From: Longimicrobium sp.
Lineage (GTDB): Bacteria > Gemmatimonadota > Gemmatimonadetes > Longimicrobiales > Longimicrobiaceae
Length of the DNA stretch: 64,000 bases
NCBI GenBank assembly: GCA_036389795.1
Contig: DASVWD010000070.1
Coordinates: 1 to 64,000 of the forward strand
Reading direction: 5' to 3'
The notes under the pieces are model-generated. The model made no database searches, was not told where the DNA came from, and saw only the letters and a program-made list of their open reading frames with translations. Shown here one piece after another: positions 1-64,000 of the stretch (the stretch's first letter is position 1; each line of letters begins with the position of its first letter). The translations under genes were made by a program, and so were the position numbers.

Positions 1-44
1 CGCTGCAAGGCGGCCCCGCGGCTGTTTTCGTCGTGCGGCCGGCG

Positions 45-686
45 TCAGTCGACTTCGTCGATGCCGTGGATGATCTTGCCGACCAGGCCGTACTCCTTCG
101 CGGCTTCCGCGTCGAGCCAGAAGTTGCGGTGCGTGTCGGTCTCGATGCGCTCGAACGGCTGCCCCGTCTCGCGCGAGAAGATGCGGTTGATCCGCTCGCG
201 CATGCGGATGATCTCCTGCGCCTCGATGGCGATGTCGGCCGCCGAGCCGCCCACGCCGCCCGCCGGCTGGTGCAGCAGGAAGCGCGTGTTGGGCAGGCAG
301 TAGCGGTCCTCGCGCGGCGCCGCCACGTAGATCAGCGCCCCCGCGCTCGCCACCCACCCGGTCCCCACCATGCGCACCCGCGGCTTGATGAAGCGGATCA
401 CGTCGTGGATGGTGTCGCCCGACTCCACGTGGCCGCCCTGCGAGTTGATGAAGATGGTGATCGGGTCGTCGGCGGCCGACGCCATGGCCAGCAGATGCCC
501 CATCACGTTGGCCACGAGCTGCTGGTTCACCTCGCCGCTGATGATCAGCGTGCGCGACTTGAACAGCCGGTCGCGGATGGTGTCGGTCATCGAGGCCGGC
601 GAGCGCTCCACGATCGTCTCGCGCTCCTTCTCCTGCCCCTGGCCGGGCTCGTCTTCTTCCTGGAGGTGCATGGGCTCCGTCTTCAC
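45..686 (-). CDS. clpP: ATP-dependent Clp protease proteolytic subunit ClpP
   Basis: Serine peptidase subunit of the cytosolic Clp protease, which degrades unfolded proteins delivered by a ClpX or ClpA/C ATPase. The 213-residue product is family length plus an N-terminal extension. The catalytic triad is visible as Ser114 in WVASAGA, His139 in FLLHQP and Asp184 in ETDTHRNFW. The NSQGGHVESGD segment before the Ser is typical of ClpP. I chose the GTG at 686 because AGGGGAG sits 5 nt upstream; the reading frame is open further upstream but there runs through a low-complexity repeat. No clpX is next to it in the window. The first about 35 residues (acidic, Gln/Glu rich) look like a lineage-specific extension or propeptide. 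Confidence 0.95.
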   Translation of the reverse strand: MKTEPMHLQEEDEPGQGQEKERETIVERSPASMTDTIRDRLFKSRTLIISGEVNQQLVANVMGHLLAMASAADDPITIFINSQGGHVESGDTIHDVIRFIKPRVRMVGTGWVASAGALIYVAAPREDRYCLPNTRFLLHQPAGGVGGSAADIAIEAQEIIRMRERINRIFSRETGQPFERIETDTHRNFWLDAEAAKEYGLVGKIIHGIDEVD

Positions 687-853
687 TGTCGCTCCCCTTT
701 CTGGACCGTTGGACGCCCGAAAATAAGCGCCGGCGCCGCGTCCGGCCAGCGCGCGCCGGCCACGGGCGCGGAGCAGGTTCGGTGCCCGGACGGAAGTGCG
801 TGAGTGCGTGAGTGCGGAAGTGCGAAAGTGGGAACGGCTTAGACCCACGCAGA

Positions 854-950
854 GGAAGCAGGGGTAGCAGAGGTAGCAGAGGTAGCAGAGGTAGCAGAGG
901 AAAACCCGCCCGAGCGATGTGTTCTCTGCCAACTCTGCGTGAGACAAGCG
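854..950. repeat. Hairpin repeat with tandem 9-mers (family A)
   Basis: Outer inverted ends CACGCAGAG / CTCTGCGTGAG enclose four to five tandem copies of the 9-mer TAGCAGAGG at about 869-900. Related to the elements at 7723, 26914, 28399, 36402 and 60078. It lies in the gap between clpP and the LVIVD-repeat gene, and upstream of clpP. The heptamer-type sequence GTGCGTGAGTGCG at 798-835 is next to it. Confidence 0.75.
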
Positions 951-977
951 GTTGTCTTTGGTGGTTACGGGCGGGGG

Positions 978-2219
978 TCAGTCGGGAGCCGGGGACGGCG
1001 GGGCGGCGGGCGCCAGGCGGGTGATCCAGAGGCCCGAGTTGAAGTCGGTGGCGAAGACCAGCCCGTTGTACGGCCGCGCGGCCCAGGCGAAGGGGAAGTC
1101 GCGGATGGCGGCGTGCTCGTCGGCCGTCGCCAGCGAGGCGATCTCGCGGCCGCGCAGGCTGCCGCGCAGGTCGCCCGAGACGTCCACCGCGCGCAGCCCC
1201 CCGCCCCACGCGGCCACCCACATGGTGTCGTTCTCCACCCAGAAGGCGTGCACCCCCGAGCTCGGCAGCTCGTACGTCGCCACCTCCTGCGGCATCTCGG
1301 GGTTGGTGACGTCGATCACGTGCACGTAGCCGCCGGTCTCGAACTTCCGCCCCAGGCTGGCGCCCCGCGGCAGGATGTGGTCGCCCACGAACACGTAGCG
1401 CCGCCCCGCGCGGCTGGTGTAGGGGAAGACGGTGGCCGTGTTGCCGTAGCGCTCGCCCCGCCACTCGGTGCGGTAGCGGAACTGGCTCACCAGCTTCGGC
1501 TTCTCGGGGCTCCCCTCCTTGACGCCGGCGCCCACGTCCAGCACCACCAGCCCGTCGTCCCAGTACGCCAGGTAGGCGAAGCCGTCCTTCACGGCCACGT
1601 CGTGCAGGAAGCGCGTGGGCTGATACGGCACCCCCCAGCGCCCCACCTCGCGCGGGTCCGCCGGGTCGGAGAGGTCGACGACCGCCAGCTCGGCGCTCCC
1701 CTGGTCCACCACGTAGGCGTACTTCCCGTCCAGGAAGACGTTGTGCGCGCCCCCGGTGAGCGTCTCCCAGAACTCGCCCGCGGGCTTCGGGTGCGCGGGG
1801 TCGGCCAGGTCCAGCAGCACGATCCCGTTGCGCCGGCTCTGGGCGCCCTCGCGGGTGATCACGGCCAGCGAGGCGTCGGCGCTCACAGCCACGTCGTTGA
1901 CCGCCCGGGCGTCCACCACCACCGAGTCGGTGAGCGCGGGGCGCGCGGGGTCGGTCACGTCCCACACGTACAGCCGGTTCCCCGGGCAGCGCTCGCAGAT
2001 GCCGAAGGTGCCCGTGTAGGCGTAGTCGCGCCCGTCGCGGCCGCGGAACACCCACAGGTCGGTGGTGCGGGTGTGCGTGACCGGCCCGCGCCCCACCACC
2101 TCGAAGCGGGCGGGCTGAGCGGGCTGGGCGGCCTGCCCCGCGGCGGCCCGGGGCGGCAGCGCCGCCGCGGCCAGGGCGGAAGCGAAGACGGCGGTGCGGG
2201 AGAGGACGGAGGCGCGCAT
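978..2219 (-). CDS. LVIVD-repeat secreted beta-propeller protein
   Basis: Predicted exported protein of 413 residues. A signal peptide (MRASVLSRTAVFASALAAAALP) ends near an Ala-rich cleavage site at about residue 27. The rest consists of repeated blades carrying the motif LYVWDVTDPARP, VLLDLADPAHP, LAVVDLSDPADP, HVIDVTNPEMP, which marks the LVIVD family of beta-propellers. A CERC pair in the first blade could form a disulfide. The start at 2219 is the Met in front of the signal peptide; longer frames upstream are Arg/Pro-rich shadow sequence. No enzyme activity can be assigned; such proteins are usually cell-surface or periplasmic. The neighbours (clpP, glycyl-tRNA synthetase) give no functional hint. 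Confidence 0.8.
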   Translation of the reverse strand: MRASVLSRTAVFASALAAAALPPRAAAGQAAQPAQPARFEVVGRGPVTHTRTTDLWVFRGRDGRDYAYTGTFGICERCPGNRLYVWDVTDPARPALTDSVVVDARAVNDVAVSADASLAVITREGAQSRRNGIVLLDLADPAHPKPAGEFWETLTGGAHNVFLDGKYAYVVDQGSAELAVVDLSDPADPREVGRWGVPYQPTRFLHDVAVKDGFAYLAYWDDGLVVLDVGAGVKEGSPEKPKLVSQFRYRTEWRGERYGNTATVFPYTSRAGRRYVFVGDHILPRGASLGRKFETGGYVHVIDVTNPEMPQEVATYELPSSGVHAFWVENDTMWVAAWGGGLRAVDVSGDLRGSLRGREIASLATADEHAAIRDFPFAWAARPYNGLVFATDFNSGLWITRLAPAAPPSPAPD

Positions 2220-2344
2220 CGGCGGATGGGGATCGGGACCAGGAGCGCGGGCCGGCTGCCCGCCGCGCCGTATACGCGCGGCGGGCGGCCGAAGGTCCAA
2301 CGTCCGAAGGCGGGCCGGTCTGACGGGCGGAGCGGCGCTCGGAA

Positions 2345-2444
2345 GTCCTGAGTCCTAAGTGCCAAGTGCTGAACCGCTCTTGGATCGCGATATGGAACTA
2401 AGGACTAAGGACTAAGCACTTAGGACTTCGCACTTCGCACTTCC
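2345..2444. repeat. Heptamer array (family B)
   Basis: Imperfect 7-nt units of AGTCCTA/AAGTGCC/AAGTGCT type form an inverted arrangement (AGTCCTAAGTGC on the left, TAAGGACTAAGCACTT on the right) around TTGGATCGCGATATGG. It fills the gap between glycyl-tRNA synthetase and the LVIVD gene and ends at the synthetase stop codon, so it may also act as a transcript-end stem-loop. Confidence 0.65.
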
Positions 2445-3794
2445 CTACCGCACCCGCTCCTCCAGGTAGCGCACGACCTCGTCCTGCGAGATGCGCGCCT
2501 GCTCCATCGAGTCGCGGTCGCGCACGGTGACGGTGCCCTGCTCCATCGTCTCGCCGTCGACGGTGATGCAGAACGGCGTGCCGGCCTCGTCCTGGCGGCG
2601 GTAGCGCCGGCCGATGGCGCCCGACTCGTCGTAGAAGCTGGGGATGCCGCGCCGGCGCAGGTCCTCGTGGATCTGCACGGCACGCTCGGGCATCCCGTCC
2701 TTCTTCACCAGCGGGAAGACGCCGGCCTTGAGCGGCGCCAGCGACGGCTTGATGGAGAGCACCACGCGCGTCTCGCCCTCCACCTCCTCCTCGCGGTAGC
2801 CGTTGGCCAGCACGGCCAGCGTCACGCGGTCGGCGCCGGCCGAGGTCTCGATGATGTAGGGGACGTAGCGCTCGCCCGCGGCCGGGTCGATGTACTCCAG
2901 CCGCTTCCCCGAGTACTCCTGGTGCCGGGAGAGGTCGAAGTCGGTGCGGTTGTGCACGCCCTCGATCTCGCCCCACCCCTCGTCGCCGATGGTGCCGCCG
3001 AAGAAGAACTCGACGTCGCCCGCGGCGCTGGCGTAGTGCGCGAGCTGCTCGTGCGGGGTGTAGCGCAGGCGCTCCGGGGCGAGGCCGATCACCTCGCGGT
3101 GCCAGGCCAGCCGCCGCTCGCGCCACTCGTCGAAGAACGCCCCGTCGGTGCCGGGCTTCACGAAGAACTGCATCTCCATCTGCTCGAACTCGCGCGTCCG
3201 GAAGGTGAAGTTCCCCGGCGTGATCTCGTTGCGGAACGCCTTCCCGATCTGCGCGATCCCGAAGGGGATCTTCTGCCGCGCGCTCTGCTGCACGTTCAGG
3301 AAGTTGACGTAGATGCCCTGCGCGGTCTCGGGGCGCAGGTACACGACGTTCGCGTCCTCCTCGACGGGGCCCATGAACGTCTTGAACATCAGGTTGAACT
3401 GCCGCGGCTCGGTCCACTCGCCCCGCTTGCCGCAGCTGGGGCACTGCGCCTGGTCGAGAGAGGCGGCGCCGGTCTCGGCCAGGAGGATGTCGACGCGGAA
3501 GCGGCGGTGGCAGTTGCGGCACTCCACCAGCGGGTCGGTGAAGTTCTCCACGTGCCCGCTGGCCTCCCACACGCGCGGGTGCATGAGGATGGCGGCGTCG
3601 AGCCCCTCGATGTCGTCGCGCTCGTGGACCATGGCGCGCCACCACGCCTCCTTCACGTTCCGCTTGAGCTCCACGCCCAGCGGGCCGTAGTCCCACACGG
3701 AGCCGGTGCCCCCGTAGATCTCGGAAGACTGGAAGACGTACCCCCTGCGCTTGGCGAGGGAGACGAGCTTGTCCATCAGTTCGGTGTCGGCCAT
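2445..3794 (-). CDS. glyQS: Glycyl-tRNA synthetase, dimeric (alpha2) type
   Basis: Charges tRNA-Gly with glycine in the cytosol. The 449-residue protein matches the single-chain alpha2 class II enzyme, not the separate GlyQ/GlyS alpha2beta2 form. Recognisable parts are the N-terminal MDKLVSLAKRRGYVFQSSEIYGG segment split by GTGSVWDYGPLG, class II motif 2 around RPETAQGIYVNF, the GEIEGVHNRTDFDL block, and the C-terminal anticodon-binding domain with FYDESGAIGRRYRRQDEAGTPF. A four-Cys metal-binding insert is visible (CRNCH near residue 92 and CPSCG near 116). The start is the first Met of the conserved N-terminus. Stand-alone gene with repeat-filled gaps on its 3' side. Confidence 0.96.
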   Translation of the reverse strand: MADTELMDKLVSLAKRRGYVFQSSEIYGGTGSVWDYGPLGVELKRNVKEAWWRAMVHERDDIEGLDAAILMHPRVWEASGHVENFTDPLVECRNCHRRFRVDILLAETGAASLDQAQCPSCGKRGEWTEPRQFNLMFKTFMGPVEEDANVVYLRPETAQGIYVNFLNVQQSARQKIPFGIAQIGKAFRNEITPGNFTFRTREFEQMEMQFFVKPGTDGAFFDEWRERRLAWHREVIGLAPERLRYTPHEQLAHYASAAGDVEFFFGGTIGDEGWGEIEGVHNRTDFDLSRHQEYSGKRLEYIDPAAGERYVPYIIETSAGADRVTLAVLANGYREEEVEGETRVVLSIKPSLAPLKAGVFPLVKKDGMPERAVQIHEDLRRRGIPSFYDESGAIGRRYRRQDEAGTPFCITVDGETMEQGTVTVRDRDSMEQARISQDEVVRYLEERVR

Positions 3795-3941
3795 CCCTGG
3801 TCAGGTCCGTCCGGATGAAAGGCGCCGCACGCGCCGGAGGCTGGAGAAACGGGAGGGGGATATTAGCCGGCCGAAGGAAGACGGGCAATCCGGCGCGGGA
3901 GAGCGATACGGTGTGGACGAGAGCCACGCCGCCTGTGAAGA

Positions 3942-3974
3942 AGGAGCCGCCCGCTTCGGTGCGCGGCGGCTCCT
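3942..3974 (-). terminator. Stem-loop terminator after the DUF2442 gene
   Basis: Perfect 10-bp inverted repeat AGGAGCCGCC / GGCGGCTCCT with a 13-nt loop. Read on the minus strand it is followed by TCTTCACA, a weak U tract. It starts about 20 nt after the stop codon of the 3995-4369 gene. Confidence 0.6.
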
Positions 3975-3994
3975 CTCGGCGTGTGATCGGCTGC

Positions 3995-4369
3995 TCAGGC
4001 CCGGCGTCGCCGCGGCGCCGGAGATTCGCCGGCTTCGGGAGCGAGCCACGGCCGGTGCTCGCCGCCCAGGAGCCCGGGGATCGACAGCGTGGCGTCCGTG
4101 CCTTCCCAGTACAGCCCGCTTCCGCCCGGGAAGACCCGGACCCGCGCGCGCTGCTCCGGAGTGAGGGCGCTGACCTCGCTGTCCACGTCGGGCGGGAAGG
4201 CGAAGATGCACCCGTTCGCCAGCTGCAGGATGGTCCACCCCGTCGCCGCGTCGCAGCGCGCGCTGACGGCCCGCGGCTCCACTTCCGCCGCGAGGCGGCC
4301 GTGCTCCCGCGCGGCGGCCACCTGGGCGAGGAGCTCTTCATCGGCGGGAGGTGCCCACTCAGCTGCCAT
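3995..4369 (-). CDS. DUF2442-like protein
   Basis: Small soluble protein of 124 residues. The segment GWTILQLANGCIFAFPPDVDSEVSALTPEQRARV resembles DUF2442, a domain often found as the partner of toxin-like or DUF4160 proteins; here no such partner is adjacent. The Met at 4369 is chosen because the conserved-looking part follows and no closer start exists. The C-terminus is basic (PRRRRA). The function is unknown; the DUF2442 label is from pattern memory, not a search. Confidence 0.65.
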   Translation of the reverse strand: MAAEWAPPADEELLAQVAAAREHGRLAAEVEPRAVSARCDAATGWTILQLANGCIFAFPPDVDSEVSALTPEQRARVRVFPGGSGLYWEGTDATLSIPGLLGGEHRPWLAPEAGESPAPRRRRA

Positions 4370-4479
4370 GGATGCGTCTTCAGTGTGCGATAAACCACGC
4401 CTGGTGCGCCTGCGACCAGAATGTACCCATCCGCGCGACAGCCGTCCAGAGCGTGCAGTCCTGCCCTCCGACACCGGTG

Positions 4480-5085
4480 TCACGCTCGCGGCCACCGACG
4501 GGTCAGCCACGCGTACAGGAGCACGGCGACCAGCCCGAGCGCGAGGCCCCAGCCCCACGTCACCGGGTCGCGCCAGAACCAGAGCTTGAAGACGGTGGTG
4601 GCGAGCAGGAGAATGGCGGCGGCGACGCGGAAGCCGCGCTCGGGCGTCACCGCGAGGGCGTAGGTGAGGAAGAGCATGTGGCCGGAGAACGGGAACGGCC
4701 ACCCGACCGCCCCGCGGACGGCCCCCAGCGCGAAGACGCCCAGGTCCAGCAGGACGGCGGCCCGGGGGAGCGCCTCGATCCGCCGCAGGCGCAGCCGCAG
4801 CCAGAGCGGCCCCGCCAGCAGCAGCGGGGCCGTGTAGAAGGTGAGGAACCGCTTCTCGCCGATCGCCACCCCCGCGACGGCGGCCGCGGCGGCGAGCGCG
4901 ACGCCGCCCCACAGGAGCAGCCGGTCCAGCCACGCGCGGTGGCGTAGAATCCAGTCGAGCAGGGTGCGATCACGGGACGAGGAAAGATCTCGGCGCGTCG
5001 CGCGAGAACCGCGTCTGGGATGCGGTTGAAGCCTCGCGGGGTTTGCGAGGCTTCCTGCGGTTGTTGCTGCGACTTCAGTCGCCAA
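4480..5085 (-). CDS. Hypothetical integral membrane protein
   Basis: Up to 201 residues with about six hydrophobic segments (near residues 55-75, 80-97, 110-127, 132-145, 150-166 and 170-190). There are few charged residues in the membrane part and an Arg-rich N-terminal 50 residues. I do not recognise the family. The annotated start at 5085 is the longest option; the Arg/Ser-rich N-terminus looks unlike a membrane protein, so the true start may lie near 4930-4990. It is followed by DUF2442 and preceded by the SprT-like gene with only 6 nt between. Confidence 0.55.
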   Translation of the reverse strand: MATEVAATTAGSLANPARLQPHPRRGSRATRRDLSSSRDRTLLDWILRHRAWLDRLLLWGGVALAAAAAVAGVAIGEKRFLTFYTAPLLLAGPLWLRLRLRRIEALPRAAVLLDLGVFALGAVRGAVGWPFPFSGHMLFLTYALAVTPERGFRVAAAILLLATTVFKLWFWRDPVTWGWGLALGLVAVLLYAWLTRRWPRA

Positions 5086-5091
5086 CGACCA

Positions 5092-5880
5092 TCACGCCCG
5101 TCCCTTCCACTTCACCTGGCGGGTGGCGCGCGGGTGCACGTCCAGGCGGTGGGCCAGGCGGCGGAAGGCGGGGCCGTGGTCCACCTCGACGCCCTCGATG
5201 TACTGCCAGAGGTGGATCATCTCGTGGCGGACGGTGTGCTCGGCCTCGCCCGGGTGGCCGTGGGTGCACAGCCGGTGGGAGATGACGATCTCCAGCGGGT
5301 GCGACGAGAAGTGGCCGTTCCTCCGCCGCATCTTCCGCGACAGGAAGATCGGCACCCGCGGCAGCCGTCCGCCGAAGCTCTGGCGGTTGACGCGGTCGAA
5401 CTCGGCCTGCAGCCGCTCCAGGTGCACGCGGTCGGACGGGTGGACGGGGCGCCGCTTCGGGCCACGCGGCTCCACGGAGACGCGCGGCATCTCGTTGATG
5501 AAGCGCCGCACCGTCTCGCGCGCCTGCTGCTTCTTCCGGCCGCGGGCGTTCGAGTACAGTGCGCCGACGGCGAGCAGGACGTGCTCGGGCGCGGCGGCGA
5601 AGGCCTCGTTGATCCGCAGCGAGACGCGGTCCTTCCCCACCGAGATCATGATGCGGCGGTTGCGCGTGAAGACCACGCGCCGGTACTCGGCCCCCCCGCG
5701 GCGCAGCACCGCCAGCACGGCGGCCTCGTCGCGGACGCCGGGGTCGCGCGCGGGCCTCGCCTGGGGACGGGCAGGCGCGGCCGGCTGCGGCGGGGCGGCG
5801 GGGCGCGCGGGGGGGGGCTCGGGCCGGCTCGGCTCCAGGACGGAGTCGAACAGGTCCAGCAGGATGTCCTTGAGCTTCAA
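5092..5880 (-). CDS. SprT-like zinc metalloprotease domain protein
   Basis: 262 residues. The C-terminal half carries a gluzincin-type active site: HEMIH at 219-223, with a third ligand candidate His235 in VDHGPAFRRLAHRL, the layout of SprT-like/M48-related domains. Residues 20-45 are a Pro/Ala-rich linker. The N-terminal part (60-135) is a compact domain of unknown identity (YRRVVFTRNRRIMISVGKD). The C-terminus is basic and may bind nucleic acid, as SprT/Spartan proteins do; this is inference. The Met at 5880 is the only good start. It lies 15 nt downstream of the radical SAM gene and may be co-transcribed with it. Confidence 0.8.
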   Translation of the reverse strand: MKLKDILLDLFDSVLEPSRPEPPPARPAAPPQPAAPARPQARPARDPGVRDEAAVLAVLRRGGAEYRRVVFTRNRRIMISVGKDRVSLRINEAFAAAPEHVLLAVGALYSNARGRKKQQARETVRRFINEMPRVSVEPRGPKRRPVHPSDRVHLERLQAEFDRVNRQSFGGRLPRVPIFLSRKMRRRNGHFSSHPLEIVISHRLCTHGHPGEAEHTVRHEMIHLWQYIEGVEVDHGPAFRRLAHRLDVHPRATRQVKWKGRA

Positions 5881-5895
5881 GCGGATACTACAGGG

Positions 5896-7008
5896 TCAGG
5901 CGGTGGCGAGCGCGGGCGGGCGCTCGGCGTGGCGGTACTCGACCCGGTACCCCAGCGCCCGCGGGATGGCCAGCAGGCGGTCCAGGTCCAGGTCGATGCG
6001 CGCGCCGGCCTTCTGGGTCACCTCGTCTTCGATCGGCAGGTCGAAGTCGTCGGCGCCGTACTGCAGCGCGCGGAAGGCGTCCTCGTTCTGCGTGAGCACC
6101 GAGGTGCGGAAGTGCTTCACGTTGTCCAGGAAGATGCGCGAGAGCGCCATGTGCCTCCAGTACTCGCGCGGGCTGATCTCCCGCCCCCCCAGCGCGGTGC
6201 CGTACGGCTTGTACGTCCAGCAGAGGAAGGAGAAGAGCCCGCCGAGCCCGTCGCGCAGGCAGCCGTCCTGGAAGTCGCGGGTGCGCTCGAGGTGCTCGAG
6301 CCGCTCCGCGAGCGTCTCGTCGAAGCCGATCACCATGGTGGCCGTGGTCCGCATCCCCACGTCGACCACGGCGCGCTGGGCCTCGAAGTACTCGCGGACC
6401 GTGTACTTGAACTTGGCGTGCCGCTTCCGGAAGTCCTCGGTGAGGATCTCCGATCCTCCGCCGGTGATCCAGTGCACGCCGGCATCCCTGAGCCGCGCCG
6501 CCGCCTGGTGGTACGAGAGGTTGGCGCGGTCGGCCAGGAACATGAACTCGGCGATGGTGAGCGCGTAGAACTCCACCCGGTCGCCGTAGCGCTCCCGCAC
6601 GGCGGCGAAGAGGTCGGCGTAGTAGTGCAGCGGGAGCTTCGGGTTGAAGCCGCCGTTGAAGGCCACCAGGTCGCCCCCCACCTCCAGCAGCTCGTCGATC
6701 TTGGCGAAGACGTCCTCGCGGGTGAGCACGTAGCCGCCGGCCTGGTTGGGGAGCACGTAGAAGGCGCAGTAGTCGCACTGCGCCACGCACACGTTGGTGT
6801 AGTTGATGATCCGCATCACCATGTAGGTGGCGCGGTCCGGCGCGTGCCAGCGGGCGCGGACGAGGCCGGCCAGGCGCTTCAGCTGGTCGTCGCTGCCGTG
6901 GTGCCAGAGGACGGCGGCGTCTTCGGTGGAGATGCGGCCGCCCGCCTCCACCGTCGCCGCGATCTCGCCGAGCCGCTCTCCCACTCCCGCCGTGTCGATC
7001 TCGGGCAC
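5896..7008 (-). CDS. mqnC: MqnC-like radical SAM enzyme (futalosine pathway)
   Basis: 370 residues. The radical SAM cluster motif CxxxCxxC is at Cys74, Cys78 and Cys81 inside INYTNVCVAQCDYCAFY, the form seen in MqnC/MqnE/CofH. GGFNPKLPLHYY and HWITGGGSEIL correspond to substrate-binding segments of MqnC, which cyclises dehypoxanthinyl futalosine during menaquinone synthesis. Assignment among the three related families is by motif memory: MqnC is most likely, MqnE-like or a divergent paralogue is possible because some MqnC segments are altered (for example FNGG where QGG is usual). No other menaquinone gene is in the window. The Met at 7008 gives a conserved N-terminus. Confidence 0.75.
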   Translation of the reverse strand: MPEIDTAGVGERLGEIAATVEAGGRISTEDAAVLWHHGSDDQLKRLAGLVRARWHAPDRATYMVMRIINYTNVCVAQCDYCAFYVLPNQAGGYVLTREDVFAKIDELLEVGGDLVAFNGGFNPKLPLHYYADLFAAVRERYGDRVEFYALTIAEFMFLADRANLSYHQAAARLRDAGVHWITGGGSEILTEDFRKRHAKFKYTVREYFEAQRAVVDVGMRTTATMVIGFDETLAERLEHLERTRDFQDGCLRDGLGGLFSFLCWTYKPYGTALGGREISPREYWRHMALSRIFLDNVKHFRTSVLTQNEDAFRALQYGADDFDLPIEDEVTQKAGARIDLDLDRLLAIPRALGYRVEYRHAERPPALATA

Positions 7009-7151
7009 CGTGGCCCTCCCGCCTGAAAGGCTTCCGCCGCTTGTGAATTCCAGTGCTTAATCTCGCCGGGAGAGGGGGTTGAGTCAATCGGGGGAATGCC
7101 GGACAGGATGGGCTCCGGCACGTCTCGCCGACTCCGGTGCGGACGCCGCCG

Positions 7152-7208
7152 GGGGTGGCCCCCTCCCCGGCCCTCCCCCGCCCGCAGGAGCGGGCGGGAG
7201 AGGGAGAG
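7152..7208. repeat. GC-rich stem-loop repeat (family D)
   Basis: CCCCCTCCCCGGCCCTCCCCC followed by a short GCGGGCGGGAGAGGGAGAG arm. The same sequence in the opposite orientation occurs at 46060-46108 between murD and mraY. It looks like a mobile or amplified intergenic stem-loop. Confidence 0.6.
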
Positions 7209-7608
7209 CCGCAACCCCACCTCCGCCGGCCGGGCAAGCGGCTGGGCCGCAACCACTTCCCCCGTCGTGCATTCCGCAACCGCTCTGGCGAGATGCGGCG
7301 CGAACCACACGGGGGCGCGGACCGTGCCAGATCGTAAGCATATCAATTCAAACCAGTTACGCTCACCGGCCACAACGGGAACGCATGGTGCACGAGGAGG
7401 GGGCGCGGCCGGGGACGGCTCGCGGTCCTGCCGGATCAGGTGTGGGGGCACCAAGCGGCAGACCCGGGAGCCTTTCGCCGGCCGGCGGTCCGATCCGGAT
7501 GCCCGGAGTTCTGGTTGTACCGGATGCAGACCGCCGTTTCAGTCTTTCCCTCGGCGAGGACCATCATCTCGCCACGCATCGATCCCACGACACACCGTCC
7601 TACCCGGA

Positions 7609-7647
7609 CCGCCGCGCGCGTCGCCCGACGCGCGCGGCGGATTTTCT
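7609..7647 (+). terminator. Strong hairpin plus T-rich tail, plus strand
   Basis: Perfect 15-bp stem, CCGCCGCGCGCGTCG / CGACGCGCGCGGCGG, with a 2-nt turn (probably a slightly shorter stem with a 4-nt loop), followed by ATTTTCT. The T-run lies on the plus-strand side, so it does not suit the minus-strand recG transcript. No plus-strand protein gene precedes it. Confidence 0.6.
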
Positions 7648-7722
7648 AGTGCGTGGTGCGAAGTGTGCATGTGATACCGTCTTGCGGAGGATCGTCCGGG
7701 AGCGAAATCCATAACTGAATGT

Positions 7723-7792
7723 CTCACACGGAGGAAACGGAGTTAACGGAGAACTGCGGGGTTCTCCGTTTACTCCGTTGACTCCGTGTGAG
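7723..7792. repeat. Hairpin repeat (family A, CACACGGAG type)
   Basis: Two 32-nt arms (7723-7754 and 7761-7792) pair with three mismatches around the loop TGCGGG. Arms are made of AACGGAGT-type units ending in CTCACACGGAG / CTCCGTGTGAG. Located downstream of recG on its transcript. A near copy is at 36402-36465. Confidence 0.85.
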
Positions 7793-7893
7793 GCTTTTCG
7801 GTTACGGTTCTCGATCCTGATCGATTATCTACAAAATGGTATGGAGCCTTCGGTGCCTCTGTGTCTCCTTGTGAGATCGAGCAGTCGTGACCC

Positions 7894-9996
7894 TCACCCC
7901 ACGTGGAACATGCGGGCGCGCTCGCCGTAGCGCTCCTCCAGCACCCGGCGCAGCATGGGGTGGCGCTCCAGCTCGGGGTCGGCGTCGACGATGCGGCGGG
8001 CCTCGGCGCGGGCGCGGCCCAGCAGGTTGAAGTCCTTCTCCAGGTCGGCGAAGCGGAAGTCGGGGAGCCCCGTCTGCCGCGCGCCGAACAGGTCGCCGTA
8101 GCCCCGGATGCGCATGTCGTACTCGGCGATCTTGAACCCGTCCTCGGTCGAGGCGAAGTACTTCAGCCGCTCCCGCGCCTCGTTCCCCGTCGCCAGCAGG
8201 ACGCAGTAGCTCTCCTCGGCGCCGCGCCCCACCCGGCCGCGCAGCTGGTGCAGCTGCGAGAGGCCGAAGCGCTCGGCGTGCTCCACCACCATCACCGTGG
8301 CGTTGGGGACGTCGATCCCCACCTCGATCACCGTGGTGGAGACCAGCACGTCCACCTCGCCGGCGGCGAAGGCGCGCATCACCCGGTCCTTCTCGTCGCC
8401 CGGCATCTGGCCGTGGATCAGCGCCACGCGCAGGTCGGGGAAGACTTTCGTCTTCAGCCGCTCGTACTCCTGCGTGGCGTTCTTCAGGTCGACCTTCTCC
8501 GACTCCTCCACCAGCGGATAGACGAAGTACGCCTGCCGCCCGGCCTCCACCTGCTCGCGCACGAACTCCATCACCTTGGGCACCGACGAGGGGAAGCGCA
8601 GCGCCGTGCGCACCGGCTTGCGCCCCGGCGGGCGCTCGTCCAGCACCGAGACGTCCAGGTCGCCGTAAAGGGTGAGCGCCAGCGAGCGGGGGATCGGCGT
8701 GGCGCTCATCACCAGCATGTCGGCGCTGGTGCCCATCTCCGCCAGCGCCAGGCGCTGCTTCACCCCGAAGCGGTGCTGCTCGTCGACCACCACCAGGCCC
8801 AGCCGGTCGAACTCGACGCCCTCCTGGATCAGCGCGTGGGTGCCCACGGCGATCCCCGCGCCGCCGGACGCCAGCCGATACCCTGCTTCCCGCCGCTGCT
8901 TCGCCCCCATCCGCCCGGTGAGGAGGGTGACGCCCACGGGGAGCCCCTCCAGCAGGCCCACCAGGGTGCGGGCGTGCTGCTCGGCCAGGATCTCGGTGGG
9001 GGCCATCAGCGCCGCCTGCCAGCCGTTCTCCACCGCGCGCAGCATGGCGAAGAGCGCCACCACCGTCTTCCCCGAGCCCACGTCGCCCTGCAGGAGCCGG
9101 TTCATGCGCCGGGGCGCCGTCATGTCCTCGCCGATCTCCCGCAGCACCTTCTTCTGCGCCTCGGTCAGCGTGAAGGGGAGGCGCTTGTGGAAGGGCTTCA
9201 CCAGGAAGTCCTTGCGCTCGAAGGCGATCCCCGGGCGCTCCATCACGGCGCGGTGGCGGGCGCGGGCGTGCAGGAGCTGGAGGAAGAAGAGCTCCTCGTA
9301 CGCCAGCCGCCGCCGCCCCAGCTCCGCCTCGTCCAGCGACGCGGGGCGGTGGATCGCCTCCAGCGCCTTCGCCAGGGGGACCACCTCGGCGCGCTCGCGG
9401 ACGTCCGCCGGGAGCACGTCGTCTTCCTGCCGCACCCGGCGCAGGAGGTCGTCCAGGTTGTCGTGGATCAGCTTGCGGACCTGCCGGTGGGTGAGCCCCT
9501 CCGTGGCGGGATAGACGGGGAAGATGGCGCCGCCCTCCTCGCTGGCCGTCTCGCCCTCGCCGGCGATCACGGTGAACTCGCGCGGCTGCATCTGGCGCCC
9601 GTGGTAGAAGCGCACGGGGCCGGACAGCAGGAGGAGATCGCCCTTGTTGACGACGCGCTCCAGGTACGGCTGGCCCGGCCAGGCGCACTCGATCATCCCC
9701 GTGGAGTCTTTCACCACCGCCTGGAAGATGCGCAGCCCCCGGCGCGTGGGCAGCACGCCGCGGGAGACGACGCGGCCGATGATGGTGGCGTCCATCCCCG
9801 GCGCCAGGTCGGCGATGCGGGTGATGGTGGAGGCGTCCTCGTAGCGGTGCGGGGCGTGGTAGAGCACGTCGCGCGCGGTGAGCAGCCCCAGCTTCTGGAG
9901 CAGCGGCGCGCGGCCGGGCCCCACGCCCTTGAGGAACTGCACCGGGCGGTCGAGCTCGGAAACGGCGTGGAAGCGGGACGGCTCGGGGTACGGCAA
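7894..9996 (-). CDS. recG: ATP-dependent DNA helicase RecG
   Basis: 700 residues, usual length. RecG remodels stalled replication forks and branch-migrates Holliday junctions. The order is: N-terminal wedge/OB domain (DVLYHAPHRYED, GRVVSRGVLPTRRGLRIFQAVVKD split by wild-type linkers), helicase domain 1 with Walker A GDVGSGKT and the DEQH box in VVDEQHRFG, motif III MSATPIPRSLALT, and helicase domain 2 with STTVIEVGIDVPNA and QLRGRVGRG. The C-terminal TRG motif region (ADLEKDFNLLGRARAEARR) is present. The start codon at 9996 is TTG, with no better alternative. The nearest gene upstream is ftsY, beyond a palindromic repeat. Confidence 0.97.
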   Translation of the reverse strand: MPYPEPSRFHAVSELDRPVQFLKGVGPGRAPLLQKLGLLTARDVLYHAPHRYEDASTITRIADLAPGMDATIIGRVVSRGVLPTRRGLRIFQAVVKDSTGMIECAWPGQPYLERVVNKGDLLLLSGPVRFYHGRQMQPREFTVIAGEGETASEEGGAIFPVYPATEGLTHRQVRKLIHDNLDDLLRRVRQEDDVLPADVRERAEVVPLAKALEAIHRPASLDEAELGRRRLAYEELFFLQLLHARARHRAVMERPGIAFERKDFLVKPFHKRLPFTLTEAQKKVLREIGEDMTAPRRMNRLLQGDVGSGKTVVALFAMLRAVENGWQAALMAPTEILAEQHARTLVGLLEGLPVGVTLLTGRMGAKQRREAGYRLASGGAGIAVGTHALIQEGVEFDRLGLVVVDEQHRFGVKQRLALAEMGTSADMLVMSATPIPRSLALTLYGDLDVSVLDERPPGRKPVRTALRFPSSVPKVMEFVREQVEAGRQAYFVYPLVEESEKVDLKNATQEYERLKTKVFPDLRVALIHGQMPGDEKDRVMRAFAAGEVDVLVSTTVIEVGIDVPNATVMVVEHAERFGLSQLHQLRGRVGRGAEESYCVLLATGNEARERLKYFASTEDGFKIAEYDMRIRGYGDLFGARQTGLPDFRFADLEKDFNLLGRARAEARRIVDADPELERHPMLRRVLEERYGERARMFHVG

Positions 9997-10109
9997 GCGT
10001 GGGCTCTATCGGCGTCGGAACGTCGGGTCGAGGAGTTCGACGTGAGGATTACCACCGAGACGGAGATGGGTTCGCGGGCACCAGTTTGTCTCCCGCCACC
10101 CAAAACGCT

Positions 10110-10287
10110 GTCATCCTGAGGGAGCGCCCGGCCGCAACCCGCGTCCACACCGATGGTTGGCGCTCCCGAAGGATCTATGGGCGGCCCCCGCGACGAAGCC
10201 GGGCTTCCGCGCAGGGCTGGCCATAGATCCTTCGGGCGCCCAGCTCCCGTTCATTCCGCGAGTCCGGAGCAGCGCCCTCAGGATGAC
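10110..10287. repeat. Nested palindromic element C1
   Basis: Ends are GTCATCCTGAGGGAGC and its inverse GCGCCCTCAGGATGAC. An inner inverted pair CGAAGGATCTATGG / CCATAGATCCTTCGG flanks a central stretch. Located between recG and ftsY. Related copies are at 13918, 41737 and 45782. Confidence 0.85.
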
Positions 10288-10327
10288 ACCGTTTTCTGTT
10301 GCGCGATTGGTCCCCAGTGGACCCGCC

Positions 10328-11257
10328 TCACACCGTCAGCACTTCCTCGGCGAAGGCGCCGACCTCGAAGGGGAGGAGGTCGTCCATCTTCTCGCCCACG
10401 CCGACGAACTTCACGGGGAGGTCGAACTCCTCCTTGAGGGCCACGATGATCCCGCCCTTCGCGGTGCCGTCCAGCTTGGTGAGGATGATCCCGGACAGCG
10501 GCAGCGTCTGCAGGAAGGTGCGCACCTGCGCCATCCCGTTCTGGCCCACGGTGGCGTCGAGGACGATCAGCGTCTCGTGCGGGGCGCCGTCCTGCCGCTT
10601 GCCGATCACCCGGTGCATCTTCTCCAGCTCCTTCATCAGGTCGCCCTGGGTGTGCAGCCGGCCGGCGGTGTCCACGATCACCACGTCGATCCCGCGCTGC
10701 TGCGCCTGCTCCACGGCGTCGAAGGCCACGGCGGCCGGGTCGCGCCCCGGCTCGCTCCCCACGAAGTCGACGCCCACGCGCTCGGCCCAGCGCTTGAGCT
10801 GCTCGATGGCGCCCGCGCGGAAGGTGTCGCCGGCGGCCAGCAGCACGGTGCGGCCCTGCTTCTTGAGCCGGTGCGCCAGCTTGGCGATGGTGGTGGTCTT
10901 CCCCACCCCGTTGACGCCGACGATCAGGTAGACCGTGGGCCCCTCGTCGAAGTTGAAGCGGAGCGCGGTGTCGGAGCGGCCGGCGCGCAGGATGGCCTCG
11001 ATCTCCTCGCGCACGCCGCGCAAGTAGTCGCGCTGGGTCTTCGCCACCCCGCGCTGGGCCAGCGTCTCCACCGCGCCCACCAGCTTCAGCGTGGCGGGCA
11101 CGCCGAAGTCGGCGGCGATCAGCGTCTCCTCCAGCCGCTCCAGCGAGCCTTCGTCCATCCCCTTGACCAGCACCGACACGTCGGTGAGCGCCACGTCGAC
11201 GATGCGGTCCCAGAGCGACTTCTTCCCTTCTTCCTTCCGGCGGAACAGGCGCGCCAT
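10328..11257 (-). CDS. ftsY: Signal recognition particle receptor FtsY
   Basis: 309 residues. SRP-family GTPase that docks ribosome-nascent chain complexes at the membrane. NG domain only: N-domain helices (about 1-100), G1 loop GVNGVGKTTTIAKLA, the DTAGRLHTQGDLMKEL G3 region, and the TKLDGTAKGG G4 region. The long acidic A domain found in E. coli is absent, as in many other bacteria; the basic N-terminus MARLFRRKEEGKKS may bind lipid. The Met at 11257 is preceded by GAGGAAGAT. Single gene, with repeat element C1 on its 3' side. Confidence 0.96.
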   Translation of the reverse strand: MARLFRRKEEGKKSLWDRIVDVALTDVSVLVKGMDEGSLERLEETLIAADFGVPATLKLVGAVETLAQRGVAKTQRDYLRGVREEIEAILRAGRSDTALRFNFDEGPTVYLIVGVNGVGKTTTIAKLAHRLKKQGRTVLLAAGDTFRAGAIEQLKRWAERVGVDFVGSEPGRDPAAVAFDAVEQAQQRGIDVVIVDTAGRLHTQGDLMKELEKMHRVIGKRQDGAPHETLIVLDATVGQNGMAQVRTFLQTLPLSGIILTKLDGTAKGGIIVALKEEFDLPVKFVGVGEKMDDLLPFEVGAFAEEVLTV

Positions 11258-11297
11258 CTATCTTCCTCGGCAGCTGTCGATCCTCAGAAATCACGAT

Positions 11298-11331
11298 CCG
11301 CCGCCCGGACGCCTGCGTGTCGGGCGGCGGA
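11298..11331 (-). terminator. Stem-loop between the VOC gene and ftsY
   Basis: Inverted repeat CCGCCGCCCG / CGGGCGGCGG with a 14-nt loop about 80 nt after the stop of the VOC protein gene. No strong U tract follows, only ATTTCT further on, so termination is plausible but not certain. Confidence 0.45.
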
Positions 11332-11408
11332 CCAATGTACAACGTGGGCGGCGCGCCTGCACCGTCGGGCGGAAACACGTCGCCCCGCCCGGCCGGGCAG
11401 GCGCCGGC

Positions 11409-11882
11409 TCAGCCCTGCTCGTAGGCGCGCTCCAGCGTCGGGATGTCGATCTTCTTCATCTGGAGCATGGCCTCCATGACCCGCTTCGACTTCTCGGGGT
11501 CGGGGTCGGCCAGCATCTCGCCCAGGGCGGTGGGGTTGACCTGCCACGACAGGCCGTACCGGTCCTTGAGCCAGCCGCACGGCCCCTCCTCGCCGCCGTC
11601 GGCGAGCGCCGCCCAGTACCGGTCCACCTCCTCCTGAGACTTGCACTCCACGGAGAACGAGACCGCCTCGGTGAACGTGAAGTGCGGCCCGCCGTTCAGC
11701 GCGATGAACGGCTGCCCGTCGAGCTCGAGCTCCACGGTCATCACGCTCCCCTTCGGCCCGGGCCCCGCCTCGCCGTAGCGCGCGACCTTCACGATCCGCG
11801 AGTTGGGGAAGATCGAGCAGTAGAAGCTCGCGGCCTCCTCGGCCTGGTTGTCGAACCACAGGAACGGCGTGATCCTGGGCAT
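11409..11882 (-). CDS. VOC superfamily protein, PhnB/3-dmu-9_3-mt type
   Basis: 157 residues. The N-terminus PRITPFLWFDNQAEEAASFY and the pattern GPHFTFTEAVSFSVECKSQEEVD, GWLKDRYGLSWQV split over the chain match the PhnB-like branch of the vicinal oxygen chelate (glyoxalase) fold. Members are often annotated as 3-demethylubiquinone methyltransferase-like, although most have no proven reaction. The C-terminal AMLQMKKIDIPTLERAYE is typical of the family. The Met at 11882 follows GAGGAGAGT. Stand-alone gene. Confidence 0.85.
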   Translation of the reverse strand: MPRITPFLWFDNQAEEAASFYCSIFPNSRIVKVARYGEAGPGPKGSVMTVELELDGQPFIALNGGPHFTFTEAVSFSVECKSQEEVDRYWAALADGGEEGPCGWLKDRYGLSWQVNPTALGEMLADPDPEKSKRVMEAMLQMKKIDIPTLERAYEQG

Positions 11883-12070
11883 GGCGGCACTCTCCTCAAT
11901 CTGGTGGACCGGGCTCTCCCGTGAACGGCGTCCGGGGCGGACGACGTCCGGCGGGAGCGAACGTTCGCGTCCAGGCTCCCACCGGGACGACGAACGGCCC
12001 GGTCGGATTTCGACATCCAGGCGAACCCGCTTTTCGCCCGGCGCGCACGCCCCGCCGGCCCGCGATGCGA

Positions 12071-12104
12071 CTCGCCCCCGCCCGGCGGACCGGGCGGGGG
12101 CGAG
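12071..12104 (-). terminator. Stem-loop after sodA
   Basis: 15-bp perfect stem CTCGCCCCCGCCCGG / CCGGGCGGGGGCGAG with loop CGGA, about 25 nt after the sodA stop codon. There is no U tract on the minus-strand side, so it may serve as a 3'-end stabilising hairpin. Confidence 0.55.
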
Positions 12105-12129
12105 CCGTCGTGCGGACGGAGATCGCGCT

Positions 12130-12753
12130 TCAGCTTCCGCCTGCGGCGCGCTGGTAGCGGGCGGCCACCTCGTCCCAGTTCACAGTGTTGAACCAGGCGT
12201 CCAGGTAGTCGGGGCGCTTGTTCTGGTACTTGAGGTAGTAGGCGTGCTCCCACACGTCGATCCCCAGGATCGGGGTGTTCCCCTCCATCAGCGGCGAGTC
12301 CTGGTTGGCGGTGTGGGTCACCTGCAGCCGCCCGTCGCCGCCGACGACCAGCCACGCCCAGCCGCTGCCGAAGCGCGCCTTGCCGGCGTCGACGAGCTGC
12401 TGCCTGAGCTGCGCATAGCCGCCCAGGTCGCGCTCGATCGCCTCGGCCAGGCGGCCCGAGGGCTCGCCGCCGCCGTCCCGCTTCATGATGGTCCAGAAGA
12501 GCGAGTGGTTGGCGTGGCCGCCGCCGTTGTTGCGCACCGCGGTGCGGATGTCCTCGGGGACCTCGTTGATGCGGCGCATGAGCTCGTCGACGTCGCCGCC
12601 GGCGTCGAACTCGGGGTGCTTCTCCAGCGCGGCGTTCAGGTTGTCGACGTACGTCTTGTGGTGCCGGTCGTGGTGGATCTCCATCGTCCGCGCGTCGATG
12701 TGCGGCTCGAGCGCGTCGAACGGGTAGGGCAGGTCGGGAAGCGTGAACGGCAT
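12130..12753 (-). CDS. sodA: Superoxide dismutase, Mn type
   Basis: 207 residues, normal length; dismutates superoxide. Metal ligands are His27 (MEIHHDRHH), His83 (ANHSLFW), Asp166 and His170 (DVWEHAYY). The active-site Gln comes from the C-terminal domain (TANQDSPLM, Gln151) and GGGHANHS precedes His83, the pattern of Mn enzymes (Fe enzymes place the Gln earlier). No signal peptide, so cytosolic. The Met at 12753 has GGAGGT upstream at good spacing; the longer open frame upstream is not needed. Confidence 0.96.
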
Positions 12754-13019
12754 CTGGCACCTCCATCCGGGTGATGGTCCATCGATTCCGTCCGTCCCGC
12801 CGCGCCTCGAAAGGACGGCGGCGGGCGGAGAAAGTCGCGCCCCCGGCACGGCGAGCGCCGCCCGGGAATGCGGCTGCGCCGGGAATGTACGGTACTACAA
12901 ATGTTTCGCCACACCGGGCGGGGAGGGAAGAAGAAAATCGTGCGCACGGAGGCGCGGACGCATAGAATGTTGGCCGCTCCATCTTCCGCCCGATTTCCCC
13001 GATCCTCCTCTCCGGTCCC

Positions 13020-13871
13020 ATGCACTGGCTCTACGACCTTCCGCTCTGGCTGCTGTGCGCGATGTTCATCGGCTGCGGGGTGGCGCTCGCGGCGGCGGGC
13101 GTGCTCCTCGTCCGCCGCCTGGGGTGGACGATGACGCGCGACGACAACGGGCCCGCGGCGGCGCTCCACGCCTTCATCGGCGTGCTGTACGCGGTGGCGC
13201 TGGCGCTGATGGTGGTGGCGGTGCAGGAGGACTACGGCGAGGTGGAGGCGGCGGTGCTCACCGAGGCCAACGCCGCCGACGACATGTTCCGCGCCCTGGA
13301 CGCGGTCCAGCCCGCGCCGCGCGCGCACCTGATGGAGGACCTGAGCGGGTACGTGGACAGCGTGATTCGCGACGAGTGGCCCGCCAGCCGGCACGGCGAG
13401 ACGAGCGCGGCAACCTGGCGGACGGTGGACGAGCTGGCGCGGGAGATCCACACCTTCCAGCCCACCACGCCGGCCGAAGAGCGCATCCACCCCGAGCTGC
13501 TGGAGGCGCTGGACGAGCTGCTCGACGCGCGCGGGGTGCGGCTCTTCCTGGGCGAGCAGGGGATCGGCGCCGTCACCTGGATGGTGATCCTGGTGGGCGG
13601 CGTCATCACGCTCGGCTTCGCCTGCTTCTTCCACATGGACCGCGTGCGGACGCAGCTGCTGCTCACGGGGATGATGGGCGCGATGTTCGGGCTGATGCTC
13701 TTCCTGCTGGTGGCGATGGACCACCCGCTCTGGGGAAAGCTGAGCGTGCAGCCCGACGCCTTCCGCGAGCTGCAGCGGAACTTCGCCCGCCTGCGCGCGG
13801 AGGCGCCGGTGCCCGCTCCCCTCCTGGCGGAGGAAGTCGATTCCTCCCGGCCGCCGCCAGTCCCCGAGTAA
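13020..13871 (+). CDS. DUF4239-like membrane protein
   Basis: 283 residues on the plus strand. Two N-terminal membrane segments (about 5-30 and 42-70), a soluble middle part rich in acidic helices (75-185), then two or three membrane segments (about 180-205, 215-240). The layout and LHAFIGVLYAVALALMVVAV followed by ETEANAA-like helices resemble DUF4239, a bestrophin-like family. Function unknown; a channel role is only an inference. The start is the ATG at 13020, with little sequence before it that looks like a ribosome binding site. Confidence 0.75.
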   Translation: MHWLYDLPLWLLCAMFIGCGVALAAAGVLLVRRLGWTMTRDDNGPAAALHAFIGVLYAVALALMVVAVQEDYGEVEAAVLTEANAADDMFRALDAVQPAPRAHLMEDLSGYVDSVIRDEWPASRHGETSAATWRTVDELAREIHTFQPTTPAEERIHPELLEALDELLDARGVRLFLGEQGIGAVTWMVILVGGVITLGFACFFHMDRVRTQLLLTGMMGAMFGLMLFLLVAMDHPLWGKLSVQPDAFRELQRNFARLRAEAPVPAPLLAEEVDSSRPPPVPE

Positions 13872-13917
13872 TGCCGATCTGCGGGTCAGATTCCGAGACC
13901 GATCGTGCGAAGAGATG

Positions 13918-14113
13918 GTCATCCTGAGGGAGCCGCTGCGGCGGACTTGCCCCCACACCGATGTCCGGCGGCGACCGAAGGATCTACTCACCCCCGCGCG
14001 AGGCCGGCTTCTGCGCACGATCGCCGGCCACCAGACACGGGGAGTAGATCCTTCGGTCGCGTCCAACCTCTGGTGCGGAAATAACTTCCGTGCGGACGCT
14101 CCCTCAGGATGAC
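13918..14113. repeat. Nested palindromic element C2
   Basis: Ends GTCATCCTGAGGGAGC and GCTCCCTCAGGATGAC. Inner inverted pair CGAAGGATCTACTC and GAGTAGATCCTTCGG. Lies between the convergent DUF4239 and cytochrome genes. Together with the stem-loop at 14177 it fills the 367-nt gap. Confidence 0.85.
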
Positions 14114-14176
14114 ACCGTTTTTCCTGATGTAAACTGCGCGCTGAATATTCACCCCGATACGAGTGGATCCGATGCA

Positions 14177-14216
14177 GAACGGCCCCGGCCCGTGGATGTG
14201 CGGGCCGGGGCCGTTC
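14177..14216 (-). terminator. Stem-loop after the cytochrome gene
   Basis: 16-bp perfect stem, GAACGGCCCCGGCCCG / CGGGCCGGGGCCGTTC, with loop TGGATGTG, 20 nt past the stop codon of the diheme cytochrome. No U tract is visible. Confidence 0.6.
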
Positions 14217-14238
14217 CATTCCAGGCGCCAGCGGCTAA

Positions 14239-15444
14239 TTAGAGCGACTTCAGGTACTCGACCAGGTCCGCCTTCTGGGCCGCGGTGAGCCCCAGGCCGA
14301 GATAGCCGTCGTAGTGGTTCACCACGCCCTGCAGGGTGGCCGCGCTCCCGTCGTGGAAGTAGGGCGGGCGGTGCCACAGCCCCCGCAGCGGCGTGGCGCG
14401 GTACTGCTTGGTGGTGCTCCGCTCGGCGTGCGTGGGGTCCATCCCCGTCTCCGCGGGCGCGTGCAGGTTCCCGTCGGTGAAGTTCGGCCCGGAGTGGCAC
14501 GAGGCGCAGCGGGCGCGCCCCGCGAACACCACCCTGCCGCGCGCCGCGGCCGCCGGGTCGAAGCTGCCGGCCGGCGGCGCGGGCGCCTCGAGCGCGTGCT
14601 GGTAGGCGCGCAGCGCCGGGAGCTTGCCCTTCACCTGGTCTTCCTGCGGCGGCACCACGATGCTGACGCCCAGCCGCGGGTCGGAGAAGGAGCCCTTCCC
14701 GTGCATCTGCGTGACCGCCACGTAGGCGTTCCAGTACGAGATCGGCCCCTCGCCCGTGTACGTCTCCAGCCCCACGCCGGCCAGGCCGTAGGCGGGCGGG
14801 ATGAGCGTCGGGTCGCTGATGCCGTCGAAGTTGAAGCGCGCGTCGTAGAAGCCGGCGGGCCACGAGGCGTACGTCGGCCGCAGCGCGTCGGGGAGCCCCG
14901 GCGTGAGCGAGACGATGGTGCCCACCGCCAGGTCGCGGTTCGGCCACCCGTCGAGCCGGTGCCCGATCCCCGGCGCGGCCGAGTTGTCGACGCTGGAGTG
15001 GCAGAGCGCGCAGGTGATGCCGATGCGCGTGACCTGGTCGCCCGAGACCTGCGCCCTCACCCCGACGACCGCGTCGAGCTGCAGCAGGGAGCGGGTGACC
15101 GCGGGGTCGTCCAGCAGCGCCGGGTTCGCGAGGACGGCGGCGAGGACGTCGGGCGGCACGGCGTCGACGTCGACCTTGAGCCCGAGCTGGAGCGCCAGCC
15201 GCGGCGGCACCGTCTCCACCAGGTCGTTCAGGCGGAGCGTGTCGGTCCAGAACCGCCAGTCGCCGAAGTCGTCGAAGCGGAAGACCTGCCGGCCTTCCGC
15301 CACGGCCCGGATGTCCACGCCCGCCTTCGCGGCCGCCGCATCGGAGCCCGGCTGGAGGATGTCCCGCGCGCTGCACGCCGCGGCCACGGCCAGCGCCGCC
15401 GACGCGGCGGCCATCACGAGCGGACGAAAGCCTGAGACCCGCAT
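14239..15444 (-). CDS. Diheme cytochrome c lipoprotein, MauG/peroxidase-like
   Basis: 401 residues. N-terminal lipoprotein signal with lipobox VAAAC (Cys24), so membrane-anchored outside the cytoplasm. Two c-type heme sites: CALCH at 145-149 and CASCH at 313-317. The second site with downstream RATPLRGLWHRPPYFHDGS resembles the C-terminal heme domain of the MauG / cytochrome c peroxidase family. The spacing between hemes is longer than in classical peroxidases. Electron donor and substrate cannot be told. The Met at 15444 is the natural start for the signal peptide. The upstream region holds the palindrome at 15579-15602, shared with the Rieske oxidoreductase gene. Confidence 0.85.
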   Translation of the reverse strand: MRVSGFRPLVMAAASAALAVAAACSARDILQPGSDAAAAKAGVDIRAVAEGRQVFRFDDFGDWRFWTDTLRLNDLVETVPPRLALQLGLKVDVDAVPPDVLAAVLANPALLDDPAVTRSLLQLDAVVGVRAQVSGDQVTRIGITCALCHSSVDNSAAPGIGHRLDGWPNRDLAVGTIVSLTPGLPDALRPTYASWPAGFYDARFNFDGISDPTLIPPAYGLAGVGLETYTGEGPISYWNAYVAVTQMHGKGSFSDPRLGVSIVVPPQEDQVKGKLPALRAYQHALEAPAPPAGSFDPAAAARGRVVFAGRARCASCHSGPNFTDGNLHAPAETGMDPTHAERSTTKQYRATPLRGLWHRPPYFHDGSAATLQGVVNHYDGYLGLGLTAAQKADLVEYLKSL

Positions 15445-15578
15445 GAGAACCCCCCGGCCGGCGAGCCCGGCCACACGTGCAGGCGTGGCAAGCGGTACGA
15501 GAGCGCGGGCGCCACGCCGGCCGCGGCGCGCCCCGGCGGCGGCACGGACGTGCCGCCGCTGCCCGACTATTTCTACAC

Positions 15579-15602
15579 TATGTCAATGTCTTTATTGACA
15601 TA
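15579..15602. promoter_or_regulatory. Palindromic operator candidate TGTCAA-N8-TTGACA
   Basis: TATGTCAA and TTGACATA arms around TGTCTTTA. It stands about 135 nt upstream of the diheme cytochrome start in GC-rich DNA. The same half-sites with the same 8-nt spacing occur at 18098-18123 in front of another redox gene. Regulator unknown. Confidence 0.65.
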
Positions 15603-15674
15603 TGCAAGACACGCGCCCTCCGCGGCCATGGCCGCTCCGGCTTTCCGCCGCCTCCGCCCGGCCGGGTAAGTCGT

Positions 15675-16304
15675 CTACCGGCGCGTGCCGTGGGCCAGGC
15701 GCAGGAACTCGTCGCGGGTGCGCGGGTCGTCGCGGAACACGCCGCGGAGCGCGCTGGTGAGCGTCTTCGAGTTCTGCTTCTCGACGCCTCGCATCATCAT
15801 GCACAGGTGCGCGGCCTCGATCACCACGCCCACGCCGCGCGGCCGCAGCACCTCCTCGATGGCGTCGGCGATCTGCTCGGTGAGGCGCTCCTGCACCTGG
15901 AGGCGGCGCGCGAAGACGTCCACGATGCGCGGCAGCTTGGAGAGGCCGACGATCCGCCCGTCGGGGACGTAGGCCACGTGCACCTTCCCGAAGAACGGGA
16001 GGAGGTGGTGCTCGCAGAGGGAGTACATCTCCACGTCGCGCACCATCACCATCGAGTCGTGCGCCTCCTCGAAGACGCCCCCGCCCACCACGTCGGCCAC
16101 GTCCATGGCGTACCCGCCCGTGAGCCACGCCAGCGACTTCGCCACCCGCTCGGGGGTGCGCAGCAGGCCGTCGCGCTCCGGGTCTTCGCCCAGCAGCTCC
16201 AGCTGCCGGCGCACCAGCACGCGCATCTCCAGGTCTGTGTCGAAGAGCCGGCGCTCGTGTACCTCGTCCGTCCGTTCCGCCAGGGGCGTGTTGGAGAAGA
16301 TCAT
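15675..16304 (-). CDS. folE: GTP cyclohydrolase I
   Basis: 209 residues, typical type I enzyme (FolE); converts GTP to 7,8-dihydroneopterin triphosphate, first step of folate and pterin synthesis. Zinc ligands are recognisable in [19 protein letters not shown] (Cys and His) and in HLCMMMRGV (Cys). [17 protein letters not shown] in the N-terminal part and [13 protein letters not shown] near the end are family signatures. The Met at 16304 precedes [11 protein letters not shown]; a later start is possible but less likely. Genes on both sides are separated by about 150-230 nt. Confidence 0.96.
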
Positions 16305-16317
16305 CGGGATCCTGGGT

Positions 16318-16450
16318 TGAAGTGCTAAGTGCTAAGTGCCAAGTGCCAAGTGCTGAGTCCTTAGTGCTTAGTCCTTAGTGTTTTAGTGCGCCTCCTCCGG
16401 CGGACGATCCGCCGTTACTAAGGACTAAAACACTAAGGACTAAAGGACTT
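16318..16450. repeat. Heptamer array, inverted (family B)
   Basis: Repeated AAGTGCT/AAGTGCC/AGTCCTT units on the left and their complement ACTAAGG ACTAAAACACTAAGG on the right, around CCTCCTCCGGCGGACGATCC. It fills the gap between folE and the Rieske oxidoreductase and touches the stop codon of the latter. Confidence 0.75.
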
Positions 16451-18029
16451 ATGCTCCCGCCGCCGCCCCGAGCCGGGGCGAAACCACGGCCTCCAGCGCC
16501 GCCAGGTCGCCGCGCTCGATCGCGTCCTCGGCGCGCAGCGAGGCGCGGTCGCGCGAGACGGTGGCGACGGCGTGCGGCTTTCCCCCCGAGCGATAGGTGA
16601 CGGTGCAGTCGCGCGCCTCCAGGCTGCCGTCCACCTCGATGGCGTCCCACTTCTCGGCGTGACCCACGTAGTTGATCACCACGTCGTAGTGCACGCTCCA
16701 GAAGAAGGGGGCGGCCGCGAACTTCTCCTTGCGCCCCAGCATGTTGCGCGCGGCGGTCTGCCCCTGGCGCTGGCCCACCACCCAGTGCTCGGAGCGGATG
16801 CGCTGCCCCGTCCACGGGTCCGGCCAGCGGCACACGTCGCCCGCGGCCCAGACCCCCGGCGCGCTGGTGCGCAGGTACTCGTCGACCACCACGCCGTTCT
16901 CCACCGCCAGCCCCGCCCACGTCGCCAGCGCCACGCCCGGGCGCACGCCGATCCCCACCACCACCAGGTCGGCCTCGAGCGCGCCGCCGCCCTTGAGCGC
17001 CACCGTCTTCTCGTCGACCCCGGCCACCGACTCGCGCAGGTGGAAGCGCACGCCGTGCTCCTCGTGCAGCGCGCGGACGAAGCGGCCGACCTCGGGGCCC
17101 ATGATGTGGCCCAGCGGCTCCTCCTCGTGCGACACGACGTCCACCTCGATCCCCCGCGCCCGGAGCGACGCCGCCACCTCCAGCCCGATGAAGCTGGAGC
17201 CCACCACCACCGCGCGCCGGGCGCCCTCGGCGGCGCGGATGATGGCGCGGCTGTCGGCCAGGGTGCGCAGGTAGTGCACGTGCGCCAGGCCGCGGGTGAC
17301 CACCGGCAGGCGCACGGGCTCGGAGCCGGTGGCCAGCAGGAGCGCGCCGTACTCGATTGTCCTGCCGTTCACCAGCCGCACGCGCTTCTCCTCCACCTCG
17401 ATGCGGCCCACGCGCGAGCCCAGCACCAGGTCGATCCGCTGCTCGTCGTACCACTCGCGCGGCCAGAGGGGGATCCACTCCTCGGGCGCCGTCCCCGCCA
17501 GGTAGTCCTTCGACAGGTTGGGCCGGTCGTACGGCGCGTCCTCGCCCGCGTCGACCAGGGTGACGGGGCCCTGATAGCCCTCGCGGCGCAGCATCTCGGC
17601 TGCCGCGCTCCCCGCCGCGCCCGCGCCGACGATCACGACCGAGCGCGGGGGCTCGGGCGGGACCGAGGCGGGGACGGGGTTGCCCGCCCCGCGCTTCGCG
17701 GTGACGAAGACGCGCCCCTCGCGCAGCTCCACCTCCCAGCACGAGGCCGGGCGCAGCGCGGGGGCGCGCACCGCCTCGCCCGTGCGCAGGTCGAAGCAGG
17801 CGTGGTGGCCGGGGCAGCGCACGGTGTCGCCCACCAGGATGCCGTCCACCAGCGCGTACCCGTAGTGCGTGCAGAGCGCGTCGATGGCGAACAGCTCCGT
17901 CCCCCGCCGCGCCACCAGCACCGGCTCGCCCAGGGCGTGCCCCTGCAGCATCCCGCCGTCTTCCAGGTCGTCCAGCGGGACGCCCCGCGTGAGGTCCGGC
18001 CCCGTGAGCTCCTGCTGCCCGCCGCCCAT
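16449..18029 (-). CDS. Rieske [2Fe-2S] / FAD-dependent NAD(P)H oxidoreductase
   Basis: 526 residues, two-part protein. Residues 10-110 form a Rieske-type domain with CTH (53-55) and CPGHH (72-76), the Cys-x-His ... Cys-x-x-His cluster motif. From about 130 a pyridine-nucleotide disulfide-oxidoreductase fold begins with FAD motif VVIVGAGAAG, a second dinucleotide motif VVVGSSFIGLEVA and GVWAAGDVCRW. This is the architecture of AIFM3-like and ferredoxin-reductase-like proteins. Substrate unknown; likely an electron-transfer reductase in the cytosol. The start at 18029 follows GAGGAGCGACG. The upstream palindrome at 18098-18123 suggests joint control with the diheme cytochrome. Confidence 0.88.
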   Translation of the reverse strand: MGGGQQELTGPDLTRGVPLDDLEDGGMLQGHALGEPVLVARRGTELFAIDALCTHYGYALVDGILVGDTVRCPGHHACFDLRTGEAVRAPALRPASCWEVELREGRVFVTAKRGAGNPVPASVPPEPPRSVVIVGAGAAGSAAAEMLRREGYQGPVTLVDAGEDAPYDRPNLSKDYLAGTAPEEWIPLWPREWYDEQRIDLVLGSRVGRIEVEEKRVRLVNGRTIEYGALLLATGSEPVRLPVVTRGLAHVHYLRTLADSRAIIRAAEGARRAVVVGSSFIGLEVAASLRARGIEVDVVSHEEEPLGHIMGPEVGRFVRALHEEHGVRFHLRESVAGVDEKTVALKGGGALEADLVVVGIGVRPGVALATWAGLAVENGVVVDEYLRTSAPGVWAAGDVCRWPDPWTGQRIRSEHWVVGQRQGQTAARNMLGRKEKFAAAPFFWSVHYDVVINYVGHAEKWDAIEVDGSLEARDCTVTYRSGGKPHAVATVSRDRASLRAEDAIERGDLAALEAVVSPRLGAAAGA

Positions 18030-18097
18030 CGTCGCTCCTCCTCGTCACCCGGTGATCGGAAAAACCGCCGCCGAGACAGAGTACTTCCGTTACCACA

Positions 18098-18123
18098 GTT
18101 TGTCAACACTTTAATTGACAAAC
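18098..18123. promoter_or_regulatory. Palindromic operator over a -35 box
   Basis: GTTTGTCAA and TTGACAAAC arms around CACTTTAA (perfect 9-bp arms). On the minus strand the downstream half-site TTGACA can be a -35 box, followed after 17 nt by TACTCT as -10. It sits about 70 nt upstream of the Rieske oxidoreductase start. Half-site and spacing match the element at 15579-15602. Confidence 0.7.
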
Positions 18124-18189
18124 ACTCCGCGCCGACTGTCCACGGTCTCGGCAGCGTGACCGTGATGGAGCCTGCGCGGATCGAGTTGG

Positions 18190-18657
18190 CTACGCGGGCG
18201 GCTCGATCGTGCCCTGGAGTGCGGGCCGCTGCTCGCCAATCGAGCGGACTGCGTGGGCGAGGAGGAGGCGCAATTTGGAAATCGCCCGCTCCACGTCATC
18301 GGGCGAAGCCTTTTCCTTCCACCCGTACTCCATCTCGATGCGCTGCAGCCGCAGCTTTTGAAACTTCTGCACGAGGTCCGCAACCTCCTCGCCCGCCAAG
18401 AATCCCGCCGCGGTGAACGTCATCTCATGGTGGTTACGCGCCCGCACGCGCAGGTTAGCCGCCCTCACGACAGCCAGGGCCGCCACCCGTCCCGCATCGT
18501 ACGCCGACAGAAGGCGGCGAGCGGGCGCGCGGTTCGCGAGACACATATCATCGTACGCTTCAAGCGCGTGCCCCCAGAGGCCCACGATTTCTTCGTCCGG
18601 TGCCGCATCGTGCACCAGATGTCCCAGGTCAAGGAGGTTTTGGATGCGCTTGTTCAC
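18190..18657 (-). CDS. HEPN-domain protein of a HEPN/MNT pair
   Basis: 155 residues, all-alpha. The order MNKRIQNLLDLGHLVHDA, then an Arg/His patch RVRARNHHEMTF near residues 70-80, fits a HEPN-like helical domain, which in such pairs is the RNase or toxin component. It follows a nucleotidyltransferase gene with a 4-nt overlap, the standard arrangement of HEPN/MNT toxin-antitoxin modules. The exact Rx4-6H motif is not certain here, so an inactive or divergent HEPN is possible. Confidence 0.65.
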   Translation of the reverse strand: MNKRIQNLLDLGHLVHDAAPDEEIVGLWGHALEAYDDMCLANRAPARRLLSAYDAGRVAALAVVRAANLRVRARNHHEMTFTAAGFLAGEEVADLVQKFQKLRLQRIEMEYGWKEKASPDDVERAISKLRLLLAHAVRSIGEQRPALQGTIEPPA

Positions 18658-19253
18658 GCCGCTGCGGCAGTGTCAGGGAGATCCGCGGGAGAACCCGCGA
18701 GCCAGAGCTTGGGGCCCTGTAAAGCCCGCGGCAGGAAGCTGGCTCCGGGCTGTGCATCGCGTCGGAACTTCTGCGAATCGTACCACTTCGCGTCCAGAGG
18801 GCGGTCAAGAACGACCGCCGCTTCAAGTATCGCCTTGCCCAACTCCCGATCGGGAATGTCGTCCCCGTACAGGAACAGGTCGATGTCACTGTCCGGCCGT
18901 GCGTCGCCGCGCGCGAACGAACCGAAGATGAACGCCGCCTTCAGCCCGGGAACGTCGGCCAGCGCGTCCTGCAGAACCAGGGTAGGCGCGTACTCCTGCA
19001 CGAGGGAAGTGAGGGCCTTCCATTGAGGATGGTCCCAGTTGCGCGAGACGAGCACCTCCCGCCCCTCGCGCCGGCGTTCCAGCAGCCCCAGCTCCACCAG
19101 CCGGTCGAGCTCGATCTGGAGCGACCTCTTCCCCGGCACGCCGATGTGGCGAGCGAGGGAGCGCGTGCCGAGCCGCGACTCCGGGTGCACGACGAAATGG
19201 ACCACGAGCTTCGCTCGCACTTCGGAGCCCAGCAGGCCGGTCAGTTGATCCAT
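18654..19253 (-). CDS. Winged-helix plus MNT nucleotidyltransferase
   Basis: 199 residues. Residues 1-75 form a winged-helix-like domain (GTRSLARHIGVPGKRSLQIELDRL reduced to its helices), the rest a minimal nucleotidyltransferase with the GSx10DxD signature: GSFARGD at 111-117 and Asp123/Asp125. In HEPN/MNT modules the MNT protein is the antitoxin and can modify the HEPN toxin. Fusion to a DNA-binding domain suggests that this protein also represses the operon. The Met at 19253 has GGAGGTGGAGC upstream. Overlaps the HEPN gene by 4 nt. Confidence 0.8.
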   Translation of the reverse strand: MDQLTGLLGSEVRAKLVVHFVVHPESRLGTRSLARHIGVPGKRSLQIELDRLVELGLLERRREGREVLVSRNWDHPQWKALTSLVQEYAPTLVLQDALADVPGLKAAFIFGSFARGDARPDSDIDLFLYGDDIPDRELGKAILEAAVVLDRPLDAKWYDSQKFRRDAQPGASFLPRALQGPKLWLAGSPADLPDTAAAA

Positions 19254-19344
19254 GCTCCACCTCCTCGCCCTACAAAATAGGGCAAGACCAACCCGGGGCA
19301 AGTCTCGATCTCAGCCAGCCTCCCAGCCCCTTTTCTCCCTCGAC

Positions 19345-19749
19345 TCAGGTGGTGGCCGCCGCCCGCGCCACCTCCACGCGCAGGTCCCAGCGGCAACTGG
19401 CGCAGGTGACGGTGTGGTAGGGCTCCTTCATCCGCCCCAGCTCGGAATAGTCCTGCTCGGTGCCGCACTTCGGGCAGGGGCCGTGCAGGGAGACCAGCGT
19501 GCGGTACTCGCGCAGCCGGCTCCACGCGCGCATCCCGCCGATGGCGAGCACCGCCAAAATCCAGGGAAAGTGCGGCGGTATGATCCCGACCACGGGGATC
19601 AGCAGCCACCAGGCGAGCTGCCGCGCGGCCGACGCGTGCCGCCAGGCCGCCGTGCGCTCGATCACGCGGGCGCGCGCCTCGGTGGTGTTGCCGCCGAGCG
19701 AGAGGCGCGCGGGGACTTCGGGGACGGTCGAGGGAGCGGGAACGGCCAT
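19345..19749 (-). CDS. Membrane protein with C-terminal zinc-ribbon-like Cys pairs
   Basis: 134 residues. One or two hydrophobic segments near residues 45-72, then two Cys pairs, CPKC (about 92-95) and CASC (about 115-118), which could bind zinc. I do not recognise the family. It starts 2 nt after the stop of the downstream-strand neighbour at 19752 and so probably shares its transcript. The Met at 19749 is the only start. Confidence 0.6.
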   Translation of the reverse strand: MAVPAPSTVPEVPARLSLGGNTTEARARVIERTAAWRHASAARQLAWWLLIPVVGIIPPHFPWILAVLAIGGMRAWSRLREYRTLVSLHGPCPKCGTEQDYSELGRMKEPYHTVTCASCRWDLRVEVARAAATT

Positions 19750-19751
19750 CG

Positions 19752-20102
19752 CTACCGCGACTGCTTCACCACGACCGTGGCCGCGCCCACGCCGCCCAGG
19801 TCCCAGACGAAGTCCAGGAAGGAGCCCGTCTCGCCCTCGGTGCGCAGGTCGTTCAGCTCCTTGGCCAGGCCCACGGCCACGCCGGTCCCCGCGCCCACCA
19901 GCAGGCTGGCGTCGGCGTCCATCCCCGCGGCGCGCGCGCCGCTGGCCGAGAGGCTGGTGACCAGGAACGAGACGAAGAAGTGCTGCAGCTTGTCCTCGGC
20001 GAAGAAGCGGTCGCGCGGCCGGGGGCGCTCCTGGCGCCCGCCCCCGAGCGTGGCGCAGCCGGCGAGGAGCAGGCAGCAGAACAGCGGCACGAGCCTCTTC
20101 AT
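19752..20102 (-). CDS. Predicted lipoprotein, YfiM/DUF2279-like
   Basis: 116 residues. Signal peptide with lipobox LLLAGC (Cys at 16). The mature part has EDKLQHFFVSFLVTS, a membrane-like helix, and a Gly-rich second hydrophobic stretch (LLVGAGTGVAVGLAKELND) resembling YfiM/DUF2279 lipoproteins. Function unknown. The start at 20102 overlaps the glpK stop by 4 nt, indicating translational coupling with glpK. Confidence 0.65.
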   Translation of the reverse strand: MKRLVPLFCCLLLAGCATLGGGRQERPRPRDRFFAEDKLQHFFVSFLVTSLSASGARAAGMDADASLLVGAGTGVAVGLAKELNDLRTEGETGSFLDFVWDLGGVGAATVVVKQSR

Positions 20103-21592
20103 GACGTTTCTCCCTGGGCCCAGTGGCGCGCCGCCTCCACCGCGCGGCGCCACCCCGCCAGCGCGGACGCGCGGGCGCGCTCGTCCGCCGCGGGGGTGAA
20201 GACGGCCTCCTCGGGGCGCGCGGCGGCGAAGTCTTCCGGGGCGGCCCAGAAGCCGGTGGCGAGCCCCGCCAGCCCGGCCGCGCCGCGCGCCGTGATCTCC
20301 ACCATCGCCGGGCGGCGGACGGGCACCCCCAGCACGTCGGCCTGGAACTGCATCAGCCAGTCGTTGGCCGCGGCGCCGCCGTCCACCCGTAGCTCGGGCA
20401 TGCGCACCCCGGCGTCGCCCTCCATGGCCTCCACCACGTCGCGGGTGGAGAAGGCCATGGCCTCCAGCGCCGCCCGCGCCAGGTGCGCCCGCGTGGTGCC
20501 GCGGGTGAGCCCGAACAGCGTCCCCCGCGCCCGCGGCTCCCAGTGCGGCGCCCCCAGCCCCGTGAAGGCGGGGACGAAGTAGACGCCGTCGTTGGAGCCG
20601 AGCGAGCGCGCCAGCGCCTCGGTCTCCTCCGCCGCGGCGACGATCCCCAGCCCGTCACGCAGCCACTGTACCGCGGCTCCCGCGATGAAGATGGAGCCTT
20701 CCAGCGCGTAAGCCCGCTCCCCGCGCGGCCCGCACGCCGCCGTGGTGAGCATCCCGTGGCGCGACGGCACGCGCTCGCCGCCGGTGTGCACCAGGAGGAA
20801 GGCGCCGGTGCCGTAGGTGTTCTTCCCCTCCCCCGCCCGCCAGCACCCCTGCCCGAAGAGCGCCGCCTGCTGGTCGCCCGCGATCCCCCCGATCGGCGCC
20901 TCGCCCCCGAAGGCGGCGCCGTCGGTGGCGCCGTAGACTTCGCTCGAGGGGCGGATCTCCGGGAGCACGGCCGCGGGGACGCCGAAGAGGTCGAGGAGCG
21001 CCGGGTCCCAGGCGTCGCCGTCCAGGGAGTAGAGGAGGGTGCGCGAGGCGTTGGTGCGGTCGGTGAGGTGCAGGCGCCCGCCGGTGAGCTTCCACACCAG
21101 CCAGGTGTCGATGGTCCCCGCCGCCAGCTCGCCGGCCTCGGCGCGGCGGCGGGCGCCGGGGACGTGGTCCAGCAGCCAGGCCAGCTTGGTGGCGCTGAAG
21201 TAGGGGTCGATGACGAGCCCGGTGCGGCCGCGCACCTCCTCCTCGTGCCCCTCCTCCTTGAGCCGGCGGCAGACGTCGGCCGTGCGGCCGTCCTGCCAGA
21301 CCAGGGCGTGGTGCACGGGACGCCCGGTCTCGCGCTCCCACAGCACGATCGTCTCGCGCTGGTTGGTGATGCCGATGCCGGCGAGCTCGTCCAGGCTGGT
21401 GCCCGCGGCGGCCGCGGCCACCTTGGCGGCGCGGCGGGTCACCTCCCAGATCTCCTCGGCGTCGTGCTCCACCCAGCCGGGCCGCGGGAAGTGCTGCGTG
21501 AACTCGCTGTACGCCCGCCCTCGCACCTGCCCCTCGCGGTCGATGGCGAGGCAGGTGGTGCCGGTGGTCCCCTGGTCGATGGCGAGGATCAT
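20099..21592 (-). CDS. glpK: Glycerol kinase
   Basis: 497 residues, full length FGGY-family kinase; phosphorylates glycerol to sn-glycerol 3-phosphate in the cytosol. N-terminal ILAIDQGTTGTTCLAIDREG holds the phosphate loop, ITNQRETIVLWERETG and the GGIAGDQQAALFGQGCW segment are family signatures, and the FGGY C-terminal motif region LRVDGGAAANDWLMQFQAD is intact. No glpF, glpD or glpT is adjacent. The start overlaps by ATGA with the stop of the low-GC gene upstream. Confidence 0.97.
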   Translation of the reverse strand: MILAIDQGTTGTTCLAIDREGQVRGRAYSEFTQHFPRPGWVEHDAEEIWEVTRRAAKVAAAAAGTSLDELAGIGITNQRETIVLWERETGRPVHHALVWQDGRTADVCRRLKEEGHEEEVRGRTGLVIDPYFSATKLAWLLDHVPGARRRAEAGELAAGTIDTWLVWKLTGGRLHLTDRTNASRTLLYSLDGDAWDPALLDLFGVPAAVLPEIRPSSEVYGATDGAAFGGEAPIGGIAGDQQAALFGQGCWRAGEGKNTYGTGAFLLVHTGGERVPSRHGMLTTAACGPRGERAYALEGSIFIAGAAVQWLRDGLGIVAAAEETEALARSLGSNDGVYFVPAFTGLGAPHWEPRARGTLFGLTRGTTRAHLARAALEAMAFSTRDVVEAMEGDAGVRMPELRVDGGAAANDWLMQFQADVLGVPVRRPAMVEITARGAAGLAGLATGFWAAPEDFAAARPEEAVFTPAADERARASALAGWRRAVEAARHWAQGETS

Positions 21593-22602
21593 CCGCGTGC
21601 GCCTGCTTCGGGTGAAAGATCTGGGAATTCGATACTAAGCATGGTCACTCTTTGGCCCTTTCTTAGAGGGAAAGCCCCCGCCTTCTTCAACAGGCGCCGA
21701 TAGTGCGTAGTGACATTTCTGAGGAACGTCTCTGCATAGGTAGCAGCAACAATATCGATCCATCCTATTGCACCGCGCGCCGCCCTTTGTTGGACTAACC
21801 GAACGTGTTCCGCAGGCACAAGTTGATCATGTTCAAGCGTCCAAATCGGAGCTTCGACGACGAGAATTGGATGGTATACACTTCTCTCGCTCACTCCTAA
21901 ATCCAGAGCACCCTTCACTGCCGTAGCCGAGTCGGTTCCAGACGACACTTGTAGCTTAAGGAAAATAGCCGAAAACTTTACAGCATCTGCAATCTCCATG
22001 GTAGTAAGTGCAGATATAGCAGAATTCAGGGAAGAAAGAGCCTTCCAAATTACCGAACTATCCATCTCCTTGTCCGTTTTGGTATTGGTCTCTCGAAACG
22101 TAGTTGCAACGTTCCTAGCACGGATAGGACTTAGATCGCTTTCTGACAATGGTCCATTGTCCCAGACTAATGACAAAAGATAGTCAACGGATTTGTCACA
22201 CAACTCGTTCGCCACCTTCTCGTCGAGTTCAGTGCTCAACTCACGGAAAAACTGCATACGGTGAGGTTCCAACTCTTCAAGCCATGCGATATACGGTTGA
22301 ATTCGGAGCTTGCTCGCCTCTACACGCGGAAACACCAGATGATATCCTGACAATGACTTGCATTCTACGAGAACGTAAACGTGCAGCAGACGATCTGGGC
22401 CTTTCCTTATCCACCTCCGCTCTGCCACGACATCGAGCTCGCGTGACTTGCCAGTCGCAGGATCGGAATACAGTGCTCCGTTGACGGCTGCCCATCCAAA
22501 CTTCTCGCACAATTTCAGAAGGGCGTTCTCTGTTAGAAGCGACCGGACACCCTCTGATGCGAGAACTCGAGTAGCCAGATGATCAGAATTATCGTTTCCC
22601 AT
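21589..22602 (-). CDS. Low-GC hypothetical protein, PD-(D/E)XK nuclease-like
   Basis: 337 residues. The sequence KSRELDVVAE (Asp57) followed by VYVLVECKS (Glu80, Lys82) has the spacing of a PD-(D/E)XK restriction-endonuclease-like core. The remaining two thirds are helical without recognised motifs. Base use is clearly foreign: bases 22141-22200 hold 24 G/C of 60, while neighbouring genes are far more GC-rich. It is inserted between maf (11 nt upstream) and glpK (ATGA overlap), so the operon was not disrupted. Start at 22602, the Met before GNDNSDHLA. A defence-related role is possible but unproven. Confidence 0.75.
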   Translation of the reverse strand: MGNDNSDHLATRVLASEGVRSLLTENALLKLCEKFGWAAVNGALYSDPATGKSRELDVVAERRWIRKGPDRLLHVYVLVECKSLSGYHLVFPRVEASKLRIQPYIAWLEELEPHRMQFFRELSTELDEKVANELCDKSVDYLLSLVWDNGPLSESDLSPIRARNVATTFRETNTKTDKEMDSSVIWKALSSLNSAISALTTMEIADAVKFSAIFLKLQVSSGTDSATAVKGALDLGVSERSVYHPILVVEAPIWTLEHDQLVPAEHVRLVQQRAARGAIGWIDIVAATYAETFLRNVTTHYRRLLKKAGAFPLRKGQRVTMLSIEFPDLSPEAGARG

Positions 22603-22613
22603 TTTGCCCTCCG

Positions 22614-23225
22614 TTACGAGGAATGCTCCAGCCGCCCGAAGCCGTAGCGCCAGCCGTGGCGCTCGAAGAGGCGCAGCATGCGCACGACGGGCAGCCCCAT
22701 CACCGCGAAGTAGTCGCCCTCGATCCCCTCGACGATCGCCGAGCCGAAGCCCTGGATGCCGTAGGCGCCGGCCTTGTCCATCGGCTCGCCGGTGGCGACG
22801 TACTCCTCGCAGGCGCGCTCGTCCAGCGCGCGGAAGCGCACGCGCACGCGCTCCAGCCCGCTCTCCACGCGCTCGCCGCGCGCCACCGCCACGCCCGTGC
22901 ACACCTCGTGCTCCCGCCCGGAGAGGCGCCGGAGCATCTCCACCGCGTGCGCCCGGTCGCGCGGCTTGCCGAGCACGTCGCCGTCCACCACCACGATGGT
23001 GTCGGAGCCGACCACCAGCGCGTGCGGGTGCGTCTTCGCGATCGCCTGCGCCTTCTCGCGCGCCAGGCGCTCGGCGTGCGCGGGCGGGGTCTCGCCCTCC
23101 CGGTAGCTCTCGTCGATGTCGGCGGGGAGCACGTCGAAGGTGAGCTCCAGCCGCGCGATCAGCTCCGCGCGCCGCGGCGACTGCGAGGCCAGGATGATCG
23201 GCGGGGGCGTCCGCGGCTCCGTCAT
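22614..23225 (-). CDS. maf: Maf-like nucleotide pyrophosphatase
   Basis: 203 residues. Hydrolyses non-canonical or modified NTPs (house-cleaning; Maf proteins can also affect division). N-terminal IILASQSPRRAELI with the SxSPRR loop, SDTIVVVDGDVLGKPRD in the middle and the GAYGIQGFGSAIVEGIEGDYFAVMG region cut here at family motifs are all typical. The start at 23225 precedes TEPRTPPP; a start closer to the conserved part is possible. Lies 6 nt after dtd and is probably in the same operon. Confidence 0.93.
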   Translation of the reverse strand: MTEPRTPPPIILASQSPRRAELIARLELTFDVLPADIDESYREGETPPAHAERLAREKAQAIAKTHPHALVVGSDTIVVVDGDVLGKPRDRAHAVEMLRRLSGREHEVCTGVAVARGERVESGLERVRVRFRALDERACEEYVATGEPMDKAGAYGIQGFGSAIVEGIEGDYFAVMGLPVVRMLRLFERHGWRYGFGRLEHSS

Positions 23226-23231
23226 GTGGGG

Positions 23232-23669
23232 TCAGCGCTCCAGGACCAGGGTGACGGGGCCGTCGTTGACCAGCTCCACGTCCATCATCGCGCCGAACTC
23301 GCCGGTCTCCACGGGGCGGCCCGTGGCGCGCAGCAGCTCCACGAAGCGCTCGTACAGCGGGATCGCCACCTCGGGCCGCGCGGCGTCGATGAAGCTGGGC
23401 CGGTTCCCCCTGCGCGCGTCGCCGTAGAGGGTGAACTGCGAGACCACCAGGAGCGCGCCGTCCGCCTCCTCCACCGAGCGGTTCATCTTCCCCTCGTCGT
23501 CGGGGAAGATGCGCAGCTGCACCACCTTCTTCGCCATCCAGGCCAGCGCCTCGCCGGTGTCCGCGTCGGTGAAGCCGGCCAGCAGGAGCAGCCCGCGGCC
23601 GATCTCGCCCGTCACGCGCCCGCCCACCGTCACCGACGCGCGGGAGACCCGCTGAAGCACGATACGCAT
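23232..23669 (-). CDS. dtd: D-aminoacyl-tRNA deacylase
   Basis: 145 residues, full length. Removes D-amino acids from mischarged tRNA. Family marks are [17 protein letters not shown] at the N-terminus, the catalytic SQFTLYGD motif, and [10 protein letters not shown] at the C-terminus, corresponding to the cis-Gly-Pro motif (NSGPVT in most members). The Met at 23669 is the conserved start. First gene of the dtd-maf-(low-GC gene)-glpK-lipoprotein run. Confidence 0.95.
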
Positions 23670-23728
23670 GGCGGGGAAGAATACGGGCGGGCCGGGAGCG
23701 CGCAAGCACGGGACCCTCCCGAACGACG

Positions 23729-23764
23729 GAGCGCCGCCCGGCCTCTGCGGCCGGACGGCGCCCT
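23729..23764 (-). terminator. Stem-loop after the 23799-24530 gene
   Basis: GCGCCGCCCGGCC / GGCCGGACGGCGC arms with one mismatch and loop TCTGC, between dtd and the upstream hypothetical gene. No clear U tract. Confidence 0.5.
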
Positions 23765-23798
23765 TCGAAGGGAAGCTGCGCCGATCCTCAGATCCGGA

Positions 23799-24530
23799 TC
23801 ACCGGTGCGCCCGGGCTGCGAACTCCAGCCTGGCGGAGATGAACCCGTCCGTCACCACGATGCGGTTGATCCCCATCAGCACCATCGTGGCGAGGAGCTG
23901 CTGCCGGGAGGTAGCGAGCCGGCGCGCGGCGGGGACCAGCTTCTTCTCGACGGCGTCGCCGTCCAGGCTCCGCAGGGGACCGCCCACGATCGGGAGCCGG
24001 TTGACGCGCGCGAGAGCCCGCTTCCCGTCCACTCCCCCGCGCAGCCGCAGGCATGGCTTGCCATCGCACCCGGGCTCCAGGTCCAGCTCGAACAGGTCGG
24101 GATAGGAGCTCGCCAGCCAGTCGTGCCCCTGGTCCGCCGACGCGTTGTCGTCGACGAACCGGTCGAGCGACTTCGCCACGCCGGCCACCAACTCCGCGAA
24201 CGCCTTCATCTGCTCGATGCTGCTTTCGACGACGGCCTCGAAGACGGAGTTGATAAGCGCACCCACGAAGGCGGGAAAGTCGACTTTGGCAACGAACTTT
24301 TCGGCGTCGGCGGACATCGCGCGCACCTGGTCGATCCGGATCCCCGCGGGCTCGGCCAGGAGGCTGGCGACCTTTACCATGTCGTCGGCGAGGCGGCGCT
24401 GTTTGCCGGGTGGCAGCTCCCGGAAGGCGGGAGACTTCTGGAGGAGGTCGCGGACGTGCCGCCGCACCAGCGAGAGGGTCCCGGCGCTGGTCGCGCCCCC
24501 GGCGGCGGCCGACGGTGTCCGTGCTTTCAT
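23799..24530 (-). CDS. Hypothetical protein, soluble helical
   Basis: 243 residues. The N-terminal 20 residues are Ala/Ser rich, then TLSLVRRHVRDLLQKSPAF and LPPGKQRRLADDMVKVASLLAEP (shown in parts) form amphipathic helices, followed by more helices to residue 125 and a mixed C-terminal half with a pair of Cys (CDGKPCL). No signal peptide or membrane segment. I do not recognise a family. The Met at 24530 was chosen over upstream Arg-rich sequence. It is monocistronic by spacing. Confidence 0.6.
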   Translation of the reverse strand: MKARTPSAAAGGATSAGTLSLVRRHVRDLLQKSPAFRELPPGKQRRLADDMVKVASLLAEPAGIRIDQVRAMSADAEKFVAKVDFPAFVGALINSVFEAVVESSIEQMKAFAELVAGVAKSLDRFVDDNASADQGHDWLASSYPDLFELDLEPGCDGKPCLRLRGGVDGKRALARVNRLPIVGGPLRSLDGDAVEKKLVPAARRLATSRQQLLATMVLMGINRIVVTDGFISARLEFAARAHR

Positions 24531-24914
24531 GGGGTGCCTCCGTCCGCCGCGTCGCGCGGCGGTGGAATCGGCTTCGGAGAGAGTACCCGAACGGCGCAGC
24601 GGCGACCCGAGCCGGGCAATCGGCATGCCTCTTCGAACCTCCGTGGCTCACCTCGCCCGAAACCGTGCCGGACCGGGACCGAAAGCCTCCGGAACGCGGT
24701 GTCGTGCCTCGCACCGCCCCCGTAGAATCCGGGACAGCCCTGCCACACGGTGCGTCATCCGCTCCCCGCCTCCGCCGGTCTCGCGGGAGTGGCGACCGGG
24801 CTTGGGAGGCGAGACCGGACGCGGAGAGGGAGACCGCGCGCGGCCTCCCTCTCCGCCCGTCCTCGGAACCGGGGCGGCGGCGGCCACGCTCCGCCGCCTC
24901 CGGCTCCCGGCGCA
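24531..24914. other. 384-nt gap, nothing recognised
   Basis: High-GC DNA without a supported gene or clear repeat; short open frames on both strands lack ribosome binding sites and look like shadow frames. It may contain the promoter of the 23799-24530 gene. Confidence 0.5.
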
Positions 24915-25223
24915 TCACACCCGCTGAATGATCTTCGTGTTGGTCGAGGTAGGGGAGTAGAACGGGCAGTATGGACTCCGATCGTAGGCGATGACCACGT
25001 AGTTGGAGGGAATCGGCGAAGTGCCGCACACTGTCTCCTGATAGCCCGGCACCTTGATGCTGATGGTGTTGAAGCTGGTCGGGGAATAGGCGGGGCAGGA
25101 CGTACTCCGGTCGTAGTAGGAGTAGACGTACCCGGACGGTGCGGGCGAGTTGCTGCACATCATATCGGTCGAAGCCGGCACCTTGATCGAAGCGCGGTGG
25201 GAGAGTGCGCCTACCTCTCCCAC
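24915..25223 (-). pseudogene. Two-repeat protein fragment, probably 5'-truncated
   Basis: The frame encodes two direct 43-residue repeats sharing 24 positions: IKVP-x6-C-x2-SP-x-PS-x-YV-x3-YDRS-x2-CP-x-YSPTS-x-NT. It ends in KIIQRV and a stop. The first repeat begins right after the hairpin at 25188-25232; upstream codons are part of that hairpin, and there is no ribosome binding site, so the 5' part seems to be missing. If expressed, translation would have to begin at the GTG at 25223 or at an internal ATG. Lower GC than its neighbours. Possibly the end of a longer repeat-rich surface protein. Confidence 0.5.
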
Positions 25224-25232
25224 CGCGCTTCG
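25188..25232 (-). terminator. Long perfect stem-loop
   Basis: 18-bp perfect arms (CGAAGCGCGGTGGGAGAG and its inverse) with a 9-nt loop. It follows the small membrane protein gene ending at 25249, so it probably ends that transcript. No U tract on the minus strand. Confidence 0.6.
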
Positions 25233-25248
25233 CCCGACCGTCCTCGAA

Positions 25249-25488
25249 TCAGCGCGCGCTGGCCGAGTCGCGCGCCTGCTCCCAGAGCACGTCCGCCAGC
25301 GCGTAGAGCGCCGCGGCGCCGACCGCGAAGGCGAGCGCCGGGGCCAGCCCGCGCTTGCGGCGCACGGGGCGCGGCAGCTTGGGCTTGCCCACCTCGTCGT
25401 GGAGCGCGTTGCGGGTGGCCTTGCGCACCGCCTTCGCGGTGGCGCCGCCCACCACGCTCCACATCACCTTGCGCCCGAGATCCGCCAT
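25249..25488 (-). CDS. Small membrane protein, DUF4235-like
   Basis: 79 residues. N-terminal MADLGRKVMWSVVGGATAKAV, a basic middle part with KLPRPVRRKRG, and a hydrophobic segment at about 50-68 (LAPALAFAVGAAALYALADVL cut to its core). The shape resembles DUF4235-type small membrane proteins. The Met at 25488 has GGGAGGGAG upstream. Function unknown. Confidence 0.65.
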   Translation of the reverse strand: MADLGRKVMWSVVGGATAKAVRKATRNALHDEVGKPKLPRPVRRKRGLAPALAFAVGAAALYALADVLWEQARDSASAR

Positions 25489-25771
25489 GACTCCCTCCCG
25501 CTGCACGAGTTCCCCGCCGCGAAACAGGTTTGTCGCGGGGTGCAGGAGCCGGGCCAGCGTGACGGCACCCCGCGCCCTCTCCACCGGAACCGAGCCCCGG
25601 CAGCAGGGAGCCACGCGGATTTTCGTTTCCCGAGCGGTGGCGGGTTACGTGTGGGCCGCCGCCCGTGTGAGCGGCTACATCCTTTTCCCGCCGGCCGGCC
25701 GCTCCCCCGTACCGGTGCGCGGGAGCGGTCCAGATCACCCGGCCCGGCATTCACCCAGGCGAGGAGGAACC

Positions 25772-26026
25772 ATGCGGAAGCTGAAGCTGGACGTCGAAGA
25801 GCTGAAGGTCGACAGCTTCGAGGTGGCCGAAGACGAGAAGGCGCCGCGCGGGACGGTGCGCGGGCACGCCCAGTACACGGACTACCGGGTGTGCGACACC
25901 GCCGTGGACTGCTCGTGGAACAGCTGCCCGTCCAACTGTGTGTCGGCGTGCGCGGTCACGTGCTACGACACGTGCGAGGCCACCTGCGAGATGTCGTGCC
26001 ACTACGGCAGCTCCTGCGGGCTGTGA
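25772..26026 (+). CDS. Cys-rich peptide with RiPP-like leader
   Basis: 84 residues on the plus strand, GGAGGAAC before the ATG. The N-terminus (MRKLKLDVEELKVDSFEV) has the alternating K-L-x-L-x-x-L-x-V-x-S-F pattern that I know from leader regions of pinensin-like lanthipeptide precursors in Bacteroidota and related groups. The C-terminal 45 residues contain ten Cys. Seven of them are exactly four residues apart (C-x3-C, from NSCPSNC to EMSC), mostly preceded by Ser or Thr. A hairpin terminator follows at 26035. No LanB, LanC, LanM, radical SAM or transporter gene is close, so it would be modified in trans or not at all. Alternative: a metal-binding Cys-repeat protein. Confidence 0.8.
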   Translation: MRKLKLDVEELKVDSFEVAEDEKAPRGTVRGHAQYTDYRVCDTAVDCSWNSCPSNCVSACAVTCYDTCEATCEMSCHYGSSCGL

Positions 26027-26034
26027 CGGCGGAG

Positions 26035-26060
26035 GTCCGGGCGCGAAGCCGCGCCCGGAC
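26035..26060 (+). terminator. Terminator of the Cys-rich peptide gene
   Basis: 11-bp perfect stem GTCCGGGCGCG / CGCGCCCGGAC with loop AAGC, 9 nt after the stop codon, followed by CCGCCTTCTCC. Confidence 0.65.
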
Positions 26061-26080
26061 CCGCCTTCTCCCGTCCCGCC

Positions 26081-26896
26081 TCAGCGCTTCACCCCGATCA
26101 CCTCCACCATCGGCGGCGTGGAGAAGAAGGCGCCCGGGTCGCGCTCGCGCTCGGCCCAGCGGGCGTCGAACTCGTCCGCGTCGGCCCGGGTGAGGAAGCC
26201 GTTGGAGACGAGCGTGGGGAGGAAGTTGGTGAAGAAGGTGCGCGGCCACTCCCACACTCCCGAGCCCGGCCGCCCGGTGCGCACCAGCGTCTCCACGTGC
26301 ACCACCCTGAGCCCGGCCTGCTCCATGAGCGCCGGAAGCCGCGCCCCCAGGTGCGGGTCGCCGCCGGAGGCGCGCCACGACGCCATCATGGCCGCGAACA
26401 CCCGGTCGAACGCGGGGTCCTCGGGCGCCACCAGCACGCCCCCGTACTTCATGTAGTCCTGCACCACGAAGGCGGCGCCGGGCCGGAGCGCGCGCGCCAC
26501 GCCCCGCACCGCCGCCCCGGGGTCGCGCAGGTAGCAGAGCACCCAGCGCGACCACGCGCCGTCGAAGGAGGCCTCGGGGAGGTCGAGCGCCGTCACGTCG
26601 CCCACCTCCGCGGTCACGCCCTGGAGCCCGCGCGCCGCGGCCTGGCGGCGCACGTGGGCCACGAAGCGCTCCGAGAGGTCCACCCCGTGCACCCGCCCCG
26701 CCGCGCCCACCAGCCGCGCCAGGTCGAGCGTCGCGTACCCGGGCCCGCACCCCACGTCCAGCAGCGCGTGCCCGGGCCCGAACCCCGCGCGCTCCCATGC
26801 CGACGCCGCCTGCGCGCTCCACACCTGGTGCTGGAACCCGAGCCGCTCCAGCTCCCCGTCGTTTACCCCCAGCAGGTACTCCCGCTCTTCGCTCAT
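26081..26896 (-). CDS. Class I SAM-dependent methyltransferase
   Basis: 271 residues. Motif I LLDVGCGPGYATLDLA near residues 50-65 binds S-adenosylmethionine; VHGVDLSERFVAHV and the acidic motif ALDLPEASFDGAWSRWVLC follow in normal order. It belongs to the Methyltransf_11/25 group; the substrate cannot be told. It is convergent with the Cys-rich peptide gene (54 nt between stops), so a direct role in that pathway is not supported by operon structure. The Met at 26896 was chosen because upstream sequence is repeat hairpin. Confidence 0.88.
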   Translation of the reverse strand: MSEEREYLLGVNDGELERLGFQHQVWSAQAASAWERAGFGPGHALLDVGCGPGYATLDLARLVGAAGRVHGVDLSERFVAHVRRQAAARGLQGVTAEVGDVTALDLPEASFDGAWSRWVLCYLRDPGAAVRGVARALRPGAAFVVQDYMKYGGVLVAPEDPAFDRVFAAMMASWRASGGDPHLGARLPALMEQAGLRVVHVETLVRTGRPGSGVWEWPRTFFTNFLPTLVSNGFLTRADADEFDARWAERERDPGAFFSTPPMVEVIGVKR

Positions 26897-26913
26897 ACGA
26901 ACACCTTGGGGAT

Positions 26914-26977
26914 CACGCAGAGCAGCAGAGTCAGCAGAAAACAGTGGGGTTCTCTGCTGACTCTGCTGCTCTGCGTG
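26914..26977. repeat. Hairpin repeat (family A, CACGCAGAG type)
   Basis: Two perfectly complementary 25-nt arms (26914-26938 and 26953-26977) made of CAGCAGAGT-like units, with outer ends CACGCAGAG / CTCTGCGTG and a 14-nt loop. Immediately upstream of the methyltransferase gene. Confidence 0.9.
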
Positions 26978-27033
26978 AGACATTTCTGGATTTCACCCCC
27001 GAACGGGCCTGGCCGAAGCGGAATGATACGAAA

Positions 27034-27068
27034 CGCCCCGGCCGCCGGAAACTCCGGCGGCTGGGGCG
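27034..27068 (-). terminator. Terminator of the repeat-protein gene
   Basis: 15-bp stem, CGCCCCGGCCGCCGG with CCGGCGGCTGGGGCG (one wobble pair), loop AAACT. On the minus strand TTTCGT follows. Located about 45 nt after the stop at 27112. Confidence 0.7.
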
Positions 27069-27111
27069 GCGAGGAGGACGCTCCTGGCGAAAGGGAGTAG
27101 AAAGGCTCCGT

Positions 27112-28218
27112 TCAGCTCCCCCGGCGCCGGCCCCCGCGCCCGGGCCGCCCGTCGGCGCCGAAGATCCGCCTCTCGATGAGCGCCTGGGGGCTGAGGTCCC
27201 CGTGCCCCTCGCTGCGCAGCTGGCGGATGAAGGCGGGCGTCACCCGGTGAATCCCCATCTGCATCAGGGTGGAGCGGGGGAGGTCGCGGTAGCCCAGCGC
27301 GGCCAGCTCCCGCACGTACTCGGGGGTGACGTTGTGGATCTTGAGCTCCACCAGCGCCTCGGGCGTCAAGTCGGTGAAGCCGCCCTCGCGCATGTGGCGG
27401 ATGTGCGCCGGCGTGATGCCGTGGATGCGCAGCATGACCAGCTGCTGGGGCGTGAGGTCGCGGTAGCCCAGCTCGCGCAGCTCCCGGACCTGCCGGGCGC
27501 CGACCCCGTGGATCCCCATCTGGAGGAGCATCCCGCGCGAGAGGTCGCGGTACCCCAGCTCCGCCAGCTCGCGCACGTAGGCCGCGCTGATGCGGTGGAT
27601 GCGCAGCTCGACGACCCCCGCCGGGGTGTCGGCCCCGGAGATCCCCAGCGAGCGCACCTCGCGCACGTACGCCGGGGTGATGCCGTGGATGGAGAGCTCC
27701 ACCACCTGCTGCGAGCTTAGCGCACCCAGCAGGGAAGCCAGCTCCCGCACGTTCGCCGAGGACGCCCGGGAGAGGGCCAGGACCATGAGCTCCCGGTCGC
27801 CGATGCGCTCGGTGCCGCGCACCCCGAGGGCGGCCAGGGTGCCGCGGAAGGCGCGGTTGGGGCGGAAGCGGAAGAACCCGGTGCCGCGCCCCTCGCGGAA
27901 GACGCCCTCCATCTCGAAGGTCCCCGCCTCCCGCTCCAGCCGGAAGGCGACCGGCGCCGGCGCGGCCGACCTGGCCTGGGCGTCGGCGAGCCCGCGCAGC
28001 TCCGCGAGCTCCACGGAGTTCCCCCAGTTGGAGGTGCCCCACTGGAAGTTCAGGTGAGGAGCCTCGCCCGCGCGGAGGGTGAGGGTCCAGGTCCCCTGGA
28101 TGGCCGTGTCCTGCACGGTCTCCGCGGCCGCCGCCGGAGCCGGGGCGCGAACGTCCGGCGAGGGGGCAGCCACGCCGAGGAGGACGGCGAGCGGGGCGAA
28201 GGTGTTCAGCAGGCGCAT
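27112..28218 (-). CDS. Secreted protein with IHGVTPxYVRELxxLG repeats
   Basis: 368 residues. Signal peptide in the first 20-25 residues, then a beta-rich domain (about 45-140, WTLTLRAGEAPHLNFQWGTS), then about ten repeats of 20-25 residues with consensus [LI]xIHGVTPAYVRELRELGYRDLxxxxL. A basic tail (GRGGRRRGS) ends the protein. Repeats of this kind occur, as far as I recall, fused to or beside BlaR1/M56-type sensor peptidases in soil bacteria; here the gene stands alone. The promoter holds a double palindrome (28257-28293), so expression is probably repressor controlled. The Met at 28218 suits the signal peptide. Confidence 0.75.
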   Translation of the reverse strand: MRLLNTFAPLAVLLGVAAPSPDVRAPAPAAAAETVQDTAIQGTWTLTLRAGEAPHLNFQWGTSNWGNSVELAELRGLADAQARSAAPAPVAFRLEREAGTFEMEGVFREGRGTGFFRFRPNRAFRGTLAALGVRGTERIGDRELMVLALSRASSANVRELASLLGALSSQQVVELSIHGITPAYVREVRSLGISGADTPAGVVELRIHRISAAYVRELAELGYRDLSRGMLLQMGIHGVGARQVRELRELGYRDLTPQQLVMLRIHGITPAHIRHMREGGFTDLTPEALVELKIHNVTPEYVRELAALGYRDLPRSTLMQMGIHRVTPAFIRQLRSEGHGDLSPQALIERRIFGADGRPGRGGRRRGS

Positions 28219-28256
28219 GGTCGCGGACGGGTTGCGGGGTGCCGGGGCTCCGACGC

Positions 28257-28313
28257 AGTGCTAGATATCTAGCACTATGCTGGATATCTAGCACCTTCCC
28301 CTCGGACCGTCAA
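28257..28313 (-). promoter_or_regulatory. Double palindrome operator with promoter boxes
   Basis: First site AGTGCTAGATATCTAGCACT is a perfect 20-bp palindrome (28257-28276); the second, TGCTGGATATCTAGCA (28278-28293), has one mismatch. Centres are 19 bp apart. On the minus strand a -35 like TTGACG (28308-28313) and a -10 like TAGATA (28285-28290) are 17 nt apart, and the -10 lies inside the second palindrome. The shape resembles BlaI/MecI- or PadR-type operators. Confidence 0.7.
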
Positions 28314-28398
28314 GGATCGCGTGGAGAGGACGGCTCCCGGCTCCCCGTGACCTCCCTCGCTGAGTTCGTCCCGCTCTCCGCTCGTACGGAAAAACGCC

Positions 28399-28533
28399 TT
28401 CAGGATCACGCAGAGTCAGCAGGATCACGCAGAGTCAGCAGAGTCAGCAGAGTCAGCAGAGTCAGCAGAGTCAGCAGAGTAAGCAGAGAACAGCGGTCAA
28501 CTCTGCTACCTCTGCCGACTCTGCGTGAGGCTT
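28399..28533. repeat. Expanded hairpin repeat with tandem 9-mers (family A)
   Basis: CACGCAGAGTCAGCAGG occurs twice, then AGTCAGCAG is repeated six times in tandem, and after a short loop an inverse arm ends in CTCTGCGTGAGG. One arm has clearly gained units over the other. Confidence 0.85.
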
Positions 28534-28560
28534 TGCTGTTTCGGGTTCAGGTGCTAAACG

Positions 28561-28597
28561 CCGGCCCCTCCTCCGAACGCGTCGGAAGAGGGGCCGG
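28561..28597 (-). terminator. recA terminator
   Basis: Stem CCGGCCCCTCCTCCGA / TCGGAAGAGGGGCCGG (one mismatch) with loop ACGCG. GTTTAG follows on the minus strand and TTTTC on the plus strand, so it may act in both directions. Confidence 0.75.
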
Positions 28598-28622
28598 TTT
28601 TCATCCCGGAGGAGCGCCGCGC

Positions 28623-29684
<1,062 letters not shown>

Positions 29685-29819
29685 CTTCTTTCGCTGGGGT
29701 TGGCTGGTGGGACGAAGTGAGTACACCGGACGCGCGGGGCGGTTCCCGAAGATCACCCGAAAGTTTACATCCCCAAGTCCCGGCGCGCAAGCGTCCTGTG
29801 CGCGCGCCCGGAAACTTCT

Positions 29820-30884
29820 CTAGGGCCGGCCCGCGACCCCGTGGACGACCTCCTCGAGCGCCGCCACGGCGCGGTCGATCCCGGCGTCGTCCACGTCCAT
29901 GTGGGTGACGGCGCGCAGCCGCCGCGGCCCGAACCGGGTCATGCGGACGCCGCGCTCCTCGAGCCCGCGCAGGAGGGCCTGCGGGTCGGGCCCGTCGCCG
30001 TCGAGGTCCAGCATCACGATGTTGCTCTGCGGCTTGGGCGCGGTGATGCCGGGGAGCGCGGCGGCGCGGCGGGCCAGCGCGTCGGCGCGGCGGTGGTCCT
30101 CCTCCAGCCGGTCCAGGTTGTGGCGCAGCGCGTAGAGCCCGGCCGCCGCCAGGATGCCGGCCTGCCGCATCCCGCCGCCCAGGCGCCGCCGCACGCGCCA
30201 GGCACGCTCCATCAGCTCCGCGCTCCCCGCCAGGATGGAACCCACCGGCGCGCCCAGCCCCTTGGAGAGCGCGACCATCACCGTGTCGGCGAGCGCCGCC
30301 CAGCGGGCCATCGGCAGCCCGGTGGCGGCCTGCGCGTTGGGCAGGCGCGCGCCGTCCAGGTGCACCTTCGCGCCGCGCTCGCGCGCGAGCTGGACGAGGG
30401 CCTCCATCTGCACCAGCCGCAGCACCCTGCCGCCCGCGGCGTTGTGCGTGTTCTCCAGGCAGAGCACCGCGGTGAGGGGGTGGTACGGCGAGGGCGGGCG
30501 GACCGCCTCGGCCACCTCCTCGGTGCGCAGCAGCCCGTCGCGCGACTGCACCGCGCGGAACTGGATGCCGCCCAGCGCCGCGACGGCGCCCTCCTCCCAG
30601 TTCAGCATGTGCCCGCCGGCGTCGATCACCGCCTCGGTCCCCGGCTCGGCCAGCACCAGCAGCGCCGCGGTGTTCGCCATGATCCCGCTGGGGAAGAAGA
30701 GCGCGCGCTCCTTCCCCAGCAGCTCGGCGGCGTAGCGCTCCAGTTCGGCGACCGTCGGGTCGTCGCCCAGCACCGCGTCGCCCACCTCGGCTTCCGCGAT
30801 GGCGCGGCGCATCTCGGGCGAGGGCCTGGTGACGGTGTCGGAGCGGAGGTCCACCACGCTCGCGGGCGTGCTCGGCGGCATCAT
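29820..30884 (-). CDS. ltaE: Threonine aldolase, low-specificity L type
   Basis: 354 residues. PLP enzyme that splits L-threonine or L-allo-threonine to glycine and acetaldehyde. N-terminal VVDLRSDTVTRPSPEM, the GDDPTVAELERYAAELLGKERALFFPSG region given here in part, LENTHNAAGG, HLDGARLPNA and the PLP lysine in ALSKGLGAPVGS are conserved. Gly/Arg-rich RRRLGGGMRQAG follows. Start at 30884 (a second Met follows at once). Alone by spacing. Confidence 0.93.
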   Translation of the reverse strand: MMPPSTPASVVDLRSDTVTRPSPEMRRAIAEAEVGDAVLGDDPTVAELERYAAELLGKERALFFPSGIMANTAALLVLAEPGTEAVIDAGGHMLNWEEGAVAALGGIQFRAVQSRDGLLRTEEVAEAVRPPSPYHPLTAVLCLENTHNAAGGRVLRLVQMEALVQLARERGAKVHLDGARLPNAQAATGLPMARWAALADTVMVALSKGLGAPVGSILAGSAELMERAWRVRRRLGGGMRQAGILAAAGLYALRHNLDRLEEDHRRADALARRAAALPGITAPKPQSNIVMLDLDGDGPDPQALLRGLEERGVRMTRFGPRRLRAVTHMDVDDAGIDRAVAALEEVVHGVAGRP

Positions 30885-30994
30885 GCTCTTCCGGCGTTCT
30901 GACGGGGTCGGGGAAGGCCTCAAGATCCGCCCTCGCGCGCCCGCTGACAAGCCCCCGCGCCCCGAGATCCCGGCCGCCCGCACCGGCCGCCGCG

Positions 30995-31252
30995 CTACGG
31001 CACGGGATTGTGCGCTCTCCTCCGGCGCTTCCGCACCTTCCCGCGGGTGTGCGCACCTTCCACCGCGTCCGGGCACGCCGGCGCCGGCTCCGGGACGGAC
31101 GCGCCGCTCGCTCCTTCGCCGGTGCGGGAATGCCCTTTCGCAGCGGCGTCGACATCGAACGGAACCGGCATCCCGATGACCTCCCACTCGGGAATGCCCA
31201 GCGCGCGAAAGATGTCCCGCACCACGTCGCCGATCTCCATCATGAGAGTCAC
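30995..31252 (-). CDS. Hypothetical small protein
   Basis: Up to 85 residues: MEIGDVVRDIFRALGIPEW and VIGMPVPFDVDAAAKG, then a low-complexity basic tail. The frame starts with GTG at 31252; ATG codons at 31243 and 31240 follow an AGGTG, which is a better initiation site. No family recognised. The first half looks protein-like, the rest does not. Treat as possible. Confidence 0.4.
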   Translation of the reverse strand: MTLMMEIGDVVRDIFRALGIPEWEVIGMPVPFDVDAAAKGHSRTGEGASGASVPEPAPACPDAVEGAHTRGKVRKRRRRAHNPVP

Positions 31253-31416
31253 CTGTCGGTCAGTCGCCGCACCGCGCCACGGGTCAAGCGACTCGTCGCG
31301 ACCCCGGCGAAGCGCGGCAGTTGTCGGTTAACTTCAGGATTCCGGATTCGAGCAGCCGCCTGGCACCCGACACCAGGGCTTTCCACCACCGTTACCCACC
31401 CTACTCACCCCCTCCT

Positions 31417-31503
31417 GCGAATTCCGAGGATTCCGAGTCTGTTCCGAGGTATTCCGAGGTATTCCGAGGTATTCCGAGGTATTCCGTGGAATTCCGTGGT
31501 AGG
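31417..31503. repeat. Tandem 10-mer array GTATTCCGAG
   Basis: ATTCCGAGG units: two degenerate copies, then four exact tandem GTATTCCGAG repeats, then two ATTCCGTGG variants. It lies just past the stop codon of the AlbA_2-type gene (31528). Unlike any other repeat in the window. Confidence 0.85.
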
Positions 31504-31527
31504 ATTCCACGATGCGCGAGTCCTCCA

Positions 31528-33002
31528 TCACGGCACCCGCCCGTCGACGAGACGCCACCGTGCGCCGCGCGTGGAGCCGGTCTTCTCGACCAGCCTGAGT
31601 TGCCGGAGGTGCCGCAGGTTCTCGAGGATGGTGAAGTTCGAGTAGCTGCTGGCAACCTGTTCCTGCAGCCGGACCGACGACGCCGGCCCGCCTTCCGCGA
31701 GGGCGGAGAGGAGCGAGCGCTGCAGCTCGGTGAGGTCGTAGGCCACTCGCGTGGGCGGCACGTAGGTGCCGGGGAAGAAGCGGACGACTACCTCGCCGGC
31801 GCGCTCCACGAACTCGGGGGCGACCAGCCCCGCGCGCTCCGTCAGCTCCCTGATCTTCCGGATCCCGCGCCCCCACCGCTCGATGAGACCGCGCAGGTAG
31901 AGGACGGTGGCCATGGTCGGGTTCCATGGCCGCGAGGTTTGCAGCGTGACCAGGTTTTCGGGAGTGAGGCCGAAGCGGAGCGGACCCGTGCTGGAGATCT
32001 CCAGCCGGTCGTCGTAGATGGCGATCCCGACCGAGCCGCCGACGGCGCCGTAGTCCCGGTGGCAGAGGGCGTTCACGACCGCCTCGCGGAGCGCCACGGG
32101 CGGGTACAGCGGGTCGTCCACACGCTCGTACAGCTCGGGGACGATGCGGCCCGCCACCGGGAGGTGGTCGCGCAGGAAGAGCTGCGCCCGCTGGAAGAGC
32201 TCGAAGACGTTGCCGAGCTCCTGGCGGTTGTCCACGAACTCCGTGGAGTCGCGGCCGCGGAAGCGCGCCAGGCGCAGCTGGCACTGCGTGTAGACCGGGA
32301 GCAGCCGCTCGCGCCGGCCGAAGAGCACGACGGCCGCGTTCAGGGGCCGCCCGCCGCCGTCGAGCAGGCCGAAGCCCAGCAGCAGGTCCTCGGCCCGGCG
32401 CGTCCCGGTCTCGGGGATGCGGCCGGTGCGGATCGCCTCCTCGGCCGTGCGCACGATCTCGGCGTGGTCCAGGTCCGCGACGCCCAGGCCGGCGGCGGGC
32501 TGGATCTCCCACCGGTGCAGCGGCTGCATCCGCTCGACCACCAGCCGCTCATACTCCGCGGGCGACATCACCGACGTGGTGGGCCCCAGGCGCACGTAGG
32601 GGCGGCCGTCGTACGAGTACGGGCCGCCGCCCCTGGGCACGCGCACCAGGATCACCGCCCGGCCGTCGCCGAGCTCGATGGTCTCCGGCGCGAGGAAGGC
32701 GTGCGGCTCGATGCGGCGCAGCTCGCGCACGACGCCTTCCAGCGTGTCAGTGGTGACCTGCTGGCCGATGACGGCGCCGTCGTCGGCGACGCCGAAGAGG
32801 ACGAAGCCGCCGGAGGCGTTCAGCATCCCGCAGACGGTCTTCGCCGCGTCGGTGCGCTGCCCCGTGGATTTCTTGAACTCGACCTGGTCGCACTCGCCGC
32901 GGGCGACGATCTGCCGCAGCTCTTCGAGAAGGGTGGAAATGGGCCGGGCTCCGGTGGGAATAGGGACGGGGTGGATGGGCTGGGACTCTCAAATGAGTCC
33001 AT
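31528..33002 (-). CDS. AlbA_2/Schlafen-type ATP-binding regulator, N-terminal frameshift
   Basis: About 490 residues if complete. The N-terminal AlbA_2 domain includes ARGECDQVEFKKSTG and CGMLNASGGFVLFGVADDG; the middle part has LREAVVNALCHRDY and WGRGIRKIRELTERAG, typical of RecG-like/Schlafen AlbA_2 transcriptional regulators; a winged-helix-like domain ends the protein. The in-frame part upstream of Met 32826 encodes conserved VEFKKS but has no ATG/GTG/TTG start. An ATG at 33002 is out of frame by 2 nt; removal of one GA in the GAGAG at 32986-32990 would join them (MDSFESQPIHPV...). Either a real frameshift, a sequencing slip, or a start at 32826 giving a shortened protein. Confidence 0.75.
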
Positions 33003-33014
33003 AAGTGTACACTT
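33003..33014 (-). promoter_or_regulatory. Palindrome AAGTGTACACTT abutting the AlbA_2 start
   Basis: Perfect 12-bp palindrome directly before the ATG at 33002. On the minus strand TTGCTT and TAAAGT are 17 nt apart and the latter overlaps the palindrome, so transcription would begin about at the ATG (leaderless). Autoregulation is a reasonable inference. Confidence 0.55.
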
Positions 33015-33499
33015 TACAGCATGACGAGGCACAAAGCAAGCTTTTCGTGATCCGGACGTGTGAGCAGCCCCAGCGCTGGACCGTAACTTATTGTACGACA
33101 TGACGAAAACAGCACCACCCCTGTGGGCGGCGCTGTTTACGTCCGCATCCGTGTCTGTCCAGAGTTCAGCAGTCGCCCTCGTCGGCTCCGGCGTGGACGG
33201 CGATCACGTCGACGAGCCACGCGCGCCGCCCCGGCAAGGTGTCGCGGCTCACGCGGCAGCGTGCCCGGCCGGGGGACAACGTCGGAGAATAATGTTTCGT
33301 TGACTTCAGGCCGGCGGCGAACCTACTCTGCAACCCACAGCGATGCCAGAATTGATCGATTTTCGTCGAATCTCCCGTCCCGTGGCGGGACTTCCCTCAT
33401 GAGGCTTTCCTTCCGCTACCCGCACCGTTGCCGCGGGCCGCCGCGCAGCCCGGCCGCGGACAATGCACCTCGTCCAATTCATTGAACGGAGGAATCACC
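33015..33499. other. 485-nt gap before the 33500 gene
   Basis: No protein gene supported. Contains the upstream region of both the AlbA_2 gene (minus) and the 33500 gene (plus). The region 33290-33370 is AT-richer (TAATGTTTCGTTGACTTC, TTGATCGATTTTCGTCGAAT in parts) and may hold the plus-strand promoter. Confidence 0.45.
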
Positions 33500-33871
33500 A
33501 TGTCCGAGTACGACATCAAGGCGATGCCGGCGTCCGAGAACTGCCGGCGCATCAACTTCGAGAAAGCCGAGGTCGTTCCGGGGATCATTCCGCACACCTG
33601 GTTCCTCGTGGTTTCCGGGACGAAGCCCTGCATCAACATGGAAGTCTCGCTCCAGCCACTCGTCTACATCCGCTGCCCGGAGTACTGGGGGATCGAGGTC
33701 GTCGGCTGCCTTCCCGGCGGGATCTGTCTCACCGCGACCGGCCCGTACAGCGTGGCGCTGCAGCTGAACGGGACGATCGGCTGCAAGGGGATCGAGGTGC
33801 TCGGGGCGAGGCATTCGGAGCCGATCGAGGTGCCGGACGGGTGCGACTGCAACGGGAGCACGACCTCCTGA
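33500..33871 (+). CDS. Hypothetical protein with six Cys
   Basis: 123 residues on the plus strand, ACGGAGGAATCACC before ATG. Beta-rich sequence with NTWFLVVSGTKP-like core (here HTWFLVVSGTKPC), PLVYIRCPEYWGIEVVGC and GIEVLGARHSEPIEV; Cys at about 15, 44, 60, 70, 76, 97, with a CDC near the end. I do not recognise a named family, though similar ~110-residue proteins seem to exist in other GC-rich bacteria. No signal peptide. A hairpin follows the stop. Stand-alone, opposite to both neighbours. Confidence 0.75.
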   Translation: MSEYDIKAMPASENCRRINFEKAEVVPGIIPHTWFLVVSGTKPCINMEVSLQPLVYIRCPEYWGIEVVGCLPGGICLTATGPYSVALQLNGTIGCKGIEVLGARHSEPIEVPDGCDCNGSTTS

Positions 33872-33881
33872 CCCGACTGCG

Positions 33882-33905
33882 CCGGCCGCGGAGATCCGCG
33901 GCCGG
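33882..33905 (+). terminator. Terminator of the 33500 gene
   Basis: 11-bp stem CCGGCCGCGGA / TCCGCGGCCGG around GA, 10 nt after the stop codon, followed by TGTCGTATCGTG. Confidence 0.55.
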
Positions 33906-33946
33906 TGTCGTATCGTGCCTGGAAGTCCCGACCTTTCGCGCCGCCC

Positions 33947-34180
33947 TCAGTAGTCGCCCTCGTCGGCCTCGGCGTCGACGCCCAGGGAGGTGAGCATGTC
34001 GGCCAGGTCGTAGACGGCGTCGAAGTCGTCGACGAAGACGGAGACGGGCCTGCCGGCGACCACGTCGTCGGCGACGCGGCGGGCGTCGACCATCCCCACG
34101 CCGGTGTAGCGCTGGATGATGCCGGCCAGGTGGTCGCGGCTGACGCGGGAGCGGGTGCCCCGGAGGTGGAGCTGCGGCAT
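33947..34180 (-). CDS. Hypothetical 77-aa protein coupled to hisA
   Basis: 77 residues: basic start MPQLHLRGTRSRVSRDHLAG, helix IIQRYTGVGMVDARRVADDVV, and an acidic C-terminus (VDAEADEGDY). Its ATG overlaps the hisA TGA by one base, so it is translationally coupled to hisA. I do not recognise it. The TGVGMVDARRVADDV stretch recalls ribosomal L7/L12-like helices but this is weak. Confidence 0.65.
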   Translation of the reverse strand: MPQLHLRGTRSRVSRDHLAGIIQRYTGVGMVDARRVADDVVAGRPVSVFVDDFDAVYDLADMLTSLGVDAEADEGDY

Positions 34181-34917
34181 CAGCCTCCGAGGCGGCGGAA
34201 GGCTTCGGCCAGGTCGAGCCGCCCCTCGTAGAGCGCCTTGCCGACGACGGCGCCGGCGATCCCGCGCCCCTCGCGGTGCGCGCGCGCGGCCGCCGCGACG
34301 TCTTCCACGCCGCGCACGCCGCCGGAGACGATCACCTCCGCGCCCGACTCGCGGGCCAGCTCGGCGGAGAGCTCCAGGTTGGGTCCCATCAGCATCCCGT
34401 CGCGCTCGATGTCGGTGTGGATGAGGGTGCCGACGCCCAGGCCCACGAGCGTCTTCGCCAGGTGGAACAGGTCGGCGCCGCTCTCCTCGGTCCACCCGCG
34501 CGCGGCCGGGCGCCGCCCCCGCGCGTCGAGGCCGACGGCGATGCGGCCCGCTCCCCAGCGGCGGACGGCGGCTTCGACCAGGCCGGGGTCCTCGATGGCC
34601 GCGGTGCCGACCACCGCGCGGGCGGCGCCGGCCTCCAGCACCTCCGCCAGGTCGTCCTCCGTCCTGAGCCCCCCGCCCGTCTGCACCCGGAGCGGGGTCG
34701 CGGCGACGATCTCCCGGATCAGCGCGCGGTTCGATCCCGTGCCGAAGGCGGCGTCCAGGTCGACCACGTGCACCCACTCCGCGCCCGCTGCCGCGAAGCC
34801 GCGCGCGACGGCGGCGGGGTCGCCGCCGTAGACGGTCTCGCGGCTCGCCTCGCCCTTCTCCAGCCGCACGCAGCGCCCGCCGCGCAGGTCGATGGCGGGG
34901 TAGAGCGTGAACGCCAC
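34180..34917 (-). CDS. hisA: Phosphoribosylformimino-5-aminoimidazole carboxamide ribotide isomerase
   Basis: 245 residues, TIM-barrel isomerase of histidine synthesis. N-terminal YPAIDLRGGRCVRLEKG with catalytic Asp, HVVDLDAAFG, QTGGGLRTEDD, and the second catalytic Asp in HTDIERDGMLMGPNLE are visible; VSGGVRGVEDV and GAVVGKALYEG close the phosphate site. It starts with GTG at 34917, three nt after the stop of the M23 peptidase gene, with AAGG as a weak ribosome binding site. No other his genes are in the window. Confidence 0.94.
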   Translation of the reverse strand: MAFTLYPAIDLRGGRCVRLEKGEASRETVYGGDPAAVARGFAAAGAEWVHVVDLDAAFGTGSNRALIREIVAATPLRVQTGGGLRTEDDLAEVLEAGAARAVVGTAAIEDPGLVEAAVRRWGAGRIAVGLDARGRRPAARGWTEESGADLFHLAKTLVGLGVGTLIHTDIERDGMLMGPNLELSAELARESGAEVIVSGGVRGVEDVAAAARAHREGRGIAGAVVGKALYEGRLDLAEAFRRLGG

Positions 34918-34919
34918 CT

Positions 34920-36209
34920 TCAGTCGTTCTCGGGCGCGGCGCCGCGGGCGGCCAGCATGGGGCCGGCGGCGCGGTCCATGGCGGCGATGCGGGCCTCCAC
35001 CAGCGCGCGGAAGCGGCCGCGGGCGCCGGAGGGAACGGGCTCGCTGACCAGGTGCTTGACCGAGGCGGGGTTCACCGGGCGGCCGGCCATGTGGAACTCG
35101 TAGTGGAGGTGCGGGCCCGTGGAGAGCCCGGTGGAGCCCACGTAGCCGATCACCTGCCCCGCGACGACGCGCGCGCCGGGGCGGATCCCCCTGGCGAAGC
35201 CGCGCAGGTGGGCGTAGCGGCTGGCGTAGCCGCCGCGGTGCCCGAGCTCCACCACGTTGCCGTAGCCGCCGCCCCAGCTCGCCTTGCGCACCACCGCGTC
35301 GCCCACGGCGCGCACGGGGGTGCCCGGCGCGGCGGCGTAGTCGATGCCGTGGTGGGCGCGCATGCGGCGCAGGATCGGGTGGAAGCGCCCGGTGGTGAAG
35401 ACGGAGGAGATGCGGCGGAACTCCAGCGGCGCGCGCAGGAAGGCGCGCTTGAGCGACTCGCCGCCCGGGCCGAAGTACTCCTGGCCGTCGCCCGTGTCGA
35501 AGAGGTACGCCTCGTGGCGCCGCCCGCCCACGTCGAACTGCGCCGCCAGGATGCGGCTGGAGCGGGCGGTGCCGTCGGGGCGCACCATGCGCTCGGTGAG
35601 GATGCGGTAGCCGTCGCCGGGCTTCAGGTCGCGCGAGAAGTCGATCTTGTAGGCGAAGATGCGGTCGGCCAGCAGGTCCACCACCCGCTCGCGCTCGGCG
35701 CGGGGGACGTCGCCCTTGCCGTCGAGCACCGCCTGGTAGAGCGAGCGCTCCACGGTCCCCGCCAGCACGGCGGTGTCGGCGTGGACCTCCACCTCTTCGA
35801 CCGCGGACTTCAGCTTGCCCGTGCGGCCGTCGACGCGCAGCGTGCGGTCGGCGTCGAGCCGCATGGTCATCCGCCTGAGTCCCCCGGTGCGGGTGGAGGT
35901 GCGCCACTCCACCGCCATCCCCGGGCGCAGGGTGCGCGGGTCGTGCGCGCCGGTGAGGCTGGCCAGCAGCGCCTGCGCCTGCTCGCCGTCCAGCCGCATG
36001 CGCTCCAGCAGCTCGGAGACCGTCTCCCCCTTGCGCAGCTCCGCGCGGTGCACCTCCTCGACGGGGGCGGCGTGCGCGGCCGGCAGCAGCGGCGGCGGGG
36101 CGGGCGGCGGCTCGTCGTTCTTCTGCCGGTGGAGGACGAACTGCGAGCCCAGCGCCAGGCCGAACACGCCCAGCACCCCGAGCGAAAGCATGCGGTAGGG
36201 ATTCGCCAT
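34920..36209 (-). CDS. M23 family peptidoglycan endopeptidase
   Basis: 429 residues. One N-terminal membrane anchor (about 7-26), a Pro-rich linker, an OapA/LysM-like region (ELRKGETVSELLERMRL and LRPGMAVEWR), a central domain, and a C-terminal LytM peptidase with zinc motif HHGIDYAA and GPHLHYEFHMAG. The order resembles MepM/YebA-type enzymes that cleave peptide cross-links. The third motif (GNVVELGHRGGYASRYAHL) is also present. Periplasmic. The Met at 36209 follows GGAGAGCTGTCC. First of a coupled trio with hisA and the 77-aa gene. Confidence 0.92.
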   Translation of the reverse strand: MANPYRMLSLGVLGVFGLALGSQFVLHRQKNDEPPPAPPPLLPAAHAAPVEEVHRAELRKGETVSELLERMRLDGEQAQALLASLTGAHDPRTLRPGMAVEWRTSTRTGGLRRMTMRLDADRTLRVDGRTGKLKSAVEEVEVHADTAVLAGTVERSLYQAVLDGKGDVPRAERERVVDLLADRIFAYKIDFSRDLKPGDGYRILTERMVRPDGTARSSRILAAQFDVGGRRHEAYLFDTGDGQEYFGPGGESLKRAFLRAPLEFRRISSVFTTGRFHPILRRMRAHHGIDYAAAPGTPVRAVGDAVVRKASWGGGYGNVVELGHRGGYASRYAHLRGFARGIRPGARVVAGQVIGYVGSTGLSTGPHLHYEFHMAGRPVNPASVKHLVSEPVPSGARGRFRALVEARIAAMDRAAGPMLAARGAAPEND

Positions 36210-36401
36210 CTGGACAGCTCTCCTTCTGCGATTTCAGCCACACGGCCGCCGCGCCGGACTCGGGCGCGACGGAGCACCACGGTTTCCGGCCAGGCCGGGG
36301 CGCCCGGCCGGATTCCTCCCCCCGGACCGCAGGAGAGCGCTGGATTGTCAGGGATTCGGCGCGATGGACGACGATCGCGCCGGGACGGTCACACCAGTGT
36401 T

Positions 36402-36465
36402 CTCACACGGAGTCAACGGAGTTAACGGAGAGTTTTCTCTGTTGACTCCGTTGACTCCGTGTGAG
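36402..36465. repeat. Hairpin repeat (family A, CACACGGAG type)
   Basis: 29-nt arms (36402-36430 and 36437-36465) with two mismatches, built from GTCAACGGA units, loop AGTTTT. It lies downstream of ftsZ, in a 423-nt gap without genes. Confidence 0.85.
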
Positions 36466-36632
36466 ACTCAATCGGTTTGGCCGGGTCGCAGAACGATCTT
36501 CTGCACACTCTTCATCCGGACCGATAGAGTCGCGGAACGGACGGTCGAAAACGGCGAGCGCGACGGGGCGGTCCCGGCCGGCCGGGCGGGACCCCGCTGC
36601 GCTCGCGCGTGAAGGTAGCAGCCGGACGTCCA

Positions 36633-37892
36633 CTAGTCCATCTGCCTCCGGATGAAGGTCGGGATCTCCAGGTCGCTCGGCTGCGAGCGCGGCTCCACCG
36701 GGCGCGGCGGCACCGGGAACTTGTGCACCGGCGTGCCCTGCTGCGGCGCCGCCGGCTCGGCCCGGGGCTCGGCGCGCCCCCAGGCCGCCGGACGCTCGGC
36801 CGCGGGGCCTTCGCCCGCCGAGGGCATCACCGTGCGATGGCCGTGCAGCGGGCGCACGTCGGCGCGCGGGGCGCGGAAGTCGGGGCGGATGACGCCGTCC
36901 TGGCGCCCGGCCAGGTGCGGCTCGGCCTTCTCGAAGCCGCAGGCGATCACCGTCACCCGCACCTCCTCGCGCATCCCGCTGTCGTGCACGGCACCGAAGA
37001 TGATCTCGGCCTCGTCGCCCGCGGCCTCCTGGATGATCGAGGAGATGGTGGTGACCTCGTCGATGGCCAGGTCCATCCCGCCGGTGATGTTGATGAGCAC
37101 CCCGGCCGCGCCCGAGATGGAGATGTTGTCCAGGAGCGGCGAGCTGATCGCCTCCTGGGCCGCCTCCACCGCGCGGTTGTCGCCGCGGCCGAAGCCGGTG
37201 CCCATCAGCGCCGCGCCGCGGTTGGACATGATGGTGCGCACGTCGGCGAAGTCCACGTTCACCTCGCCGGTCACGCGGATCAGGTCGCTGATCCCCTGCG
37301 TGGCGTGCAGGAGCACCTCGTCGGCCTTCTTGAGCGCGTCCTTGAAGCTGGTCCCCTTCCCCACCACCGAGAGGAGCCGCTCGTTGGGGACGACGATCAT
37401 GGTGTCGGCGGCGCGGCGCAGCTCGGCCAGGCCCTCCTCGGCCTGCCGCATCCGCTTCTTCCCCTCGAAGAGGAACGGCTTGGTGACGATGGCCACGGTG
37501 AGCGCGCCCATCTCGCGCGCCATCTCGGCGATGAGCGGGGCGGCGCCGGTGCCGGTGCCGCCGCCCATCCCGGCGGTGACGAACACCAGGTCGGCGCCCT
37601 CCAGCGCCTTGCGCACCTCCTCGCGGTTCTCCTCCAGCGCCTGCCGGCCGATCTCGGGGCGCGCCCCGGCGCCGAGGCCGCGGGTGAGCTTCTGGCCGAT
37701 CTGGATCTTGACCGTGGAGCGGGACATCTTGAGGACCTGCGCGTCGGTGTTCACCGTGATGAACTCGACGCCCTCCAGCTCCTCGGCGATCATCCGGTTG
37801 ACGGCGTTGCCGCCGCCGCCGCCCACGCCCACCACCTTCATGCGGGCGTTCTGCGGCATGGGGTCTTCGTACTCGAAGATCATCGTACTCAC
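36633..37892 (-). CDS. ftsZ: Cell division protein FtsZ
   Basis: 419 residues from the GTG at 37892, or 416 from the ATG at 37883. Tubulin-like GTPase of the division ring. Nucleotide motifs [15 protein letters not shown] and [12 protein letters not shown], the T7-loop [11 protein letters not shown], a variable Pro/Ala-rich linker (about 330-395), and the C-terminal peptide [13 protein letters not shown] that binds FtsA/ZipA-type partners. GGAGGAGC is very close to the GTG and rather far from the ATG, so the start is undecided. Last gene of the dcw cluster. Confidence 0.97.
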
Positions 37893-37997
37893 GCTCCTCC
37901 GGTCACGTGGGAGGTGTCCGCCGGGGTTGGATTCGGGTGCAGGTTCGGATACAGGGGTGCCATGCGGGCTTCGCTCGACATTCTCTCGGGAAGTCGA

Positions 37998-39254
37998 TCA
38001 GAAGAAGTCCGTGAGCCAGTCGCGCACGCGCCGGATTGCGCCGGAAACGGCGGCGCCGCCGGGCGCGCCTTCGGGGGTTTCGTCGATGAGTCGGCGGGAT
38101 CCGTAGATGACCAGTCCTGCGGCCGTAGCAAACTTGGGCCGCCGCACCGAATCCGCAAGCCCGCCCAGCCCGTCGCCGGGCACGCCCACGCGCACCGGGG
38201 CGGCGAAGCTGCGCTCGGCCAGCTCCACGATCCCCGTGAGCGACGCCCCGCCCCCGGTCAGCACGATCCCGCCGCCCAGCTGGTTGGCGAGGCCGCTGCG
38301 GTCCAGCTCCGCCGCCACCAGCCCGAAGATCTCGTCCAGGCGCTGCTCGACGATGTGCGCCAGGAGCTCGCGCGCGACGTGGCGCGTCTGCCCCTGCGCG
38401 GGGCCGGGGAGCTCGAAGGTCTCCGTGGGGCTTACCAGGTCGGCCCGGGCCGAGCCCCAGCGCTCCTTGGCGCGCCCCGCCTCGGCGTACGGGAGCGAGA
38501 GCCCCTTGGCGATGTCGTTGGTCACCGTGGAGCCGCCCCAGGGGAGCGAGGCCAGGTGCCGCACCTTGCGCTCGTGGAAGACGGCGATGTCCGTCGTCCC
38601 GCCCCCGAGCTCCACCAGCGCGGTGCCGATCTCCTTCTCGTCTTCGGACATCACGGCGAGCGAGGAGGCCAGCGGCTCCAGCACCAGCTCGGCCACCTGG
38701 TAGCCCGCGCGGGTGACCGACTTGCGGATGTTCTGCGCGGCGCTGGCGCTGCCGGTGACGATGAAGACCTCGGCCTCCAGCCGCATCCCGGCCATGCCCA
38801 CGGGGTCGCGGATGCCGTCCTGCGCGTCGACGATGTACTCCTGCGGGATGGCGTGGATCATCTCGCGGTCGGCGGGGATCGGCACGGCGCGGGCGACCTC
38901 GTTCACGCGCTCGACGTCGGCGGGCGAGACCTCCTGGTCGCGGCTCTGCGTGCGGCCGACGGCCACCACCCCGTTCGAGGGCCAGGCGTGGATGTGCTCG
39001 CCCGCGATGCCGGTGTAGAGCCGCTCCACCTTCACCCCCGCCATCAGCTCGGCCTCCTTGACGGCCTTGCGGACGGCCTCGGTGGTGGCCTCGATGTCGG
39101 TGACGATCTCGCGGCGGATCCCGGTGGTGCGCGCCTGCCCGACGCCCAGGACCTTGACCTGCGCGCGCTGCGGCGCCTCGCCGTCGATCTCGGCGATCAC
39201 CACGGCGGTCTTGCTCGATCCGATGTCCAGGCCGGCGACGACGGTTGGGCGCAT
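37998..39254 (-). CDS. ftsA: Cell division protein FtsA
   Basis: 418 residues. Actin-like protein that anchors FtsZ to the membrane. VVAGLDIGSSKTAVVIAEI, the SHS2 (1C) domain around VERLYTGIAGEHIHAW, ALVELGGGTTDIAVF and VLTGGGASLTGIVELAE are typical. C-terminal residues VRDWLTDFF form the expected amphipathic membrane helix. The Met at 39254. A 105-nt gap separates it from ftsZ and an 85-nt heptamer-filled gap from ftsQ. Confidence 0.96.
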   Translation of the reverse strand: MRPTVVAGLDIGSSKTAVVIAEIDGEAPQRAQVKVLGVGQARTTGIRREIVTDIEATTEAVRKAVKEAELMAGVKVERLYTGIAGEHIHAWPSNGVVAVGRTQSRDQEVSPADVERVNEVARAVPIPADREMIHAIPQEYIVDAQDGIRDPVGMAGMRLEAEVFIVTGSASAAQNIRKSVTRAGYQVAELVLEPLASSLAVMSEDEKEIGTALVELGGGTTDIAVFHERKVRHLASLPWGGSTVTNDIAKGLSLPYAEAGRAKERWGSARADLVSPTETFELPGPAQGQTRHVARELLAHIVEQRLDEIFGLVAAELDRSGLANQLGGGIVLTGGGASLTGIVELAERSFAAPVRVGVPGDGLGGLADSVRRPKFATAAGLVIYGSRRLIDETPEGAPGGAAVSGAIRRVRDWLTDFF

Positions 39255-39255
39255 T

Positions 39256-39339
39256 CGATAGTGCTAAGTGCGAAGTGCTGAGTGCGAAGTGCGAGTGCGT
39301 GAGTGCGTCAGTGCGTGAGTGCGTGGCTTCATCGCTTCC
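39256..39339. repeat. Heptamer array between ftsQ and ftsA (family B)
   Basis: AGTGCTAAGTGCGAAGTGCTGAGTGCG-type units (7-8 nt), changing into GAGTGCGT octamers. It fills almost all of the ftsQ-ftsA gap inside the dcw cluster, and occupies the place of the ftsA upstream region. Confidence 0.75.
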
Positions 39340-40077
39340 TCAGCTCTCGTGGCGGACGACGACCTGGTCTTCGAAGCGGGCGTCGATCACGGTCCTGCCC
39401 ACTTGCAGCGTGTCGGACCGCGCACGGCGCTCGACGTCGTCCAGGGCGGCGCGCAGGCGCACCAGGCCGGGCTCGCCGATGCCGGGGCGCAGCAGCACGT
39501 CCGCCTTCCCCAGCGTGAAGCGCAGGTCGCCGCGGGGGAGCGGGCGAAGCTCGGAGACGCGGGCCATGAGCGCCGGGTCCAGCGCCGCCAGCCGCGCCGC
39601 TTCCGCCAGGGCCGCGCGCGCGCCCTCGTCCGCGATCCTGCGCCGCCCGTCCGCCTTCACCCGCGCCGCCAGCAGCGGGAGGTCGACGGCGGAGCGCGCG
39701 GGGTCCACCGGGAGCACCTCGCCGTCGGCGGTGGCGGGGCGCAGCGTGCCGGCCTGCACGAAGGCGGCGGGCGTCTTCTCCACCACGCGGATGCGCAGCG
39801 TGTGCGGGAGCCTCCGCGTCACCTTCGCCCCGGCGATCACCGGGTGGCGCCGGAGCGCCGCCTCCCACGCGGCCGGGTCGGTCCACACGTTGGCGCCCAC
39901 CTGCACGCCCGACGCGGCGAGGACCTCGTGCGGCGCCAGGAGCCGCGTCCCCGAGACCTCCACGCGCCGCGCCGCGAACCAGCCGACCTTCCGCAGCAGC
40001 GGCGGCGCCCAGAAGGGCGACGAGGCCGCGGCCAGGGCCAGGGCGGCGAGGGCGAGGCGGCGGGGGCGCATCCGCAT
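39340..40077 (-). CDS. ftsQ: Cell division protein FtsQ
   Basis: 245 residues. Basic N-terminus and one membrane helix (about 7-25), then a POTRA domain (RRVEVSGTRLLAPHEVLAASGV) and beta domain with RLPHTLRIRVVEKTPAAFV. Periplasmic scaffold of the FtsQBL complex. Sequence is divergent as usual; position right after murC supports the call. ATG at 40077 overlaps the murC TGA by one base. Confidence 0.9.
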   Translation of the reverse strand: MRMRPRRLALAALALAAASSPFWAPPLLRKVGWFAARRVEVSGTRLLAPHEVLAASGVQVGANVWTDPAAWEAALRRHPVIAGAKVTRRLPHTLRIRVVEKTPAAFVQAGTLRPATADGEVLPVDPARSAVDLPLLAARVKADGRRRIADEGARAALAEAARLAALDPALMARVSELRPLPRGDLRFTLGKADVLLRPGIGEPGLVRLRAALDDVERRARSDTLQVGRTVIDARFEDQVVVRHES

Positions 40078-41492
40078 CACACCACCGAGGGCGAGCGGGA
40101 GAACAGCTCCATCAGCTCGCGCGCGGCCTCGTCCAGGTTGCCGGCGCCCATGGTGACGCACAGGTCCCCCGGGCGCAGCTCGGCGGCCACGGCCTCCACC
40201 ACGTCGGCGCGGTCGGGAACGTAGCGCACGTCGGCGCCGGCCGCGCGCGCCGGGCCGGCGATCAGCTCGCCGGTGACGCCGGGGATCGGCTGCTCGCGCG
40301 CCGCGTAGACGCCGGTGAGGAAGAGCACGTCGGCCCACGCCAGCGCCCGCGCGAACTCGGGCGCGAAGTCGCGCGTCCGCGAGTACAGGTGCGGCTGGAA
40401 GACGAGCACCAGCCGCCGGTCGGGGTGCGCGGCGCGCGCGGCGCCGAGCGTCGCCTCGACCTCGGTCGGGTGGTGCGCGTAGTCGTCCACGAAGAGCACG
40501 CCGCCCGCCTCGCCCAGCCGCTCGAAGCGCCGGTCCACCCCGCCGAACTCGGCCAGCCCGCGCTCGATCTCGCCCCACTCCGCGCCGAGGCGGCGGGCCA
40601 CGGCGACGGCCGCCAGCGCGTTGCGGACGTTGTGCAGGCCGGGGGCGCCCAGCCGCGCCCGGCCGAGCGCCTTCCCCCGCTCGCGCACGGTGAAGCGCGA
40701 GCCGCCGCCCGCCAGGTCCACGTCCTCGGCGCGCAGCATCGACCCGGCGGCGAGGCCGTAGGTCAGCACGCGCTCGGGGCCGCCGCGCAGGCGGTTGGCG
40801 AGCCGGGCGGCGCCGTGGTCGTCGGCGCAGCAGGCCACCATCCCCTCGTCGGGGGTGGACTCGGCGTAGACGAGGAACGCCTCCTCGACGGCTTCCAGCG
40901 ACCCGTACACGTCCAGGTGGTCGGCCTCCAGGGTGGTCACGACGGCGATGGTGGGGCGCAGCTGGTGGAACGAGCGGTCGTACTCGTCGGCCTCGACCAC
41001 GTAGAGCCGGTCGCCGCCGCGGTGGAGGTTGCCCCCCCAGGCGGGGACGCGGGCGCCCACGAAGCCGGTGGGGTCCATCCCGGCGGCGGCCAGCACGGTG
41101 GTGGCGAGCGTCGTGGTCGTGGTCTTCCCGTGGGTTCCCGCGATGCCGACCACCGTCCCGTGGTCGACGATGGCGCCCAGCGCCTTCGCCCGCTTGAGCA
41201 CCGGGATGCCGCGCGCGCGCGCCGCCGCGATCTCGGGGTGGTAGTCGGGCACCGCCGCCGTCATCACCACCGCCACGCACCCGGCCACGTGCGCCGGGTC
41301 GTGCCCCTGCGCCACTTCGGCGCCCCGCTCGGCCAGCAGTTGCGAAGCGTGGTTCGGGTGCGCGTCGCACCCCGTCACCCGCCCGCCGGCCAGCAGGAGC
41401 ATCTCGGCCAGCGGGGCCATCCCCGCCCCGCCGATGCCCACGAAGTGCACCGGGCCCTGCCGGGCCAGCTCCACCAGGTCGAATTCGCTCAC
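40077..41492 (-). CDS. murC: UDP-N-acetylmuramate-L-alanine ligase
   Basis: 471 residues. Adds L-Ala to UDP-MurNAc in the cytosol. HFVGIGGAGMAPLAEMLL starts the Rossmann-like first domain, GTHGKTTTTTL is the ATP loop, EADEYDRSFHQLRP, LEADHLDVY, HNVRNALAAV and DDYAHHPTEVEATL are Mur ligase signatures. GTG start at 41492, because the conserved part begins at once and upstream sequence is repeat-like. Followed by ftsQ. Confidence 0.97.
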   Translation of the reverse strand: MSEFDLVELARQGPVHFVGIGGAGMAPLAEMLLLAGGRVTGCDAHPNHASQLLAERGAEVAQGHDPAHVAGCVAVVMTAAVPDYHPEIAAARARGIPVLKRAKALGAIVDHGTVVGIAGTHGKTTTTTLATTVLAAAGMDPTGFVGARVPAWGGNLHRGGDRLYVVEADEYDRSFHQLRPTIAVVTTLEADHLDVYGSLEAVEEAFLVYAESTPDEGMVACCADDHGAARLANRLRGGPERVLTYGLAAGSMLRAEDVDLAGGGSRFTVRERGKALGRARLGAPGLHNVRNALAAVAVARRLGAEWGEIERGLAEFGGVDRRFERLGEAGGVLFVDDYAHHPTEVEATLGAARAAHPDRRLVLVFQPHLYSRTRDFAPEFARALAWADVLFLTGVYAAREQPIPGVTGELIAGPARAAGADVRYVPDRADVVEAVAAELRPGDLCVTMGAGNLDEAARELMELFSRSPSVV

Positions 41493-41949
41493 GAATGTAT
41501 CGTCTCGCCGTCTCGAAATCCACCTTCTCGTTTTTCGGCAGACCACAACGGGTTGTGTGCCGCCGCTCGCGGGAAGGCTAAATCCTGCGGTCCCGGTCGC
41601 AAGTCCCGGTCCTAAGTGCTTGGTGTGCACACGGGACCCGCCAACAACGCGGAGTCATCCCGAGGGAGCCGCTTCGTACACGGTCTCCAGGCCACCTGCT
41701 TTTTGCACGCACCCGGTCCCGCCACCCAACCACGCTGTCATCCTGAGGGAGCCGCTGCGCCGCCCCTGCCCCGGCACCACCGCCCGGCGGCGACCGAAGG
41801 ATCTATGGGTCGCCTTCCGCGGAAGCTGGCTTCGTCGCAACGCTGCCCATAGATCCTTTCGGGCGCCCCGGCTTTCGTGTTGACGCGGGCCCAGCGCGGC
41901 GCCCTCAGGATGACAGCGTTGGGGGTGGTGGTGTGGGGACGATACCGCC
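41493..41949. other. 457-nt repeat-filled gap murG-murC
   Basis: Interrupts the dcw cluster. Holds one terminus-like copy of element C (AGTCATCCCGAGGGAGC at about 41653-41669), the complete element C3, and nothing gene-like. It must also contain the murC upstream sequences. Confidence 0.6.
41737..41914. repeat. Nested palindromic element C3
   Basis: Ends ACGCTGTCATCCTGAGG and CCTCAGGATGACAGCGT. Inner inverted pair CGAAGGATCTATGGG and CCCATAGATCC (with one extra T in TTTCGGGC). Located between murG and murC. Confidence 0.88.
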
Positions 41950-43077
41950 TCAGGGCTTCACCAGCCGCAGCAACTCCGCCGCGATCCGGTCGGCAGCATC
42001 GGGGCGGCCGCGCTCGCGGGCCTTCGCGGCGATCTCCGCGCGGCGCGCGGGGGCGGCGGCCAGCGAGAGGACGTCGCCCCAGAGGCGGCCGGGGGCCAGG
42101 TCCTTCTCCTCCACCATCAGCGCCGCCCCGGCCTCGGACAGCGCCAGCGCGTTGTGGTGCTGGTGGTTGGCGGCCGCCGTCGGCAGCGGGACGAGGACCG
42201 CCGGGACGCCCCAGGCGCACAGCTCGGCCAGCGCCATCGCCCCCGCGCGCGACACGGCGAAGTCGGCCGAGGCCAGCGCGCCGGGCATGTCCTGGATGTA
42301 CGGGTGCGCCTTCACCCACTCCGGACGACCCACCTCCCCCAGCTTGGCCGAGATCGCGTCGAAGTTCGCCGGGCCCGTCGCCCACAGGATCTCGAACCCC
42401 GGCGGCGGCGCCTCCAGCCGTCCCTCGGCCACGCCCCGCACGTCCGACAGCAGCGCTTCGTTGACCGCCCGCGCGCCCTGGCTTCCGCCCACCACCAGGC
42501 ACACCGTCCCGCCACCCAGCCCGAACCGCGCGCGAGCGGCCGATCGGTCCACCGAGAAGTCGGGAGGATTGATCGGGTTCCCGTATTCGAAGACTTCCGT
42601 GCGCTTCCCCGGCTTCAGGTACCGCCGCGCCTCGGGGAAGGCGAGGTGGAGCTGCCGCACCCGGCCCGCGACCTTGCGGGTGACGAAGCCGGGATACGAG
42701 TTCTGCTCCTGCACCGCCGCGGGGACGCCGCGCATCAGCGCCCAGGCCACCGCGGGCCCGCTGGCGTAGCCGCCCGTCCCGACGACGAGGTTCGGCCTGA
42801 ACTCGCGGAAGATTCCCCGCAGTCCGCCGAAGGAGTGGACCAGCGACGGGAGCAGCCGCCAGTTCTGCAGCGGCTGGGCGCGGCGGATCGGCTCCAGCGG
42901 CAGCAGCCGATGCGGGACGCCCTTCTCGGGGAAGACGCGCGCCTCCACCCCCCGCTCGGCGCCGACGAAGAAGACCTCCGCCGCGGGGTCGGCCCGCCGG
43001 ATCGCCTCGCCCAGGTTCAGCGCCGGGTAGAGGTGCCCGCCCGTGCCGCCGCCGGCGAAGAGGACGCGCGGCGGCAT
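41950..43077 (-). CDS. murG: UDP-GlcNAc transferase to lipid I (MurG)
   Basis: 375 residues. GT-B glycosyltransferase making lipid II at the inner face of the membrane. N-terminal FAGGGTGGHLYPALNLGEAI with the G-loop, GTGGYASGPAVAWAL, EQNSYPGFVTR, VVGGSQGARAVNEAL and SRAGAMALAELCAWGVPAVLVPLP in family order. Start ATG at 43077 overlaps the ftsW stop by one base. Cluster position agrees. Confidence 0.97.
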   Translation of the reverse strand: MPPRVLFAGGGTGGHLYPALNLGEAIRRADPAAEVFFVGAERGVEARVFPEKGVPHRLLPLEPIRRAQPLQNWRLLPSLVHSFGGLRGIFREFRPNLVVGTGGYASGPAVAWALMRGVPAAVQEQNSYPGFVTRKVAGRVRQLHLAFPEARRYLKPGKRTEVFEYGNPINPPDFSVDRSAARARFGLGGGTVCLVVGGSQGARAVNEALLSDVRGVAEGRLEAPPPGFEILWATGPANFDAISAKLGEVGRPEWVKAHPYIQDMPGALASADFAVSRAGAMALAELCAWGVPAVLVPLPTAAANHQHHNALALSEAGAALMVEEKDLAPGRLWGDVLSLAAAPARRAEIAAKARERGRPDAADRIAAELLRLVKP

Positions 43078-44306
43078 CAGGCCGGCTCCTTGCGCGCGGA
43101 GCGGGCGACGCTCAGCAGGATGCCCACGGCGGCGAACTGGGCCATCAGCGCGCTCCCGCCGTAGCTCATGAACGGCAGCGCCACGCCCGTGGTGGGCAGG
43201 AGCGAGAGCGCCACGCCCATGTGCAGGAAGGCGGAGACGGCGATCATGTTCGTCATCCCGATCGCCACCAGGTAGCCGAAGCGGTCCGGCGCGCGCGCGG
43301 CGATGCGGTACCCCGCCCACAGGAAGCCGCCGAAGATCCCCACCACCAGCAGGATGCCGAAGAGCCCCCACTCCTCGGCGATCATCGAGAAGAGGAAGTC
43401 GTTGTGCGCCTCGGGGAGGAAGCCGTACTTCTGCCGGCTCTCGCCGAAGCCCACGCCGCCCAGCCCCCCCGAGCCGACGGCGATCAGCGACTGGTAGATC
43501 TGGTAGCTCACGCCGTCCGGGTCCGCCGCCGGGTCCAGGAAGGCGATGATGCGCCGCATCCGGTAGCCCGCGCCCGCGATCTGGCTCCACAGCACCGGCA
43601 CCGCCAGGAGGCCGAAGAAGATGAAGTGCCCGATCCGCGCGCCCCCCGCGAAGAGGACGAGCGACGCCAGCAGCATGATCAGCAGCGCGGCGGACAGGTT
43701 CGGCTCGAGGAACACGAGCAGGACGACGAACAGCCACATCACCAGGAAGGGAAGCAGCCCCTTGCTGAGCGAGTGCAGCCGGTCGGCCTTCTTCACCGCC
43801 AGCGCCGCCGTCCAGATCATCACCGCGATCTTGGCCAGCTCCGAGGGCTGGATGCTGACGCCGATCCCCAGGTCCAGCCAGCGCCGCCCTCCGTTGATGC
43901 GCGGCGCGATCGACTCCGTCCCCGGGAGGATCACCACGATCAGCATCAGGATCACGCCCACCAGCATCGGCCACGCCCAGAGGCGGAAGCGGCGGTAGTC
44001 GATCCGCGAGAGCACCGCGGCGCCGACCACGCCCAGCGCCGCCGCGACCAGCTGCTTGGCGGCGAAGTGGTGGCCGGGGAGCCCCGCGGAGCGCGCCATG
44101 AAGCTGCTGGCGCTGTACATCTCCAGCAGCCCGAAGCAGAAGGCCACGAGCGTGAGCGCGACGAGCGCCCTCGCCTCCCACGGCTCCGCGTGCGCGGCGT
44201 CGACGGCGGCGGCGGGCTTCGCGCGGCGGGCGCGCGGCGGGACCACGGGCTGGAGCGCGACGGCTCCCCCGGCGGGCCGGCGGCGGACCAGGGCGACCAC
44301 GTTCAC
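43077..44306 (-). CDS. ftsW: Division SEDS glycosyltransferase FtsW
   Basis: 409 residues, about ten membrane segments. SEDS-family peptidoglycan polymerase that works with FtsI. RINGGRRWLDLGI-SIQPSELAKIA, VFLEPNLSAALLI, and PEAHNDFLFSMIAEEWGLFG are family motifs; ALPFMSYGGSALMAQ is the C-terminal signature. About 45 N-terminal residues are Arg/Pro/Ala rich and precede the first helix. GTG start at 44306 overlaps the murD TGA by 4 nt. Confidence 0.96.
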   Translation of the reverse strand: MNVVALVRRRPAGGAVALQPVVPPRARRAKPAAAVDAAHAEPWEARALVALTLVAFCFGLLEMYSASSFMARSAGLPGHHFAAKQLVAAALGVVGAAVLSRIDYRRFRLWAWPMLVGVILMLIVVILPGTESIAPRINGGRRWLDLGIGVSIQPSELAKIAVMIWTAALAVKKADRLHSLSKGLLPFLVMWLFVVLLVFLEPNLSAALLIMLLASLVLFAGGARIGHFIFFGLLAVPVLWSQIAGAGYRMRRIIAFLDPAADPDGVSYQIYQSLIAVGSGGLGGVGFGESRQKYGFLPEAHNDFLFSMIAEEWGLFGILLVVGIFGGFLWAGYRIAARAPDRFGYLVAIGMTNMIAVSAFLHMGVALSLLPTTGVALPFMSYGGSALMAQFAAVGILLSVARSARKEPA

Positions 44307-45679
44307 GCGGCGCCTCCCGTGGCCAGCCGGGCGAAGCGCTCGCCCCGTTCTTCGTAGTTGGCGAACATGTCGAAGCTGGAGCAGGCGGGGGAAAGGAGCA
44401 CGGCGTCGCCCGGCTCGGCCAGCTCGCGGGCGCGGCGGACCACGGCCTCGAACGGCCCGTCCACGCGCTCCACGCGCGCCTTCCCCGCCAGGTCGCTCGC
44501 GATGACCGGCGCTGCCTCGCCGTAGGCGATGATCGTCTTCACCTGTCCGTTCAGGTCCGGGAGCAGCTCCGTGTACGGCTCGCCCTTGTGGCGCCCGCCC
44601 AGCAGGAGCACCGTGGGCCTCGTCATGCTCTTCACCGCCACGCGCGTCGAGGCGATGTTGGTCGCCTTGGAGTCGTTGATCCAGAGCACGCCGTCCCGCT
44701 CCGTCACCGGCTGCAGCCGGTGCGGCGGCGCCTCGAAGGTCTTCAGCCCCCGGGCGATCGACTCCACGCCCGCCCCGGCCAGCCGCGCGGCGATTCCAGC
44801 GGCGAGCGCGTTGGCCACGTTGTGCGGGCCCAGGATCCTCAGCTCCTCGGCGCGCACCACGGGCTCGTCCTTCCCCGGCTCCATCCTGAGCACCAGCCAG
44901 CCGTCGTACGAGTAGTAGCCGCCCAGCTCCCAGTCGCGGAGCGGCGACTGCACGCGGAAGTAGTAGCGCGTCCCCGGCGCGTCGCCGGGGAGCGCGCGGG
45001 CCTTCTCGTCCTCGCCGTTCAGCACCCAGCGGCTCTCGCCGGTGGCGTTGCGGAAGAGGTGCGCCTTGTCGGCGTAGTAGTCGTCGACCGAGGCGTACCA
45101 GTCCAGGTGGTCGGGCGCCAGGTTGGTGAGCACCCCGATGCGCGGGTTGAACTCGCGGATCCCGCCCAGCTGGAACGAGCTGGTCTCGACCACGGCCACC
45201 CTCGGCTGCGGCTCGCGCATCACCAGCTCCGAGAGCGCGGTGCCGATGTTGCCGCCCACGGCCGCGTCCTCGCCGTGCTCGTGCAGGAGGTGGCCGATGA
45301 GCGAGGTCACCGTCGTCTTCCCGTTGGTCCCGGTGATGGCGACCACGGGGCACTCCAGCAGCCCGAAGGCGAACTCGATCTCGGGGACCACCTCCACGTG
45401 GGCGATCTCGGGGGCGCGCAGCACCGCCGCGGTGGGCGGGATGCCGGGGGAGAGGACGATGCGGCTGCACTTCGCCAGCTTCCCCAGGTCGTGCCGCCCG
45501 GTCTCGGCCAGGCCGCCCATGGCGTTGATCTGCTCGGCCGCGCGGCGGGTCTGCGGGGTGTCGTAGGCGTCGCTCGCGTAGACGCGCGCCCCGCGCGAGA
45601 GCGCGAGCCGCGCCGCGGCCAGCCCGCTGCGGGCCAGCCCCAGGACGCCGATCGTCTGTCCCCTCAGGGAAGCGCCCAT
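44303..45679 (-). CDS. murD: UDP-N-acetylmuramoyl-L-alanine-D-glutamate ligase
   Basis: 458 residues. Adds D-Glu to UDP-MurNAc-L-Ala. GQTIGVLGLARSGLAAARL, ATP loop ITGTNGKTTVTSLIG, ETSSFQL, NLAPDHLDWY, HNVANALAAGIAA and NDSKATN are typical; the C-terminal domain ends with LLSPACSSFDMFANYEERGERF. The Met at 45679, upstream GGCGGAGGACC. Separated from mraY by a repeat-rich gap. Confidence 0.97.
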   Translation of the reverse strand: MGASLRGQTIGVLGLARSGLAAARLALSRGARVYASDAYDTPQTRRAAEQINAMGGLAETGRHDLGKLAKCSRIVLSPGIPPTAAVLRAPEIAHVEVVPEIEFAFGLLECPVVAITGTNGKTTVTSLIGHLLHEHGEDAAVGGNIGTALSELVMREPQPRVAVVETSSFQLGGIREFNPRIGVLTNLAPDHLDWYASVDDYYADKAHLFRNATGESRWVLNGEDEKARALPGDAPGTRYYFRVQSPLRDWELGGYYSYDGWLVLRMEPGKDEPVVRAEELRILGPHNVANALAAGIAARLAGAGVESIARGLKTFEAPPHRLQPVTERDGVLWINDSKATNIASTRVAVKSMTRPTVLLLGGRHKGEPYTELLPDLNGQVKTIIAYGEAAPVIASDLAGKARVERVDGPFEAVVRRARELAEPGDAVLLSPACSSFDMFANYEERGERFARLATGGAA

Positions 45680-45692
45680 GGTCCTCCGCCTG

Positions 45693-45770
45693 AGTGCGAA
45701 GTGCGAAGTGCGAGGTGCGAAGTGCCGAGTCCCCAGTGCCCAGTGCCCAGTGCCCAGTCCTTGAACCTGC
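45693..45770. repeat. Heptamer array (family B) upstream of murD
   Basis: GAGTGCGAAGTGCGAAGTGCG units change to CCCAGTG heptamers (CCCAGTGCCCAGTGCCCAGT). The latter form resembles the cyanobacterial STRR heptamers in style. It directly precedes murD. Confidence 0.75.
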
Positions 45771-45781
45771 TCCCCCCGGTC

Positions 45782-45976
45782 TGTCATTCCGAGGGAGCGT
45801 CCGCGCCGTACTCACCGCCGCGCCGCTGGTCGGACGCTCCCGAGGAATCTACTCCGCCCGCGAGCGAGGTCCGTCCGTCGCGACTGCCCACGTGCTACGC
45901 TGAGTAGATTCCTCGGTCGCCGCCCGGCCCTGGTGCATTCCGCAGTTCAGCGCAGCGGCTCCCTCGGAATGACAGC
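45782..45976. repeat. Nested palindromic element C4 (variant ends)
   Basis: Ends TGTCATTCCGAGGGAGC and GCTCCCTCGGAATGACA; inner pair CCGAGGAATCTACTC-like and GAGTAGATTCCTCGG. All four arms carry matching changes against C1-C3 (CCTGAG to TCCGAG, GGATCT to GAATCT), so pairing is preserved by compensating substitutions. Confidence 0.88.
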
Positions 45977-46054
45977 CCTTTTTCCCGCTGGTAAGGCACC
46001 GCACTCGAAATGCGGCGGGCGTTCGCGTGGCGAGCCGAAGCCTGCCCTGCGCTT

Positions 46055-46110
46055 TGTTCTCCCTCTCCCGCGCAGCGGGGGAGGGCCGGGGAGGGGGCAT
46101 CCCACGCCGC
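46055..46110. repeat. GC-rich stem-loop repeat (family D)
   Basis: TCTCCCTCTCCCGCGCAGCGGG followed by GGAGGGCCGGGGAGGGGGC, the reverse orientation of 7152-7208. Together with the arrays at 45693 and 45782 it fills the 492-nt gap between mraY and murD. No gene is seen there. Confidence 0.6.
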
Positions 46111-46171
46111 CGCCACACCAGAGTCCGCCGGGACGGGCGGAAATCCCGCTGTCCCCCGTCCCCCGCCGTTC

Positions 46172-47293
46172 TTACCGGATCTTCAGCGTGGCGAAGGCGA
46201 CGAGCGCGCACATGATCCCCATGATCCAGAAGCGGATGATCACCTTGCTCTCGTGCCAGCCGATCTGCTCGAAGTGGTGGTGCAGCGGGGCCATGCGGAA
46301 GATGCGCCGGCCCGAGCCGTACTTCCGCTTGGTCCACTTGTAGTAGACCGTCTGCAGCATGACCGAGAGCGCCTCGGCCACGAACACGAAGCCCACGATC
46401 GCCAGCAGGAACTCCGCCCTCAGCAGCACCGCGATGGCCCCCAGCACCCCGCCGATGGCCAGCGACCCGGTGTCGCCCATGAACACCTCAGCCGGGTGCG
46501 CGTTGAACCACAGGAACCCCATGCACCCCCCGGCGAGCGCCACGCAGAAGATGGTCAGCTCGCCCGCGCCGGGGATGTAGAACAGGTTCAGGTAGTTGGC
46601 CGCGTCCACCCGCCCCAGCAGGTACGCGAACACGCCGAAGGTCACCGCCGCGATGCTCGACAGCCCCGCCGCCAGCCCGTCCAGCCCGTCGGTCAGGTTC
46701 ACCGCGTTCGAGCACCCCACGATGATGAAGGCCACGAACAGCACGTACAGCGGCCACCAGAACTCCAGGTGCACCGACTTGAAGAACGGGATCTGCGTCC
46801 ACGCCTCGGGGCGCGTGGGGATACCGATGTCGAACCAGGGGACGAACACCAGCGCCAGCCCCACCAGCAGCCCGATCCCCGCCTGCCCGATGATCTTGTA
46901 CCGCCCCCGCAAGCCCTCGGTCTTCTTGCGCGCGATCTTCAGGTAGTCGTCCATGAAGCCCAGGAACCCCAGCCAGCCGAGGACGACCACGGCCGTGACG
47001 GTGTTCGGGTTGTCGAGCCTCGCCCAGAGCAGGGTGGGGATCACCGTGGCCAGCACGATGATGACGCCGCCCATCGTCGGCGTGCCGCTCTTGCCCAGGT
47101 GCGTCTGCGGGCCCTCGGTGCGCACCACCTGCCCCACCTTCAGCATGCGGAGCCGCGAGATGATGTCGGGCCCGAACCAGAACGCCACCACGAAGGCGGT
47201 CACCACCGCCCCCGCCGCCCGGAAGGTCTGGTAGCGGAAGATGTTGAAGAGGATGTTGTCTTCCGCGAAGCGGATGGCGATCCAGTAGAGCAC
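46172..47293 (-). CDS. mraY: Phospho-MurNAc-pentapeptide transferase MraY
   Basis: 373 residues, ten membrane helices. Makes lipid I at the inner membrane. GTPTMGGVII, DDYLKI, NAVNLTDGLDGLAAG with the catalytic Asp, NAHPAEVFMGDTGSLAIGG and the APLHHHFE loop are all present. The start is GTG at 47293, two bases after the murF stop. Normal length. Confidence 0.97.
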   Translation of the reverse strand: MLYWIAIRFAEDNILFNIFRYQTFRAAGAVVTAFVVAFWFGPDIISRLRMLKVGQVVRTEGPQTHLGKSGTPTMGGVIIVLATVIPTLLWARLDNPNTVTAVVVLGWLGFLGFMDDYLKIARKKTEGLRGRYKIIGQAGIGLLVGLALVFVPWFDIGIPTRPEAWTQIPFFKSVHLEFWWPLYVLFVAFIIVGCSNAVNLTDGLDGLAAGLSSIAAVTFGVFAYLLGRVDAANYLNLFYIPGAGELTIFCVALAGGCMGFLWFNAHPAEVFMGDTGSLAIGGVLGAIAVLLRAEFLLAIVGFVFVAEALSVMLQTVYYKWTKRKYGSGRRIFRMAPLHHHFEQIGWHESKVIIRFWIMGIMCALVAFATLKIR

Positions 47294-47294
47294 C

Positions 47295-48743
47295 CTAGGC
47301 CCCCGCGCTCGCGGTGGACATCGCGTCGTCCGACGATCCGCTCTCCGCCGCCCCGGCGAAGTCGCGCTCCAGCAGCGGGATCAGCCGCTCCAGGGCCACG
47401 CCGCGCGAGCCCTTGAGCAGGATCGTCTCGTCGCCCCTCAGCACCGGCCGCAGCCGCTCGTACGCCGCCAGCGGGTCGTCCGCGGCGATCAGCCGCTCCC
47501 CCAGCCGGCCCTCGTGCTCGGCGAACGCGGGGACGAAGTCGCCCGTGGCCACCACGCGGTCGATCCCCTCCCCCACCTTCGCCGCGATGGTCGCGGCGAC
47601 GCTGCGGTGCAGCGCCTCGGCGTGCGCGCCCAGCTCCCGCATCGTCCCCACCACGGCCACCTTCTCGCCCGTGGCGGGGACGGACGCCAGGAGGTCGACG
47701 GCGGCCAGGGTGCTCGGGGGATTGGCGTTGTAGCAGTCCGCCAGCACGCCCAGCGTCCCCACGCGCCGCCACTCGCTCCTCATCTTCGGCACCGGCATGG
47801 CGGCGATCCCCCGCGCCGCGTCCTCCAGCGGCACCCCCAGCTCCGCGGCGACGCCGAGCGCCAGCAGCGCGTTGCGCACGTTGTGGCGGCCCGGCAGGGG
47901 GAGGTCGATCCGCGTCCCCCGGAAGCCCCAGCGGCTGGCGCCCTTCGGCAGCACCTCGATCCCCTCGCTCCCGCCGTCCGGCCGCAGGTCGGCTTCCTCC
48001 CCGAAGCCGGCGATCCTGAGCCGCGGCGCGCCGACGATCTCCCGCGCGCGCTCCGGCAGCTCGGCCGGCTCGTCGGCGACCAGCGCGGGGCCGCCGCCGC
48101 GGACGTGGCGGAGGATGGCGATCTCCTCCTCCAGCACGCCCTCGACGGAGCCCAGGCCCTCCAGGTGCTCCTCGCCGATGGAGGTGATGAGCGCCAGGTC
48201 GGGCTCCACGATGGCGCCCAGGATGGCGATCTCCCCCGGCTCGTTGGTCCCCACCTCGACCACCACCACTTCCGCGTCGTCCGGCGCGGCCAGGAGCGTC
48301 TGCGGCGCGCCGACCTGGTTGTTCAGGTTGGCCGCGGTGGCGTGCACCCGGAGCGTCGAGGAGAGCGCCGCGCGGAGCAGGTCCTTGGTGGTCGTCTTCC
48401 CGTTGCTCCCCGCGACCGCGACGACCTTTCCGGCGAGCGCGCGGCGACGGTGGCGTCCCAGTTTGCCGAGCGCATGCAAAGTGTTCTCGACCACGAAGTA
48501 GCGGAGTGCCGGAGCGCCGTGCGGAATGCGGGAGACGACGGCGCCCGTGGCGCCCGCCTCCGCCGCCCGCGCCAGGTAGTCGTGCCCGTCGAAGTTCGCC
48601 CCCTGCAGCGCCACGAACAGCGCGCCCGGCGCGATCTTCCGCGTGTCGGTCGAGACCTCCGCGAACCCGATGTCGCCGCCCTCGCCGGGGCCCGTCTCCA
48701 GCGCCCGCTCCACCTCGCCCGCCGTCCAGCGGAAACCGCTCAA
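47295..48743 (-). CDS. murF: UDP-MurNAc-tripeptide-D-Ala-D-Ala ligase
   Basis: 482 residues. Adds D-Ala-D-Ala to the cytosolic tripeptide precursor. STDTRKIAPGALFVALQG in the first domain, ATP loop VAGSNGKTTTKDLL, NLNNQVGAPQTLL, EVGTNEPGEI, GEEHLEGLGS and YNANPPSTLAAVD are characteristic. The start is taken as the TTG at 48743: GGAGGTGTGGC precedes it and conserved sequence follows. The start overlaps the murE stop by 4 nt. Confidence 0.96.
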   Translation of the reverse strand: MSGFRWTAGEVERALETGPGEGGDIGFAEVSTDTRKIAPGALFVALQGANFDGHDYLARAAEAGATGAVVSRIPHGAPALRYFVVENTLHALGKLGRHRRRALAGKVVAVAGSNGKTTTKDLLRAALSSTLRVHATAANLNNQVGAPQTLLAAPDDAEVVVVEVGTNEPGEIAILGAIVEPDLALITSIGEEHLEGLGSVEGVLEEEIAILRHVRGGGPALVADEPAELPERAREIVGAPRLRIAGFGEEADLRPDGGSEGIEVLPKGASRWGFRGTRIDLPLPGRHNVRNALLALGVAAELGVPLEDAARGIAAMPVPKMRSEWRRVGTLGVLADCYNANPPSTLAAVDLLASVPATGEKVAVVGTMRELGAHAEALHRSVAATIAAKVGEGIDRVVATGDFVPAFAEHEGRLGERLIAADDPLAAYERLRPVLRGDETILLKGSRGVALERLIPLLERDFAGAAESGSSDDAMSTASAGA

Positions 48744-50266
48744 GCCACACCTCCGCTCATCGACTCGCTTCGCTCCAACAGGACCTCGCGGACCACCTCC
48801 CGCTCGTCGAACGGACGCTTCTCCAGGCCCACGATCTGGTACGTCTCGTGGCCCTTCCCCGCGAGGAGCACCAGGTCGTCCTCGGAGGCGTTCAGGAGTG
48901 CGTGGCGGATGGCCTCGCGGCGGTCGGGGAAGCGCAGGCGGGGTGCACTTCCCATGCCGCGCTCGATGTCGTCGATGATGGCTTCCGGGTCCTCCGTCCG
49001 CGGGTTGTCGGAGGTCACCACGGCCACGTCCGCGTTCTCCGCGGCGATCCTCCCCATCTCCGGCCGCTTCCCCGGGTCGCGGTCGCCGCCGGCGCCGAAA
49101 AGGACCCAGAGGCGGCCGCGCACCAGGGGGCGAAGCGCCTGCAGCGCCCGCTCCAGCGCGTCGGGCGTGTGCGCGTAGTCGATCAGCACCGTGGCGGAGG
49201 CCGGCGGGCCGGAGACGCGCTCCAGGCGGCCGGGGACCTGCGGCAGCGTCCCCAGCCCCGCGGCGACCTGGTCCGGGGTCCACCCCAGGCTCCAGAGCAC
49301 CGCCGCGCACCCCAGCGCGTTGGCCACGTTGTACGTGCCGAAGAGCGGAAGCCGGACGGGGGCGGACCCGTCCGGCGTCTCCAGCTCCCACTCCATCCCG
49401 CCCGGACCGACGCGCACCTCGCCTGCTCTCACGTCCGCGGGGGTGTGGATCCCGAAGCGGACGACCCGGCGCCTACCCTGGATTAGTGCCCCCACACCGC
49501 TCCATGCCGGATCGTCCGCATTCAGGATCGCCGCCCCGTCGGGCTTGAGCAGCTCCGCAAGCTTGAGCTTCGCGGCCCGGTACTCCTCCATCGTGCGATG
49601 GTAGTCGAGATGGTCCCGCGTGAGGTTGGTGAAGAGCGCCGCGTCGAAGCGCGCCGCCGCCATCCGCTGCTGGTGCAGCGCGTGCGACGAGACCTCCATC
49701 GCCAGCGCCTGCACCCCCGCGTCGGCGAAGCGGCGGATCCAGCGCGCCGCCTCCACCGGCCCCGGCGTGGTGAGCCCCTCGGTGCCGGGGATCACGCGCC
49801 CCGCCTGGTCCACCGCCCCCAGCGTCCCGATCGACCCCGCGGGCCCGCGCAGGCCCAGGAGATGGCGCAGGATCGCCGCGCTGGTGGTCTTCCCGTTCGT
49901 CCCCGTCACGCCGACCAGCACGAGCTCGTTCCACGGGTCGCCGTAGACCTCGGCCGCCGCGTGCGCCGCGGCCAGGCGTCCGTAGGTGACCTCGATCTGC
50001 GGGAGCGTGAGGCCCCGGTCCGCGCGCTCCACCGTGGCTGCGGCGGCGCCCTTCAGCGCCACGTCGCGCAGGTAGCGGTGGCTGTCGGAGCCCGTCCCCG
50101 CGTAGGCGCAGAAGAGGTCGCCCGTGCCCACCTGGCGCGAGTCGGTGGCCACGTCGTGCACGCGGGCGGCGGCCACGGGCTCGGGGAGGCGCGCGCCGGG
50201 CGCCAGCAGCCCCTCGCGCTCCAGGCGGGCCTCGATGCGGCCGAGCGTCACCGTGCGCGCGCTCAC
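48740..50266 (-). CDS. murE: UDP-MurNAc-dipeptide meso-DAP ligase
   Basis: 508 residues. DSRQVGTGDLFCAYAG, ATP loop GVTGTNGKTTSAAIL, EVSSHAL, NLTRDHLDYH and YNVANALGCAAV are present. The substrate motif reads DNPR (SDNPRTEDP), the form that selects meso-diaminopimelate and not lysine. GTG start at 50266 overlaps the ftsI stop by 4 nt. Implies a DAP-type cell wall, as expected in diderm bacteria. Confidence 0.97.
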   Translation of the reverse strand: MSARTVTLGRIEARLEREGLLAPGARLPEPVAAARVHDVATDSRQVGTGDLFCAYAGTGSDSHRYLRDVALKGAAAATVERADRGLTLPQIEVTYGRLAAAHAAAEVYGDPWNELVLVGVTGTNGKTTSAAILRHLLGLRGPAGSIGTLGAVDQAGRVIPGTEGLTTPGPVEAARWIRRFADAGVQALAMEVSSHALHQQRMAAARFDAALFTNLTRDHLDYHRTMEEYRAAKLKLAELLKPDGAAILNADDPAWSGVGALIQGRRRVVRFGIHTPADVRAGEVRVGPGGMEWELETPDGSAPVRLPLFGTYNVANALGCAAVLWSLGWTPDQVAAGLGTLPQVPGRLERVSGPPASATVLIDYAHTPDALERALQALRPLVRGRLWVLFGAGGDRDPGKRPEMGRIAAENADVAVVTSDNPRTEDPEAIIDDIERGMGSAPRLRFPDRREAIRHALLNASEDDLVLLAGKGHETYQIVGLEKRPFDEREVVREVLLERSESMSGGVA

Positions 50267-52260
50267 GCGCCCCCTCCCACTACCGTCAGCGTGTCGCCGC
50301 GCGGGCGGAGCGCCCCCGCCGCGGGGCGCGTCGCCCGCACCGCGCCGGAGCCCTGCACGCGGACCCGGAAGCCGAGCGCGTGCAGCCGCCGGGCGGCGTC
50401 GCGCATCGTCAGCCCCGCGAGGTCGGGGACCGGCACCGGGCCCGCGGCCCCGCGCTCTTCCGGCGGGACGCGGTTGGAGAGGAAGACGTACGTCCCCTCC
50501 CGCCCCGTGAGCGCGGGACCGTCGTGGTGCCGGTCCGGCGCGGGCGCCGGCTGCCCCTTCGCGCGGGCGGCCAGGAGGGCGCGGCGGTCCAGCCCCGGCG
50601 AGCGCGCGGCCAGGATCGCCTGCAGCGCCTCGCGGGTCACCGGCGCGGCGGTCAGGCCGCCGTAGTAGTCGCCCCGCGGCCGGTCGAGCTTCACGTAGAT
50701 CACCAGCTGCGGGTCGCGCGCGGGGAAGAAGCCGACGAAGGTGGAGTTGTACGCGCCCGCCTCGTAGCGCCCGTTCGCGCCCGTGCGCCGCGCCGTCCCC
50801 GTCTTCCCCGCCACCTCGAAGGTCGACAGCGAGGCGCGCGTGGCCGTCCCGTCCTCCACCACCGAGACCAGCACCTGGGAGATCGCCCCCGCCACCTCGG
50901 CCGGGACCACGCGGCGGAGGCGACGCGGCTCGCGGCGCTCCACCACGGCGCCGGCCTCGCGGACCTCGCGCACCAGGCGGGGCTCCATCAGCGTGCCGCC
51001 GTTGGCCAGGGCGCCGTACGCCAGGGTGAGCTGCAGCGGCGTCACCGACACCTCGTAGCCCATCGCCAGGGAGGCCGGCGTGAGCTCCGACCAGCGGTCC
51101 GGCCGCGAGAGGCGGCCCGACGCCTCGGCCGGGTACTCGACCCCCGTGGGAGTGCCGAAGCCGAAGTCGCGCAGGTACGACCACTGCTCGCCCGCGGGGA
51201 TGCGGGAGACGAGCTTCGCCATGGCGATGTTGCTGGAGACGCGCAGCCCGTCGCGCAGGGAGAGCCACTCGTACGCGTGCACGTCCCGGATCACCCGCCC
51301 CTGCGGCGTCTTCCACTCCCCGGCCTCGGCGTAGACGCGGTCGTTCAGGGTCGCCCTGCGCGCGGCCAGCAGGCTGGCGACGAAGAAGGGCTTGAGCGTC
51401 GACCCCGGCTCGTACGGCTCGATGAAGGCGCCGAGTCCCCGGACTCCGCCGGCGCGCTTCGACACCGCCGCCAGGATCTCCCCCGTGCGCGGATCCGCCA
51501 GGAGCAGGTCGCCGCCGGACGCGCTCGTGTTGCGGATCGCCTCGGCCAGCGCGGCGTCGGCGATCTCCTGCAGGTCGAAGTCGAGCGTGAGCACCACGTC
51601 GCGCCCGTCGCGCGGCTGCACGGCGGGGAGGGAGAGCGAGGCCTCCTTCCGCCCCTTCGCGTCGCGGCGCAGCACCGAGAAGCCGTCCTCGCCGCGGAGC
51701 GACCCGTCCAGCGCCTGCTCGATCCCGCCCAGCGCCCGCCCGTCGCCCGAGACGCCGCCCAGCACCTCGCGGCCCACCGCGCCCTGCGGGTAGAAGCGCT
51801 CCAGCTTGCGCTCGACGTGGAAGCCGCGCAGGTCGCCCAGCGCGCGGCGCTGCTCCACGGTGAAGCGCCCCGGGAGGACCACCCACTTCCGCCGCGGATT
51901 GGTCGCTCGCCGCGCGGCGGCGCGGGAGATCTTCAGCGCCTCCGCCATCCGCTCGACGGCCTGGTCGCGGTCGCGGATCTCGTTCGGCGCCACGGAGACG
52001 GCGAAGGTCTCGCGGGTGAGCGCCAGCGGCACCCCGTCGCGGTCGTAGATGGCGCCGCGGCGCGCCGGGAGCGGCACGCGCGTCTGCTGCTGCCGGTCGG
52101 CCTCGGCCCGCCACTTCGCCCCCTCGAACCCCTGCAGCTGCACCGCCCGGCCGACGATCAGCACGGCCGCGAGCGCCACGGAGGCCGCCAGCAGCTTGCG
52201 CCGGGCGGCGATCCGCTCGTCGCTCGCCAGCTCGGGGCGGGGGCGCGGCGGCGTGCTCAC
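50263..52260 (-). CDS. ftsI: Division transpeptidase FtsI (PBP3-like) with one PASTA domain
   Basis: 665 residues. One membrane anchor (about 22-40), pedestal domain with RRGAIYDRDGVPLA, transpeptidase domain with catalytic Ser287 in GSTLK, SSN at 342-344, and KTGT at 486-489. The last ~60 residues, VPVPDLAGLTMRDAARRLHALG and following, form a single PASTA domain, which is more typical of Gram-positive and some deep-branching groups than of E. coli FtsI. Cross-links septal peptidoglycan with FtsW. GTG start at 52260 overlaps the ftsL stop by 4 nt. Confidence 0.96.
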   Translation of the reverse strand: MSTPPRPRPELASDERIAARRKLLAASVALAAVLIVGRAVQLQGFEGAKWRAEADRQQQTRVPLPARRGAIYDRDGVPLALTRETFAVSVAPNEIRDRDQAVERMAEALKISRAAARRATNPRRKWVVLPGRFTVEQRRALGDLRGFHVERKLERFYPQGAVGREVLGGVSGDGRALGGIEQALDGSLRGEDGFSVLRRDAKGRKEASLSLPAVQPRDGRDVVLTLDFDLQEIADAALAEAIRNTSASGGDLLLADPRTGEILAAVSKRAGGVRGLGAFIEPYEPGSTLKPFFVASLLAARRATLNDRVYAEAGEWKTPQGRVIRDVHAYEWLSLRDGLRVSSNIAMAKLVSRIPAGEQWSYLRDFGFGTPTGVEYPAEASGRLSRPDRWSELTPASLAMGYEVSVTPLQLTLAYGALANGGTLMEPRLVREVREAGAVVERREPRRLRRVVPAEVAGAISQVLVSVVEDGTATRASLSTFEVAGKTGTARRTGANGRYEAGAYNSTFVGFFPARDPQLVIYVKLDRPRGDYYGGLTAAPVTREALQAILAARSPGLDRRALLAARAKGQPAPAPDRHHDGPALTGREGTYVFLSNRVPPEERGAAGPVPVPDLAGLTMRDAARRLHALGFRVRVQGSGAVRATRPAAGALRPRGDTLTVVGGGA

Positions 52261-52634
52261 GAGTCGTCTCCCGCGGCGGAGTCGGCGCGCGCGGCCGCGG
52301 CGGGGACGGGGAGGAGGACGATCTCGTCGTCGCGGGCCACGTGCATCCCCAGCCGCTCGCGGGCGTAGCGGACGATCCGCTCGCGGCGCGAGAGCGACAG
52401 GATGCGCATCACCAGCTCCCCCCTCTCGGCCTCGGCCACGGCGATCTCCTCGCGCAGCTTCTCCAGCTCGGCCATGCGGTCGTGCCCCACCGTCTGCCGC
52501 CAGACCACGAACCCCAGCGCCAGCACCAGCCCCGCCGCCCAGGCCAGGCGCAGGAGCGTCGACCGGCGCCGCGCCCGCCGCGCCTCGCGCACCGCCTGCG
52601 GCTGCTCGCGCCTGGGCTGCCGCGCGGCGCTCAC
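52257..52634 (-). CDS. ftsL: Cell division protein FtsL
   Basis: 125 residues. Basic cytoplasmic N-terminus, one membrane helix (about 27-45, LLRLAWAAGLVLALGFVVW), then a coiled-coil region (MAELEKLREEIAVAEAERGELVM) and ERIVRYARERLGM, the usual end of FtsL. The Ala/Asp-rich tail is variable. Sequence conservation is low; position between rsmH and ftsI decides the call. GTG start at 52634 overlaps the rsmH stop by 4 nt. Confidence 0.9.
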   Translation of the reverse strand: MSAARQPRREQPQAVREARRARRRSTLLRLAWAAGLVLALGFVVWRQTVGHDRMAELEKLREEIAVAEAERGELVMRILSLSRRERIVRYARERLGMHVARDDEIVLLPVPAAAARADSAAGDDS

Positions 52635-53572
52635 GCCCGCCTCCACCCGCGCAGCCGCGCGCTCCGCGCGCGGACGTTGCGCCGGACTTCCTCGTCCGAC
52701 GCCGAGACGGGCTTGCGCGTGAGGGTCTCCCCCAGCGCCACCCCGCCGCACCGGCAGACGGGGAGCCCCGGGGGGCAGGTGCAGGCGCGGCTCCAGTCGC
52801 GGAACGCGTTCTTCACCAGCCGGTCTTCGAGCGAGTGGTACGCCAGCACCGCGAACACGCCGCCCGGCGCCAGCGCGTCGCGGTAGCGCGGCAGCGCCGT
52901 CTCCAGCTGCTCGATCTCGCGGTTCACGGCGATGCGCAGCGCCTGGAAGATGCGCGCGTTGTCGCCCGCGTCCGTCCGGGGGCCCAGCGCCCGGCGGATC
53001 GCCTCGACGAGCCGGTCGCTCGTCTCGAAAGGGGCTTCCTCGCGCATCTCCACCACGACTCTCGCCAGCCTGCGCGACTTCTTCTCCTCGCCGTAGCGCC
53101 AGAAGACGTCGGCCAGCTCCTCCTCGTCGAGCGTGTTGAGCAGGTCGGCCGCGCTCGGCTCCCCGGCGCTCGCCTGCCCCATCCGCATGTCCAGCGGCGC
53201 CCCGGCGCGGAAGGTGAACCCGCGCTCTGCCTCGTCGATCTGGTGCGAGCTGATCCCCAGGTCCAGCAGCACCCCGTCCAGCGACCCCTCCGCGATCCCC
53301 GCCGCGTCGACCGCATCGGCGTAGGTCGCGGCGACCAGCCTCACCCGCTCCCCGAAGCGCTGCAGCCTGCGCCCTGCCTCGGCCAGGGCGTCGGGGTCGC
53401 GGTCGACGCCGATCAGCCGGGCGCCGGGCCCGCGCGTGAGCAGCGCCTCGGCGTGGCCGCCGCCGCCGAGCGTGCCGTCCAGGAAGGTCCCGCCGCGCTC
53501 GGGCCTCAGCAGCTCCATCACCTCCTCCACCATCACCGGTGCGTGGTAGGCGGAGGCGTACTCCTCGCTCAC
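52631..53572 (-). CDS. rsmH: 16S rRNA m4C1402 methyltransferase RsmH
   Basis: 313 residues. AYHAPVMVEEVMELLRP, SAM motif FLDGTLGGGGHAEALL, GVDRDPDAL, LLDLGISSHQID, LDMRM and VLAYHSLEDRLVKNAFR are conserved. Near the C-terminus CTCPPGLPVCRCGG could bind zinc, as in other members. GTG start at 53572 overlaps the 62-aa gene stop by 4 nt. Confidence 0.97.
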   Translation of the reverse strand: MSEEYASAYHAPVMVEEVMELLRPERGGTFLDGTLGGGGHAEALLTRGPGARLIGVDRDPDALAEAGRRLQRFGERVRLVAATYADAVDAAGIAEGSLDGVLLDLGISSHQIDEAERGFTFRAGAPLDMRMGQASAGEPSAADLLNTLDEEELADVFWRYGEEKKSRRLARVVVEMREEAPFETSDRLVEAIRRALGPRTDAGDNARIFQALRIAVNREIEQLETALPRYRDALAPGGVFAVLAYHSLEDRLVKNAFRDWSRACTCPPGLPVCRCGGVALGETLTRKPVSASDEEVRRNVRARSARLRGWRRA

Positions 53573-53757
53573 GCCGCGCTCTTCTGCGAGAGGAGCGTGG
53601 CGTGGGTGATGGTGCTGCGGCAGGCGCGGCAGTTGTACCAGTCGGTCCCCAGCCACCCCTTCAGCTCGGGGAGGGTCTCGAACGGCCCGAAGTGCCGGTC
53701 GAGGGCGCAGGGGACGGGCCTGCCGGTGGACGGGACGGGGCTGGGCCGGTGGAACAT
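53569..53757 (-). CDS. 62-aa protein with CxxC, between mraZ and rsmH
   Basis: 62 residues: MFHRPSPVPSTGRPVPC, then ALDRHFGPFETLPELKGWLG and YNCRACRSTITHATLL. Cys17, Cys43 and Cys46 plus nearby His could form a small zinc site. GGAGGCGCC precedes the ATG, and its stop overlaps the rsmH GTG by 4 nt, so it is firmly built into the dcw transcript. I know no counterpart in standard dcw clusters. Real gene by position and ribosome binding site; function unknown. Confidence 0.75.
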   Translation of the reverse strand: MFHRPSPVPSTGRPVPCALDRHFGPFETLPELKGWLGTDWYNCRACRSTITHATLLSQKSAA

Positions 53758-53786
53758 GGCGCCTCCACTGCCGGGGTTGCCGCGGG

Positions 53787-54224
53787 TCAGCCGAAGATCT
53801 GGTGCGTGAACTGCTCCGCGTCGGGACCGGGTCCGGGCTCGGGCACGGTGGCGGCGAAGCGGTCGGGGCTCCACAGCTCGATGCGGTCCATGACGCCCAC
53901 GACCAGCGTGGGGCCGGTGATCCCCACCGCCTCCTGCAGGCGCTGGGGGACCAGGATCCTCCCCTGCTTGTCGGGGACCACTTCCATCGCGTTGGAGGTC
54001 ACCGACAGCACCCACGGGCGGGCGGAGGGCTGCAGGCGCATCAGCTCGCGCAGGCGCTGCTCCACCGGGGCCCAGCTCTTCTCGGGATAGAGGGTGAGGG
54101 CGTTGGGGAATACGTGCACCAGCACCAGCGTCTGCTCCGGGTTCTCCTTCCGGAACGGCGCGGGCAGGCTCAGCCGACCCTTCTCGTCGATCTGGTGCTC
54201 GTACCGCCCGAGGTACCCAACCAT
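53787..54224 (-). CDS. mraZ: Transcriptional regulator MraZ
   Basis: 145 residues, two SpoVT-AbrB-like halves: GRYEHQIDEKGRLSLPAPFRK (first) and VVPDKQGRILVPQRLQEAVG (second), each with the DxxGR signature. Represses its own dcw operon by binding TGGG-type repeats. First gene of the cluster. The ATG at 54224 is preceded by an ACGGCA stretch without strong ribosome binding site. TGGGG boxes are at 54260-54284. Confidence 0.95.
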   Translation of the reverse strand: MVGYLGRYEHQIDEKGRLSLPAPFRKENPEQTLVLVHVFPNALTLYPEKSWAPVEQRLRELMRLQPSARPWVLSVTSNAMEVVPDKQGRILVPQRLQEAVGITGPTLVVGVMDRIELWSPDRFAATVPEPGPGPDAEQFTHQIFG

Positions 54225-54259
54225 CCATTGCCGTGCCTGTGGCCGGTGTCTCCCCTGTT

Positions 54260-54323
54260 CCCCATTTCTCCCCATTTTCCCCCACCACGTGCCACAAGCT
54301 AACACCGTGTGCAGGCGCGTCAA
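54260..54323 (-). promoter_or_regulatory. dcw promoter with three MraZ-type boxes
   Basis: On the minus strand TGGGG occurs three times at exact 10-bp steps (54284-54280, 54274-54270, 54264-54260), the spacing of known MraZ boxes (TGGGN-N5). Upstream are TTGACG (54318-54323) and TAGCTT (54296-54301) 16 nt apart as -35 and -10 candidates. Boxes would lie just after the transcription start. Confidence 0.75.
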
Positions 54324-54427
54324 GGAGAAGATACGCCGAAGCTTGTGGTGCGAAGCGCGAAGTGCGGGAGTGCGAAGTGCGCCGGGGGGGAGGATTCGCG
54401 GCGCTTCGATGAGCGGCGGTGCGGCCG

Positions 54428-54497
54428 CGGGGGGCCCTCACCCGCCGCCTTAGAGCGGCAACCCTCTCCCAACTTCGGGAGAGGGTGGACTTTACGC
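54428..54497. repeat. Stem-loops CCGCCGCCTTAGAGCGGC / CCTCTCCC..GGGAGAGG
   Basis: Two small hairpins in a row: CCGCCTTAGAGCGG and CCCTCTCCCAACTTCGGGAGAGGG. They resemble widespread repetitive stem-loops of GC-rich soil bacteria. Next to them are AGTGCG-type units (54350-54380 and 54605-54645). This explains most of the gap between mraZ and the lipid kinase. Confidence 0.6.
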
Positions 54498-54715
54498 GGG
54501 CTCGGTGCGGAGGATGGTGGCTCGTAGGGCGAGGCATCCCTCGACCGGCGGATCCCGGCCGATGGGCGGCAAGCAGCCTTCGCGCGACGCAGCCGGTTCC
54601 CCGGCCTTCCGCACTCACGCACTTCCGCACTCACGCACTTCGGTTCATCTGGCGGGGAACTTGCGCCTGCGCGGGCGCGAGATCACGCCGATTCCCCCGA
54701 CCCGAGCCCGGCCCG

Positions 54716-55678
54716 GTGCACATCAGCGTCGTCATCAACCCGCCCTCGTTCGACGCGGTGGAGGCGCTCCGCCGCGGCGTGGAGAAGCTGCGCGAAGCCG
54801 GGCACGTGGTGCACCCGCGCATGACGTTCGAGACGGGCGACGCCTCGCGCTTCGCCTGGAAGTCTGCCGAGTACGGGGCCGACCTGGTGGTGGCGGCCGG
54901 CGGCGACGGCACCATCAACGAGGTGGTGAACGGGCTCTACGAGTGGATCGAGGGGCGCGAGGCCGACGGGAAGGTGCCGGTGCTGCCGCGGCTGGGGATC
55001 GTGCCGATGGGCACCGCCAACGACCTGGCGGGCGGGCTCGGCATCCCCGGCGGCGACCCGGAGGCGGCGCTGGCCATCGCGGTGGCGGGGATCCCGCTGG
55101 AGGTGGACGTGGGGCGGGTGAACGGGCGCTGCTTCCTGAACGTCTCCACCGGCGGCTTCGGCGCCGAGGCCACCGAGGAGTCGTCCGACGAGCTCAAGCG
55201 CCTGCTGGGGCCGGTGGCGTACGTGGTGACCGGGGTGCGCAAGTTCGTGCGGCTGGAGGTCTCGCGCGGGCGCTTCACCTCCGACGGCGAGACGCTGCAC
55301 GACGGCGACTTCCTGATCTTCGCGGTGGGGAACGCGCGGCGCACCGGCGGCGGCAACTACATCACCGCCGAGGCCGACATGGAGGACCGGCTGCTGGACG
55401 TGTGCATCGTGGAGCGGATGAGCCACCTGGAAGCCGTCCGCATCGCGCCCAGCATCCGCGCCGGACGCCACGTCAACAACCCGCACGTCACCTACCGCAA
55501 GGTGCGCGAGCTGCTCGTCGAGGCGGACCACGAGCTGACCGTGAACGCCGACGGCGAGCCGCTCTGCAGCCGCCGCTTCGAGTACGACCTGGCCCCGCAC
55601 CGCCTGACGCTGATGGTGCCGGAGCTGCCGGAGGAGGGGGACGGGAAGGCGAAGGAGGGAAAGGGAGAGGAGAGTTGA
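54716..55678 (+). CDS. Diacylglycerol/lipid kinase, YegS/DgkB family
   Basis: 320 residues, plus strand. ISVVINP-type start, nucleotide motif AAGGDGTINEVVNGL near residue 60, GIVPMGTANDLAGGLGIP, FLNVSTGGFGAEATEE and AVGNARRTGGG follow in family order. ADGEPL in the C-terminal domain is also conserved. Phosphorylates diacylglycerol or another lipid (sphingoid-base-like substrates possible). The GTG at 54716 is chosen since the conserved beta strand begins there; the upstream frame is repeat sequence. The C-terminus is a charged Glu/Lys tail. Confidence 0.92.
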   Translation: MHISVVINPPSFDAVEALRRGVEKLREAGHVVHPRMTFETGDASRFAWKSAEYGADLVVAAGGDGTINEVVNGLYEWIEGREADGKVPVLPRLGIVPMGTANDLAGGLGIPGGDPEAALAIAVAGIPLEVDVGRVNGRCFLNVSTGGFGAEATEESSDELKRLLGPVAYVVTGVRKFVRLEVSRGRFTSDGETLHDGDFLIFAVGNARRTGGGNYITAEADMEDRLLDVCIVERMSHLEAVRIAPSIRAGRHVNNPHVTYRKVRELLVEADHELTVNADGEPLCSRRFEYDLAPHRLTLMVPELPEEGDGKAKEGKGEES

Positions 55679-56017
55679 TCCGGGATCTTCGCCCCTGATC
55701 TTCTCCACGGATGTGGTTCGTAGGGAGCCTGCAAGTCCGGGCACAGGCGGCATCGGCGCGAGAGGCCGCCTCCCGCGCACGAGCCGGCATCCGCCGGTCG
55801 AGCTATGCCGCGCGGATGCCGTAACGTGTGACGCCCCGGCCGGATACGAATCGTGAAGACGCGCCGGCACTGTCCACAATCACAAGCTCAAGCCTCGGTC
55901 GCGGGTTCCTAGTCGCGACCACGCCGGTGGGCGAGTTCCCCGAAGGCGCCGCGCGTGAGCCATACGGGTGGGGTTGCCAGTACTCCGCGTTCCAAGCGGG
56001 TGGTGAATGTGGGATCA
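55679..56017. other. 339-nt gap at the edge of a low-GC cassette
   Basis: No gene supported. One minus-strand frame (55803-56018) ends in VSGRGVTRYGIRAA and could be a protein remnant, but has no ribosome binding site and no family resemblance. GC drops from here to the right. Confidence 0.4.
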
Positions 56018-57163
56018 TTAGGCCGAGCCCACAGGATGTAACGGGGCTTCCATTCGCTGCACCATATCCACTCTTCCTTTGAGCTCCTCATATGCCATGA
56101 ACTCCAGGCGCTGTGTCTCACGCCACATCCAAGCGTCTACGAAGACGTAAGCCAGCACTGAACTGATCAAGGCGATCATGCCAAAGACCAGCCCTACCCG
56201 CGCCTCGATCTGGGAGCCCAAAGCGAACAGCCAAACTACGATCAGGCAGTCGAGCAGCACATCCCGGCCGGTCAACTGGGACGGGATTCGCCATTCGGTC
56301 GCGACCGTGCCGATCAGTTGCTCGAGTCGCCGCAGCCGGAGATCGTTTTCATCCGCACTCATTCGACTGTCACGAAGCAATCGCAGGGTTACGACTCGCT
56401 CGTGGAGTCCGACGACTTGCTTTCTGTTCAGGAACCGCAATGCCATCAGATCCGTCTGAGACTCAACCCAGCAATAAGTCCTCTGGAAGTGCGCAGACTT
56501 TCGAAGCAGCAGTAGGTATCCGCCCAGCCATACGGCCGCGAGCAGCAATGAACGAGGGGTCCACGAGATGACGAAGGGAAGAGGCAGGCCGGCCGAGACA
56601 AAGTCGTCGGTCTGCCAGCGGTATTGCCTACTGCCGAACAGTATCCTCGTTGACGCGTGGCAGACCTCGTGCAAGACTCTGAACGTCCTTACGGGATCAG
56701 AACTTACGGGCGGGCTGTAGTCGAAGATCAGACACGACTGGAGCACGCGGCTCCGAGTAGGAACGGTGAAGGACGTGATTACCGAAGGCCGAAGCGCGCC
56801 TTTGGGAGGCTTGTTGATTTGTAAGTACCGCGGCAGACCATGCGCCAGGGTTTCATTTGCAAGTTCATCTTTGAGTTCTGGAGGCAGGGTCTTTGAGAGA
56901 TCGTGTTCCACGAAGGTGATCTCGGGGTAGTGAGCAAGATATTTCCTCAAATCCTCCAATCCGCGCTGGGCGGCAATCTCCAGATTGAGCGTGCTTAGCA
57001 GCAGGTCGAAGATAAAAGCCGCAATCACCAGCAGCACGCTCCCAAACGACGGATGGTAGACCATTAGGATAAAAGGAACGGCCACCACCGGGAAAATCGT
57101 GAACGACTGGATAACTTCGCGGTAGAGGCGGTCAACTGCCCATTTCACTATGTCAGGTATCAT
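56018..57163 (-). CDS. Membrane gluzincin-like metallopeptidase
   Basis: 381 residues. Two N-terminal membrane helices (about 20-37, 42-60), a soluble domain with HEVCH at 165-169, a membrane segment (about 207-221), then WVESQTDLMALRFL with Glu234 as probable third zinc ligand, and two more helices (about 305-345). HExxH plus E-x3-D spacing resembles M48/M56-type peptidases, though I cannot name the family. Base composition is near 50% G+C in sampled 60-nt stretches, far below the surroundings. The ATG at 57163 lies inside the preceding gene (11-nt overlap). Confidence 0.7.
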   Translation of the reverse strand: MIPDIVKWAVDRLYREVIQSFTIFPVVAVPFILMVYHPSFGSVLLVIAAFIFDLLLSTLNLEIAAQRGLEDLRKYLAHYPEITFVEHDLSKTLPPELKDELANETLAHGLPRYLQINKPPKGALRPSVITSFTVPTRSRVLQSCLIFDYSPPVSSDPVRTFRVLHEVCHASTRILFGSRQYRWQTDDFVSAGLPLPFVISWTPRSLLLAAVWLGGYLLLLRKSAHFQRTYCWVESQTDLMALRFLNRKQVVGLHERVVTLRLLRDSRMSADENDLRLRRLEQLIGTVATEWRIPSQLTGRDVLLDCLIVVWLFALGSQIEARVGLVFGMIALISSVLAYVFVDAWMWRETQRLEFMAYEELKGRVDMVQRMEAPLHPVGSA

Positions 57164-57530
57164 GGAGAGAGCCGGTCTCTGCGCGCCGCACGGCCTCGTC
57201 GAGGAGGGCCCGACGCTTCTCAGGAGGAATTCGCTCGAACTCGGACTGCAGGAACTGCTCGAACATCGTAATGAACGCGTTTCGCCGAGGAGCGTTAAGT
57301 CCTTGAACGATCTCCCGGACGGTAAGTCCGATCGAAATCATTTCGACACTCAATTTCAAAAGCTCGATCATCGCACCGAAATCGAGGTGAGAACCACCCT
57401 CGTCATACTCGAAGTTTGTCTCACCTTCTGCGATCATCTCAATGAGCTCCGGTCCGACGGCATCGCTTTCCGCAGGCCAAACCGCGAACAGAACATCCTT
57501 TACGTCGCTGGCGGAGAGCATTGCTGGCAT
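57153..57530 (-). CDS. Small acidic protein of the low-GC cassette
   Basis: 125 residues from the ATG at 57530 (AAAGGAG upstream, 9 nt away). Helical: SASDVKDVLFAVWPAES, IELLKLSVEMISIGL, VREIVQGLNAPRRNAF, and a C-terminal acidic-basic helix (PPEKRRALLDEAVRRAE). No recognised domain. Overlaps the membrane peptidase gene by 11 nt, so the two are one transcription and translation unit. Possibly a regulator or partner of the peptidase; that is inference from layout only. Confidence 0.65.
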   Translation of the reverse strand: MPAMLSASDVKDVLFAVWPAESDAVGPELIEMIAEGETNFEYDEGGSHLDFGAMIELLKLSVEMISIGLTVREIVQGLNAPRRNAFITMFEQFLQSEFERIPPEKRRALLDEAVRRAETGSLHDT

Positions 57531-57710
57531 GATGAGATACTCCTTTCCTCGGTTGTGGCGGTTTTCATCCATTGGTACTGGGTTCGAACCTTGTGTGTAC
57601 CTTCCGAGGAGAGACAAAGTGACTGTCGTTACGGCTGAGTCGAGTTGCCCTCCGTCGGTGCAGACGCGGCTTCGGTGCGGGGGGCGGGCTCCGCACCGGC
57701 GGGGCGACGG

Positions 57711-58514
57711 TTACGCGTCCTTCTCGGGCCGCGCGCTGAGAAGGGCGGCGGGGTCCTGGCGGTAGTAGGCGCGGAGCTGGTCGTACAGCTCGGGGTGCTC
57801 GCGCTCGAGCGCCACCGGCTTCTCGAAGAAGGTCTGCGACGCCACCGCGAAGAACTCGGCCTCGTCGGTGGCGCCGTACGCGTCCAGCAGCTCCTCGCGC
57901 CCCTTCGCCACCGACTCACGCAGCTCCAGGTAGTCCTCGCTCAGCACGCGCGCCCACGGGCCGTAGGCGCTCCACGAGTGCAGGACCGGGGTGCCGTCCG
58001 GCGCGCCGTCCTCCTGGTCGAGCTGGTGCGCGAACTCGTGCAGCACCACGTTCTCGCCGTCCAGCGGGTTGGCCGCGCCCGCCCGCACGCTCGCCCAGGA
58101 GAGCACCACGGCCCCGCCCTGCCACGACTCGCCGAGCAGCGATTCGTGCCCCTCGTGCACCACCGCGCCCTCCCGGCGCTCGCGGCGGGCGACGAAGGTG
58201 TCGGGGTAGACCAGGATCGAGCGCAGGCGCGGGTAGTAGTCGTCGTCCAGCTTGAGGATCGGCAGGCACGCCTGCGCGGCGACGGTCACCCGCATCTCGT
58301 CGGTCAGCTCCAGCCCGCCGCACCCCTCGAAGCGCTTCTCGGCCAGGAAGACCCGCACCTTCCGCAGCAGCTCCTCGCCGTCCTCCGGCGGGAGGCGGCG
58401 GAAGAGCGGGACGTTGCGCTTGACGATCTCCCGCCACTCCGGCGGGATCGGCTGGGCGCGGAGGCGCGCCCGCCTGCGCCGCTTCAGGAAGCCGAACACG
58501 GGGACGCGAGGCAC
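57711..58514 (-). CDS. mtfA: M90-family zinc peptidase, MtfA-like
   Basis: About 267 residues. Zinc motif HEFAHQLD, with GENVV before it and AYGATDEAEFFAVASQTFFEKP after it (third ligand region), as in MtfA, the peptidase linked to glucose phosphotransferase control through Mlc in E. coli. Here no pts genes are in sight, so only the fold and probable activity carry over. RRLPPEDGEELLRKVRVFLAEKRFEGC is the usual N-terminal helix region. Start undecided between the GTGs at 58514 and 58499; both overlap the upstream gene. Confidence 0.85.
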   Translation of the reverse strand: MPRVPVFGFLKRRRRARLRAQPIPPEWREIVKRNVPLFRRLPPEDGEELLRKVRVFLAEKRFEGCGGLELTDEMRVTVAAQACLPILKLDDDYYPRLRSILVYPDTFVARRERREGAVVHEGHESLLGESWQGGAVVLSWASVRAGAANPLDGENVVLHEFAHQLDQEDGAPDGTPVLHSWSAYGPWARVLSEDYLELRESVAKGREELLDAYGATDEAEFFAVASQTFFEKPVALEREHPELYDQLRAYYRQDPAALLSARPEKDA

Positions 58515-59227
58515 CCGCCCGCGGCCGCGCCGGCCCGGAACGCCGGAGGCGGAGGCGGCGGGGGCGGGGGCGGCGCCGGGGGTGGAGGCGGCGGAGGCGC
58601 CGGCTCCGGAGGAGGAGGCGGCGCCGGGGGCGGGGGCGGCGGAGGCGCCGGCTCCGGAGGGGGAGGGGGCGCCGGATCCGGCGGAGGCGGCGGAACCACG
58701 GGCGCGGCGGAGTCGGCCGGCGCGGGCGGCTCGGGCGGGACGCCGGAGAAGGTGGGGATCTGCGCGGGGGGAGGGACGCGGTGCCAGCGCAGCGGGGCCG
58801 AGAACCAGCCGATGAGCCCGCCCCCGATCAGGCCGGCCGCGCCTGCGTAGACGGCTTCTGCGGTGTTGTGGGCGCTGGCGTTGGCGCCGGTGTCGCTGCC
58901 GTTGAGCTGCGAGACCAGCACGCCGAGCGCGGCGCCCAGGAGGGCGCCGCTCCCGCTCCACAGCTCGCGGCGGCGGCCGCGCGTGACCTCGAACCGCTCG
59001 CTCCCGGTGAGCGGCACCGGGAACCTGCGGTCGCTCCTCACGCCCGTGAGCCAGACGGTGTCGGAGCGGGCGAACCAGAAGCGCCCGTCCACCCGCGCGC
59101 CGGCACCGCCGGTGATGCGGATGCGGGTGCCGTTGCGGACGGCGGCGGCGCTGTCCGCCGCTTCCTGCGCACGGGCGGCGGCGGGAAGGAAGATCAGGGC
59201 GGCCAGCGCGAGCGTGGCAGGGCGCAC
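58484..59227 (-). CDS. Secreted protein with long poly-Pro tail
   Basis: 247 residues. Signal peptide (VRPATLALAALIFLPAAARAQ), a beta-rich domain with GTRIRITGGAGARVDGRF, WFARSDTVWLTG and RSDRRFPVPL, a Gly-rich membrane-like stretch, and then about 85 residues made mostly of Pro with Ala and Glu (PEPAPPPPPPPAPPPPP type). GTG start at 59227, GGAG 7 nt upstream. The DNA of the tail is a tandem repeat and overlaps the mtfA start region by up to 31 nt. May span the periplasm or wall. Function unknown. Confidence 0.7.
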   Translation of the reverse strand: MRPATLALAALIFLPAAARAQEAADSAAAVRNGTRIRITGGAGARVDGRFWFARSDTVWLTGVRSDRRFPVPLTGSERFEVTRGRRRELWSGSGALLGAALGVLVSQLNGSDTGANASAHNTAEAVYAGAAGLIGGGLIGWFSAPLRWHRVPPPAQIPTFSGVPPEPPAPADSAAPVVPPPPPDPAPPPPPEPAPPPPPPPAPPPPPEPAPPPPPPPAPPPPPPPPPPAFRAGAAAGGCLASPCSAS

Positions 59228-59322
59228 GAGGGTCTCCAGCGGGTGGACGGCGCGCCGGGCCCGGCGCGGAGCGCGTGAAACGTTCGTCTCGCGCCCCGCC
59301 GCGTCAAGGGCCGCGTGCTTCC

Positions 59323-59913
59323 CTACGGCGCGCGCACCCCTGCCCCTGCCGTGGGGAGTTCGTTCCGCCGGTATTTGGATTCGTCCAGGAACAGGAACGG
59401 CCGGCCCCTGGCGAACAGCAAGAGCGCCCTGGAGCCGAAATCCTCGACGCGCCCGTACTCGACGATCAGGAGCTCCCGGCACACCTTCGCGACGCGCATG
59501 CCCCCCTCCCGCTGCTCGGGAACGATCACCGCGTCACGAAGCGCCTGGTTATAGACGGCGACGATCTGCCCCACCCTGGCCAGCGCCTGGTAGGCCGCCT
59601 GGCAGGCACGGTACTCGTCGGACCGCAGGTAGTGGGAGCGGACGTGGAGTTCCCGGTGCAGATCGACGGAGGCCGCCCAGAGAAAGGCCGGCCGTGGCTC
59701 TCCGGCGGCTTCCGTATCGAGTTCTTCGCACAGCCTAGTCATGAAGCGCACCGCTCCCCGCGCTTCCCTGACGAACAGGTCGAGGTCGCCGACCAGGCCC
59801 TTGCGGTAGCGGTGGGCGGTCAGGAACTCCTTCACGTAGTCGTTGGCGAGGAACGCGACGACCGCCCCGCCGAGACCGAGCAGAAAGCTGTAGAGCGAAA
59901 GATCGGGATTCAC
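59323..59913 (-). CDS. Hypothetical membrane-anchored protein
   Basis: 196 residues from the GTG at 59913, which has GAGGTCTCC upstream. One N-terminal hydrophobic segment (about 6-24, SFLLGLGGAVVAFLA), then soluble helices: DYVKEFLTAHRYRKGLVGDLDLFVREARGAV in parts and CQAAYQALARVGQIVAVYN. No family recognised. Lone gene, with a family A hairpin upstream. Confidence 0.6.
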   Translation of the reverse strand: MNPDLSLYSFLLGLGGAVVAFLANDYVKEFLTAHRYRKGLVGDLDLFVREARGAVRFMTRLCEELDTEAAGEPRPAFLWAASVDLHRELHVRSHYLRSDEYRACQAAYQALARVGQIVAVYNQALRDAVIVPEQREGGMRVAKVCRELLIVEYGRVEDFGSRALLLFARGRPFLFLDESKYRRNELPTAGAGVRAP

Positions 59914-60077
59914 GGAGACCTCGCATGAACGGGACACGGACATCAAACCAGAGGAGGGATCTTCTCACGTTGAGGGAGAGACGAGTCGAAAGCAAGGACG
60001 ATACAGCTTCGCCCGACGAGGTGTGATGTGATCCTGAATTGCCGAGATTTGTTCGGGATCCAGATTTGAACTGAATG

Positions 60078-60140
60078 TCTCACGCAGAGTCAGCAGAGAA
60101 CTTCGGGTGTTCTCTGCTGACTCTGCTGCTCTGCGTGAGA
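60078..60140. repeat. Hairpin repeat (family A), unequal arms
   Basis: Left arm TCTCACGCAGAGTCAGCAG.. (60078-60100), right arm (60110-60140) contains one additional CAGCAGAG-type unit, so the arms differ by one repeat. Between the 59323-59913 gene and the methyltransferase gene; the 337-nt gap shows no gene. Confidence 0.85.
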
Positions 60141-60250
60141 TTATTCGGATGAACCGGAACAATGCCCGGCAACGTGGTATGGCGCCGCCCTGGTCCGTTT
60201 CCGAACGAAAGGCGTGCGGTCCGAACTCTACGGCCGGAAGGTACGAGCGC

Positions 60251-61408
60251 TCAGGCCGGGTGCCGGAGCTCCAGCACCCAGCGGTACGCCTGCACCACGT
60301 CGCGGCGGAAGCCGTCGACGCAGCCCCAGAGGTAGACCTGGAAGCGGCGGTACTGCTCCTTCCCCCAGCGCGCCTCGATCTCCGCGCGGTGGCGGTCCAG
60401 GTTCTCGGCCCAGCGGCGGGTGGTGAGCTCGTAGTTGCGGGTGTCGTTGTAGACGCCCATGACCGCGAAGGGCGAGCGCGCCACCGCGGCCATGTAGTCG
60501 TGCAGGCACACGGGCGAGCCGTTGCCGCGGAAGACGTGGCGCTCGAAGAAGGCGGAGACGGCGTACTTCACCCGCGTGGCGCTGGCGTCCAGGCACACGC
60601 GCCCGCCCGGCTTGAGCAGGCTGGCGTACTTCTGCAGCGTCCGCCCGTAGTCGGGGAGGTGCTCGGTCACGCCCAGGTTCACGATGGCGTCGTACTTCTC
60701 CCCGGGCTGGTGCGCGAACAGGTGCTCGCGCGCCACGCGGCAGGGGAGCCTCAACCGCTCGATCATGCCGTTGATGAAGCGCTCCGACGCGCGCGAGATG
60801 GTGAGCGAGGTCACCCGGACGCCGCGCCTGCCGGCGAACTCGGTGAACGCCCCCCACCCGCCGCCCACGTCCAGCACGCGGTCGCCCTCCTTCACGCCGA
60901 CGGAGTCCAGCGCGAACTGCAGCTTGCGCTCGATCCCGGCCTCCAGCGGCTCGTCGTCATGGGCGAAGACGCCCTGCGAGTAGCAGCGGTGGGCGCGGTC
61001 CAGGAAGAGGAGGTAGAAGTCGGGGTCTTCGTCGTAGTGGTCGGCGATGAAGGCGGCGTCGCTCCTCACCTGCCCCCGGAGCAGGGGGCGGACGAACTTC
61101 CAGGCCCAGAGCAGCGGATGCCGGTCGCGGAAGAGGTCGCGCAGCGAGAGCACGCGCAGCAGGTCGCCCTCGACGTCGAGCGCGCCCTTGAGGTACGCCT
61201 CGCCCACCAGCAGCCCGTCGAGCGAGCCGAGCGCGGCCACGCCCTCGCGCCCGTGCGCCACGAAGGTGAAGGCCGGCTCCCCGCCGCCGAACACCTGCCG
61301 CAGGCCGCCCGCCTCCACCGCGAACGGCACCGCCCCGCCGTACGCCCCGGCGAACTCCTCGTAGCGCCGGTGGAGCTTCGCCACCACCCGCCGGTACGCC
61401 CTCTCCAT
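60251..61408 (-). CDS. Cyclopropane-fatty-acid-synthase-like methyltransferase
   Basis: 385 residues. N-terminal non-catalytic part (1-130) with YLKGALDVEGDLLRVLSL, as in CFA synthases, then HYDEDPDFYLLFLDRAHRCYSQG (given in pieces; substrate-lid region), SAM motif RVLDVGGGWGAFTEFA, VTSLTISRASERFI and NLGVTEHLPDYGRTL. The C-terminal part differs from classical Cfa, so a related lipid methyltransferase is equally possible. Cytosolic, membrane associated. The ATG at 61408 has GAGGAGGAACTGGCG upstream. Confidence 0.87.
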   Translation of the reverse strand: MERAYRRVVAKLHRRYEEFAGAYGGAVPFAVEAGGLRQVFGGGEPAFTFVAHGREGVAALGSLDGLLVGEAYLKGALDVEGDLLRVLSLRDLFRDRHPLLWAWKFVRPLLRGQVRSDAAFIADHYDEDPDFYLLFLDRAHRCYSQGVFAHDDEPLEAGIERKLQFALDSVGVKEGDRVLDVGGGWGAFTEFAGRRGVRVTSLTISRASERFINGMIERLRLPCRVAREHLFAHQPGEKYDAIVNLGVTEHLPDYGRTLQKYASLLKPGGRVCLDASATRVKYAVSAFFERHVFRGNGSPVCLHDYMAAVARSPFAVMGVYNDTRNYELTTRRWAENLDRHRAEIEARWGKEQYRRFQVYLWGCVDGFRRDVVQAYRWVLELRHPA

Positions 61409-61487
61409 CGCCAGTTCCTCCTCTTCCCCCGGCCCCGCGGGAACGATGGACGGAAACCCGATACTCCATTCTCTTTTCGAGGGAATC

Positions 61488-61515
61488 AGTCTAAAGGCCG
61501 GCCGCCAAACTGCAA
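61488..61515 (-). promoter_or_regulatory. Promoter candidate for the CFA-like gene
   Basis: On the minus strand TTGCAG (61515-61510) and TAGACT (61493-61488) are 16 nt apart, about 80 nt upstream of the ATG, in locally AT-rich DNA. Confidence 0.4.
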
Positions 61516-61685
61516 CTGAATTGCAAGGCCAAACTTTGAGTTTGTCTGTGCTCTGGGGGACCGGGCGACGCGCGCCGTAGGGGCACAAAAAGACGCGGAG
61601 AGCACCCGGCGGCAGCTCGTCGGAACCGACGAGCCACGGGCGGTCACGGGATCGTGCCAGGCCGGCATCCGTGCCGCTGCCGCGC

Positions 61686-61780
61686 CCAGCCCACCTGCCA
61701 GGGTGAGAAGATTCTTCGGCCCTGCGGTCATCCGTGCGATGCGGGTTCCGCGCGGCCGGGCCTCAGAATGACACCGGGTG
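61686..61780. repeat. Degenerate half of a C-type element
   Basis: GAAGATTCTTCGG and CCTCAGAATGACACC resemble the inner and outer right arms of the C family; the left half is missing. AGTGC/ACTTTCGC heptamers follow at 61785-61824. Lies in the 416-nt gap between the CFA-like and DUF5995 genes, otherwise without genes. Confidence 0.55.
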
Positions 61781-61824
61781 CGGACTTTCGCACTTTCGCA
61801 CTTCGCACTTTCGCACTCACGCAC

Positions 61825-63444
61825 TCACCCCTCCGGCTCCACCCACGCCGACCACCGCCCCTGCCACCGGTCCTCCACCTGGCGCACGGCCTGGGCGACC
61901 CAGCCGCCGCCGATGACGGTGCGCAGCAGGATGCGGTTGGCCACGTCGGCGGCGCGGCGGTCGATCTCGCGCACCAGGAGGGCGCGCTCCTCGGGGCTGG
62001 CGCAGTCGGCCAGGCGCACGGCGTTGTCCCAGGCGGCGTCGCGCGCGCGGCGGTAGCTGAAGTCCACCAGGAACTCGTCGAGCCGGAGGCCCGCCAGGTC
62101 CAGCACCTTCAGGAAGGGGCTGTACTTGGCCGCCAGCATGTCCTGCACGGGGTCGATCGACGCCCGGAAGAGCGCCTCGAACTTCAGCAGGTCGCGCCGG
62201 CGCCGCTCGCGCTCGGCGCCCTGGCCCACGCCGGCCGCCAGCAGCGCCAGCGGCAGGTCGTAGTTGAGCCGGGCGTTCACCGCCAGCGCCAGGTCCTGCA
62301 CCAGCGTTGTCTTTCCTCCTGTCGCCGCGGAGAAGGCGGCCTTCCAGCACTCGGGGACCTCGGCGGCGCGCCCGGCCTCGTGCGCCTCCAGCGCGCGGAA
62401 GTAGCGGGTGGCGAAGTGCCGGTCCAGCAGCTCCGCCCAGGCGCGGTCCTCGAAGCCGCCGCCGCCGCCGGCGAGCGCCTCCCGGAAGCGCCGCTCCATG
62501 AACAGGTAGGTGCTGGGGTACACGGAGAGCCGGCTGCGGGCCGCGTCGAAGCGCCGCACCGTCTCCTCCAGCTTCGCGATCAGCTCGTCCAGGCTTCCCA
62601 CCAGCGGCGGCTCGGGCTCGACGGGCGCGGGCCCCGCCCCGCCGTCGGCGCCGCCGGCCACCGGGAGCAGCTCCCACCAGGGGACGTGCTCCTCCATCTC
62701 CTTGAGCGCCCGGGTGAGCGGGCCGCCGGCCGGGAGCGAGGTGAGGATGAGCCGCGCCAGCACGGCCGAGGAGTCGTCCAGCCGGCGGCGCACGGCGGCG
62801 CGGCCCTCGTCGCTCCCCGCCTCGGCCAGGAGCACGGCGTTGTCCCAGCACGCCTGGCGCGCCTTGCGGACGCTGAAGCCGGCGATGTCCTCGTCGATCC
62901 GCCCGGCGATGCGGTCCAGCACCCGGAGCGCCGGCGCGTACAGCCCGGCGATGCGGTCCTGCAGCGGGTCGGTGGCGGCCTGGAGCGCCTCGTTGACCCT
63001 GGTGTGGTCGGCCAGGCGGCCCTCGCGCGGGTCGATGGAGACCTGCTCCAGCGCCAGCGGCAGGTCGTGGTTGATGTGGGCGTTGATCCCCAGCAGCAGG
63101 TCCTGCAGCACCAGGGCGTCGCCCGTGGCGCTGGTCTCGAACGAGAAGCGCCACGCCTTGGGGACGTTCTGGTGGTCGCCCCGGGCAAAGGCGAAGAGCG
63201 CCTCGCGGTACAGGTTGGCGAAGGCCACGTCGTAGCGGCGCACCCAGGCGTCGTCGGCGAAGAAGTGGCCCTCGGAGCTGCGGCGCCGCACGGCCAAGGT
63301 GATGTCGAGGTACGCCGAGGCGAACACCGCGCGCCGGTCGCGCCGCTCGCGCAGCCAGTGCTCCAGCACCATCAGGCCGTCGACCACGTCGTCGATGGTC
63401 TGCCAGGGCTGGTCGAGGAGGGCGATCAGGGCGGACGCGGGCAT
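61825..63444 (-). CDS. Tandem DUF5995 protein
   Basis: 539 residues made of two similar halves. Half one: YDVAFANLYREALFAFARGD, VPKAWRFSFE, LQDLLLGINAHINHDLPLAL. Half two: RYFRALEAHEAGRAAEVPECWKAAF (in part), LVQDLALAVNARLNYDLPLALL. The INAHINxDLPLAL motif marks DUF5995, normally a single ~250-residue domain of unknown function. The halves are joined by a Pro-rich linker near residues 265-285. The second half has drifted from the motif. No signal peptide. The Met at 63444. Confidence 0.8.
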   Translation of the reverse strand: MPASALIALLDQPWQTIDDVVDGLMVLEHWLRERRDRRAVFASAYLDITLAVRRRSSEGHFFADDAWVRRYDVAFANLYREALFAFARGDHQNVPKAWRFSFETSATGDALVLQDLLLGINAHINHDLPLALEQVSIDPREGRLADHTRVNEALQAATDPLQDRIAGLYAPALRVLDRIAGRIDEDIAGFSVRKARQACWDNAVLLAEAGSDEGRAAVRRRLDDSSAVLARLILTSLPAGGPLTRALKEMEEHVPWWELLPVAGGADGGAGPAPVEPEPPLVGSLDELIAKLEETVRRFDAARSRLSVYPSTYLFMERRFREALAGGGGGFEDRAWAELLDRHFATRYFRALEAHEAGRAAEVPECWKAAFSAATGGKTTLVQDLALAVNARLNYDLPLALLAAGVGQGAERERRRRDLLKFEALFRASIDPVQDMLAAKYSPFLKVLDLAGLRLDEFLVDFSYRRARDAAWDNAVRLADCASPEERALLVREIDRRAADVANRILLRTVIGGGWVAQAVRQVEDRWQGRWSAWVEPEG

Positions 63445-63478
63445 GCGGGCCTTCGGGGAAGAGGAGGAGACGACGGCA

Positions 63479-63560
63479 GGGGACAGGTTACAGGGGACAG
63501 GGGACGGCCGGCAACGGCGGAAGCGGGGTGCTGGCTGTCCCCTGTCCCCTGTTCCCTGGC
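63479..63560. repeat. GGGGACA / TGTCCCC heptamer inverted repeat
   Basis: GGGGACAGGTTACAGGGGACAGGGGAC on the left (as 7-nt units) and CTGTCCCCTGTCCCCTGTTCCC on the right form a hairpin in the gap between the nuclease stop and the DUF5995 start. Confidence 0.8.
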
Positions 63561-63563
63561 GGT

Positions 63564-64000
63564 TCAGCCCAGCGCGCGGTTCAGCAGCTCCGCCAGGCGG
63601 TAGCCGCCGAGCGCCACGCGCGGCTCGGCGGCGGCCCAGGCGCGGTCGCGGTAGGCGAGCGAGGGGCGCTCGTTCCGCAGCGTGGTGTAGGCGACGTTCT
63701 GCGCGACGCGCACCCCTTCGCGCGACCAGCGCTCGAACTCGCCGGGGTAGAGCCGGCCGTCCATCCGCCGCGGCGGGTACGCCAGCATCACGCGCCGGGC
63801 GATGCTCCCCACGTAGTCGGCCTCGCCGCGGTCGCCGGCGGCCCAGGGGACGGAGAGGCCCACCAGGCCGTCCCAGTACGAGTGCAGGTTGCTGAACGGG
63901 TAGACTCCCTTGAGCAGGAACGAGTTCGCGCCGCGGTCGCCCTCGGGGTCCTGGGCCGTGATGCGCGCGCTGTTGTGCAGGGGCTGGTGCGCGTCGCCCA
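63564..64000 (-). CDS. S1/P1 nuclease, 5' part outside the window
   Basis: The frame is open to the window edge. The last 145 residues include GDAHQPLHNSARIT, GDRGANSFLL and NLHSYWDGLVGL, the zinc-binding His/Asp motifs of the S1/P1 nuclease family (GDxHQPLH, GDxGGN, NLHxxWD). GDRGAN replaces the more common GDxGGN. Members are secreted single-strand-specific nucleases; the signal peptide would lie outside the window. C-terminal end intact (AELLNRALG). Confidence 0.88.
   Translation of the reverse strand, partial: GDAHQPLHNSARITAQDPEGDRGANSFLLKGVYPFSNLHSYWDGLVGLSVPWAAGDRGEADYVGSIARRVMLAYPPRRMDGRLYPGEFERWSREGVRVAQNVAYTTLRNERPSLAYRDRAWAAAEPRVALGGYRLAELLNRALG

Follow-up and report, generated by a model that had tools for sequence, protein, structure and literature searches.

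A cysteine-repeat peptide gene of Longimicrobium sp. is one of about 100 dispersed leader-sharing precursors and a probable class I lanthipeptide substrate

The 84-residue Cys-rich peptide encoded in the window (the whole stretch of 64 kb that was analyzed) is one of about 100 precursors that share a leader and are dispersed over the genome. We consider it probable (about 0.8) that it is a class I-type lanthipeptide precursor with a pinensin-like leader, on which a LanB/LanC set shared by about 100 substrates acts in trans. An earlier note on this DNA had described the gene as an orphan, which is wrong at the scale of the genome. Its further proposals, namely a leader of lanthipeptide type and membership in a group of peptides modified by an enzyme whose gene lies elsewhere, are supported, the substrates numbering in fact about 100. 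The following features of the locus were defined.

25489..26080, no strand: 592-bp gap containing the precursor gene (tblastn and leader HMM on loci L123-L126)
25762..25767, + strand: Shine-Dalgarno sequence AGGAGG, 4 nt 5' of the ATG (sequence)
25772..26026, + strand, stop included: precursor peptide gene, 84 aa (translation; phmmer paralogues; leader HMM, 53.7 bits)
25778..25819, + strand: leader motif K-L-x-L-D-x-[DE]-x-L-x-V-[DE]-[ST]-F, residues 3-16 (conserved columns, pattern matches)
25850..25867, + strand: G-T-V-x-G-H, residues 27-32, at the leader/core boundary (conservation of G27 and T28)
25868..26023, + strand: core region with ten Cys (translation, residue statistics)
25925..25999, + strand: seven Cys at exact 4-residue spacing, C52 to C76 (translation, shuffle test)
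26034..26061, + strand: 12-bp hairpin 3' of the stop, without a U-run (folding)
26081..26983, - strand: gene resembling SAM-dependent methyltransferases, a conserved flank (neighbour comparison; named by sequence look only)

Translation of the reading frame 25772-26026 (+) yielded the peptide MRKLKLDVEELKVDSFEVAEDEKAPRGTVRGHAQYTDYRVCDTAVDCSWNSCPSNCVSACAVTCYDTCEATCEMSCHYGSSCGL, which carries ten Cys at positions 41, 47, 52, 56, 60, 64, 68, 72, 76 and 82, as the earlier note had read it. A run of seven Cys at spacing 4, as found from C52 to C76, occurred in none of 20,000 shuffles of the core. The residues just before these seven Cys are S, N, A, T, T, T and S; the statement that each Cys is usually preceded by Ser or Thr holds for five of the seven. 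The gene has its own ribosome binding site, as had been proposed, and the proposed terminator was upheld in part: a strong hairpin follows the stop codon (-37.6 kcal/mol, z -3.6) but no U-run stands behind it. A Pfam search with the peptide gave no match, and Nif11 was matched neither in Pfam nor in NCBIfam. The NCBIfam model of pinensin leaders, NF038180, scored 12.4 bits, below its cut-off of 24, and TIGR04117, a model of Cxxx-repeat radical SAM targets, 13.9 bits against a cut-off of 50 (E 0.043). Two low-scoring PDB matches were rejected as spurious, one to a flagellin hook motif (E 0.00084), which straddles the leader/core border, and one to a chymotrypsin inhibitor (E 0.57), which covers the Cys-rich part only.

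Among the immediate neighbours of the precursor gene no modification enzyme was seen, in line with the earlier reading, and the neighbouring methyltransferase-like gene is not thought to be part of the precursor system. A scan of the 64-kb window for a second Cys-repeat ORF gave none, and neither the genome-wide leader pattern nor phmmer listed a second leader site on its contig. The two flanking genes are also neighbours in four related genomes, where 61-64 bp without a precursor separate them, as determined by tblastn and the leader HMM; the gaps were taken by hand from tblastn coordinates, with the start of the 121-aa frame set at an internal ATG (25488). Since the site is empty in four relatives, the comparison points to a gain of the precursor at this locus or, less likely, to repeated loss.

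A phmmer search over 99 related genomes detected many short leader-sharing ORFs in the genome of the window and in G002, G008, G009, G014 and G015 of the same family, a smaller number in G001 and G007, and nothing beyond weak matches in other families of the order. With a strict DNA pattern of the leader 59 sites were found in the genome of the window, and with a wider pattern 98, the reversed control being 0 for both. The wider pattern also detected 103 sites in G008, 86 in G002, 38 in G014, 21 in G015 and 18 in G009 (controls 0 or 1). Reading 35 stretches of the own genome with an HMM gave 105 different peptides that carry the leader, a number which is a lower bound and includes some low-scoring members; 91 of the 105 have a Shine-Dalgarno match of at least 5 nt, compared with 86 of 1000 random ATGs. 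The precursors occur both as single genes and in arrays (contigs C206, C259, C112, C75, C198 and others). In an alignment of 57 paralogues the leader columns K3, L6, L11, V13 and F16 are invariant or nearly so, and G27 and T28 are at least 90% conserved. Similarity at the DNA level is mostly limited to the Shine-Dalgarno sequence and the leader, with a few short matches in the core and none of the promoter; a search for a common upstream motif of the paralogues returned only GC-rich background words.

Since a paralogue from the own genome passes NF038180 (32.6 bits, cut-off 24), the leader family is one already modelled as the pinensin family, and the chemistry expected from sequence would be of a known kind. 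Matches above this cut-off were found in 5 of 298 Gemmatimonadota genomes. A scan of 85,000 genomes with the leader pattern returned 8 stretches, all from Gemmatimonadetes MAGs, a count which understates the spread, as GC-rich codons were used and the window's own record was left out. A precursor sub-family with a similar CTCxxxCxCPxAxYxC-type core (L055:7234-9519, L110:3743-5990) is common to the own genome and G008, so that a number of conserved cores stand beside a hypervariable majority. In another precursor (L082:2979-3263) the core unit VSGGGATQCGGVQTCGGGCQ is present three times in tandem, which suggests that the core was duplicated recently. Two LanB-adjacent precursors (L066:11003-11242, L060:10824-11093) have a different tandem core of CSxCSGCSxC type with a Cys at every third residue, and the leader of the latter is slightly diverged.

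One LanB (PF04738) was detected in the own genome. It lies on contig C225, where the genes of a separate Lant_dehydr_C protein and of a LanC come next in the same operon, with profile matches of E 4e-46 (LanB_N), 5.5e-41 (split Lant_dehydr_C) and 7e-49 (LanC). The LanC retains the WCHGAPG and SLCHG motifs of the zinc site. The best PDB match of the LanB_N is 6ec7, a lantibiotic dehydratase domain protein (E 5.5e-25), which we take to be TbtB. The contig contains no precursor and ends 335 bp past LanC, so that precursors belonging to this operon, if any, may sit on another contig. Homologous leaders and maturation enzymes, whose absence the earlier note had named as evidence against its reading, are both found in the genome, and that reading was not refuted by this check.

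In relatives, leader-bearing precursors adjoin LanB/LanC at six loci (L057, L058, L059 with ten precursors, L061, L063 with six, and L066). Several of these clusters include an ABC transporter, and L063 includes an HlyD-type protein; the ABC exporter adjoining the precursor array on C206 of the own genome is 83% identical to one in a relative's LanB/LanC cluster. Leaders were present in 9 of 10 LanB-positive genomes compared with 0 of 11 LanB-negative genomes, presence being defined as at least two sites and single stray matches in three LanB-negative genomes being counted as spurious (Fisher p about 3e-5, calculated by hand with the genomes treated as independent despite their kinship). LanM is absent from G008, which has 103 leaders, and present in G003, which has no real leaders. 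Neither the own genome nor G008 has a YcaO. SPASM radical SAM proteins number one in the own genome, none in G001, which has leaders, and five in G005, which has none. As these three families fail to track the leaders, LanB/LanC is the sole tested enzyme family common to all leader-rich genomes. No protease dedicated to the leader was found. Two class II lanthionine synthetases (DUF4135 plus LanC) are encoded about 2 kb apart on contig C28 of the own genome (L052:6450-15334), and a stand-alone LanC adjoins a HopA1-family protein on contig C285 (L053:9895-12214), a pair that resembles class V lanthipeptide genes.

The spacing of Ser/Thr and Cys was analyzed in 153 cores with less than 50% identity, each beginning behind the conserved GTV or behind residue 28. 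At position -5 of isolated Cys, defined as those whose five upstream residues include no further Cys, Ser/Thr was found in 41% of cases against a base rate of 22.6% (p 1e-19), and the mirrored downstream test on the same cores showed no Ser/Thr peak. Ser and Thr were both enriched at -5, no other residue was, and this was replicated separately in the cores of the own genome and of the relatives. At position -1, Ser/Thr occupied 86% of cases when the next Cys was at +4, dropped with the distance to the next Cys, and was about at background before the last Cys. Relatedness of the paralogues weakens these p-values but not the direction of the effects. A thioether from Ser/Thr at position i to Cys at i+5 would yield both the isolated-Cys and the last-Cys effect. 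The statistics therefore favour overlapping [ST]-x4-C rings, of which they are the trace expected, the pairing itself being predicted from residue positions. In the 84-residue peptide such pairs are T36-C41, S51-C56, T63-C68, T67-C72 and T71-C76, and only five of its ten Cys have Ser/Thr at exactly -5.

According to the mechanism we propose, the leader KLxLDxxxLxVxSF would be bound by the split LanB, presumably through its RRE. LanB would then glutamylate Ser/Thr of the core, the separate Lant_dehydr_C protein would eliminate glutamate, and LanC would join the thiols of Cys to the dehydrated residues, in most cases to a Ser/Thr located five positions towards the N-terminus. Where xx[ST]C recurs at a spacing of 4, each Cys-adjacent Thr would form a ring with the next Cys in line, so that a ladder of overlapping six-residue thioether rings would result (T63-C68, T67-C72, T71-C76). 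To our knowledge, a long ladder of this kind would be a new peptide architecture. The enzymes, encoded once on C225, would act in trans on about 100 scattered precursors, one set probably serving them all. GTVxGH may be the processing region at which the leader is removed, export would probably proceed via the ABC/HlyD-type exporter encoded next to precursor arrays, and the products may constitute a diversified repertoire of secreted peptides. The most specific form of this proposal, in which a single LanB/LanC set handles about 100 dispersed hypervariable substrates under a fixed [ST]-x4-C rule and turns the Cxxx-repeat members into long ladders of overlapping thioethers, is put forward tentatively, at a little short of an even chance.

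The earlier note had offered a ladder of small rings beside a Cys-striped helix and a metal-binding rod. Residue statistics, though not chemistry, favour the ladder. Ten Cys with a helical i,i+4 periodicity would suit an unmodified disulfide or metal-binding small protein, either a Cys-striped helix or a metallothionein-like rod, and a weak similarity to a Cys-rich inhibitor in the PDB (E 0.57, not significant) is of the same tendency. However, neither helix nor rod, nor duplication of an xxTC unit, would yield the enrichment of Ser/Thr alone at -5 of isolated Cys or the dependence of Ser/Thr at -1 on a downstream Cys with its drop at the last one. As the leader is moreover of a shared RiPP type and linked to LanB, an unmodified protein is improbable. 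The Cxxx periodicity is also that of radical-SAM targets of TIGR04114/TIGR04117 type, in which Cys would form sulfur-to-carbon thioethers, and apart from the weak TIGR04117 match one paralogue matches TIGR04114. Yet the TIGR04117 match spans only the Cys-repeat core and not the leader, a Ser/Thr-specific spacing is not expected from such chemistry, and the single SPASM protein of the own genome belongs to a family that does not correlate with leaders, which makes this reading very improbable. Heterocyclisation of Cys/Ser/Thr to azol(in)es is hardly to be credited: it would fit the SC/TC pairs and weak heterocycloanthracin-family matches in two paralogues, but it needs YcaO, whose absence excludes it here unless the gene is missing from the assembly.

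A lanthipeptide precursor could also be modified by other enzymes. The two LanM genes and the LanC/HopA1 pair of the own genome could take some substrates, but the distribution of LanM in G008 and G003, the adjacency of leaders to LanB/LanC in relatives and the resemblance of the leader to the class I pinensin model argue against a class II or class V-like route, and we regard it as improbable for this peptide. That the gene is a decaying or silent member of the family, never expressed or modified, is suggested by its solitary position at a site that is empty in relatives; an intact ORF, a strong Shine-Dalgarno sequence and a well-conserved leader with an HMM score of 53.7 bits make this unlikely. 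Modification in trans by the LanB/LanC set is the reading that we prefer.

The combination of a leader with a Ser/Thr/Cys-rich core, and of a LanB glutamylation domain, an elimination domain and LanC in the genome, is that of class I lanthipeptides. Pinensins are class I lanthipeptides of Chitinophaga (family I 17), for which a split-LanB layout was reported (Walker et al., 2020; PMC7268733). The system described here resembles them in that paralogues pass the pinensin leader model and in having a split LanB, a separate elimination protein and LanC. In contrast, the 84-residue peptide has an xx[ST]C repeat as core and, lying below the cut-off, is by that model a relative of the leader family rather than a member, and about 100 precursors are dispersed per genome instead of a few in one cluster. 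Even 10 distinct precursors were a notable exception in a class I cluster (Walker et al., PMC7268733). The prochlorosins of Prochlorococcus MIT9313 comprise 29 precursors for a class II enzyme (PMC12328550), and many of the precursor genes are distant from the LanM; such dispersed genes are undercounted by cluster-based mining (PMC7268733). Both systems have one enzyme set, many dispersed precursors, a conserved leader and a hypervariable core, but ProcM is a class II LanM acting on Nif11-type leaders whereas a split class I LanB/LanC is found here with roughly three times as many precursors, so that the likeness is in the way of working and not in family membership. Cxxx-repeat targets of TIGR04117/TIGR04114 share the Cys at every fourth residue, and differ in leader, score and uncorrelated radical SAM enzyme. 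Split LanB proteins of thiopeptide type (6ec7) share the separate elimination domain, whereas the own genome lacks YcaO and has LanC. A draft-genome paper on Longimicrobium terrae lists three lanthipeptide clusters without precursor counts (PMC7291104), and our literature search found no paper describing this repertoire of about 100 precursors. The system is of a known kind; what is unusual is the large dispersed substrate set together with a ring code that can be inferred.

Among lanthionine synthetases, the class II enzyme ProcM is the standard case of a single enzyme that acts on dozens of natural substrates, whereas LanB/LanC sets usually have one or a few. If a class I set does serve about 100 substrates with a common leader within a single genome, this would be a natural combinatorial library, and it raises the questions how LanB/LanC tolerates so many substrates and what use such a number of ringed peptides is to a soil bacterium. 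The rings predicted from the spacing statistics could be tested with one mass spectrum. Genome mining centred on enzymes is confined to their surroundings and would overlook dispersed genes like that of the 84-residue precursor.

What the first reader, a model, noticed from the sequence alone, without database searches (positions are those of the whole stretch)
56018..57530. Low-GC two-gene cassette: membrane gluzincin plus small partner
Both genes have clearly lower GC than all neighbours (30 and 31 G/C of 60 in sampled stretches). They overlap by 11 nt. The first encodes a helical acidic 125-residue protein, the second a membrane protein with HEVCH and a distant Glu in an M48/M56-like pattern. 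The pair could be a transferred stress, signalling or defence module in which the peptidase is activated or restrained by the small protein.
Basis: partly seen in the sequence, partly recalled or inferred. Interest (0 to 1): 0.55.

Follow-up and report, generated by a model that had tools for sequence, protein, structure and literature searches.

The report
Orphan membrane metallopeptidase-like gene pair
A bacterium with very GC-rich DNA carries two overlapping, foreign-looking genes, one for a small acidic protein and one for a membrane protein with a zinc-peptidase signature; no relatives turned up, so the pair looks like an acquired small module whose job is unknown.

Summary
Two overlapping genes on the minus strand (57530-57153, 125 aa, acidic; 57163-56018, 381 aa, membrane) lie in a segment of 56% GC inside a 71% GC window, with GC3 0.64-0.68 against 0.86-0.99 for eight neighbours. 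The overlap is 11 nt. The second product has HEVCH (165-169) and ESQTD (234-238), the zinc-ligand order of gluzincins, and four or five hydrophobic segments.

Foreign origin is likely. The slot between a YegS-like kinase gene and mtfA holds another operon in the two congeners where both anchors share a contig. "Conserved pair" was tested and not met: no significant relative of either protein was found. Neither has a significant match in Pfam, NCBIfam, PADLOC or PHROGs. Home-made M48 profiles give a suggestive but unstable match; M56 profiles give none. The small protein is not a BlaI-type repressor.

Best explanation (0.4): a horizontally acquired operon for a divergent, M48-like, cytosol-facing membrane peptidase, translationally coupled to a small acidic partner that is its regulator or substrate. 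Shown: genes, overlap, composition, motif, no hit in relatives. Inferred: fold, activity, topology, interaction, function. No defence link was found.

The parts
57153..57530 (-). Gene 1: small acidic protein P0002, 125 aa, net charge -12, no cysteine; no significant family match
   Evidence: AAAGGAG 9 nt before ATG (by eye)
56018..57163 (-). Gene 2: membrane protein P0001, 381 aa, gluzincin-type motif, M48-like order of elements; no significant family match
57153..57163 (-). 11-nt overlap of the two genes (stop of gene 1, start of gene 2)
56657..56671 (-). HEVCH, residues 165-169 of P0001 (predicted zinc ligands H165, H169; catalytic E166)
   Evidence: coordinates computed by hand from 57163
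56450..56464 (-). ESQTD, residues 234-238 of P0001 (predicted third zinc ligand E234)
   Evidence: coordinates computed by hand from 57163
55950..57620 (.). Low-GC island (about 56% GC in a 71% GC window), boundaries approximate

Best explanation
The pair is a small operon gained by horizontal transfer. Gene 2 encodes a very divergent gluzincin with the order of elements of M48 peptidases (two N-terminal membrane segments, a stretch before the motif that should be beta-rich, HEVCH, a hydrophobic segment, ExxxD) plus a C-terminal membrane hairpin. Its active site probably faces the cytosol and cleaves a membrane-associated or cytosolic target. Gene 1 is translated first from a good ribosome site, and the overlap couples gene 2 to it, so the acidic partner is likely made in at least equal amount. 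The likeliest reason for such coupling is that the partner binds the peptidase, as inhibitor or adaptor, or as its substrate. Shown: genes, order, overlap, composition, motif, no hit in relatives. Inferred: fold, catalytic activity, topology, interaction, function.
For: Open frames with the codon-position composition of genes but unlike the neighbours'. 11-nt overlap, clear ribosome site only before gene 1 (by eye). Gluzincin ligands in the right order and spacing, 0.08% by shuffling. A profile of 18 domains from M48 loci aligned residues 95-247 with HEVCH on HEIGH and ESQTD on EREAD (hhalign probability 44.8%, score 35.0), above all of 400 shuffles that keep the two motifs (maximum 29.6, one master sequence); 10 of 18 choices of master gave 28-54%, the other 8 gave 10.3% or less. 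HEVCH is not inside a hydrophobic segment. The slot is filled differently in 2 of 2 congeners with both anchors on one contig, and no match was found in 98 relatives for either protein.
Against: No Pfam match at E up to 10. A broader M48 set (47 segments) gave hhalign probability 0.5%, and 147 of 200 motif-keeping shuffles scored at least as high. The 18-member profile in global mode gave 0.0, a joint M48 and M56 profile 0.5%, and hmmsearch with the 18-member profile 3.0 bits, rank 11 of the 689 sequences reported, motif-keeping shuffles reaching 4.9. No homologue shows which residues are conserved or that the two genes stay together. Both structure models are of low confidence (mean pLDDT 42.7 and 48.6). 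No promoter-like site was found on the minus strand before gene 1.
Confidence: 0.4

Rival explanations
1. Two acquired orphan genes with no mechanistic link: an HtpX-like membrane quality-control peptidase, and an unrelated small protein that merely shares the transcript.
For: Overlapping genes are common in bacterial operons (established knowledge); no evidence of conserved association exists. The N-terminal order of elements resembles HtpX (recalled, not tested by alignment to HtpX alone).
Against: The two genes share the same atypical GC and GC3 and the island ends close to them, so they probably travelled together; a clear ribosome site before gene 1 only suggests coupling (by eye).
Confidence: 0.3
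2. Defence or toxin-antitoxin module: the membrane peptidase is a toxin or effector held in check by the acidic small protein.
For: Small acidic gene first, membrane protein second, overlapping genes, foreign composition. An M48-family peptidase lies in a published defence island of E. coli (PMC12255303, passages read); those passages do not give it a role.
Against: No significant PADLOC match (best E 0.038, to a '2TM effector' over the C-terminal hydrophobic hairpin). Of 6 neighbouring products none has a defence-type Pfam family and 2 have none; PADLOC was run on only one of the 6 (weak ZorG, E 0.031). Nothing in phages or plasmids except one match at E 0.3.
Confidence: 0.15
3. Gene 2 is not a peptidase: HEVCH and ESQTD are chance matches in an orphan membrane protein.
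For: HExxH alone appears in 1.0% of shuffles; no family match; the broad M48 profile scores no better than shuffles.
Against: Full motif order 0.08%; alignment to the 18-member M48 set beats 400 of 400 motif-keeping controls.
Confidence: 0.15

Closest known systems
Peptidase family M48 (HtpX / BepA / Ste24 group; PF01435)
   Same: HExxH, then ExxxD 65 residues further; hydrophobic segment between the two motifs; two N-terminal membrane segments as in HtpX (recalled).
   Different: No PF01435 match at E up to 10; unstable match to home-made M48 profiles; extra C-terminal membrane hairpin; acidic partner gene.
BlaI-BlaR1 type pairs (M56 peptidase with repressor)
   Same: Same layout: small gene of 125-129 codons first, overlapping a membrane gluzincin gene; a pair of this kind is in the same genome (L058 533-922 and 919-2652, overlap 4 nt).
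   Different: P0001 ranks 667 of 747 reported against the M56 profile among shuffles; P0002 does not resemble the BlaI-like set (rank 31 of 264 reported among shuffles, hhalign probability 0.6%).
ImmA/IrrE-ImmR and CapP-CapH (peptidase with repressor; family details recalled)
   Same: Two-gene peptidase plus small partner idea.
   Different: No Pfam match of any kind, so no M78 or helix-turn-helix family; P0001 has membrane segments.

Membership tests
Peptidase M48 | HExxH and a downstream ExxxD | tested here: met
   HEVCH 165-169, ESQTD 234-238
Peptidase M48 | match to the curated PF01435 model | tested here: not met
   no Pfam family at E up to 10 (HMMER's filters were on)
Peptidase M48 | profile similarity beyond the motifs | tested here: inconclusive
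   18-member profile: 44.8%, 0 of 400 shuffles as high; same set in global mode 0.0; 47-member profile: 0.5%, 147 of 200 shuffles as high; hmmsearch 3.0 bits, rank 11 of 689 reported
Peptidase M48 | zinc-dependent proteolysis | not testable with these tools
   needs purified protein
Peptidase M56 / BlaR1 with BlaI | M56 profile match | tested here: not met
   -2.5 bits, rank 667 of 747 reported; hhalign 0.5% and 0.3%
Peptidase M56 / BlaR1 with BlaI | partner is a BlaI-type winged-helix repressor | tested here: not met
M50 intramembrane (S2P) peptidase | HExxH inside a transmembrane helix | tested here: not met
   HEVCH lies outside all 19-residue windows with mean hydropathy of 1.4 or more
Known anti-phage defence system | match to a PADLOC model | tested here: not met
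   best E 0.038, to a 2TM effector over the C-terminal hairpin only
Conserved two-gene module | the same pair in other genomes | tested here: not met
   no significant relative of either protein found; the collection scans by exact 8-residue patterns reach close relatives only

The most novel reading that the evidence does not exclude
A new family of membrane gluzincins, distant from M48 and M56, that works with a previously undescribed acidic partner as a mobile regulatory or defence module, the partner being cleaved or released on a signal at the membrane.
Probability: 0.12. Interest if true: 0.6.

Novelty: new variant of a known kind. Interest (0 to 1): 0.25.

Why it matters
If real, it adds a sequence family with no curated model to the gluzincin peptidases, with a coupled partner that is not of the BlaI repressor type. 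Peptidase plus small partner pairs are a recurring way of turning on resistance and immunity operons (established knowledge), so a new one would be useful. At present it is one orphan pair in one genome, and nothing is shown about its function.

Tried and rejected
BlaI-like partner: the segment LTVREIVQGLN of P0002 looks by eye like part of BlaI; tested against 28 BlaI-like rows from the M48 and M56 loci (the starting sequence counted twice) and rejected. M56 membership: rejected. M50 type: rejected.

Family and structure libraries: only weak matches, taken as chance: NCBIfam 0.028 (RodA, P0001) and 0.011 (CCT theta, P0002); PADLOC 0.038; PHROGs 0.19; PDB none for P0001 and best 0.099 for P0002, CCT theta again, not followed up.

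Weak phylum matches: at E up to 1 gave matches in 53 of 395 genomes, the own genome included. Outside the own genome the best was 0.005, the 53 matches covered 35-154 residues and 23 of them ran through stops; judged noise. P0002 had one plasmid match at E 0.3.

Viral contigs by active-site pattern: 11 stretches. The open frames with VLHEVCHA of 10 were printed and by eye none resembles P0001; the eleventh (L122) was not looked at. The long ones look like small SprT-type proteins, by eye. The second pattern gave 0.

Structure: both single-sequence models were too poor, so no fold search was run. Flanking repeats or mobile element: only short imperfect repeats. Promoter and terminator scans were at about the chance level. 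No tRNA or Rfam match in the window.

Literature: the listings of searches (two of them empty) showed no description of such a pair; the terms were general. Passages were read of PMC7159879 and PMC12255303; of the rest only listings were seen.

Full report
Observation. Gene 1 (57530-57153, minus) encodes 125 residues, pI 4.45, net charge -12, behind AAAGGAG (by eye). Gene 2 (57163-56018, minus) encodes 381 residues; its ATG is the first ATG, GTG or TTG of the frame and lies inside the end of gene 1, overlap 11 nt. Gene GC is 0.557 and 0.562 and GC3 0.640 and 0.677, against GC3 0.855-0.989 in eight neighbouring genes. For gene 2 the composition by codon position fits a gene, and the 439-codon open frame was not reached in 1000 resamplings (maximum 345). 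For gene 1 the opposite strand is open as well, so it rests on the ribosome site and the overlap. The 1500-bp window at 56051 has the lowest GC of the 64 kb, but a second island at 21.5-22.3 kb is deeper over 500 bp.

Surroundings. The neighbours are a YegS/DAGK-like kinase (54719-55675, plus; PF19279, PF00781) and an MtfA-type peptidase (57714-58499, minus; PF06167). Gene 1 starts 180 nt after the MtfA stop on the same strand, so read-through is possible. All 10 genomes of the genus (own included) have the kinase and 7 of 10 have MtfA. In the two congeners where both lie on one contig (G008, L036; G002, L037) the interval is about 6.6 and 5.9 kb and holds an operon of surface or secreted proteins (CarboxypepD_reg and Ig-like domains, tested on L037 only). 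Of the other seven, G005 and G006 share one arrangement after the kinase, G004 and G009 have others, and the contig ends 0.3 kb or 1.7 kb on in G001 and G007; G003's contig ends about 0.7 kb on. tblastn of both proteins found nothing in the 13 stretches fetched. A close relative of the surface protein was not found in the window's own genome (best match 63 residues, E 8e-7). The slot is therefore variable; which state is ancestral is not settled. Both flanking genes are native by composition and by presence in congeners, so the pair is not a stray contig.

Search for relatives. Only the window's own copies were found: own genome for P0001; 98 relatives beside the own genome for each protein; phylum draw of 395 genomes, own included, for each (the weak matches are told under Tried and rejected); class draw of 394, own included, for P0001. 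These draws overlap. Collection scans with exact 8-residue patterns confirmed none (genome contigs: 20 and 516 pattern matches; viral contigs: 13 and 38). tblastn gave none in plasmids and phages for P0001, none in phages for P0002 and one plasmid match at E 0.3 for P0002. The pattern scans see only close relatives, and no other phylum was searched whole-genome by the genome search, so distant homologues may exist.

What gene 2 is. It has no significant match in Pfam, NCBIfam, PADLOC or PHROGs and none in the PDB by sequence. It has hydrophobic segments near 15-65 (probably two), 202-224 and 297-348 (probably two). HEVCH lies outside these. The loop between the first two has no charged residue (by eye), which weakly suggests that the catalytic part is cytosolic; the charge counts of the other loops are close to balanced apart from 221-300 (15 basic, 9 acidic). 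I took 18 domains from the 39 loci found with the M48 model (two of the 18, L057 and L058, also look like M56 proteins). Against this profile hhalign aligned residues 95-247 with both motifs in register (44.8%, score 35.0), higher than any of 400 motif-keeping shuffles. Changing the master sequence gave 28-54% for 10 of 18 and 0.4-10.3% for 8. Against it: global mode gave 0.0 and a joint M48 and M56 profile 0.5%; a set of 47 segments gave 0.5%, with 147 of 200 shuffles at least as high; hmmsearch gave 3.0 bits, rank 11 of 689 reported; an earlier 6-member profile put it first but only at 4.1 against 3.8 bits for the best shuffle. So M48-like is a reasonable lead, not a membership. M56, tested with 12 and 28 sequences, is not supported.

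What gene 1 is. No significant family match and no PDB match better than E 0.099. It is not a BlaI-type repressor. A low-confidence model shows only helices.

Mechanism. The order (small gene first with the good ribosome site, peptidase gene overlapping it) suggests that the partner is needed at or above the level of the peptidase. A partner that restrains, guides or is cut by the peptidase fits best. The BlaI-M56 pair of the same genome shows the same layout in a known protease-repressor module, but neither protein belongs to those families. Interaction, activity and target are inference. Nothing found here links the pair to defence.

Verdict. Real genes, probably acquired, without detectable relatives in what could be searched; a divergent gluzincin-like membrane protein with an unknown partner. 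Moderate to low interest until homologues or biochemistry exist.

Noticed in passing
window about 21589-22600, minus strand: Second and deeper low-GC island (500-bp minimum 0.468) beside a glycerol-kinase-like gene (named by eye); it encodes a product of about 337 residues with no Pfam match at E up to 0.01 and no PADLOC match at E up to 1 that carries a possible PD-(D/E)xK-type stretch (ELDVVAE...VLVECKSL, by eye).
   Followed up: partly
window 59326-59946, minus strand: 207-residue product with an N-terminal hydrophobic segment (by eye) and no Pfam family at E up to 0.01; GC3 0.855, the lowest of the eight neighbours measured; weak PADLOC match to ZorG (E 0.031), likely chance.
   Followed up: partly
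window 57714-58499, minus strand: MtfA-type peptidase (PF06167, E 4.6e-96), itself of a zinc peptidase family, directly upstream of the pair on the same strand; not found in 3 of 10 genomes of the genus.
   Followed up: partly
L036 1900-8500 and L037 2100-8050: Operon of secreted or surface proteins in the slot where the window has the pair; the L037 copy has CarboxypepD_reg, Ig-like and a weak LysM match.
   Followed up: partly
L058 533-922 and 919-2652: A BlaI-M56 pair in the same genome, overlapping by 4 nt, followed by an open frame that looks like a beta-lactamase-type serine hydrolase (by eye).
   Followed up: no
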